Source: Deltaproteobacteria bacterium (GTDB taxonomy: Bacteria > Desulfobacterota > WTBG01 > CAIYCZ01 > CAIRTM01). Taken from it: DNA of 34,043 nt. The DNA lies in assembly GCA_024276465.1 (NCBI GenBank), contig JAJRXD010000019.1, forward strand, positions 1 through 34,043. Reading direction: 5' to 3'. This document shows, one piece after another, positions 1 through 34,043 of this stretch; position 1 is the stretch's first letter, and each line of letters starts with the position of its first letter. The position numbers and the translations under genes are program-made. The notes under the pieces were generated by a model, which was given only the letters and a program-made list of their open reading frames with translations, made no database searches and was not told where the DNA came from.

Positions 1-929
1 CCATCATAGGCTGCCCTGGTCATGGCTGCCCGCGTTATGATTATATCAGGCCTGTGACCGTCCACGTCAAGTTCTATGCACATCCTGGCAACAATCCTTA
101 AAAACTTTTCCTTCATCGTTACCTTTGGAAGGAGCTTTTGCGCCTTAATAATTTTTTCTGCAATTTCACTGTTCGATTCTTCATAAAGCTTCCTTAAATA
201 GATGGGGTCCCTCTCAAACTCCATTGCCTGTTTCATTATTTTGAATCGCCCATGAAGACTTTCGACACCTTTTACTTCCACGTGAAATGCAAGCCTGTCG
301 TGAAGCTGGGGCCTGAGCTCTCCCTCTTCCGGATTCATTGTGCCTATGAGGATAAAATTTGCAGGATGTGAGACAGACACCCCTTCGCGCTCTATCACGT
401 TTACACCCATGGCAGCCGAGTCAAGAAGAACATCCATAATGTGATCATCAAGGAGGTTGATGTTGTCAACATAGAGAATACCGCGGTTTGCCTCTGCCAG
501 AATGCCGGTTTCAAGAGCCTTAACCCCTTCCTTGATTGCCCTTTCAATATTGAGAGTTCCAATAACCCTGTCCTCTGTTGTTCCAACTGGAAGCTCTACT
601 ATCCTCATTCTTCTTTTTTCAACAGGCAGCCTTATTTTCTTCTTATGTTGGTCCTGGCAAACAGAACACATTTTACTGATATCCTTTGGATCACAGCTGA
701 AAGAGCATCCGTCAACCACATTAATCTCAGGGAGTATATCAGAAAGGCCCCTTACTGATATGGTCTTTGCGCTTCCCCGCTCTCCCCGAACCAGAGCACC
801 GCCGATCTGGGGGTTTATTACATTCATTATAAGCGCCATCTTAAGCTTTTCGTGGTCAATGATGCCAGAAAAGGGATAATTAATTCTGCCTTCGTATTCT
901 GGTGAAAGTGGCTGGACTGCTTTTGCCAT
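1..929 (-). CDS. bchI: BchI/ChlI-type magnesium chelatase AAA+ ATPase subunit, partial
   Basis: The open frame starts at ATG 929 (GGAG about 7 bases upstream) and runs off the left edge after 309 codons, so the C-terminus is missing. The family supplies ATP-driven motor activity to a three-subunit chelatase (I, D and the large H or CobN subunit) that inserts Mg or Co into a tetrapyrrole in the cytoplasm. Seen: a P-loop GERGSAKT at residues 49-56, a four-cysteine segment (C75, C79, C88, C91), the segment ANRGILYVD followed by NINLLDDH (about 147-163), and the sensor-like GTMNPEEGELRPQLHDR (about 196-212). The Walker B region reads V-D-N where the family normally has V-D-E, so the catalytic glutamate appears to be asparagine. 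It lies downstream of the BchH-type subunit on the same strand, 327 bases away. The D subunit is not visible and may lie beyond position 1. Family identity is firm; the metal and substrate are inferred. Confidence 0.9.
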   Translation of the reverse strand, partial: MAKAVQPLSPEYEGRINYPFSGIIDHEKLKMALIMNVINPQIGGALVRGERGSAKTISVRGLSDILPEINVVDGCSFSCDPKDISKMCSVCQDQHKKKIRLPVEKRRMRIVELPVGTTEDRVIGTLNIERAIKEGVKALETGILAEANRGILYVDNINLLDDHIMDVLLDSAAMGVNVIEREGVSVSHPANFILIGTMNPEEGELRPQLHDRLAFHVEVKGVESLHGRFKIMKQAMEFERDPIYLRKLYEESNSEIAEKIIKAQKLLPKVTMKEKFLRIVARMCIELDVDGHRPDIIITRAAMTRAAYD

Positions 930-992
930 AAATTTTCTCCTTTAAGTGTTCCCGCCATTTATCCTTCCAGCGGAAGCGGGAATCTTTTTAGT

Positions 993-1136
993 GCCTGAAC
1001 GAAAAGTCCTGATTCTATGCTGTAGGAGCGCCTTCAGGCGCGAAAAACAGAACTGATATCGCGCCTGAGCTCCTACAGAAAATTATTTTTCGGTTTCCAA
1101 CCTGAATCCGGGTTTTCGGTCAGACACTGTTCAGGC
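993..1136. repeat. Nested palindromic intergenic repeat, family A copy 1
   Basis: This element fills most of the 327-base gap (930-1256) between the two chelatase genes, and I see no gene there. Outer ends are GCCTGAAC (993-1000) and its exact reverse complement GTTCAGGC (1129-1136). Inside is a long imperfect hairpin, TAGGAGCGCC...TCAGGCGCGA at about 1023-1043 against TCGCGCCTGAG...CTCCTA at about 1059-1076. A closely similar element occurs at 18173-18325 and a diverged one at 33901-33951. The layout is that of a REP/MITE-like dispersed repeat. Whether it ends or interrupts the bchH transcript is unknown. Confidence 0.8.
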
Positions 1137-1256
1137 TCTTAGAAAAGATTTGTATTTATTGGCTATTGCCATTCTTTTAAATTCTTAATTTTTTCTTTGT
1201 GCCTGTGTGCCTGTTAACTTTAGTAGGCGAAATATTTTTCGCCCCTACTTCCCTTT

Positions 1257-4200
1257 CTATTCTTCCATTTCCTCTATCTCTGACTCCAGTTCAAGATAAA
1301 TCTGTTTAAGTTTTTCAATCTCTTCATCAGTCGCATCCCACATTTTTCTCTGATAGGCTTCCATGAGCCGCCTGAGCTGATCCTCCACTGCCCAGATATT
1401 TTCCTTCATCATGGTTTTGCGGATCTCTTCGTTAAAGACATACTTGTCAGCCATCTCGCTCCAGACCCAGCTGTCAACAGACCCGGACGATGTTGCCTGC
1501 CAGCCAAGGATATGTTCCATCCTCTTGCCCAGATTTTTTACGCCTTGATAGCCGCTGTCCATCTGCCCCTTCATCCATGCAGGATTGAGAATTTTTGTGC
1601 GGACCTCAGAATCGATTGTTTTTTTAATATCCATGGTTTTTATTTTATCCCTGGTGGAATCAGCAACCAGGACAATGGGTTTTGTTTTTCCACCCGAAAC
1701 ATTTCTGGATTTACGCACGCTTTCAACCGAGCTTGAGAGCCCGCCGAGAAATTCATAGTAGTGATCCAGATCTGCAATGCCATATTCCTCATTGTCACGC
1801 ACCTGGGAAACAACATCAACAGTGCTTAGCACCTCCCTGAAGGCTTCCACACTTGAAACAGCATGATAGACATCCCCGTAGACATGGGCCATCTTGGCAA
1901 GATGAAGGTCAGCTATCTGGCTTTCATCCTCCCATTCCGAAGATTCAATAAGGTTTGTCACCTCAGTTCCGTAATTGGATGCAGACGGCCCGAAAATCCG
2001 GGAAACAGACAGGAGCTCAGCCTGCTCATCAGGAACACCTTCCTTTTTAAGAGCTTTTTGAATGGCAACAGCATGTTTTCTAACAAAACTTTTATCCTCT
2101 GGCTCATCAAGTGTTGCAACCATTCTGAATGCCCTGTCAATAAGCCTTAAGAGAACCGGAAAGGTATCACGGAAGATTCCGCATATCTCTACAGCAACAT
2201 CAATCCTGGGTCTGCCAAGTTCCTCCAGCGGGATTGGCACAACACCTACCACATCACCCATGCCGGAACGCTTTGGCTGTACTCCAAGAAGACGGAAAAT
2301 TTCAGCTACTGTTTCTCCCTGTGTTTTCATGGTTTCAAACCCCCAGAGCACTACACCTACGGTTTCGGGAAAACAGCCGTTATTTTCAGTTTTGTAGCAG
2401 TCAATTACCTGAGCTGCAATTTCTTCACCCCTCCTGCAGGCAAGGGGAGTCGGAATAAGCTCAGGGTTGAATTGATAAGGATTGCGTCCTGTTGGGATAA
2501 CACCGGGACTTCTGATGGGGTTGCCTCCCAGTCCAGGTGAGATAAACTCTCCATTAAGGGCATGAATCATCTGGTCAATTTCCAGGTTGTCTTTAAGCCT
2601 GCTGCCAAGTTCAATGGAAAATTCAAGGGTTTCAGTCAGCTTTTTCGTGGTCTCTTTTCCCGGTTTTTTATTCCCTGATTTTTTGATTGCTTTTTTTACA
2701 GGAGTTTTTTTAATTAAAACTTCTTCAAGAAGATCACGTGCCTCCCTGTTGATTCGGTCACATACTGCACCGGTGAGCACGCCGTCTTCCATAACCCTTG
2801 AGGGATTTTTTCTGGCATCATCCCAGTCAAGCCCGCAGCCGCAGGCAATCAGGCTTTGCAGGGATGAAATCTCACCACGGTCAAACCGGACTATTCCAAG
2901 CACATAATCCACAAGCTCGTCTCCGGTAAGTGCTGTTCCCATTACATGTACGCCCTTGGTCATCATTGAGCCCTTCATCTCGCTGAGCTGGTTGTAAAGA
3001 CTGCTCATATCAATATCCTCTGCTTCAATATCCAGCAGGTTGTTTTCAATGGCATTGCTCAGGATCTTGCTTTTTAGCTCTTTGGCCCTTGCAGGGCTTT
3101 GTCCCTCAAAATGGTAATAGTTGTGAATGTCTGTTTCCATTTCGGAAAATTTACCGTAGAGGTCGGATACAATCATTGGCGGAGTCATATAATCCACAAG
3201 AACAGCATAAGTTCTTCTCTTTGCAAGCATTGCCTCAGAGGGGTTGCTGCAGGTATATAAATACAAGTTAGGAAGACTTCCTATAAAAATATCAGGATAA
3301 CATTTCTCAGAGAGAGCAACCTGCTTGCCAGGCAGAAATTCCAGTGTGCCGTGAGTTCCAAAGTGAACAGCCACATCAGCCTGAAAAATCTTTTCCACAA
3401 ACCGGTAAAAGGCAAGATACTGGTGATGGGGAGGCAGAGCTGTATCGTGGTATGATTTTGACGGATCCCCATGATAACCCCTGACAGGCTGAAATCCGAT
3501 AAAAACATTTCCAAACTGAAGGCCAGGTACATACAGGTTTTCTTCATCTGCCATTATTTCTCCTGGAACATCTCCCCAGGTTTCAATCATCTCGGTTTGA
3601 AGTTCTCCGGGAAGTTCTGAAAACCATTGGCGATATTCCTCTATAGGAATTTTAAATGAGTTCTCTTTTGCCTTTCCAATTGAGGTCCAGTTGCTCTGGT
3701 TTATGACATTCTTTTTTGTAATCAGGCGGATAAATTCATGGCGTGTCCTGGGATAACCTGACACGCTGTAGCCCTCCTGCTTCATTCTGTCAAGAAGCCT
3801 GATAAGGCTTTCAAATGTATCAAGGTTCCCGGCGCTGCCTATGGTATCCTTGCCCGGAGGATAGTTAAACAGGATAAAGGCCACCTTTTTATCCCTGTTG
3901 TCCCTGTATCTGAGTTTAATCCAGTTTGCAGTACGTGCTACAGCATGGTTTACCCGCTCTTCAATCGGCGCCATGATCCTGACAACATTGCCCCCCTTTG
4001 CAGCAACTTCCCTGTTTCCTGCAATAAGATTGCCCTCTATCTGACCATCAAGCTCAGGAAAAATAATGCCAAGGTTTGTTTCCATGGGAGCCATTCCTTC
4101 TGCCCTTTCACGCCACTCCTCATGCGTGGAAAAACCCATGCAGACATAATTTATAAAAGGAATGTTCATCTGCCGGCACAGACTCTCAAATGCCTCATAA

Positions 4201-5159
4201 TCACCTCCAAGGGGTCCTCCCTCAATGCGGAAATAAAGAAAGCTTATAATTGCATCAACCCTGGAAGTTTGGTTTTTCATAAAAAAAGTCTTTATTGTGT
4301 TTAGATTTTCTGTGCCAGTACTGATTGCAGGGATAACACCTATGCCTTTTTTCTCTAATTTCTCTACTACAGAAACAAGGTCACGGGTATCCTCGCTCTG
4401 GTAGCGCTGGTTATAAAACAGGATTCCAACAATTGGCCTTTTCTTATTTCTCGAACCATTGGTCGGCATCCAGCAGGGCAGGTCATACCACTTGAGATAA
4501 TCTTCAACAGATGTAAAAAGCTTCTTTGATCTGGGATGAGCAATGTAGATGTTCGGGATTTCGGTTGGAGGATTATATTTTGTTCTGAACCCATAATATT
4601 CAACTAATATCATAAGAAACATATTGAGTATGTTTTCAGTCCCGCCGTTAAAAAAGTATTTCCATGCCTGGACATATTTGCAGGCATCCTTCCATTTTCC
4701 AAACCGGAGCACTTTCAGTATGGAATCAGCCATATTCAGAAGCTTTCGCACCTCCATGGAGCTGCCTTTGCCGGAAAGGCCCTTCAACATTTTTAGAACT
4801 TTTGCCACCTTTGAATCAGCAAAGGAATCTATAACATCCCCAAGACAGAACTTCCCAAGGCGGGCAAGTCTCATCCCTGGCCCAACCGAGGCAAGGACAA
4901 TAAATGTCTTATCTTCTCCTGAGTGTTTTTCTAATATATTCAAAACAGCATCATCAAATACCATGCAGAGAAAGATAATGTCAGATTTGCTGATATTGTC
5001 TTCCATTTCCTCAAGCTGCTTTCTGGAAAACGCCTGGTGACGCAGGCAGAAATGGTTAACCATTACCACCTTTTCCTTAAACCTGTTTTTCAGGTTCTCT
5101 GCAACTTCGGAGAAAGGTTTGCTGTAGGTGTAGTCGCCTATGATTGAAGTAATCTGCAC
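1257..5159 (-). CDS. bchH: BchH/CobN-type large subunit of tetrapyrrole metal chelatase
   Basis: About 1300 residues, the size of the porphyrin-binding large subunit of Mg- or Co-chelatases. Seen: an N-terminal region like the BchH N-terminal domain (VQITSIIGDYTYS onward), the core motif HFGTHGTLEFLPGKQ near residue 599, followed by a CYPD...NPSE...AKRRTYA series, and a C-terminal WQATSSGSVDSWVW with a glutamate-rich coiled tail. These motifs match BchH more closely than CobN, whose core usually reads HxGKHGTLEWLPGK. A lysine-rich linker of about 30 residues lies near residues 815-845. I chose GTG 5159 because GAGGAA stands 6-7 bases upstream. The longer frame, which opens at 5222, would overlap the upstream membrane-protein gene. 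Neighbours are that membrane gene (34 bases upstream) and the BchI-type ATPase downstream. Phototrophs use this family for Mg insertion into protoporphyrin IX; here the metal and product are unknown. Confidence 0.92.
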   Translation of the reverse strand: MQITSIIGDYTYSKPFSEVAENLKNRFKEKVVMVNHFCLRHQAFSRKQLEEMEDNISKSDIIFLCMVFDDAVLNILEKHSGEDKTFIVLASVGPGMRLARLGKFCLGDVIDSFADSKVAKVLKMLKGLSGKGSSMEVRKLLNMADSILKVLRFGKWKDACKYVQAWKYFFNGGTENILNMFLMILVEYYGFRTKYNPPTEIPNIYIAHPRSKKLFTSVEDYLKWYDLPCWMPTNGSRNKKRPIVGILFYNQRYQSEDTRDLVSVVEKLEKKGIGVIPAISTGTENLNTIKTFFMKNQTSRVDAIISFLYFRIEGGPLGGDYEAFESLCRQMNIPFINYVCMGFSTHEEWRERAEGMAPMETNLGIIFPELDGQIEGNLIAGNREVAAKGGNVVRIMAPIEERVNHAVARTANWIKLRYRDNRDKKVAFILFNYPPGKDTIGSAGNLDTFESLIRLLDRMKQEGYSVSGYPRTRHEFIRLITKKNVINQSNWTSIGKAKENSFKIPIEEYRQWFSELPGELQTEMIETWGDVPGEIMADEENLYVPGLQFGNVFIGFQPVRGYHGDPSKSYHDTALPPHHQYLAFYRFVEKIFQADVAVHFGTHGTLEFLPGKQVALSEKCYPDIFIGSLPNLYLYTCSNPSEAMLAKRRTYAVLVDYMTPPMIVSDLYGKFSEMETDIHNYYHFEGQSPARAKELKSKILSNAIENNLLDIEAEDIDMSSLYNQLSEMKGSMMTKGVHVMGTALTGDELVDYVLGIVRFDRGEISSLQSLIACGCGLDWDDARKNPSRVMEDGVLTGAVCDRINREARDLLEEVLIKKTPVKKAIKKSGNKKPGKETTKKLTETLEFSIELGSRLKDNLEIDQMIHALNGEFISPGLGGNPIRSPGVIPTGRNPYQFNPELIPTPLACRRGEEIAAQVIDCYKTENNGCFPETVGVVLWGFETMKTQGETVAEIFRLLGVQPKRSGMGDVVGVVPIPLEELGRPRIDVAVEICGIFRDTFPVLLRLIDRAFRMVATLDEPEDKSFVRKHAVAIQKALKKEGVPDEQAELLSVSRIFGPSASNYGTEVTNLIESSEWEDESQIADLHLAKMAHVYGDVYHAVSSVEAFREVLSTVDVVSQVRDNEEYGIADLDHYYEFLGGLSSSVESVRKSRNVSGGKTKPIVLVADSTRDKIKTMDIKKTIDSEVRTKILNPAWMKGQMDSGYQGVKNLGKRMEHILGWQATSSGSVDSWVWSEMADKYVFNEEIRKTMMKENIWAVEDQLRRLMEAYQRKMWDATDEEIEKLKQIYLELESEIEEMEE

Positions 5160-5193
5160 AGTAAATTCCTCTTTTATTTTATCCTTTTTAACC

Positions 5194-5928
5194 CTATTTG
5201 TAAAAACCCTGCCACTCAACAATAACCATGTAAACGCCGAACAAAGCTATCAGTATTCCGCTGACCCTTGTGATAAGAACTTCGTACTTTTCCTGCCCGA
5301 ATTTCTTAAAAAAAAGTGTGGCCTTTCCTAAAAAGTAGGTAATGATCAAAAGAACCAGAGATGTGGAAATGGCATAGCCCAGAAATATTATGCTGCCAAC
5401 AGTAATGCTTTTTGCTACCAGGGCATATGAATACATGACACTGGCAGTTGGGCAGGGAATGATCATGTTTACAAATCCAAGGGAAAACATCCCCCAGTAT
5501 ATTCCGTGCTTGAACCTCCGTTTGCTTGTTGTAAACAGAAACGCCTGTTCTTTGTCAGTGAGGGCCTGTTTAAGAACTTCTTCCTCTTCCTCATCTTCAA
5601 AATGAAGCCAGTGAGGTTTACAGACAACAATAATGCCAAGGATGACAAGTATTAATGCAGTGCCGATTCCAAAATAAATGTCCCATGAATGGGGCACAAT
5701 TGAGCCAAGTGCCCCGAAAACAACCCCTAAAAACAGGCAGGCAACGGTTGTTCCGAGGCAGAAAAAAAACCACACCATTAAGCATTTTTTCATGCCTTTT
5801 GCTGTTATGCAAAATGGGGCCAGAATAGGCCAGGAATGACCGCATGGGGTTATACCGTGTAATAATCCAAGCACAATTGATGCCTGCAGTGCGACCACAA
5901 AAGTCATTTCTGCTGCTACAGGTTCCAT
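5194..5928 (-). CDS. UreH/TauE-SafE-like six-helix membrane protein, possible metal transporter
   Basis: 244 residues, start ATG 5928 behind a perfect AGGAGG. The longer frame opening at 6048 lacks such a signal and is rejected. Hydropathy by eye shows about six helices in two halves. Each half has a proline/cysteine motif: HGITPCGHSWP at residues 24-34 and NMIIPCPTAS at 154-163. An acidic loop, EDEEEEE, lies at 111-117 between the halves. This layout fits the UreH/NicO/TauE-type transporters, some of which move nickel, cobalt or sulfur oxyanions. The histidine-rich first motif and the position directly before a metal-chelatase gene suggest metal handling, but that is inference and the substrate cannot be read from sequence. 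It probably shares a transcript with the BchH-type gene. Confidence 0.75.
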   Translation of the reverse strand: MEPVAAEMTFVVALQASIVLGLLHGITPCGHSWPILAPFCITAKGMKKCLMVWFFFCLGTTVACLFLGVVFGALGSIVPHSWDIYFGIGTALILVILGIIVVCKPHWLHFEDEEEEEVLKQALTDKEQAFLFTTSKRRFKHGIYWGMFSLGFVNMIIPCPTASVMYSYALVAKSITVGSIIFLGYAISTSLVLLIITYFLGKATLFFKKFGQEKYEVLITRVSGILIALFGVYMVIVEWQGFYK

Positions 5929-6242
5929 ATCTCCTCCTGATTTGTAATAATCCTGGTTTTCAAAAATCTCTGTGCTTGTCTTTTTCCCTTCGTGGTAAAA
6001 AAATCTTTTTTTAATACCACCACAAAGCTCACGAAGAACACGAAGCATCTGGTTTATTGTTGTAAAAACTTTTTTTATGCCAGGTAATTTATTTTATGTC
6101 ATCTCTCGACAATCAAATGTTACTAATTGCGGGTTACGGGTTTTAATAATTTATTTTTCCAACTCGCAACCCAATCGCCTTTAGCCCTATGTGCCTTTGT
6201 GCCCTTATGCCTTTGTGCCTGTATCACTATGTGCCTGTCTTT
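5929..6242. other. Intergenic stretch with CACGAAG and TGTGCCT short repeats
   Basis: 314 bases between the MarR gene and the membrane protein gene, both minus strand. I see no credible gene. On the minus strand it carries CACGAAG-type repeats around 5990-6045 (TTCGTGGT...ACCAC and CACGAAG copies). At about 6185-6238 it carries a run of TGTGCCT/TTTGTGCC direct repeats. A similar TGTGCCTG run sits at about 1199-1212. These are common low-complexity intergenic repeats, and no clear promoter stands out among them. Confidence 0.6.
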
Positions 6243-6707
6243 TCAGTACCGGATCTTTTTAAAGATTTCTGTTGCTTTTTCAAGGGCATTGAAAAGATCC
6301 ATCTGATCCCTTTCGCTCAATCTTCCCAGAGAATTCTCAAGCTCCTGGCCCCTTTTTTTCATGAATTCATGAAGCATCTTTTTTCCTTTATCTGTCAGGT
6401 TAACCCTTACAACCCTTCTGTCTTTTGAATCACGCCTCCTCCTGACTAACCCTTTCCTTGACAAACGGTCAATTATTGATGTCATGTTTGGCAGGGGCAG
6501 ATGTGCATTGTGACTCAGCTGGCTCATTGTATATTCCTGATGAGGATCAGCAAAAGCCGATATCCCTTTTAATTCCAGAATACTGAAATCCACCTTGTCG
6601 TCAATTCCATTTTTGGTTATGGTCTGGCGGAAATACTCACTGAAGAAGCCCTTAATGATATGCATCTGTTCTTCCAGGCTCTTGTATTTCTCGTATTTTT
6701 CAGGCAT
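6243..6707 (-). CDS. MarR-family transcriptional regulator
   Basis: 154 residues, start ATG 6707 with GGGAG about 8 bases upstream. The central part is a winged helix: LSHNAHLPLPNMTSIIDRLSRKGLV is the helix-turn-helix and recognition helix (about residues 64-88), followed by the basic wing RRRRDSKDRRVVRVNLTDKG, the characteristic D-x-R-D/S-x-R pattern of MarR proteins. The flanking helices at both ends would form the dimer interface. No cysteine-based sensor is obvious. Its gene lies upstream of the membrane transporter-like gene on the same strand, 314 bases away, so it could control the chelatase locus, though this is not shown. A 16-base perfect palindrome 45 bases upstream of the start is a likely autoregulatory operator. 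Confidence 0.92.
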   Translation of the reverse strand: MPEKYEKYKSLEEQMHIIKGFFSEYFRQTITKNGIDDKVDFSILELKGISAFADPHQEYTMSQLSHNAHLPLPNMTSIIDRLSRKGLVRRRRDSKDRRVVRVNLTDKGKKMLHEFMKKRGQELENSLGRLSERDQMDLFNALEKATEIFKKIRY

Positions 6708-6752
6708 GGCAAAGTCTCCCGTTATTTACTTGCAAAACAATTATATATGTAT

Positions 6753-6768
6753 TTACTTATATAAGTAA
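6753..6768. promoter_or_regulatory. Candidate MarR operator palindrome
   Basis: A perfect 16-base palindrome, TTACTTAT-ATAAGTAA, sits in the AT-rich region between the MarR gene start (6707) and the tRNA promoter. A half-site-like TTATTTACTT occurs again at 6722-6731. MarR dimers usually bind 16-20 base palindromes near their own promoter, so the position and length fit. Binding is inferred. Confidence 0.5.
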
Positions 6769-6815
6769 TATATATTTCAACCCCTGTCAAGTATTATTTG
6801 TAAAGGCTTAAAAAT

Positions 6816-6843
6816 TTGACAAACCTGTATTTTATGTTATATT
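6816..6843 (+). promoter_or_regulatory. Sigma-70-type promoter for the tRNA pair
   Basis: TTGACA (6816-6821), a 16-base spacer and TATATT (6838-6843) lie 14 bases before the tRNA-Arg gene. The -35 box is perfect and the -10 box matches five of six consensus bases, as expected for a strong tRNA promoter. Confidence 0.7.
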
Positions 6844-6857
6844 TGGTAATTTTCAAG

Positions 6858-6934
<77 letters not shown>

Positions 6935-6945
6935 CAAGGAATAAT

Positions 6946-6975
6946 TTGAATTGCTATGATTTTTTAAGGTATAAT
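6946..6975 (+). promoter_or_regulatory. Possible second promoter before tRNA-His
   Basis: TTGAAT (6946-6951), an 18-base spacer and a perfect TATAAT (6970-6975) lie in the short gap between the two tRNA genes, 11 bases before tRNA-His position -1. The close fit suggests tRNA-His may have its own start in addition to readthrough from tRNA-Arg. Confidence 0.4.
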
Positions 6976-6986
6976 TGTTTTTGTGT

Positions 6987-7061
6987 GGTGGGTGTAGCTC
7001 AGTTGGTTAGAGCACCAGGTTGTGGCCCTGGGGGCCGAGGGTTCGAATCCCTTCACTCACC
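6987..7061 (+). tRNA. tRNA-His (anticodon GTG)
   Basis: The acceptor strand GTGGGTG (6988-6994) pairs with CACTCAC (7054-7060), with one G-T pair. The His-specific extra G(-1) is encoded at 6987 opposite discriminator C73 at 7061. The anticodon stem CCAGG/CCTGG closes the loop TTGTGGC, anticodon GTG. The T arm contains GGGTTCGAATCCC. No CCA is encoded (the next bases are CTT), unlike the neighbouring tRNA-Arg, so a CCA-adding enzyme would be needed. Confidence 0.96.
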
Positions 7062-7086
7062 CTTCCTCTTTCCGGGTTTTTCAGCA

Positions 7087-7123
7087 GGTCAGGTTTCTTA
7101 ATTCTTTTAAAACCTGTTCGACC
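7087..7123 (+). terminator. Weak hairpin after the tRNA pair
   Basis: CAGGTTT (7090-7096) pairs with AAACCTG (7110-7116), and GGTC/GACC (7087-7090, 7120-7123) could extend it past a bulge. It lies between the tRNA-His end and the convergent dehydrogenase gene. No T-run follows, so it is only a candidate terminator. Confidence 0.25.
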
Positions 7124-7142
7124 CCCTTACTTTATACAGAAA

Positions 7143-7946
7143 TTATAGGCCATATTCGCTGAACAGGTCTCTGTTGATATACTCATCGGAACTGAAGCGC
7201 TCATTTGCTTTTTCCTCTGTCAGCCACACAATCCTTGCACCTGATGTGTTGTTCTGAAGTATGCCTTCCGCTAAAAAAGGTGTTACCGTCTCAACCTTAT
7301 CAGCCAGTACATTAAAGATTGCTTTGGATTCCTCAGCCTTTTCAGTGGGAAGTTTTTTCAGGCCATCCAGCATAAAGTCTGTTACAACCATGCCTGGACT
7401 TAATGTACCTACCAGTACAGGCTGTCCTTCTGCTTCATCAATTAATGATTCGGTAAAATACCGTACAGCTCTTTTGGTTGTTCCATATACTGTCATTCCA
7501 GGCAGTTTCATGTCATCACTTCCAAATCCCTCGATGTTATAAATCTGGCCTGAACCCTGTTCAATCATTCCCTGAAGAGCGACCAGGCAACCGTAAATAA
7601 CACCCGTCACATTCGTATTAACAACAGGAGCAATCTCTGAGGCATCCAGGTCCCAGAAATTTTTCTTGGTAGTGGTACTGCCGGCATTGTTAATCCAGAT
7701 ATCTACCCTCCCATACTTTTCCCTTGAAACATCCCACAACCTGTGCACATGATTTATGTCAGCCACATTACACTCCTGCCCCGCAACTTTATCCTTTCCA
7801 AACTCTTCTTTTAAAACAGCAGTTTGCTGTTCCAGTCTTTCCCTGTTTCGTCCGCTTATAACAACACTGCAGCCCCTTTTCAGAAACTCTCTGGCCAGTC
7901 CAAGCCCTATGCCCCTTGTACTTCCTGTTATTACAATATGTTTCAT
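7143..7946 (-). CDS. Short-chain dehydrogenase/reductase, NYC1-like
   Basis: 267 residues, start ATG 7946 with AGGGAGG just upstream. A classical NAD(P)-binding SDR: TGSTRGIG at residues 7-14, WINNAG at 84-89 and the catalytic pair Y154-x3-K158 in YGTTK. The usual NISS segment with the catalytic serine reads NIEGFGSD (137-144). A similar change (NMDGAGS) is what I recall for plant chlorophyll b reductases NYC1/NOL, and the SPGMVVTDFML stretch also resembles them. That likeness is from memory, not a search, so the call is simply an SDR oxidoreductase with that closest resemblance. The substrate is unknown. It lies about 1.2 kb from the chelatase locus, separated by the tRNA pair and on the same strand as the chelatase genes. 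It is a single-gene unit by spacing. Confidence 0.88.
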   Translation of the reverse strand: MKHIVITGSTRGIGLGLAREFLKRGCSVVISGRNRERLEQQTAVLKEEFGKDKVAGQECNVADINHVHRLWDVSREKYGRVDIWINNAGSTTTKKNFWDLDASEIAPVVNTNVTGVIYGCLVALQGMIEQGSGQIYNIEGFGSDDMKLPGMTVYGTTKRAVRYFTESLIDEAEGQPVLVGTLSPGMVVTDFMLDGLKKLPTEKAEESKAIFNVLADKVETVTPFLAEGILQNNTSGARIVWLTEEKANERFSSDEYINRDLFSEYGL

Positions 7947-8014
7947 GAAAACCTCCCTGAATTTTTTATTTACCTGAATTGAGCGATTCTAAAAAAACAT
8001 GATGCCACAAACAG

Positions 8015-8147
8015 CAGCTTAGTGTAACAGCATTGAGCGGATTTAAGCATTACAAAAGCTTCACCTGGAAGGTGAAGCGTAATACTTACCTTGGAAGCAG
8101 ACATGGATGTCTGCTGAGAATGAGTGAAATACCATTACACTAAGCTG
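8015..8147. repeat. Three-stem palindromic element (MITE-like or structured RNA)
   Basis: A 13-base perfect closing stem, CAGCTTAGTGTAA (8015-8027) with its reverse complement (8135-8147), encloses two perfect hairpins. The first is GCTTCACC/GGTGAAGC (8058-8065/8071-8078), extended by ATTAC/GTAAT (8049-8053/8079-8083). The second is AGCAGACAT/ATGTCTGCT (8096-8104/8107-8115). It lies in the 231-base gap between the SDR and the oxidoreductase and holds no open frame of note. It could be a small non-autonomous mobile element or a transcribed structured RNA. No target-site duplication is visible. Confidence 0.65.
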
Positions 8148-8177
8148 TCTTTATCTGAAAAATAGCTCAGCTTAGGT

Positions 8178-10121
8178 TTAAATTACCTTTTCCTTTAACA
8201 GCTCTATCAGATCATTCAAATCAAGCCTGTTAAGGGTATCCTTTTTCAGCAGGCCTGTTTTAACATCCCACCCGCGAAGATCATAATATTCATCTTTCAT
8301 CTTCTCAAATTTCTCTCTATCCACTGCTTTACCTTTTCTGGAAATAACTTCATCTCCTGAACCGGGAAGAAGCAGATCCGGATTATTCATTCCAAAAACA
8401 TCGCCTATAAGCTCTTCTCTTTCAACAAAGAAGAATTCAGGCAACACGTCATCCTGCCTGCCTTTTCTGCCTTCTCTGAGAAGAATAGCACGGTTAAGGG
8501 TAAAAATTCTTTCAGCAGTACGGGCCAGTTCCTTTTCATCAATCTCCAGCCCTGTGACAGCAGAAAGAAGCTGGCTTTCCAGTGCCGGGTCTCCAACATG
8601 GTCTTCAGCACCTGCATCATCATAGACCGGCCATGCAAAGTCACACATTATCATGGATTCTTTTACAAACTGGCGGTCCTGAACAAGTTTTGACGCCAGA
8701 GCTTTTCCTTCATAAGTTGAAAAATCAACAGACTGTTCACTGCCCCAGAACCTGCGCCCGATTTTTCTCAGGATATCAGTAGAAACATAGGTTTTTTCAC
8801 CCCTGGATGTGTACCACAGTGCCCACTTTGTTAAGGGTTCGCAGACCTCATGAAGTTCTGTAATGGATGGACGTGGTTCTGTGGCATAAATCAGTGCAGA
8901 AAGGATAAAAACCTTGGGACCATAGGCAACTCCCCGGCCGGTATGGTGCAAAAAGTTGCGTGTTACCTCGCGGGATTCCTTTCCCATAATCTCTGAAGCC
9001 CTGAGCGTACCTTCTCCAAGAACCTTTCCAAATCCCTCCTGACAGGAAATTTTTTTGATCATGGTTTCAATAAATTCCCTGCTTCCCATCCTGGACAGTG
9101 GCAGTCCTGTCTCTTTTTCAGTCAGTATTCCTTTTTCAACACATCTTTCAATCCACAGCATAATGAAAAGAAGCTCCAGTATACACAGGGAATAGTCGTT
9201 TGCCAGATCAGTTGCAAAAAAGCTTGTGTCAGTTATCCTGTTGTGTCTCTGTTTATCCCATTTGGCATAGTACATTCCGGTCTGGCATTTTCGAATCCCC
9301 TCTTTTCCTGACGAATTTCTCTGAAGTGTTCTCCAGCATCCCTGTGCACATCCATGGCAGTGAACCTTTTTAACAATTTTTGTACCGGGAGCGATAATGG
9401 GTTCTCCATACAGATGGTAGTACCCCTCACCTGTCATTGACCTGAGTTTTTTCTTTATGGCTCTGATTTTTTCCGGGTCTGCTACCGGAATTTTGCCTGT
9501 GCCGTTTACAGCTATGGCTTTCAGGTTTTTTGATCCCATTACAGAGCCAAATCCCATGGAAGCACTTCCTGCCAGATCTGAAAAAACAGTTCCTATTCGC
9601 GATCCGTTTTCAGCACAGGGACCTATTGACATGACCCTGGCATTTTTGCCATTCTCCTGCTGGATTATCTGACAGGTCTTGCTGTTGGTAAGTCCCCACA
9701 GGTTTCTGGCATCCTGTATGCTGACACTGTCATTGTCAATTCTGAGGTATACAGGTTTGTCTGCCCTGCCTTTAATCACAATACCGTCATACCCGGCCTT
9801 TTTAAGATCAGCAGGGAAAAAGCCACCAATACTTGCGCTCACAAATGTTTCAGGATAAATGCAGGGGGATTTACCACAGACAACAAGCCTCGGAGCAGAT
9901 GGGGCCATGGTTGCAGTCAGGGGCCCTGTCATCATAATCAGAGGACTATCCGGATGAAATGCATTGTTCTCTGGCAAAGACTGATCCCAGTATATTTTTT
10001 GGGCTATCCCGAGACCACCGATAAAACGCTCACTGTAGTCCTGGGTTTGCAGCATAGAAATTTTACGCTTGGTAAGGTCAACAGATAATATTTTACCTGT
10101 CCAGCCATATAAATTGCTCAT
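8178..10121 (-). CDS. Aldehyde:ferredoxin oxidoreductase family tungstoenzyme
   Basis: 647 residues from ATG 10121 (MSNLYGWTGKILSVDL, the usual family opening). The family oxidises aldehydes to carboxylic acids in the cytoplasm, passing electrons to ferredoxin, with a tungsten bis-pyranopterin and one [4Fe-4S] cluster. Seen: MTGPLTATMAPSAPR (64-78) in the cofactor-binding N domain, the cluster motif C255-x2-C258-x3-C262 (CHGCAQGC), and the fourth cysteine C493 in MCDFAWPVYDDAG. A longer open frame reaches 10256 by running into an intergenic repeat, and those extra residues show no family likeness. ATG 10133 is an equally possible start. No ferredoxin or molybdopterin gene is adjacent, so the physiological substrate is not evident. 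Its length is slightly above the roughly 600-620 residues typical of the family. Confidence 0.92.
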   Translation of the reverse strand: MSNLYGWTGKILSVDLTKRKISMLQTQDYSERFIGGLGIAQKIYWDQSLPENNAFHPDSPLIMMTGPLTATMAPSAPRLVVCGKSPCIYPETFVSASIGGFFPADLKKAGYDGIVIKGRADKPVYLRIDNDSVSIQDARNLWGLTNSKTCQIIQQENGKNARVMSIGPCAENGSRIGTVFSDLAGSASMGFGSVMGSKNLKAIAVNGTGKIPVADPEKIRAIKKKLRSMTGEGYYHLYGEPIIAPGTKIVKKVHCHGCAQGCWRTLQRNSSGKEGIRKCQTGMYYAKWDKQRHNRITDTSFFATDLANDYSLCILELLFIMLWIERCVEKGILTEKETGLPLSRMGSREFIETMIKKISCQEGFGKVLGEGTLRASEIMGKESREVTRNFLHHTGRGVAYGPKVFILSALIYATEPRPSITELHEVCEPLTKWALWYTSRGEKTYVSTDILRKIGRRFWGSEQSVDFSTYEGKALASKLVQDRQFVKESMIMCDFAWPVYDDAGAEDHVGDPALESQLLSAVTGLEIDEKELARTAERIFTLNRAILLREGRKGRQDDVLPEFFFVEREELIGDVFGMNNPDLLLPGSGDEVISRKGKAVDREKFEKMKDEYYDLRGWDVKTGLLKKDTLNRLDLNDLIELLKEKVI

Positions 10122-10190
10122 TTCATGACTCATATCATTAATGTCCAAAACAAGGTATTGACATATTGTTTTTGCATGTGTTTCAAGGTT

Positions 10191-10279
10191 GAGATTGCTT
10201 CGGTCGTAGCTCCCTCGCAATGACATTAACTGTTTGATTTTGCTTTGCATTGTCATTGCGAGCGAAGCGTGGCAATCTC
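10191..10279. repeat. Palindromic intergenic repeat, family B (GAGATTGC type)
   Basis: GAGATTGC (10191-10198) is inverted at 10272-10279 (GCAATCTC). Inside, TCGCAATGACA (10215-10225) is inverted at 10251-10261 (TGTCATTGCGA). This is a widespread type of dispersed intergenic palindrome. Another piece of the same family starts at 34015. It lies upstream of the true start of the oxidoreductase gene and explains the spurious N-terminal extension of that frame. Confidence 0.8.
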
Positions 10280-10343
10280 GTTCTTGGACAACAATGGACT
10301 CATATAATACCTGAATACTGCATCATTTATCTGCTGTGACTTG

Positions 10344-10385
10344 AAGCCCCCTGTGTTCAAAGGGCGTTTCGCACATGTGGGGCTT
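10344..10385 (-). terminator. Hairpin downstream of the aldolase gene
   Basis: AAGCCCC (10344-10350) pairs with GGGGCTT (10379-10385) and TGTG/CACA (10352-10355/10372-10375) adds an inner stem. It starts 33 bases past the stop of the minus-strand aldolase gene. No T-run follows on the minus strand, so it may be a stem protecting the 3' end or a non-canonical terminator. Confidence 0.4.
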
Positions 10386-10417
10386 TACTTCTTTGTCAAA
10401 CAGATACAGACCTGGAA

Positions 10418-11713
10418 TCAGTCGTCAAAATCCCCTTCAGGGCCCTTGTCCGTATTCAGCAGTTTTGCCTTTTCAATTATCCTGCTTTGAGTCCATTCAG
10501 ACGGGTCTTCAATGCGCTGTGCCTTTGGACCAGGGTCGAAGGACCCGGCTTTTAAAATTGCATCAAGTGCCAGAGGAGCTGTATCCTCTGCATTCAAAAC
10601 ATTTATGAGCATATTGCAGACAAAGTCCTCTACCCTTTTTGCCATTCTTTCCCTGATCTCGGCTGGCTGACTGAGAAGTTTGTTTTCAAACTGCAGATTC
10701 AGTTTTTTATAGTTTCCACCTTTAATGCCTTTAGCGTCGGCATATTCAACCATTTCAGTCCACATCTCTTCTGTTACGCCTTCGCCCTTTTTCTTTATAA
10801 AGTATCCGTTTTCATCCTGCGCTGCATTTCCATAGTCATTTACTTCAAGACCCCAGGAAATCATCTGAAGCGCAGTTGCAACATTGGCCTTTGTAGTGCG
10901 TGTCTTTGCAGCAATTTCTTTAAGCCTTTCCGAACTGTTTCCTGACGTTCCATGCTGTGCGCCGGACAGACCGTATTTTTCAAGTGCGCGGTGAATCTCA
11001 GCAGTCAGTTCAACCTGAATTCCCTTGCCGCTTGCCTCAAGGCCGTGGGTTGTGCCGTTGTTAAGGGCAATCCAGTCAGGAAAGATACTGTTTGCATTGA
11101 GACCCTGAATCAGGAAGGAGGCATCCTCAACAGTTGAAAGGCCCTGGCTGCCTTTTATCTCTCCAACCTCTGTCTCAAGGCCTGCCCATTTTGGTATAAA
11201 AGGGTTAAGTTCAATATTTGCCAGAAGATTTTTATCATCAGGAAGATGTGATGCGTCAATGGCAATGGAAGTTATACCTGCATCAATCATGGAAGGAAGT
11301 TCTGTCTTTGCAACTTCGATGTCCCTGTCATTCTTTATTCCATAATGGTCTGCATGTATTGCAACAGGGGTGGTCAAACCAAGCTCATTGCATACAGCAT
11401 CCACATATGTGGCCATGTTCCAGTAGTTAACAGGACAGTATGCATTCGCCCCCCCCTCTGATTTTGCTATCTCAATAATAAGGACAGCATTTGCTCTCTG
11501 GGCAGCCTGCAGTGCTCCACGTATAACAAAACTGTTTCGCCCGTTTGCAGCCATGGTCATTGCTTTGCCCTTAGCCATCATGGCCCTGTCAATAACCTTG
11601 CCGCTTACTATTAAAGCTTTTGAGTTTGGAAAGAGCTTTGCAATGTTTGGAGGACGTCCAATTTCAATCGCTTTAAGAAAATCTGGAGAATAATTACATC
11701 GTTGTTCAGCCAT
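10418..11713 (-). CDS. fba: Class II fructose-bisphosphate aldolase
   Basis: 431 residues, start ATG 11713 behind AAGGAGG. It reversibly splits fructose 1,6-bisphosphate into dihydroxyacetone phosphate and glyceraldehyde 3-phosphate in glycolysis and gluconeogenesis. The metal-dependent TIM-barrel motifs are all seen: H120-A-D122-H123 with the likely catalytic Asp and Zn ligands, E180-T-E182-V-G, NNGTTHG with H223, and AQHGTSGNSSE with H254. The protein is clearly longer than the roughly 280-360 residues common for the family. The extra length is mainly C-terminal, beyond about residue 310, and its role is unknown. It follows obg on the same strand after 110 bases, so co-transcription is possible but not needed. 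Confidence 0.94.
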   Translation of the reverse strand: MAEQRCNYSPDFLKAIEIGRPPNIAKLFPNSKALIVSGKVIDRAMMAKGKAMTMAANGRNSFVIRGALQAAQRANAVLIIEIAKSEGGANAYCPVNYWNMATYVDAVCNELGLTTPVAIHADHYGIKNDRDIEVAKTELPSMIDAGITSIAIDASHLPDDKNLLANIELNPFIPKWAGLETEVGEIKGSQGLSTVEDASFLIQGLNANSIFPDWIALNNGTTHGLEASGKGIQVELTAEIHRALEKYGLSGAQHGTSGNSSERLKEIAAKTRTTKANVATALQMISWGLEVNDYGNAAQDENGYFIKKKGEGVTEEMWTEMVEYADAKGIKGGNYKKLNLQFENKLLSQPAEIRERMAKRVEDFVCNMLINVLNAEDTAPLALDAILKAGSFDPGPKAQRIEDPSEWTQSRIIEKAKLLNTDKGPEGDFDD

Positions 11714-11823
11714 AGCAATCCCTCCTTATGGGTATTTTATTGGTTTGACCTGAAAAGGTTATACGTTTTAGATACTAACTTATTTCCAGTGAAAGGCAAA
11801 TAAAAAAACTGTAATGATTATCT

Positions 11824-12837
11824 TTATTCGTCAGGCTCTTTTTTGTTCACTGTATTGTCAAGGGCTGAGATCAGCCTGTCAATGCCCTCAGTTGTAACAG
11901 CAGATACAGCATAAACATTTTTTGCAAACTCCCTGTTAAGGCTGGAGATAAAATCATTCAGTGATTTGCGGTCAGGATCAAGGTCTGTCTTGTTTGCAGC
12001 AATGAGTATTTCTTTTTCTTTCAGCCCATGGCCAAAATTTTTCAGTTCCTCTAATAAAATATTAAAAGCTTTGTGTGCCGGCACATCTGCAAAACTCGAA
12101 ATATCTATAACAAACAGAAGAATTTTTGTTCTTTCCACATGTTTTAAAAATTTTATACCAAGCCCCCTTCCGCTTGATGCGCCCTCTATTATCCCTGGAA
12201 TATCAGCCATAATGATTGTTCTGTAATCGGAAAGCTCTATTACCCCCACTACTGGATTTAATGTTGTAAAAGGATAGTCTGCTATCTTTGGAGCTGCTTT
12301 TGAAACAGCTGCCACAAGGGATGACTTGCCTGCATTCGGAAGCCCCACAAGCCCAACATCCGCCATAACCTTGAGCTCCAGTGCAGCACTGAATTCAACA
12401 CCCTGAGCCCCGGGTTGAAAATGGCGTGGCGCCTTGTTTGTTGATGTGGCAAAATGCTGATTACCCTTGCCCCCTCTGCCGCCAAGAGCAACGGTTACGG
12501 GAATGCCGGGTTCAGTAATCTCACAGATAATCTCACCTGTATCCACATTGCGCACAATGGTTCCACAGGGCAGTTTTACTGTTAAATTTTTTCCATTTCT
12601 TCCGGTTCGATTATTCCCTGAACCGTGTTTCCCTTTACCGGCAAACAGCCTTGGAGAATAACGGAACCTGACAAGACTGTTCATTCCTGCATCCCCGATG
12701 AAAATCACATCACCACCGCTGCCGCCATCACCTCCGTCGGGCCCCCCCCGGGGTATATATTTTTCCCTGCGAAATGACATACAGCCATTACCACCCCTGC
12801 CCGACTTGATTATCACTGTTGCAGAATCTATGAACAT
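11824..12837 (-). CDS. obg: Obg/CgtA GTPase
   Basis: 337 residues, start ATG 12837. A ribosome-associated GTPase involved in 50S assembly and stress control. The glycine-rich Obg fold spans residues 1-158 (GRGGNGCMSFRREKY, GGPDGGDGGSGGD). The G domain follows, with G1 GLPNAGKSS at 165-173, G2 YPFTTL, G3 DIPG, G4 NKTD and G5 SA. The protein ends soon after the G domain, so it lacks the optional C-terminal extension. In many bacteria obg follows rplU and rpmA; here the upstream 247 bases hold only repeats and then an unrelated secreted protein. The ribosome binding site (AAGAAAG) is weak. Confidence 0.96.
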   Translation of the reverse strand: MFIDSATVIIKSGRGGNGCMSFRREKYIPRGGPDGGDGGSGGDVIFIGDAGMNSLVRFRYSPRLFAGKGKHGSGNNRTGRNGKNLTVKLPCGTIVRNVDTGEIICEITEPGIPVTVALGGRGGKGNQHFATSTNKAPRHFQPGAQGVEFSAALELKVMADVGLVGLPNAGKSSLVAAVSKAAPKIADYPFTTLNPVVGVIELSDYRTIIMADIPGIIEGASSGRGLGIKFLKHVERTKILLFVIDISSFADVPAHKAFNILLEELKNFGHGLKEKEILIAANKTDLDPDRKSLNDFISSLNREFAKNVYAVSAVTTEGIDRLISALDNTVNKKEPDE

Positions 12838-12871
12838 AATGCTTTAATCTTTCTTTAAAAAAGATGGCTTC

Positions 12872-13076
12872 GTAAAAAGCTGATCTGTATAAAGCAGGCG
12901 GTATATGTAATCGTATTTACCAAACATTATTGATGACTTTGTTGGAACAGGTCATAAAATCTCAAAATGTCCTTGACCGAAGAATATCGAACATGGAGTG
13001 CTGAATGTCGAAGGGAAAAAACATTATTCGATATTTCTTATTCTGCATTCGATATTCATATCTGCTGACTTTTTAC
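12872..13076. repeat. Nested inverted repeat between the MORN-protein gene and obg
   Basis: GTAAAAAG (12872-12879) is inverted as CTTTTTAC at 13069-13076. Inside, GAATATCGAA (12982-12991) is inverted as TTCGATATTC at 13048-13057, with a further TTCGATATTT at 13027-13036. This 205-base stretch covers nearly the whole gap and holds no gene. It looks like one or two overlapping dispersed repeats. Confidence 0.55.
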
Positions 13077-13084
13077 AGCAGGCT

Positions 13085-13654
13085 TCACTGTTTGTGTAAA
13101 TAATCCTGTTCATGCACGAGTTTCCCGCTGGAATCATATGTTATTCTTTTAACCTTCTGTCCATTTTCATAGATATCAATGTGCTGTGGTTTTCCGCTCT
13201 CATAATAGAGTGTTGTCTGGCCCTGCCTCTTGCCGTTTTTGTAGAAACCTTCAGCTAATAGTGTGCCGCTTTTCTTATACAGCCTGCCAATGCCATCAGG
13301 TTTTCCATTTTTGAAGTTAAACTCTGCCCGCAGTTTACCATCTGGGTAGTATAGTTTCGCTATACCATCCCTGGTACCTCCAGAACATGTTATCTCGGAC
13401 TTTAAATTACCGTTTTTATAATACTTTTTGCTTATCCCTTCCAGTTTTCCTTTATTATAGTTCTCCTCTGCCATGAGCTGGCCGTTTTCGTAAAATTCTT
13501 TGTATGTGCCATCAAGTTTTCCGTTTTTGAAATTAAACTCTGCCTGCAGCTTGCCACCAGGGTAGTAATACTCAATTACTTCCGCTGACACAGGGCTGTA
13601 AAGCCATAAAAATAATACAACAGTAAAGACTGTTAATGCTTTCAGTGTGTTCAT
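13085..13654 (-). CDS. Secreted MORN-2 (YwqK-like) repeat protein
   Basis: 189 residues, start ATG 13654 with AGAAGG about 9 bases upstream. A Sec signal peptide is clear: MNTLKALTVF, a hydrophobic core, and a likely cut after SPVSA (residue 24). The rest is built of about six to seven repeats of roughly 22 residues with the pattern Y-Y/F-x-x-G-x-L-x-A-E-x-x-x-K-N-G-K-x-D-G. This is the MORN-2 type found in proteins annotated as YwqK-family antitoxins. Such repeats form beta-rich solenoids, and their role in secreted bacterial proteins is generally unknown. No toxin gene is adjacent, so the antitoxin label would be misleading. The likely location is periplasm or outer surface. It stands alone, flanked by a repeat region downstream. 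Confidence 0.85.
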   Translation of the reverse strand: MNTLKALTVFTVVLFLWLYSPVSAEVIEYYYPGGKLQAEFNFKNGKLDGTYKEFYENGQLMAEENYNKGKLEGISKKYYKNGNLKSEITCSGGTRDGIAKLYYPDGKLRAEFNFKNGKPDGIGRLYKKSGTLLAEGFYKNGKRQGQTTLYYESGKPQHIDIYENGQKVKRITYDSSGKLVHEQDYLHKQ

Positions 13655-13741
13655 AAATGAGCCTTCTATTGTGTGTCTGTTTTAATAGAACATTGTGAAA
13701 TTTTCTGCAAGGGCTGGTTTCAGGGATGGGAATTAACATGC

Positions 13742-14104
13742 TTACAGATTATAAACACCATACATGTACAGAATAATATCTATGAACCATAAAACTGTAA
13801 TTGCAGTAATAATGGTGTGAAAAAGCGAAAGTTTTTCCATCAGTCGGATAAACACAGCAGCAAGAAAAAGAATCCATACAAAGATGCCAAGACTTATTCC
13901 AGATAAAATTGCAGCATTTGATCCTATGTTTATTGACAAAGACTTGAACCCGTTATTTGGAATAATAGTTGCGAAAAAATCAATCAAAACACTAATTGTC
14001 ATGATCCAGACAGACAGCTTATCCCTGATTCCACGAAAATTCATTGATGCGCCAATTATAAATGCGCTAAAAGTAATGAAATATATGATATCATATGCTG
14101 GCAT
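13742..14104 (-). CDS. Small integral membrane protein, unknown function
   Basis: 120 residues starting at ATG 14104 (MPAYDIIYFITF). A longer frame to 14191 would run backwards into the upstream gene and is unlikely. By eye it has four hydrophobic helices (about residues 5-22, 30-49, 62-88 and 95-116) and short loops. I do not recognise the family. It begins 20 bases after the stop of the DUF364-like gene on the same strand, so the two are probably co-transcribed. The ribosome binding site is poor, which suggests translational coupling. Confidence 0.65.
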   Translation of the reverse strand: MPAYDIIYFITFSAFIIGASMNFRGIRDKLSVWIMTISVLIDFFATIIPNNGFKSLSINIGSNAAILSGISLGIFVWILFLAAVFIRLMEKLSLFHTIITAITVLWFIDIILYMYGVYNL

Positions 14105-14124
14105 AATCAAACTTTTTGTAAATT

Positions 14125-14949
14125 TTAGGCGCAGGGGATTCCCGGGTAGTTTTTTTTCTGAAAACAGAATTTCCGGGTAGCAGGACCCCACCGTTTACTT
14201 TCAGTAATCAGTTTTATAAACAACTCCCCATCCTTTATTAATGTTCCACCCACAACATCAACACCACGGGCAAAAAGCGGATCAGGGAAATATCCTGCTG
14301 TAGGGCCAATGATCGAAACCTTTGCATCCGGAGAGCAGTTTGAAAGAATTTCGTCCAATGTATTATTTAAAACTGTAGTGCTGGTACACAAAACCTTATT
14401 GCATGTTCTCAATTCTGTTGGGTCCAGCGTAATGTGCAACTCTGGAAAATCTGCTATGAGTTTTTCCTTTTTTTCAAGAACTGTTAATTCAGCATTGCAT
14501 TTTTCAATTGTTTTTATAAGCGGAGGGAAAAAACCGACCATACCGACTTTATCACCCTCAGATACAGACAGCAGACCCAGTGAATCTGTAGCAAAATCAA
14601 GGGGGAATTTGTTCTGTTTGATAACATGCTGACAAACAGCATTCAGGGCTGCAAGACTTAACATGTTTTTAATGGGATCATCATGTCCAAATTCAATTGC
14701 AAACTCCACAGGGTCTTTACCTGAGAAGCTGGATGATTTCAGGGACAGATATTCTTCCATTTTTTCATCGGGCAAAAGAACATAACTTACACCAACTGCC
14801 CCTCCTTCTAATGCCAGTGCCATAAATTCAGCATCTTTTGGCTGACCCCCTTTATAGAAAGGAGGAAAGAAAGTTTTCGAAATTTCAGGGATCGAAAATC
14901 CTGATGCCAAATTCCCTGCCATACTTCTGAATTCATCCTTAAGTCTCAT
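14125..14949 (-). CDS. DUF364/DUF4213-like putative metal-chelation protein
   Basis: 274 residues from ATG 14949 (MRLKDEFRSMAG). The N-terminal half resembles the DUF4213 ENLPP-type domain (GGAVGVSYVLLPD near 48-60). The C-terminal half is Rossmann-like, with GDKVGMVGFFPP (about 153-164), NKVLCTSTTVLNNTLDEIL and VSIIGPTAGYFPDPLFARGVDVVGG. Related proteins are described as putative heavy-metal chelation or corrinoid-adduct proteins and often sit near metal transporters. That gives a hint, not a function. The longer frame starts at GTG 14982 inside a perfect hairpin, so I prefer the ATG. A GGAGG stands 14 bases upstream of it, which is rather far. The likely partner gene is the small membrane protein immediately downstream. 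No catalytic residues can be named. Confidence 0.75.
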   Translation of the reverse strand: MRLKDEFRSMAGNLASGFSIPEISKTFFPPFYKGGQPKDAEFMALALEGGAVGVSYVLLPDEKMEEYLSLKSSSFSGKDPVEFAIEFGHDDPIKNMLSLAALNAVCQHVIKQNKFPLDFATDSLGLLSVSEGDKVGMVGFFPPLIKTIEKCNAELTVLEKKEKLIADFPELHITLDPTELRTCNKVLCTSTTVLNNTLDEILSNCSPDAKVSIIGPTAGYFPDPLFARGVDVVGGTLIKDGELFIKLITESKRWGPATRKFCFQKKNYPGIPCA

Positions 14950-14978
14950 TGAAAAAACAGCTTCCTCCAAAAACCAGA

Positions 14979-15012
14979 CCACCAGGAAGCAAACCTGTTT
15001 GCTTCCTGGTGG
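14979..15012 (-). promoter_or_regulatory. Perfect 15-bp hairpin in the leader of the DUF364-like gene
   Basis: Positions 14979-14993 and 14998-15012 are exact reverse complements separated by only four bases (CCTG). On the minus strand the stem is followed by TCTGGTTTTTGG, then by GGAGG and the start codon. It could be an attenuator, a leader stem or a terminator for transcripts entering from the right. The strength of the stem is certain; the role is not. Confidence 0.6.
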
Positions 15013-15269
15013 CTGAGAAAAAAATCTTGTTGCTTTATACTAATGTAGGGAATTTGATTAAAATTTCAACAGGTTTTTCAGGCAGCAGACTGAAAAACTT
15101 CAGCAATCATTCTTCGCATGTCGAAAATCCTGATTGTTTTTTCTCTTCTTCATGCTTGAAAGGTAATACTGCCTGTGTAATAATTGTTTTACATGGCATT
15201 TAATATTTTTTTCAAATATTACCAGCAAACATTGTTTCTGGATTGTCAGTCAATATTACAGGACAAGGA

Positions 15270-16211
15270 ATGAAAGCAGGTAAAAATATTTTTTCATTTG
15301 ATTTAATTATATCCTTATTATGTATAACTATAACCGCGTCATGCAATATATATCCTGTTGTGGAAATATTAAACCCTGCTCCCGGCTCAACATTTAAAAC
15401 AGGGTCTTCAGTATTTTTTTACGCAACAATCAGTAATCCTGATGGTGATATTACAAAGGCAGAATGGATTTCAAGTATTGACGGAATTATACAAACTGTC
15501 TCTTATGAAGAAAAGGTGTCAAAAACAAAAGTAACCTTTTCAACATCTGATATGTCTTTGGGAACCCATATTGTTTATTTCTATGCCATTTCTGAGAATG
15601 GTTTAATAGGAAAGGATAACACTACAATAATCATTGTTGATGAGGAAAATGGGGGGCAGGAGGATGAGCCTTTTTCTGTTACAATAACAAATCCTCTTGA
15701 CGGAGATGTTTTTGAGAATAGTGACTTTATTGCCCTCAGCGGAACATCCACTGATCCTGAGGATGGAATTCTCACAGGTTCCATGCTGACCTGGACATCA
15801 GGCCTGGATGGTGAAATAGGCACTGGAAATGTTGTAATTACCAACTCACTGTCAGAAGGGACACACTTTGTTGTCCTTAACGGAACAAATTCCAGGGGAG
15901 ACAGGGAAACTGATTCAATTACCTTTACTGTTGTTGACCTGACTTCCTCTGATAACACCACCACAACCATACCTGATGCTGGATCTGATGATACTACAAC
16001 TACAACCACTGTAACGGACTTGTGCCCGACTGAAGAACCTTTTCTGTGCGTTGATGATGATTTTGACAGCAGCCAGTACTGGTGCTGCGACAAGGAATTT
16101 CCTGTTTGCGGTAAAGTTGAATTTGTTGATGGAGATCCCAGGGGGACATGTTTGCAATCTTTCCCCCTGGAAACAACAACTATACCCATACCAAACACTA
16201 CAAACATCTAA
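15270..16211 (+). CDS. Putative exported lipoprotein with Ig-like domains and Cys-rich tail
   Basis: 313 residues from ATG 15270, with AGGA 6 bases upstream. A TTG at 15243 is less likely. The N-terminus has a hydrophobic segment (IISLLCITITA) ending in S-C25, an atypical lipobox, so it is probably exported and perhaps lipid-anchored. Two beta-sandwich-like repeats follow: about residues 28-125 (VEILNPAPGSTFKTG to TTIIIVD) and about 135-220 (VTITNPLDGDVFENS to ITFTVVD). Their pattern of P-x-x-G-x-x-F openings and G-T-H-x-V near the end is typical of bacterial Ig-like domains. Then comes a Thr-rich linker with TTTT and TTTTTT runs, a six-cysteine segment (LCP...FLC...WCC...VCG...GTC), and another Thr-rich tail. 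I know no exact family. A surface adhesion or binding role is a guess. Confidence 0.75.
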   Translation: MKAGKNIFSFDLIISLLCITITASCNIYPVVEILNPAPGSTFKTGSSVFFYATISNPDGDITKAEWISSIDGIIQTVSYEEKVSKTKVTFSTSDMSLGTHIVYFYAISENGLIGKDNTTIIIVDEENGGQEDEPFSVTITNPLDGDVFENSDFIALSGTSTDPEDGILTGSMLTWTSGLDGEIGTGNVVITNSLSEGTHFVVLNGTNSRGDRETDSITFTVVDLTSSDNTTTTIPDAGSDDTTTTTTVTDLCPTEEPFLCVDDDFDSSQYWCCDKEFPVCGKVEFVDGDPRGTCLQSFPLETTTIPIPNTTNI

Positions 16212-16707
16212 TGGGAGTACAGAACCTGTTAAAAAGCCCACATCTGTCTGAGTTGCATATTGGAAACCATCAATGCTTTTCAGGAACAAAAGTCAGAGAT
16301 TATGGTCTGAATTAGACGTTTTTTGTGTTTTCTAAAACTATCCTGTTGAAATCTCTGATATTTTTTTTTGCAGCAATGATTCTTTTTGAAACATGTCTGT
16401 TTCCAACGCTTAACACTTTATAATTGCTTTATATTTTAGAATTGTTCTATTTTGGAGCAATCTGTAAAAAAGCCCTTTTATAAAGATAATTTTTCGTTTT
16501 TAACAATGTTTTCAACAGGTTGTTAACATCTTGTGTTGAATTCAGCATGGAAGTAAAAATATAGTGGTTACTCTTGTCATCTCCACAAGATATGTCCGGG
16601 TCCCCGATGCCACCTGAAAATTCTTCTCTATGTGGCGTTCTGCTTCTTTCTCATTGTACTCATTTTTTCAGACACATCGTCTTGCCACGTATAAACAGCA
16701 GAATCCT
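16212..16707. other. Long AT-rich convergent gap without recognised features
   Basis: 496 bases between the convergent lipoprotein gene and bioA. I see no convincing gene, RNA or strong palindrome. A short plus-strand frame overlapping the bioA end is a shadow. The gap is unusually long for two 3' ends, so it could hold a decayed gene, but no family remnant is recognisable. Confidence 0.5.
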
Positions 16708-18087
16708 TCACCCTTCCGTAACAACCTTTATGGATTCGAAGACAACTTCAAGAAGGGTTTCAAGTTCTTTTACTGAAATGGAAAGGGGTGGCATCAGAAC
16801 AATCACATCCCCAAGTGGCCGTATAACAACACCCCTTTTTCGAGCTTCAAGTATTACCCTGTGCCCGATTGTTTTTTTTACCGGGAAAGGCTTCCTGGTT
16901 TTTTTGTTTTCCACCAGTTCAATGCCCACCATAAACCCGCACTGGCGAATATCTCCAACATGATTAAGGCTGTAAAAATTTTTAAGCCGGTTTTCTAAAA
17001 ATTCTATTTTTCTCTGAAGCAACTTAAGAACTTTTTCCTCTTCAAAAATTTCAAGGCTGGCAATAGATGCTGCACATGCAACAGGATTTCCGGTATATGT
17101 ATGTCCGTGATAAAATGTTTTTGTCTCCCTGACTTCTCCTAAAAATGCTTGATAAATTTCATCTGTAGCAAGGGTTGCTGCAAGGGGAAGTGTCCCGCCG
17201 GTTATGCCTTTTGCAAGAGCCATTAGATCCGGGCGGACATTTTCATGTTCGCAGGCAAACATTTTTCCTGTTCTGCCGAACCCCACAGCAACCTCGTCAG
17301 CTATAAAAAGGACATTATGGCGCAAGCACAGGTTCCGGGCTTCCCTGAGGAAACCTTTGGGGAAAACTATCATTCCTGCCGCCCCCTGAACCATTGGCTC
17401 AACAATAAAGGCTGCAATTTCACCGTGATGTTTTTTCAGGATACTTTCAAGAGAGTTCAGACACTCAAGGCTGCACTTATAATCTGTTTCCCGGGCAGAA
17501 CACCTGTAGCAGAAGGGAGATTTAGCTTTAAATGTTGTAAAAAGCATGGGCTTGTATATCTCGTGAAAAAGCTTTATGCCTCCGACACTTACAGCCCCAA
17601 TAGTGTCCCCGTGATAGGCATTTGCAAGGCAGACAAACTTTTTCTTTTTTTTTGTTGCTTTTGATTTCTGCTGCCAGTATTGATAGGAAATTTTCAGAGC
17701 TATTTCAACGGCTGTTGATCCGTTGTCAGAATAAAACACCTTTGCAAGACCCTTTGGGCTTATTTTAACAAGTTTTTCAGCAAGTCTTACAGCTGGTTCA
17801 TTTGAAAGGCCAAGAAGAGTGCTGTGAGAAATTTTTTTTACCTGACTGATTATTGCACCATCTATTTTTTTCTTTCCGTGCCCGTGAACATTCACCCAGA
17901 GTGATGATACCCCGTCAATGTATCTGTTGCCTTCGGTGTCGTAAATAAATGAACCCTTCCCCCTTGCAATAATAAGAGGAGAACTCCCTGAATAATCCTT
18001 CATCTGGGTAAATGGATGCCAGACATATTTTTTGTCCATCAGCCTGAGTCGTCCTGTGCCTCTGTTTTGAATTTTTCTAATGGGCAT
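16708..18087 (-). CDS. bioA: Adenosylmethionine-8-amino-7-oxononanoate aminotransferase
   Basis: 459 residues from ATG 18087; ATG 18039 (MDKKYVWHPFTQM) is the other possible start and begins where the family usually does. It is a PLP enzyme that converts 7-keto-8-aminopelargonate to 7,8-diaminopelargonate in biotin synthesis. Seen: WHPFTQM near residue 23, the PLP phosphate-binding S-D-N-G-S-T (120-125), ADEVAVGFGRTG with the PLP-ring Asp D264, and the Schiff-base lysine K293 in LALAKGITGG. A four-cysteine segment (C193, C196, C205, C209), known in one branch of BioA, is present. The other biotin genes (bioF, bioD, bioB) are absent nearby, so the pathway is scattered. It is a single-gene unit. 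Confidence 0.94.
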   Translation of the reverse strand: MPIRKIQNRGTGRLRLMDKKYVWHPFTQMKDYSGSSPLIIARGKGSFIYDTEGNRYIDGVSSLWVNVHGHGKKKIDGAIISQVKKISHSTLLGLSNEPAVRLAEKLVKISPKGLAKVFYSDNGSTAVEIALKISYQYWQQKSKATKKKKKFVCLANAYHGDTIGAVSVGGIKLFHEIYKPMLFTTFKAKSPFCYRCSARETDYKCSLECLNSLESILKKHHGEIAAFIVEPMVQGAAGMIVFPKGFLREARNLCLRHNVLFIADEVAVGFGRTGKMFACEHENVRPDLMALAKGITGGTLPLAATLATDEIYQAFLGEVRETKTFYHGHTYTGNPVACAASIASLEIFEEEKVLKLLQRKIEFLENRLKNFYSLNHVGDIRQCGFMVGIELVENKKTRKPFPVKKTIGHRVILEARKRGVVIRPLGDVIVLMPPLSISVKELETLLEVVFESIKVVTEG

Positions 18088-18172
18088 GTTGCGCTTTCAG
18101 CTTGTTATCTGTTTGAAAGGTTGATATAGTTTACAACTTAGTGCCTGATCAAAAAACAGGTATTTATATAGC

Positions 18173-18325
18173 GCCTGAACGAAAAGGCCTGATTCTATAC
18201 TGCAGGAGCGCCTTCAGGCGCGAAAAATAAACATGAGATAGCCTGATATCGCGCCTGAAGGCGCTCCTGCAAAAAATTATTTTGCGGTTTCCAACCTGAA
18301 TACGGGTTTTCGTTCAGCTACTGTT
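18173..18325. repeat. Nested palindromic intergenic repeat, family A copy 2
   Basis: The core is a perfect 23-base inverted repeat (18201-18223 and 18249-18271) beginning TGCAGGAGCG. The outer ends are CCTGAACGAAAA at about 18174-18185 and TTTTCGTTCAG at 18307-18317. Most of the sequence matches the copy at 993-1136. A truncated left end (GTGCCTGATCAAAAAA) lies just before it at 18142. The element fills most of the 301-base gap between the divergent bioA and Yip1 genes, where promoters must also lie. Confidence 0.8.
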
Positions 18326-18388
18326 TGCCGGATATATTAGTCCGGAAAAACAGAGAAGTCAATCAACAGCATTCTGGTCAGAAGAATC

Positions 18389-18976
18389 ATGGAACAGCAG
18401 GAAAAAGAGATAACATTTGAATTCGATCCTTCACGCTTTTTTGAGAGTTTTATCAGAGTAGGCAGGGAACTGCTTTTCAGGCCAAGAGATTTTTACCGCC
18501 AGCTTCCGGAGGGAGAACATCTTAAAAACCCGTTTGTTTTTTTAGTAATCTGTGCTTTTCTGTCATCCCTTTTTACTGCAAACATGCGAAATGGGGATTT
18601 TAAGCTGTTTATTGTTTTGCTTGTTTCCAACACAGTGTCTGCCTTCATAGGAAGCTTTGTACTTCACTCCATTATTTCAAAACTGTTTGGTTCAAAAAGT
18701 CCGTTTGAATCAACATTTCGTATTTTAGCTTATGCAAGTTTGATGGATGTGGTTTCATGGATACCTGTTTTGGGTCCAATTGCCTATTTTTACAGTCTGT
18801 ATCTGATTTTTATCGGGCTGCAGGAGATCCATCATCTGAAACCGCGGCAGGCAGGTGCTACAATTCTGTTAATTGTTTTAATAATAACGCTGCTGCTTAC
18901 CTCTTTAATTTTTATGGCACCGGAAAGCCTGCAGGAAGGGATCAGGTTAATGGATCCTGATAATGCTGGTTTTTGA
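18389..18976 (+). CDS. Yip1-family membrane protein
   Basis: 195 residues from ATG 18389. The N-terminal 45 residues are soluble and include FRPRDFYRQLPEGEHLKNP, a typical lead-in of bacterial Yip1/YIP1-domain proteins. Then come about five hydrophobic helices, with the middle section FRILAYASLMDVVSWIPVLGPI (about 111-132) characteristic of the family. An amphipathic, charged tail follows the last helix. Bacterial members are inner-membrane proteins of unknown function. Divergent from bioA and convergent with the flippase-like gene, whose stop lies 20 bases away. Confidence 0.82.
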   Translation: MEQQEKEITFEFDPSRFFESFIRVGRELLFRPRDFYRQLPEGEHLKNPFVFLVICAFLSSLFTANMRNGDFKLFIVLLVSNTVSAFIGSFVLHSIISKLFGSKSPFESTFRILAYASLMDVVSWIPVLGPIAYFYSLYLIFIGLQEIHHLKPRQAGATILLIVLIITLLLTSLIFMAPESLQEGIRLMDPDNAGF

Positions 18977-18995
18977 TTTGAGAATTCAAGAGTAA

Positions 18996-20000
18996 TCATT
19001 CCAGCCCCTCTTTTTCCATCTCCTCCTCCTCTTTACGGATAAATTTAGGCAGAGAAACTTTCTGAAAAGGTAAAAACAGAAGCCCGATTATAATTACAGG
19101 TGCCATTTGCAGAAAATGCAGCACAATGGCATAAGAAAGGGCAGCGGGTTTTGATATGCCAAAAGAGGTTAAACCTAAAACACAGGCAAAATGATATGTC
19201 CCTACAAATCCTGGAGCAGCAGGGATCATAACACCCAGGGCTATTATCACTGTTATTGCAAAAGCATTTATAAGCGGAAGGTTAAAACCAAAAGAAAAAA
19301 AGAGTATATATGCCGACAGGCAAATTACTGACCAGAAAACAATTGAAAGGAGAGAAACATAAAGGGTCTTTTTAATATCAGGAAGGATCTGAAGACCTTC
19401 AAGAAAAGAATGGACCAGATGCTTAAAGAGTTTTTCCAGACGGGCAGGAAGTCTGCTCAATAAAGTGTCAATTTTGTTAAGAGAAAAGTCCTTTTTTACT
19501 GCAAGGAATATTAAAATTATAAAGATTGAAAAAGCAATGGTTAATGTTGTAATGCCGGATTTAAATATTATGGGCGGCAGGGATATTTTAAGCACCACCG
19601 CTAACAAAACAAGCATGAGAGCAAGCAGATCAAAAATCCGTTCAACAATTATGGTTGCCAGGGTTGAAGACATTTTAATACCGCTTTTCTGTTTTACAAG
19701 GTATGGCCTTGCAAATTCACCAAGCCGCGCAGGAAGTATTCCCACAGCCATAAACCCGATTGAAGTGATCGTAAAAAGAGTGGTCTGGTCATATTTTATC
19801 AGGGACTCTAATATTATTCCCCATCTGTACGATCTCAGCAGGAGTCCTGTGACTGTCAACAGAACAACGGGTATTACATAGAGATAATTTGCAGATTGAA
19901 AGTTTTTTGCAAGCTCGGAAAAATTTATTCCGCTGAAGGCAAAATAGATACAAAATCCACTTATAATCAAGCCTGCCAAAAGCTTTCCAAATCTTTTCAT
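18996..20000 (-). CDS. Flippase-like (LPG synthase TM / UPF0104) membrane protein
   Basis: 334 residues, start ATG 20000 with AAGGA upstream. About eight hydrophobic helices. Family features seen: LLLRSYRWGIILE (about residues 53-65), GFMAVGILPARLGEFARPYLV (about 82-102), IIVERIFDLLAL (about 117-128) and PAAPGFVGTYHFA near 257-269. These match the lysylphosphatidylglycerol synthetase-like transmembrane / AglD-type family, which is linked to lipid or lipid-linked glycan transfer. The soluble C-terminal aminoacyl-transfer domain of MprF is absent. The tail is charged (RKEEEEMEKE). No glycan-synthesis gene is adjacent, so the lipid substrate cannot be assigned. Confidence 0.85.
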   Translation of the reverse strand: MKRFGKLLAGLIISGFCIYFAFSGINFSELAKNFQSANYLYVIPVVLLTVTGLLLRSYRWGIILESLIKYDQTTLFTITSIGFMAVGILPARLGEFARPYLVKQKSGIKMSSTLATIIVERIFDLLALMLVLLAVVLKISLPPIIFKSGITTLTIAFSIFIILIFLAVKKDFSLNKIDTLLSRLPARLEKLFKHLVHSFLEGLQILPDIKKTLYVSLLSIVFWSVICLSAYILFFSFGFNLPLINAFAITVIIALGVMIPAAPGFVGTYHFACVLGLTSFGISKPAALSYAIVLHFLQMAPVIIIGLLFLPFQKVSLPKFIRKEEEEMEKEGLE

Positions 20001-20149
20001 GTGCTATCCTTGTTGAAATTTGTTAAAACGGTTATTATTAAACAACTAAAAATCTCTTTAAGAAGAATGCATTTAGTACCGAAAAAACATAGATGCCTGT
20101 GAAATGTTTATAATGTAATAAGATTGGAGAATATTCGCAAGAAAAAATC

Positions 20150-20177
20150 TTTACAAATTTTTATCAATCAATAATAT
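20150..20177 (+). promoter_or_regulatory. Possible promoter of the pilB group
   Basis: TTTACA (20150-20155), a 16-base spacer and TAATAT (20172-20177) lie 49 bases before the pilB start codon. The -10 box matches four of six consensus bases, so this is a weak candidate. Confidence 0.3.
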
Positions 20178-20226
20178 TATCCTAAAAAAGTGACTTTATC
20201 CTATTCGTTTGCATATTGGAACCATT

Positions 20227-21927
20227 ATGGCAGAAAAAATTGGCGAACTACTGATAAAACATAAGATAATTTCCCCTGATCAGCTTGAAAAAGCCATTGA
20301 TGAACAAAAGAAAAAGGGAGGAATGCTTGGATCTGTTTTAACAACAATGGGATTTCTCAAAGACAGTGAACTCCTCCAGTTTTTAAGCGAGCAGCATGGT
20401 GTTCCGTCGATTAAACTTTCCGAGTTTGAAATAGACCCTGAAGTATTAAAAATAATACCTCCTGATGTGGCAGCCAAATATAAGGTAATGCCCCTGTCAG
20501 TTAAGAATTCGACCTTAATTGTTGCGATGGTTGACCCCTCAAATATATTTGTTCTTGATGATATTAAATTTTTGACAGGCTACAGGATTGAATCTTTAAT
20601 AGCGTCTGAAGAAGCTATTTTAAATACCATTGATACTTTTTATGGAACAACCACAGCAGGATTGGACAACCTTTTATCCGGGTTTGACACTGAAGGGGTC
20701 GAATACGTTGATGATCAGGAAGAAGCTGACCTTGCAATGCTTCAGCAGGAAAGCGAAGATGCCCCGGTTATAAAGCTGGTGAATGCAATATTGACAGATG
20801 CAATTTCAAAAAACAGCAGTGATATTCATATTGAGCCTTATGAAAAAAGTTTCAGGGTTCGCTTCAGGATTGACGGCAGCCTTTATGAGATAATGAGACC
20901 TCCGTTGAAATTAAAAAATGCAATGACATCAAGAATAAAGATCATGTCGAACCTTGATATTGCCGAAAGAAGACTGCCACAGGACGGGCGTATAAAACTG
21001 AAACTGGGCAAAGGCAGGGAGATGGATTACAGGGTTTCAGTAATGCCGACACTTTTTGGAGAAAAGATAGTTCTCCGGTTGCTTGACAAATCTAATCTGC
21101 AGCTTGATATGACCAAGCTCGGGTTTGATGAAAACCAGATTAAAATTTTTCAGGAAGCAATACACAAGCCTTTTGGCATGGTGCTGGTGACCGGTCCTAC
21201 TGGAAGCGGAAAGACAACAACCCTGTATTATGCTATTTCTGATCTTAACAAAACGACTGAAAACATTTCAACGGCAGAGGACCCGGTTGAGTTTAACCTT
21301 GAAGGGATCAACCAGGTTCAGATGCATGAGGAGATAGGGCTCACCTTTGCCAGCGCTCTGCGTTCTTTTTTGCGCCAGGACCCGGATATTATTCTTGTTG
21401 GAGAGATCAGGGATTTTGAAACTGCTGAAATAGCGGTTAAGGCTGCGCTTACAGGACACCTTGTACTCAGCACACTGCATACTAATGATGCCCCAAGTAC
21501 AGTGAACCGGCTTTTGAATATGGGTATTGAGCCTTTCCTGGTATCCTCTTCAGTTAATTTAATCCTTGCACAGCGCCTTGCCAGAAAAGTTTGTCCGGAA
21601 TGTAAGGAGCCCGCGGAAGTTTCAGAGATTGAGCTTGAAAAGCTTGGTGTCTCTCCTGAGGAATACAAAGGCGTAACGCTTTATAAGGGAAAGGGCTGTG
21701 ATGCCTGCAGTGGAACAGGGTGTAAGGGGCGTGTTGCACTCTATGAGATTATGCCCATGGCTGAGCCATTAAAAGATCTTGTTTTGCAGGGCGCGTCCTC
21801 AATGGAGATAAAAAAGGAGGCAATCAGCCTTGGCATGGATACACTGAGACGCAGCGGCATTATTAAAATGCTGGAAGGAGAAATTCCCTATGAGGAAGTT
21901 TTAAAAGTAACCGTAAGTGATGAGTAA
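20227..21927 (+). CDS. pilB: Type IV pilus assembly ATPase PilB (GspE family)
   Basis: 566 residues from ATG 20227, the usual PilB length. A TTG start at 20209 would add six residues without family support. It is the cytoplasmic hexameric ATPase that powers pilus extension or type II secretion. Seen: the N-terminal MshEN-type domain (KIGELLIKHKIISPDQLEKA, residues 4-23), Walker A GPTGSGKT (323-330), the Asp box, Walker B with DIILVGEIRD, the His box LVLSTLHTNDA, and a zinc-binding set near 460-505 (CPECK and CDACSGTGCKGR). It is followed by pilC and a lipoprotein gene on the same strand. The pilT, pilM-Q and pilin genes are not in the window. Confidence 0.95.
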   Translation: MAEKIGELLIKHKIISPDQLEKAIDEQKKKGGMLGSVLTTMGFLKDSELLQFLSEQHGVPSIKLSEFEIDPEVLKIIPPDVAAKYKVMPLSVKNSTLIVAMVDPSNIFVLDDIKFLTGYRIESLIASEEAILNTIDTFYGTTTAGLDNLLSGFDTEGVEYVDDQEEADLAMLQQESEDAPVIKLVNAILTDAISKNSSDIHIEPYEKSFRVRFRIDGSLYEIMRPPLKLKNAMTSRIKIMSNLDIAERRLPQDGRIKLKLGKGREMDYRVSVMPTLFGEKIVLRLLDKSNLQLDMTKLGFDENQIKIFQEAIHKPFGMVLVTGPTGSGKTTTLYYAISDLNKTTENISTAEDPVEFNLEGINQVQMHEEIGLTFASALRSFLRQDPDIILVGEIRDFETAEIAVKAALTGHLVLSTLHTNDAPSTVNRLLNMGIEPFLVSSSVNLILAQRLARKVCPECKEPAEVSEIELEKLGVSPEEYKGVTLYKGKGCDACSGTGCKGRVALYEIMPMAEPLKDLVLQGASSMEIKKEAISLGMDTLRRSGIIKMLEGEIPYEEVLKVTVSDE

Positions 21928-21966
21928 TGCAGCTTCGAAACCCCAACTCAAAAAACATTTTATTTT

Positions 21967-22047
21967 AATCCGGATTTTGCGGTAGGCTTCGCAGGGAGCG
22001 GTTTTGTTCCGCAGTCACGATCCCAACGGGACTGCAAATTCCGGGTT
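21967..22047. repeat. Multi-stem palindrome between pilB and pilC
   Basis: AATCCGGATTTTGC (21967-21980) pairs imperfectly with GCAAATTCCGGGTT (22034-22047). Inside lie GCAGTC/GACTGC (22011-22016/22030-22035) and GCGG/CCGC (21998-22001/22009-22012, overlapping). It lies in the 144-base pilB-pilC gap and ends 24 bases before the pilC start. It may alter the ratio of the two products or be a dispersed repeat. Confidence 0.5.
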
Positions 22048-22071
22048 TAACAAAAAACAGAAGGGTAAGAT

Positions 22072-23280
22072 ATGCCGGTCTTTTTATGGGAGGGTAAAAC
22101 CCCGCAGGGCACAATACAAAAAGGTGAAAACGAGGCTAAAGATGAAGTGTCTCTCAGGCAGATGCTGAAAAAGCAGAATATCAGGCCTGTAAAGATAAAG
22201 AAAAAACCCAAAGATCTTTTTGAAAACATCCCGCTTTTCCAGCCCAGGGTAAAAACAAAAGACCTTATCCTCTTTACAAGACAGTTTTCAACCATGATAG
22301 ATGCAGGTCTTCCTTTAATACAGGGACTGGAGATTCTTACCAATCAGACGGAAAACCCGACATTTAAGAAAATTCTGACACAGGTTAAATCAGATGTTGA
22401 GGGTGGCTCAACTTTTGCCGATGCATTAAAAAAACACCCGAAGGTGTTTGACAATCTCTATGCACACCTTGTTGCCGCAGGTGAAATGGGGGGAATACTG
22501 GATACTATTCTTCAACGTCTGGCAGCTTATATTGAAAAAAATGCAAAGCTGGTAAGCAAGGTTAAAGGGGCTATGGTATACCCGTCAGTAATTGGTGTAA
22601 TAGCTATTGTTGTTGTTCTTGTCATGCTTGTTTTTGTAATACCTGTTTTTGCTGAAATGTTTGACAGTTTTGGCGGAGAACTGCCCGGCCTTACAGCAGC
22701 AGTCGTAAAGCTCAGTGATTTTTTAAGATCAAACTTTTTCTATCTTATAGCTGTCGCAGGTGCGTTTATTTTCATGTTCAAAAAATTCAGGTCAACCCAG
22801 CGTGGAGAATATCTGTTTGACAAATATATTTTAAAGATGCCTGTTATTGGAGATCTTTTACGGAAAGTAGCTGTTGCAAAGTTTACCAGGACACTTGGAA
22901 CAATGATTTCCAGCGGTGTTCCCATACTTGATGGTCTTGATATTGTTGCAAAAACATCCGGTAACAGAATTGTTGAAGAGGCAATTTATAACACCAAGGC
23001 AAGCATAAGCGAGGGGAAAAATATTGCTGATCCGCTTATGCAAAGTGGCGTTTTCCCCCCCATGGTTTGCCAGATGGTAGCAGTGGGAGAGTCAACAGGT
23101 GCACTGGATGCAATGCTGGGGAAAATAGCCGACTTCTATGAAGATGAGGTTGACGCTGCAGTCGAAGCTCTTACATCGCTGATTGAGCCGGCCATGATGA
23201 TTTTCCTCGGCGGTACAGTCGGGACAATGCTGGCGGCAATGTACCTGCCAATATTCAAGATTGCCGGGGCCATAGAATAG
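22072..23280 (+). CDS. pilC: Type IV pilus inner-membrane platform protein PilC
   Basis: 402 residues, start ATG 22072 with GAAGGG upstream. It is the GspF-family membrane platform that couples PilB to pilin movement. It opens with the family-typical FLWEGKTPQGTIQKGE. Two T2SSF domains follow, at about residues 65-190 (LILFTRQFSTMIDAGLPLIQGL) and about 265-390 (VAVAKFTRTLGTMISSGVPILDGL). Each ends in a hydrophobic segment, and the last helix is SLIEPAMMIFLGGTVGTMLAAMYLPIF in part. The length is normal. It is downstream of pilB after 144 bases and upstream of a FG-GAP lipoprotein after 55 bases, so a three-gene operon is likely. Confidence 0.95.
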   Translation: MPVFLWEGKTPQGTIQKGENEAKDEVSLRQMLKKQNIRPVKIKKKPKDLFENIPLFQPRVKTKDLILFTRQFSTMIDAGLPLIQGLEILTNQTENPTFKKILTQVKSDVEGGSTFADALKKHPKVFDNLYAHLVAAGEMGGILDTILQRLAAYIEKNAKLVSKVKGAMVYPSVIGVIAIVVVLVMLVFVIPVFAEMFDSFGGELPGLTAAVVKLSDFLRSNFFYLIAVAGAFIFMFKKFRSTQRGEYLFDKYILKMPVIGDLLRKVAVAKFTRTLGTMISSGVPILDGLDIVAKTSGNRIVEEAIYNTKASISEGKNIADPLMQSGVFPPMVCQMVAVGESTGALDAMLGKIADFYEDEVDAAVEALTSLIEPAMMIFLGGTVGTMLAAMYLPIFKIAGAIE

Positions 23281-23335
23281 GGTTTGTAACCGCTTAATTC
23301 AGATGCTTAAATGTATAGAAGGATAGAAGGAATTT

Positions 23336-24589
23336 ATGAAACATGCTGCCTCAAAACCGTTAATTGTGATATCTGCAATAATTTTTTCGATTTTTCTTTT
23401 TTCATGCTCAAAAAAGGAAGAAGCAAAAAACATATTACCCCCGGGCGGACCTTACCCTGCAATCCTTATATCCCAGGCCCAGTTTCTGTATGAGAACAGA
23501 GATGGAAAAAAACTGGCAAAACCAGGTCCTGCAATCATGACCATCATGCAGAAAACCCGGCAGGGGTGGGTGGATTCAGTAATAGAAGACCCGCAAAGCA
23601 ATGTGTTTCATAAAGCATTGATTTTAAAAGACGGAAACAGTAAAAAGATACTGACTATTGGTGCCATGAAGGCTGAGCTGAAACTCTGGGAGTTCAAAGA
23701 TAATGCCTGGCATCAAACATTGCTGTGGAATCCTGTTTTTGGCGGCAAATGGGACAGGCTGAGAGATGTTGAGACAGGGGATGTGACAGGTGATGGTAAA
23801 GCCGATATTGTTATTGCAACCCATGATCAGGGTGTTGTTGCAGTAGCAGTTAAACAGGACCGGGGCTTGGACGTTAAGGAGATAGATCGCGAGCAGGGTA
23901 TTTTTGTGCATGAGGTTGAGATAGGGGATATTGACGGGGATGGGCTTAATGAATTTTTTGTAACACCAAGCAAGCCCAACAAGGCAAAGGGGGGGCCTCA
24001 ACCAGGAAAAATCGTAATGTACAAATGGACAGGAACGGACTTTAATAAAACAGTTGTTGATAATCTTCAAAAGACACATGCAAAGGAGATACTGGCTTTT
24101 GATATTGATGGCAGGGGAACATCCACCCTTTTTTCGGTGGTTGAAGCTGAAACCAGAACAGAAGACGGCAATACGGTTCGAGTGGAACCTGTTAAGATTA
24201 AAGAGTACACGTTTAAAAATGGAAAAATAACAGGTGATGTTATTGCAACGCTTGATGACTTCCAGTGCCGTTTTTTAACAGCTGGAGATGTGGATGGAGA
24301 TGGCAGGGCAGAACTTGTAGCAGCAGCCATGAAGTCAGGTTCATGGCTGCTGAAAAGGCACAACAGCACCTGGAATCTATCTTTGATAGATGCGGACTCT
24401 TCCGGTTATGAACATGCAACATGCCTTGCTGATGTTGATGGGGATGGAGTCATGGAAATTTATGTTGCATCAGATGATCAACAGGAGCTTCGCATGTATA
24501 AATGGAACGGGAACAGCTTTTCCAGAAACATAATTGCAGCTATTCCTGACAACAGGATCACATGGAATTTGACAGCAGGGAAATTTTAA
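23336..24589 (+). CDS. Lipoprotein with FG-GAP/VCBS repeats
   Basis: 417 residues from ATG 23336, with AAGGA 5 bases upstream. The signal peptide ends in a lipobox LFSC with C24, followed by SKKEE, so this should be an anchored lipoprotein. The body is a beta-propeller of FG-GAP/VCBS repeats. Calcium-loop motifs of the D-x-D/N-G-D-G type appear repeatedly: GDVTGDGKAD, GDIDGDGLNE, FDIDGRGTST, GDVDGDGRAE and ADVDGDGVME (about residues 148-375). Such propellers are common in surface adhesion or recognition proteins. Its place directly after pilC suggests a link to the pilus or to surface contact, which is inference. The likely location is the outer membrane or periplasmic face. The ends converge with the pyrD remnant. 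Confidence 0.88.
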   Translation: MKHAASKPLIVISAIIFSIFLFSCSKKEEAKNILPPGGPYPAILISQAQFLYENRDGKKLAKPGPAIMTIMQKTRQGWVDSVIEDPQSNVFHKALILKDGNSKKILTIGAMKAELKLWEFKDNAWHQTLLWNPVFGGKWDRLRDVETGDVTGDGKADIVIATHDQGVVAVAVKQDRGLDVKEIDREQGIFVHEVEIGDIDGDGLNEFFVTPSKPNKAKGGPQPGKIVMYKWTGTDFNKTVVDNLQKTHAKEILAFDIDGRGTSTLFSVVEAETRTEDGNTVRVEPVKIKEYTFKNGKITGDVIATLDDFQCRFLTAGDVDGDGRAELVAAAMKSGSWLLKRHNSTWNLSLIDADSSGYEHATCLADVDGDGVMEIYVASDDQQELRMYKWNGNSFSRNIIAAIPDNRITWNLTAGKF

Positions 24590-24617
24590 CCCCGGAGCTA
24601 CTGTAATAACCGGGTTT
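24588..24617. terminator. Possible bidirectional terminator
   Basis: AACCCCGG (24588-24595) can pair with CCGGGTT (24610-24616) around a 14-base loop, with one bulged C. It lies exactly in the 26-base gap between the convergent lipoprotein gene and the pyrD remnant. T-rich runs on each side are short, so the activity is uncertain. Confidence 0.35.
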
Positions 24618-25572
24618 AATGTGCGTTGCCAATGAAATCCGATATTTTTTTGTTGTGTGTTTCAACGTACTTTTTAAGTCCCCTGTAAATTTTTTTAAAA
24701 ATATCCGGAGAAATAAACCAGGCTGTTCCAATACCAACTGCTGTTGCCCCTGCCATTATATATTCAAGTGCATCATGCCAGGTGGAAATTCCGCCAATGC
24801 CAATTATGGGCACTTTTCCTTTTCTGCACTCTGGAATATTCTTAAAACATTCATACACCATAAAGACACCAACAGGCTTAATGGCAGGGCCCGAAAGGCC
24901 GCCTGATTTATTGCCAAGAAACGGTTTGCCTGTATCTATATCTATTGCCATTCCCCGCAGAGTGTTAATCATGGAGATGGCATCAGTTCCACCGGCAATT
25001 GCAGCACGTGCCGGAAGACAGATGTCTGTGACATTAGGAGAGAGTTTGGTGATTACTACCATGCTGCTGCTAACCTGTTTTTTAACGGTTCTGACTATCT
25101 GTTCAACCAGCCCTGGGTCTGAGCCAAAGACCGCACCACCCTTCTTGATGTTGGGGCAGGACACATTAACTTCAATTCCTGAAATTAATTTCATTGAATC
25201 GTTATTGCTCAGATAAAACGCAACTTCTCCAAACTCTCTGACCGTACTGGCAGAAATATTTACTATTACAGGCAAACGAAAATCCTTCAGTGGCGGAAGG
25301 TCTTTTTGAACAAACGACCTGACCCCGCTGTTTTGAAGGCCAATAGAGTTAATAATTCCTGAAGCAGAACGTATTTAAACAATTCTGGGTTCAGGATTGC
25401 CTTTTTCAGGTCTTAATGTAACACCCTTGGTTACAAAAGCACCAAGGGAAGACAGAACACCGGATTTTTTTTGAATTCTTTTTATCTCGTCACTGTGTCC
25501 TGAGGTTCCCGATGCTGTTACAAGGGGACTGCTTAACTCCAAGCCACTGATTTTAACGCTGAGCTGATTCAT
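24616..25572 (-). pseudogene. pyrD: Dihydroorotate dehydrogenase (class 1B) with in-frame TAA
   Basis: The reading frame from ATG 25572 (MNQLSVKISGLELSSPL) to the stop at 24616 is one continuous frame of about 318 codons, except for a TAA at 25377-25375. The first part (65 residues) ends GNPEPRIV; the frame resumes after TAA with IRSASGIINSIGLQN. Related enzymes read R-x-x-E-T-x-x-G here, so the stop takes the place of the conserved Glu and two extra codons follow. Beyond it the active-site features are intact: NVSCPN (the catalytic-cysteine segment), KLSPNVTD, NTLRGMAID, GGLSGPAIKP and the FMN-phosphate-binding IGIGGISTW...GATAVGIGTA. The start overlaps the pyrK end by 20 bases, as in functional pyrK-pyrD pairs. 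It is either a young pseudogene, a sequencing error or a split protein; a TTG at 25275 could restart the second part. Confidence 0.85.
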
Positions 25573-27292
25573 ATTTGCTCCAATCAATATCCGCTGCATC
25601 AAAAAGGGGTCCATCTGCACAGACACGCGAGTATTGTTTCTGATTGCCCCTTTTGGTGTGACAAACACATGACATGCAAACCCCTGTTCCACATGCCATC
25701 CGTTTTTCCAAAAGCACCTTCATTGGCAGTTTATATTTTAAAGTAATTTTTTTCAATGCCCCGGTCATGTCCGCAGGTCCACAAGTGATAACCAGAATCC
25801 CTCTCTTTTTTTTCAAAGCTTTCAGGTATGACCCGTACTGTTCAGTAACAACGCCCTGATAAAAATTTGTTTCCGGCAGGTCAGGTATCAAATTGTGTTC
25901 AGCCTTGCCGGTTTCACAGGCAACGTAGATGTCACCTCCTTTAAGCCCGATGTTTTTCAGGTCATCAATATAAATATGAGAATTTATCTGCTTTCCTGAA
26001 TCAGGGGCATTCTTCAAAAGTAATGTTTTAAAATCAAAAATTCCGATAAAAGCTTTTATTTTAAAAGAATAGTATCTCAGAACCTGCCCGAAAAACAGAA
26101 GCGGAGCCATTCCGACTCCACCGCCAATCAGGTGAACCTCTTCAATACCCTCTGACCGCAGGACATGCAGATCTGTTGTCTGACCAAGGGGGCCGAACAT
26201 CTGAAAAGTATCATTCTTCCTTAAGCCTTTCAGCTCATTTGTCCCAACCCCATCTTCCACCACTTTATAAAAAATATCAAATTCATCTGGAAAAACCCTG
26301 TGGGCTGTGATGGCAAAATCATAGGGCAGCCTGATATTTTTAAAATATGCCTCTCTGAAATATTTATAAAATGCATTGTAAAGGCTGAATGGCCTTTTCA
26401 GATAAGAAACCGGTTTAAGGATTTTACGTGAGCTGCACCTGTTTAGTCCGGACAAAGAGTTTAAAACCGGAGAAGCGTACATCTGTTTTCTTTCAGATAT
26501 TTTCAGGGTATCAAGCATAACAAATTGACCGGGAACTACCGTCTGAAGGCCTTTTGTTGAAAATTTTATTTTAAAATGCTTCGGGGTTTTGTCCTCCCCC
26601 ACAGGACGATTTTCTATAACCTTTGCGTTAAAAACACTGATTGTTTTATCTGTTGAAGAATCCCGGTTTTTTCTGCCTGCATTACCTGAACAGCTGATTT
26701 TTTTTATCAGTTCGTCAAAACAGACAAAAAAACCACGCTGCCATTTGTCAGCCCAGCCAACACGCCGGCATTTATTCAAAAGCGAGGAGGAAGGGGTGAT
26801 TAAAAAACAGATGTTTTCAAATCTGCAGTCATCAAACTTCCTGACCCTCTCTGAAATTTCCCTGAAAATTTTTTCCCTGCTTTTATTATAAAAACAAAAT
26901 ATTAAATTAATGCCCCTGTTATTTTTTATCTCAAAATCAGATCCCCTGGCAAGGCCACAGGGTTTTGGAAGCCTTCTGGTATCAGAAAATTTTTCAAGTT
27001 CTGACTCGTCAAAAAGACAGGGGTCTGCTGAGACAATTTTAAACCTGTTTTTTGATAAAATTGACATGATTAAGGTTAAACACAACCTGTGATATGCATT
27101 CCGGTTTGATTGCCCGTTTTTTATCCATTTTTCAAATTCTGACTCAGAGCACCGGGAAAGCAGGGGGTGCATCCTGGATGGGGTCAGTCTGTGTGCCTGC
27201 TCCAGAACCTTCTTCGGACTGGTACTGTTTGCCAGAAAACAGGCAGCTTTTATATGGAATTTTAATTCATTTAAGTCGTTGTTTTTTTTCAT
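25553..27292 (-). CDS. pyrK: PyrK-like dihydroorotate dehydrogenase electron-transfer subunit with long N-terminal extension
   Basis: 579 residues from ATG 27292, against about 230-290 for typical PyrK. Residues from about 218 match PyrK, a FAD and [2Fe-2S] protein that passes electrons from PyrD to NAD+. Seen: PGQFVML at 254-260, the flavin motif R300-P-F-S, the NAD-binding GGGVGMAPL (390-398), ITCGPADM, and the cluster ligands C534, C539, C542 and C558 in a C-x4-C-x2-C-x15-C pattern. Two insertions, near 263-297 and 306-325, lie around the flavin motif. The first 215 residues contain ten cysteines, are rich in charged residues and match no family I recognise. The start is preceded by CCGGAAAA. 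It follows cysE after 48 bases and overlaps the damaged pyrD by 20 bases. Confidence 0.85.
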   Translation of the reverse strand: MKKNNDLNELKFHIKAACFLANSTSPKKVLEQAHRLTPSRMHPLLSRCSESEFEKWIKNGQSNRNAYHRLCLTLIMSILSKNRFKIVSADPCLFDESELEKFSDTRRLPKPCGLARGSDFEIKNNRGINLIFCFYNKSREKIFREISERVRKFDDCRFENICFLITPSSSLLNKCRRVGWADKWQRGFFVCFDELIKKISCSGNAGRKNRDSSTDKTISVFNAKVIENRPVGEDKTPKHFKIKFSTKGLQTVVPGQFVMLDTLKISERKQMYASPVLNSLSGLNRCSSRKILKPVSYLKRPFSLYNAFYKYFREAYFKNIRLPYDFAITAHRVFPDEFDIFYKVVEDGVGTNELKGLRKNDTFQMFGPLGQTTDLHVLRSEGIEEVHLIGGGVGMAPLLFFGQVLRYYSFKIKAFIGIFDFKTLLLKNAPDSGKQINSHIYIDDLKNIGLKGGDIYVACETGKAEHNLIPDLPETNFYQGVVTEQYGSYLKALKKKRGILVITCGPADMTGALKKITLKYKLPMKVLLEKRMACGTGVCMSCVCHTKRGNQKQYSRVCADGPLFDAADIDWSKYESAQR

Positions 27293-27340
27293 ATTTTCCG
27301 GGGCGCAGTATGATAGAAAATTATAGAAGAGAATTTGAGG

Positions 27341-28255
27341 TTACAGGCTATCGTTCTTTTCTTTATACACAAGCTTTGGAGGCTGATGAACAATGCTTGT
27401 GTTGGGGGGCACGGATTCAAGAAGCCAGACATTTCCACCAATTGTAGAGTTTTTTCCAACAATGGTTTCACCCCCTAAAATTGTTGCTCCTGCATAAATT
27501 ATCACATTATCCTCAATTGTCGGATGCCGTTTGCCCCCCTTTATTATATTTCCATCAGAGTCTTTCTTAAAGCTGAGTGCACCAAGGGTTACACCCTGGT
27601 ACAGCCTTACGTTCTTTCCTATTATTGTTGTTTCCCCTATAACAACCCCTGTTCCGTGATCAATAAAAAAATTATCTCCAATGTGTGCACCGGGATGAAT
27701 GTCCACGCCTGTTGCACGGTGTGCAAATTCCGTCATTATTCTCGGGAGAAACGGTATTTCAAGATGATACAGCTCATGGGCAATTCTGTAAATGGCAACT
27801 GCAAAAAGCCCGGGATAACTGACTATTATTTCATCAAAGCTGGCGGCAGCTGGATCTCCCTCGTATGCTGCACTTACATCCCCGTTCAATTTAATCCTGA
27901 CAAATGGAATTCTGGAAAGAAAAAAGATGGTTTTATGTGCTGCAATTGAGGTTGGGGAATCCTTGCTGCTTTCTGAGCTGACGCCGGGAGAGGTTTGCAG
28001 GCTTTTAGCAATTTCCCGGGAAAGATTATGGTAAACAGTTACGATCTTCTCCCAGATATAAAGATTGATTTCACTTCGACTTATCTCCTGTTTTTCATAA
28101 TAACCCGGAAAGATAATGTTTATAATTTCAAGAACTATTTCCTCTACAGCAGCACGGGAGGGCAGGTTTGGGCCTTCGATATGATTTATTCCCCTGTCAG
28201 TTTTATAGGAGTCAAGAATCTGATTGATTATTTCTGGAAGTTTATTGAGCGGCAT
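27341..28255 (-). CDS. cysE: Serine O-acetyltransferase, EpsC type
   Basis: 304 residues from ATG 28255 with GGGAAG 6 bases upstream. A TTG at 28273 would extend it further into nifS. It acetylates serine with acetyl-CoA to give O-acetylserine for cysteine synthesis. Seen: an N-terminal helical region, then the left-handed beta-helix of hexapeptide repeats (VDIHPGAHIGDNFFIDHG, VVIGETTIIGKNVRLYQGVT, then DNVIIYAGATILGG and KNSTIGGNVWLL). The catalytic histidines lie in DIHPGA and IDHGTG. The length and domain order fit the EpsC subgroup. The 14-base overlap with nifS and the place in a nifU-nifS run suggest that it supplies cysteine to the NifS desulfurase. O-acetylserine sulfhydrylase is not seen nearby. 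Confidence 0.93.
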   Translation of the reverse strand: MPLNKLPEIINQILDSYKTDRGINHIEGPNLPSRAAVEEIVLEIINIIFPGYYEKQEISRSEINLYIWEKIVTVYHNLSREIAKSLQTSPGVSSESSKDSPTSIAAHKTIFFLSRIPFVRIKLNGDVSAAYEGDPAAASFDEIIVSYPGLFAVAIYRIAHELYHLEIPFLPRIMTEFAHRATGVDIHPGAHIGDNFFIDHGTGVVIGETTIIGKNVRLYQGVTLGALSFKKDSDGNIIKGGKRHPTIEDNVIIYAGATILGGETIVGKNSTIGGNVWLLESVPPNTSIVHQPPKLVYKEKNDSL

Positions 28256-29423
28256 ACAGTTCTTCCCTGCCAAAAGGTGATATTTCTCTTAACTGTTTTT
28301 CTATATGGAGCATTTTTTCTATAATGCAATCAACGTCATCTTCTGTATTGTACCTGCTGAGACTGAACCGGACAGAGCCATGAACCCTCGTGAATGGAAC
28401 TCCCATAGCCCTCAAAACATGGGACGGCTCCAGGGAACCTGACGTGCACGCTGAGCCGGATGATGCAGCAATGCCAGCCTCACTCAACAACATGAGTATT
28501 GACTCACCCTCTATATATTTAAAACTGATATTTGTTGTGTTGGGCAGGCGGTTCTGTGTATCCCCGTTTACTGATGCTTCAATGGCCTTTTCGACAAGCT
28601 CCTTTTCCAGCCTGTCACGCAATGTTTTAACACGGATGTTTTCAATGCTCAAATGCTTTAAGGCTATTTCACAGGCTCTTCCAAACCCGACAATATACGG
28701 AACATTTTCCGTGCCTGCACGCCTGCCCTCTTCCTGATGCCCGCCCATTATAAAGGGAACAAAGTGTGTTCCCTTTCGAATGTATAGTGCCCCTATTCCT
28801 TTTGGGGCATGAAACTTGTGCCCGGAAATTGAAAGAAGGTCAACCGGGGTTTTATTCATATCAATGCTGACCTTGCCAGTGGCCTGAACCGCATCACAAT
28901 GAAAAACAGCTCCCCTGCTTTTAACAATTTTTGCTATATCATCAACAGGAAAGATAACACCTGTTTCATTGTTAGCCCACATTATTGAGACAAGGACTGT
29001 GTCCTTGTCCATCTTTTCTGTCAGCTCATCCATGTCAATTTGTCCCCTGCTGTCAACTGAAAGCTCTGTTACCCTGTATCCGTTTTTACTTAAATACTGA
29101 CAGACATTTTTTACAGCAGGGTGCTCAACCCGTGTTGTAATAATGTGCTTTTTATCCGGATGAGCAGAAAGCACGCCCCGGATTGCAGCATTATCACTCT
29201 CTGTTCCACATGATGTAAAAACAATTTCTGAGGGGTCGGCATTTATGAGGGATGCTGCCTGTTCACGGGCACGGTCAATAAATTTTTTTACCTGCCCTCC
29301 GAACAGATGCATACTGGAAGGATTTCCATAAAGGTCTGAAAAAAAAGGCTGCATCTCTTCCACCACTTCAGGGGCAACCATTGTAGTTGCATTGTTGTCA
29401 GTGTAAATATTTTTTGTGCCCAC
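28242..29423 (-). CDS. nifS: Cysteine desulfurase NifS/IscS
   Basis: 393 residues starting at GTG 29423, with AGGAGG 8 bases upstream inside the nifU coding end. It is a PLP enzyme that removes sulfur from cysteine for Fe-S cluster assembly. Seen: YTDNNATT at 7-14, the PLP-stacking VEHPAV (99-104), DAVQATGK (177-184), the Schiff-base lysine K203 in SISGHKFHAPKG, and the persulfide cysteine C326 in SSGSACTSGSLEPSHVL. The active-site loop is the group I (IscS/NifS) type. It lies between nifU (2-base gap) and cysE (14-base overlap), so translation of the three is probably coupled. No nitrogenase gene is in the window, so a housekeeping role is more likely. Confidence 0.96.
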   Translation of the reverse strand: MGTKNIYTDNNATTMVAPEVVEEMQPFFSDLYGNPSSMHLFGGQVKKFIDRAREQAASLINADPSEIVFTSCGTESDNAAIRGVLSAHPDKKHIITTRVEHPAVKNVCQYLSKNGYRVTELSVDSRGQIDMDELTEKMDKDTVLVSIMWANNETGVIFPVDDIAKIVKSRGAVFHCDAVQATGKVSIDMNKTPVDLLSISGHKFHAPKGIGALYIRKGTHFVPFIMGGHQEEGRRAGTENVPYIVGFGRACEIALKHLSIENIRVKTLRDRLEKELVEKAIEASVNGDTQNRLPNTTNISFKYIEGESILMLLSEAGIAASSGSACTSGSLEPSHVLRAMGVPFTRVHGSVRFSLSRYNTEDDVDCIIEKMLHIEKQLREISPFGREELYAAQ

Positions 29424-29425
29424 CG

Positions 29426-30268
29426 TTAAACCTCCTCAATAAAAAGATCATCACTCACAAACTCTTTTAGCTTGGGTTCAATGTATTTTTTAAGGGTAAA
29501 ATTTGACGTTGAGCAGGACGAGCACATCCCTCTCAGAGAAACAACGACTTTACTGCCCTCTACGTCGATCAGCTCGATATCTCCTCCGTCAGCTTTGAGC
29601 ATGGGCTTTATTTCCTTTTCAAATGTTTCTTCAATCAGTTTTATTTTCTGAAGATTGGTAAGTTTCTTCCCTGCAGGGCCTGCTTCAGGAGATGGCTTTT
29701 CGGTTGTGACAACACTTTTAATCAGAGCGCTTATTTTTTCATGGCAGGACATACACCCCCCCCCTGCTTTTGTATAATTGGTAACATCTTCAATCTTTGT
29801 TAATCCGTTTTCTTTTATAACGTGCAGAATTTCTTCTTCAGTTACTCCGAAACACTCGCAGAGGACATGCTTTTTCTTTTCTTCCGGTGCCGCAGAATCC
29901 CTGCCGCGATACTTGTTTACAGCTGCATCAAGGGCTGCATGCCCAAGTACTGAACAGTGCATTTTTTTTTCAGGAAGGCCTCCGAGATAATCGGCTATAT
30001 CCCTGTTGGTTATTTTCTCAGCCTCGGCCAGGGGTTTGCCAATAATCATTTCTGTCAGTGCTGATGCTGATGCAACAGCACTCCCGCAGCCAAATGTCTG
30101 GAATTTTGCATCAGTTATTATCTCGTTTTTGTCAATTCTGAGCATAAGCTTCATCTGGTCACCGCATGCAAGGGACCCTGCCTCACCAACTGCATCAGGA
30201 TCCTTCATCTCGCCCGCGTTGCGAGGATTTAAAAAATGATCTTTTACCTTTTCGGTATAGTCCCACAT
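29426..30268 (-). CDS. nifU: Fe-S cluster scaffold NifU, three-domain
   Basis: 280 residues from ATG 30268 with AGGAG 8 bases upstream. It is the full-length NifU architecture. The N-terminal IscU-like scaffold (about 1-125) has ligands C35, C61 and C105. The central BFD-type [2Fe-2S] domain (about 132-182) has C136, C138, C171 and C174. The C-terminal NifU domain (about 205-278) has the C248-x2-C251 motif. It builds clusters with sulfur from NifS and hands them to target proteins. It is followed 2 bases later by nifS and preceded 20 bases upstream by a macro-domain gene. Neither an IscR/Rrf2 regulator nor HscA/HscB is adjacent. Confidence 0.96.
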   Translation of the reverse strand: MWDYTEKVKDHFLNPRNAGEMKDPDAVGEAGSLACGDQMKLMLRIDKNEIITDAKFQTFGCGSAVASASALTEMIIGKPLAEAEKITNRDIADYLGGLPEKKMHCSVLGHAALDAAVNKYRGRDSAAPEEKKKHVLCECFGVTEEEILHVIKENGLTKIEDVTNYTKAGGGCMSCHEKISALIKSVVTTEKPSPEAGPAGKKLTNLQKIKLIEETFEKEIKPMLKADGGDIELIDVEGSKVVVSLRGMCSSCSTSNFTLKKYIEPKLKEFVSDDLFIEEV

Positions 30269-30288
30269 GGTATGACTCCTGTGAAAAG

Positions 30289-30825
30289 TTATTCTTTTAT
30301 TAAGTCCTTAAGACTGGTACTGTATGTTTCAAGATCCTTGAGACTGAAGAGAACAAATACTGTTTTCTCAATACTGGTATCCCCTTTAAGGTGATCAACA
30401 ACAGTTGACAGGGCAAGTCTTGATGCTTCATTTACAGGGTACCTGTAAACACCTGTACTGATTGAAGGAAAAGCTATTGTCCTGACACCTGATTTTTCAG
30501 CAATATTCAAACTGTTTTTATATGCGTTTATCAGCAGTTCAGACTCCCCTGATTTTCCGTCCCGGTATCTGGGGCCAACAGTATGAATTACATGCTTTGC
30601 AAAAAGGTTGCCCCCGGTTGTAATGACCGCAGTACCGGTCGGGCAGGTGCCGATTTTTCTGCACTCATTCATGATAGCAGGCCCACCTGCACTGTGTATG
30701 GCTCCGTCAACCCCGCCACCTCCGGCAAGTCGTGAATTTGCAGCATTAACTATGGCATCGACTTTTTGTTTTGTTATATCCCCCTGACGCAGCTCAACTG
30801 CAGATCTGTTTATTTTAATTTTCAT
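30289..30825 (-). CDS. Macro-domain protein (O-acetyl-ADP-ribose deacetylase-like)
   Basis: 178 residues, start ATG 30825 with GGAG 8 bases upstream. A single macro domain fills the protein. GDITKQKVDAIVNAANSRL is at about residues 15-33, GGGGVDGAIHSAGG (about 35-48) follows the pattern of the MacroD/YmdB catalytic loop, and the ribose-binding region reads ISTGVYRYP. These enzymes remove ADP-ribose from proteins or hydrolyse O-acetyl-ADP-ribose, a by-product of sirtuin deacetylation. It is the first gene of a tight run leading into nifU (20-base gap). A role in Fe-S biology is not known for this family, so the link may be only transcriptional. Confidence 0.92.
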   Translation of the reverse strand: MKIKINRSAVELRQGDITKQKVDAIVNAANSRLAGGGGVDGAIHSAGGPAIMNECRKIGTCPTGTAVITTGGNLFAKHVIHTVGPRYRDGKSGESELLINAYKNSLNIAEKSGVRTIAFPSISTGVYRYPVNEASRLALSTVVDHLKGDTSIEKTVFVLFSLKDLETYSTSLKDLIKE

Positions 30826-30974
30826 TCTTGTGCTCCAGTTGGTTCTCCTGTAAATTTATAACATAAATTTCAAATTTTTTAAATTATAAATACTGTTAAA
30901 AAGCTTTTGATTTTCATTATTGTCAAAATAAGTTATAATTCAATAATCACGGGTAAACCTGCCGGATTTGAGGC

Positions 30975-31095
30975 TGTGTCATAACAGGGCTCTGGTAGCC
31001 GCAAACTTTAGTTTGCGCCTTTTTGTGCCCATGCAATTTTTATGTTACGCCCCGTAAGCGGGACAGCTACCCACCTCATTCAGAATTGTGACACA
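30975..31095. repeat. Nested palindromic intergenic repeat, family C copy 1
   Basis: TGTGTCA (30975-30981) is inverted as TGACACA at 31089-31095. GGTAGC (30994-30999) is inverted as GCTACC at 31066-31071. Inside, GCAAAC/GTTTGC (31001-31006/31011-31016) and CCCG/CGGG near 31051-31062 form hairpins. A related GGTAGCCGCA...CTTTAG...TGCG unit is at 33787-33812. It lies in the gap between the divergent macro-domain and rsmI genes. Confidence 0.65.
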
Positions 31096-31118
31096 CCCTC
31101 TCTGCTGGAAATGACACA

Positions 31119-31832
31119 ATGTGTATGGCAACTGAAATTGAAAGTCTTACTATGAATCAAGGAGTTCTTTACATTGTTTCTACGCCTATTGGAAACCTTG
31201 AAGATACTACGCTGAGAGCAGTCCGTATCCTCAAAGAGGTGGATATTATTGCTGCAGAGGATACCCGAAAGGCGCAGATACTTTTAAAAAAATACAGCAT
31301 AAAAAAGCCTTTAACCAGTTATTTTGAACATAATGAAAGAACAAAGACCCCATCGATTATTAACAAACTGAAATCAGGTGCAAACATTGCTCTGGTGTCT
31401 GAGGCTGGAACCCCTTCCATCTCTGACCCGGGATATCGCCTTGTATCCGAAGCCATTGGACAGTCAATCCCTGTAATACCTGTTCCAGGTGCCTGTGCTG
31501 CTGTTGCTGCACTCAGTGTTTCCGGGTTGCCGGTCCACAGGTTTGTTTTTGAGGGGTTTCTGCCGCCCAAATCCGGAAAAAGAAAAAATTTTTTAAAAAA
31601 AATATCCGGGGAAGACAGTACATTAATATTTTATGAATCACCATACAGAATTTGTGCCACTATAAAAGAGATGATAAGAGAGCTTGGAAACAGAAAGGCT
31701 ATGCTGGCAAGAGAACTGACAAAGCTGCATGAGGAGAGCATATACGGGTCTTTATCGGAAATCCTTGAAAAATTAGAGCACAGAAAAATTAAAGGAGAAA
31801 TTACGCTGATAGTCGAGGGGAAAAAAGAATGA
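31119..31832 (+). CDS. rsmI: 16S rRNA 2'-O-ribose methyltransferase RsmI
   Basis: 237 residues from ATG 31119; ATG 31152 ([12 protein letters not shown]) fits the family start better and would give 226 residues. It methylates the ribose of C1402 in 16S rRNA using SAM. It shows the TP-methylase pattern: [18 protein letters not shown] near the start, IIAAEDTR, the loop [24 protein letters not shown], the FEGFLPPK motif and [10 protein letters not shown]. The C-terminal domain of the longer E. coli enzyme is absent. It ends with a 4-base ATGA overlap with ptsI, so the two are co-translated. No yraN or other ribosome gene is adjacent. Confidence 0.94.
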
Positions 31833-33592
31833 AAAAAAACCTGTTAATAAAAGGAACTGTTGCTTCACACGGGATTGTTATAGGGAAAGCACTTCTTGTT
31901 GACCATGGCAGCCCTGATTTTTCGCATTATCGTTTATCGACCGACAGGGAGCTTAAGCATGAAGTTGAACGTTTTCAAAAAGCAGTCAACCAGTCAAAGT
32001 CACAGCTTGTTAAGGCAAAAAAAGAGGGTAAAGGGAAAAAAATTAAAGAAGCTCAGTTTATTATTGATACCCATATACTGATTTTGCAGGATAAAATACT
32101 GCTTGATAATACTATAAAGACCATTAAAAAAAAGAAGTTTGACGCTGCATGGGCTTTAAAGACAACAACAAAATATTTAAAAAAGAATATTTCAGAAATA
32201 GATGATGAGTATCTGCAGGAAAGAACAAGCGATATTGATTTTATTGAAAAAAGGATTCTGAGGAATCTGGCAGGCAAAAAAACTGTTCAGCTTTCAAACA
32301 TTGGAGAAAAGGTTATCATTGTTGCCAAGGATTTATCCCCTGCAGATACGGTGCACCTTAATGTGGATGAAGTTCAGGGTTTTATAACCGAGTGTGGAGG
32401 AAAAACCTCTCATACGGCAATTATAGCAAGGGCACTTAAAATTCCTTCTGTTGTTGGCCTGCCTGACATTACCAGAAAGGTAAAAAATGGTGATATTATT
32501 ATTGTTGATGGAAATCAGGGGGTCGTTATTATCAGTCCTGATGCTGAAACCCATTTAAAATACAAGCACAAGAAAGATCAGCATGAGGAATTTGAACAGA
32601 GGCTGTTCAGATATAAGGAGTTGTCTTCAGAATCAGTCGACGGTTTCAAGATAAACCTCCTTGCAAACATTGAGATAGTTGAAGAGGTGGCCTCTGTGCT
32701 GGATTATGGAGTGGAAGGTATTGGGCTTTTTCGAACAGAGTTTCTATATCTGAACAAAAAGGAGCTTCCAACAGAGGATGGACTTTTTGATATATTTAAA
32801 TATGTTATCAGCAAAGTTGCGCCATATCCTGTTACAATAAGGACGCTGGATATAGGGGGTGACAAGTTTATATCCCATGTTAATGTTGCTGAGGAGATGA
32901 ACCCTGTTTTGGGCCTGCGTGCCATCAGATTTTGCCTGAAGGAAGTTCAGATTTTCAAGACACAATTGAGAGCAATATTTCGTGCCAGCCTGTACGGCAG
33001 GGTAAAGATAATGTTTCCAATGATTTCATGTGTTGAAGAGGTTTTTGAGATAAAAAAAATTCTTCAGGAGGTCAAAAGGGAACTTAGAAAGGAAAAAAAG
33101 GGGTTTGACCCGTCTGTTGAAATTGGAATTATGGTTGAGGTACCTGCTGCTGCTGCTGTTGCTGATGTTCTTGCCAGGGAGGTTGATTTTTTCAGTATAG
33201 GTACAAATGACCTTATTCAGTATACCCTTGCCATTGACCGGGTAAATGAGCAGGTGTCTTATCTTTACGAACCCCTTCATCCTGCTGTGTTGCGCCTGGT
33301 AAAAAATATTATTGATTCTGCTCACAATAATGGAATTCCAGTGGCAATGTGCGGAGAGATGGCTGGAGAACCGCTTTATATCCCGATTCTGTTAGGGTTT
33401 GGGATTGATGAGCTGAGCATGAACCCGATAGCTGTTCTGGAGGTAAAAAGGATTTTAAGAGTCCTGAACTATAAACATTGTAAAGAAATGGCGGAAAAAC
33501 TCTCCCTTTTTTCAACATCAGATGAAATAAGAAATATTCTGACAAAAGAATCCAGAAAAATATTTTTTGACAAGCTTCAGCAGCAGATATAG
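31829..33592 (+). CDS. ptsI: Phosphoenolpyruvate-protein phosphotransferase (PTS enzyme I)
   Basis: 587 residues from ATG 31829. It transfers phosphate from PEP to HPr. Seen: the N-terminal HPr-binding helical domain (about 30-145), the phosphohistidine loop [13 protein letters not shown] with H195, and the PEP-binding C-terminal barrel from about 260. The barrel carries [53 protein letters not shown] and [11 protein letters not shown]. The length is normal. HPr, HPr kinase and sugar permeases are not in the window, so it may serve regulation as in many proteobacteria with few PTS transporters. The start overlaps rsmI by 4 bases and the ribosome site (AGGGG) lies within rsmI. Confidence 0.95.
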
Positions 33593-33786
33593 CCCTTCCC
33601 CAAAATTATTGCTTAATCAATAAAAAGCATAACCCGGGATTTTCCCCCAGACATATAGGAAATTCCACCTGTTGAATCAGCAGGGCATATTGGGTTATTT
33701 AAAGACAGACCAATTACACACAACATATTGTTTATGCTTGAGCGAGGCCGATACCTGTTTTAAATTATTTTGTTTATGCTGTTTTT

Positions 33787-33812
33787 GGTAGCCGCAGGAC
33801 TTTAGCCTGCGA
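33787..33812. repeat. Family C repeat unit, short copy
   Basis: GGTAGCCGCAGG (33787-33798) followed by ACTTTAG and CCTGCG. The stem CGCAGG/CCTGCG is perfect. It shares the GGTAGCCGCA...CTTTAG...TGCG layout with the unit inside 30975-31095. Confidence 0.5.
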
Positions 33813-33900
33813 ATACAACAATGACAGTATGAGGAAAAAGCACAGACTGCCAGGAGAATTTTATATCAGGGGGAAAGATCAGGCAGATAACGCGCAGGTG

Positions 33901-33951
33901 GCAGGAGCTGCTTCAGCTGCGAACAATTTCGCGTCCAGAGGCCGCTCCTGC
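33901..33951. repeat. Diverged family A hairpin
   Basis: GCAGGAGC (33901-33908) is inverted as GCTCCTGC at 33944-33951. The flanks of the loop (TGCTTCAG, TTTCGCG) resemble the long hairpins at 1023-1076 and 18201-18271. The outer CCTGAAC ends of those copies are not seen here. Confidence 0.5.
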
Positions 33952-34014
33952 AGGGTTTTGTCCTGAGTTAGTACCCGTGGTATTTTTCTGTCATTTGGCA
34001 TAAGCATGACCGAA

Positions 34015-34041
34015 GCAATCTCTCGAAAACAGGGAGATTGC
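34015..34041. repeat. Family B palindrome, second copy, possibly cut by the window end
   Basis: GCAATCTC (34015-34022) is inverted as GAGATTGC at 34034-34041 around an 11-base loop. The end sequences match the repeat at 10191-10279. Confidence 0.55.
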
Positions 34042-34043
34042 CA

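Follow-up and report, generated by a model that had tools for sequence, protein, structure and literature searches.

An in-frame TAA in a divergent class 1B pyrD of a draft deltaproteobacterial genome

The analyzed window, a stretch of 34,043 nucleotides from a draft deltaproteobacterial genome, holds a frame for the catalytic subunit of dihydroorotate dehydrogenase (DHODH), PyrD, that is broken by one stop codon. Has the bacterium lost the enzyme, is the stop bypassed in some way, or does the consensus misrepresent the living population?

The interrupted frame and its divergent clade

The frame runs from an ATG at 25572 to a terminal TAA at 24616 with no stop besides the internal one, which agrees with the preliminary description of a single in-frame TAA in a frame otherwise intact for about 318 codons. 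The features are as follows.

24616..25572, minus strand: frame of a divergent class 1B PyrD (DHODH catalytic subunit), 318 codons, one internal TAA included
25375..25377, minus strand: internal TAA, in a column that is Glu in 68 of the 71 other PyrDs and in all five other clade members
25363..25374, minus strand: codons ATA CGT TCT GCT directly 3' of the internal TAA, containing two codons beyond canonical PyrD that are common to the relative G006
24616..25275, minus strand: ORF from a TTG 3' of the internal TAA, 219 aa, without the first third of the barrel
25553..27292, minus strand: PyrK-like electron-transfer subunit, 579 aa, overlapping the start of pyrD by 20 bases

A profile search of the genome gives a PF01180 (DHO_dh) match that spans the internal TAA (E = 4.9e-68). 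The name pyrD, used from the outset, holds for the family, but the gene is a divergent paralogue and differs from the copy in the rest of the order. In a tree of 77 PyrDs, a long branch (length 0.8; SH-aLRT 100) separates the window sequence and those of G006, L013, G281, G221, and G243 from the rest; within this group, the window sequence is sister to that of G006 (support 96). The clade is found in 5 of the 395 genomes searched in the phylum, 341 of which have some PyrD match at 1e-20. Judged by its sequence, the gene is a rare divergent class 1B paralogue (six sequences), unlike the usual pyrD of the order.

Class 1B membership calls for an uninterrupted PyrD frame, broken here by the TAA at 25375-25377, and for an adjacent PyrK with an FAD/NAD module and [2Fe-2S] cysteines, which the window has. 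The family cut-offs (TIGR01037, 270 bits; NF005574, 269 bits) are exceeded by the intact relatives L014 and L013 (317 and 308.5 bits, 341 and 345.2 bits); the C-terminal piece of the window protein alone falls below them (235.3 and 253 bits).

The nearest relative, G006, belongs to the same family of genomes (72% identity), and its protein is that of locus L014 (Thermodesulfobacteriota isolate PL23a_bin.71). The uninterrupted pyrD of G006 reads RIVEIRSASGIINSIG at the site, and the window protein reads RIV*IRSASGIINSIG; the codons are GTT GAA ATA CGT TCT GCA TCT GGC in G006 and GTT TAA ATA CGT TCT GCT TCA GGA in the window. The four other clade members have RI(V/A)ETR(T/A)G, with the Arg codon in the same place. 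The internal stop is absent from G006, whose GAA differs from the TAA by one base. Two extra codons had been noticed at the site before, and the window protein does have two residues more than canonical PyrD there; their proposed origin, a six-base insertion of TACGTT, is rejected, as the same two codons are present in the uninterrupted G006 gene. They occur in two genera and are, therefore, older than the stop. On this comparison, the extra codons are inherited, and the interruption itself is one base change.

The rest of the gene shows no decay. The window PyrD keeps all 33 columns that are invariant in the 71 other PyrDs, and where conservation in that set reaches 90% or more it has no private deviation besides the internal stop, with the proviso for both counts that several of the 71 are near-copies. 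The window PyrD retains C139, K49, N75, N136, N141, K176, and N203, which we take to be the catalytic Cys and the conserved Lys and Asn residues of the pocket. Terminal branches in the tree are 0.21 for the window and 0.18 for its sister G006. The Nei–Gojobori dN/dS between these two is 0.136 over all codons, 0.073 before the stop, and 0.144 after it, the values being rough since dS is near saturation (saturated before the stop). All 23 other Pfam-matched genes of the 34-kb window have open frames. A pseudogene would be recognized by relaxed constraint and further lesions; observed are kept invariant columns, a normal branch length, and no other lesion. The sequence thus gives no sign of long relaxed constraint, and would still be compatible with a very young pseudogene.

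The PyrK-like partner and its methyltransferase

The PyrK-like partner keeps the FAD/NAD module and the [2Fe-2S] cysteines (PF10418, 59.5 bits) and misses the NCBIfam PyrK equivalog cut-offs (best 91.8 of 219 bits). It has an extra N-terminal middle domain with no Pfam match, for which a comparison with the PDB returns chance matches only (best E = 0.042); the fold prediction of the 579-aa protein, made from three sequences, has a pLDDT of 42.7 and is not relied on.

In G006, G281, and L013 (1056, 1043, and 1011 aa), the partner additionally carries an N-terminal DNA-methyltransferase-like part, which is missing in the window, G221, and G243 (579, 527, and 527 aa). No remnant of it is detected in the window, L122, or L123 at tblastn E < 1. 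The DPPY motif of this part is kept in G006 and G281 and reads DPPG in L013. The fusion loci, in which a PyrK-like reductase with the methyltransferase-like part and the middle domain is followed by the divergent PyrD, lie at L014 612-3782, L121 3533-6664, and L013 753-3788. Searches of plasmids and phages return 14 and 1 records, respectively, that match parts of the fusion, none of the 15 covering 80% of it, and viral contigs give no match. Among the titles and abstracts listed for the open-licence literature, none describes a pyrD broken in this way in a metagenome-assembled genome or a methyltransferase–PyrK fusion.

Several further features of these loci were observed. G006 and G281, and only these, have a small third gene 3' of pyrD (L014 4728-5237, 169 aa; L121 7607-8098, 163 aa); the two are similar by eye and have no Pfam or PADLOC match. 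The G281 cassette lies beside genes resembling Cas3g and Cas8g and a short piece of an AAA ATPase (L121 107-2309). In G243 (L122 5191-6774), the first [2Fe-2S] cysteine of the odd PyrK is replaced by Gly (EKRMAGGIGVC), the residue being Cys in the close relative G221; this may be a further lesion of a single residue, and the odd copy is the sole PyrD match of G243. In the window, a hexapeptide transferase gene (27341-28273) lies upstream of the PyrK-like gene (25553-27292), its TAA standing 16 codons before the ATG of the latter in the same frame with no stop between them, which is probably due to chance.

Other dihydroorotate dehydrogenases and pyrimidine genes of the genome

The preliminary description had pointed to a second pyrD or uracil uptake as what loss of the gene would demand, and this is the right question; the assembly yields neither another DHODH copy nor a PF00860 permease. 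The window genome (4.1 Mb in 181 contigs, estimated to be 95% complete with 4.4% contamination) has no second PF01180 match, although the missing part might contain another DHODH. Elsewhere in the order, 9 of the 10 other genomes have a long canonical PyrD match, and the remaining one (G001) has a fragment at a contig end. The canonical context is, in order, rapZ, (EIIA), rimI, pyrK, pyrD, ispG, proS, and relA, with some genes missing in some genomes; the names in this run are assigned by resemblance to known proteins and are presumably correct. In the window genome, contig C143 ends with rapZ and EIIA residues 1-46, and contig C35 opens at EIIA residue 69, some 22 residues being missing between them, and continues with the remainder of that gene and with rimI, which 213 bases separate from ispG. 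No canonical pyrK–pyrD stands between rimI and ispG. An assembly gap hiding the pair is rejected for this syntenic place, EIIA being split across the two contigs and rimI and ispG lying only 213 bases apart.

At 1e-20, two PyrD matches are found in each of G006 and G281, the second one of G006 being read, from its sequence, as a probable canonical PyrD (L011), and one, the odd copy, in each of the window genome, G221, and G243. The three genomes whose partner lacks the methyltransferase part are thus those without another PyrD match. This coupling arose at least twice on the tree and is to be treated as a lead, since the assemblies of G221 and G243 reach 85% and 78% completeness and the two genomes are close relatives, leaving few independent cases.

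The window genome has PyrR, PyrE, and CarB, all three named on resemblance that we take to be sufficient, and a PyrB truncated at a contig end. No dedicated uracil phosphoribosyltransferase (UPRTase) is detected in this genome, the matches to the UPRTase family being PyrR and PyrE only. A PF00860 uracil permease is likewise not found, against 11 of 14 control genomes with one, in a transporter search confined to that family. The interrupted copy, then, appears to be the only DHODH of the genome. These four pathway genes are present, and no second DHODH, permease, or UPRTase is found; loss of the gene would, therefore, be costly.

Interpretation of the stop

Normally, PyrD (an FMN barrel) would work with the overlapping PyrK-like partner (FAD, [2Fe-2S]) in the class 1B manner, converting dihydroorotate to orotate and handing the electrons on to NAD, an activity that we infer by analogy. 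Translation of a TAA-containing message would end after 65 residues, before the substrate-binding loop and the catalytic cysteine are reached, and hence yield no enzyme. Class 1B subunits mutually support stability or cofactor binding (PMC8097209), so that a truncated PyrD should disable the pair.

Two ways of decoding the TAA as sense were considered. Reassignment is rejected: TAA is an ordinary terminator, ending 12 of the 23 Pfam-supported window genes. Programmed readthrough is unlikely, the stop being conserved in none of the five other clade members. The internal TAA does lie in the loop of a hairpin (25351-25399, minus strand; z = -2.64 over 111 nt, -14.7 kcal/mol over 49 nt) to which bases peculiar to the window contribute on either side. 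Of 303 windows along this gene, however, 13 are as stable, and the hairpin is not formed in relatives; as a recoding signal it is given little weight. No Rfam family is found in 24500-28500.

On balance, the TAA probably reflects one nonsense change of very recent date in this divergent PyrD, apparently the only one of the genome, and is likelier to be present in part of the population, or in the draft consensus only, than to be fixed. Base errors in a consensus are rare a priori, which weighs against this reading; even so, an error or a minor allele is favoured slightly over fixed loss, and we infer a working copy in the living population. The change may instead be real and fixed, with DHODH lost and pyrimidines, orotate, or nucleosides supplied by the community, or the reaction carried out by an unseen enzyme. 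The consensus is TAA, the canonical pair is gone as well, and G243, likewise left with the odd copy only, has Gly for the first [2Fe-2S] Cys of its partner, another possible lesion; but pyrR, pyrB, pyrE, and carB are retained, neither a PF00860 permease nor a dedicated UPRTase is detected in the genome, and the rest of the gene is free of decay, so we regard fixed loss as possible rather than probable. It is improbable that the odd pair is an accessory one, tied, e.g., to a DNA-modifying system, which is not a DHODH and decays as dispensable after loss of the methyltransferase. G006 and G281 do hold the pair in addition to another PyrD match and with the methyltransferase on the partner, and the G281 cassette stands beside Cas3g- and Cas8g-like genes; however, catalytic and substrate residues are kept in the window, and the identity of the three methyltransferase-less genomes with the three lacking another PyrD match fits a housekeeping takeover.

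Readthrough and a split protein, both raised in the preliminary description, gain no positive support. Low-level full-length enzyme made by a near-cognate or suppressor tRNA would suit a frame and a constraint that continue past the stop, and a stop placed in a hairpin loop; but the hairpin is confined to the window genome and no more stable than those 13 other stretches, all five relatives have Glu and so give no hint of a maintained signal, TAA serves as a regular terminator in the window, and UAA is generally the least leaky stop. We consider this unlikely, even with constrained in-frame stops reported as widespread in bacteria (PMC7918605). A split enzyme, assembled from two separately made fragments, is hardly credible: its sole restart candidate 3' of the stop is a TTG 34 codons on, preceded by a purine-rich stretch and opening the 219-aa ORF, but this ORF begins inside the barrel and loses the regions of the conserved K49 and N75, and none of the five relatives is split.

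Taken alone, the stop is an unremarkable nonsense lesion of a draft genome. Should the consensus be correct, this uncultured bacterium would rely on others for orotate or pyrimidines, although the de novo pathway is otherwise present. Of greater interest is the apparent replacement of a housekeeping enzyme by a methyltransferase-linked paralogue whose methyltransferase part is absent in the window. We tentatively outline a scenario, itself doubtful, in which a divergent lineage travelling with a reductase-fused methyltransferase dropped the latter at least twice and replaced the lost ordinary pair as the only DHODH, the sole enzyme of the window genome now being expressed across the UAA or being lost. 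The association of a DHODH-type flavoenzyme with a DNA methyltransferase, and the way it is distributed relative to the housekeeping pair, may point to a function of PyrK–PyrD beyond nucleotide synthesis.

Three known systems are comparable. In-frame stops under purifying selection are reported to be widespread in bacteria (PMC7918605), the authors assuming that the vast majority are not functional recoding; the window resembles these cases in that a gene with a single stop is otherwise selectively constrained, and differs in that no further copy is found of this enzyme, which growth normally requires, and in that the stop is known from one consensus. The partner N-terminus resembles Type II / DUF1156-like DNA methyltransferases (PADLOC MTase_II, 8.9e-27 in G006 and 5e-22 in G281), but is fused to a PyrK-like reductase and is missing from the window gene. 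The closest counterpart of the pair is the Lactococcus lactis class 1B PyrDB–PyrK (1EP1-1EP3): the L014 PyrD barrel has a sequence match to 1ep1_A (E = 2e-59) and a fold match to 1ep3_A (37% identity), and the L014 partner matches PyrK (1ep1_B), with a similar FAD/NAD module and [2Fe-2S] domain. Unlike the L. lactis enzyme, the clade is separate and deep, its partner is extended by large N-terminal parts, two additional residues stand at the site in the window and G006, and the window copy carries the internal TAA.
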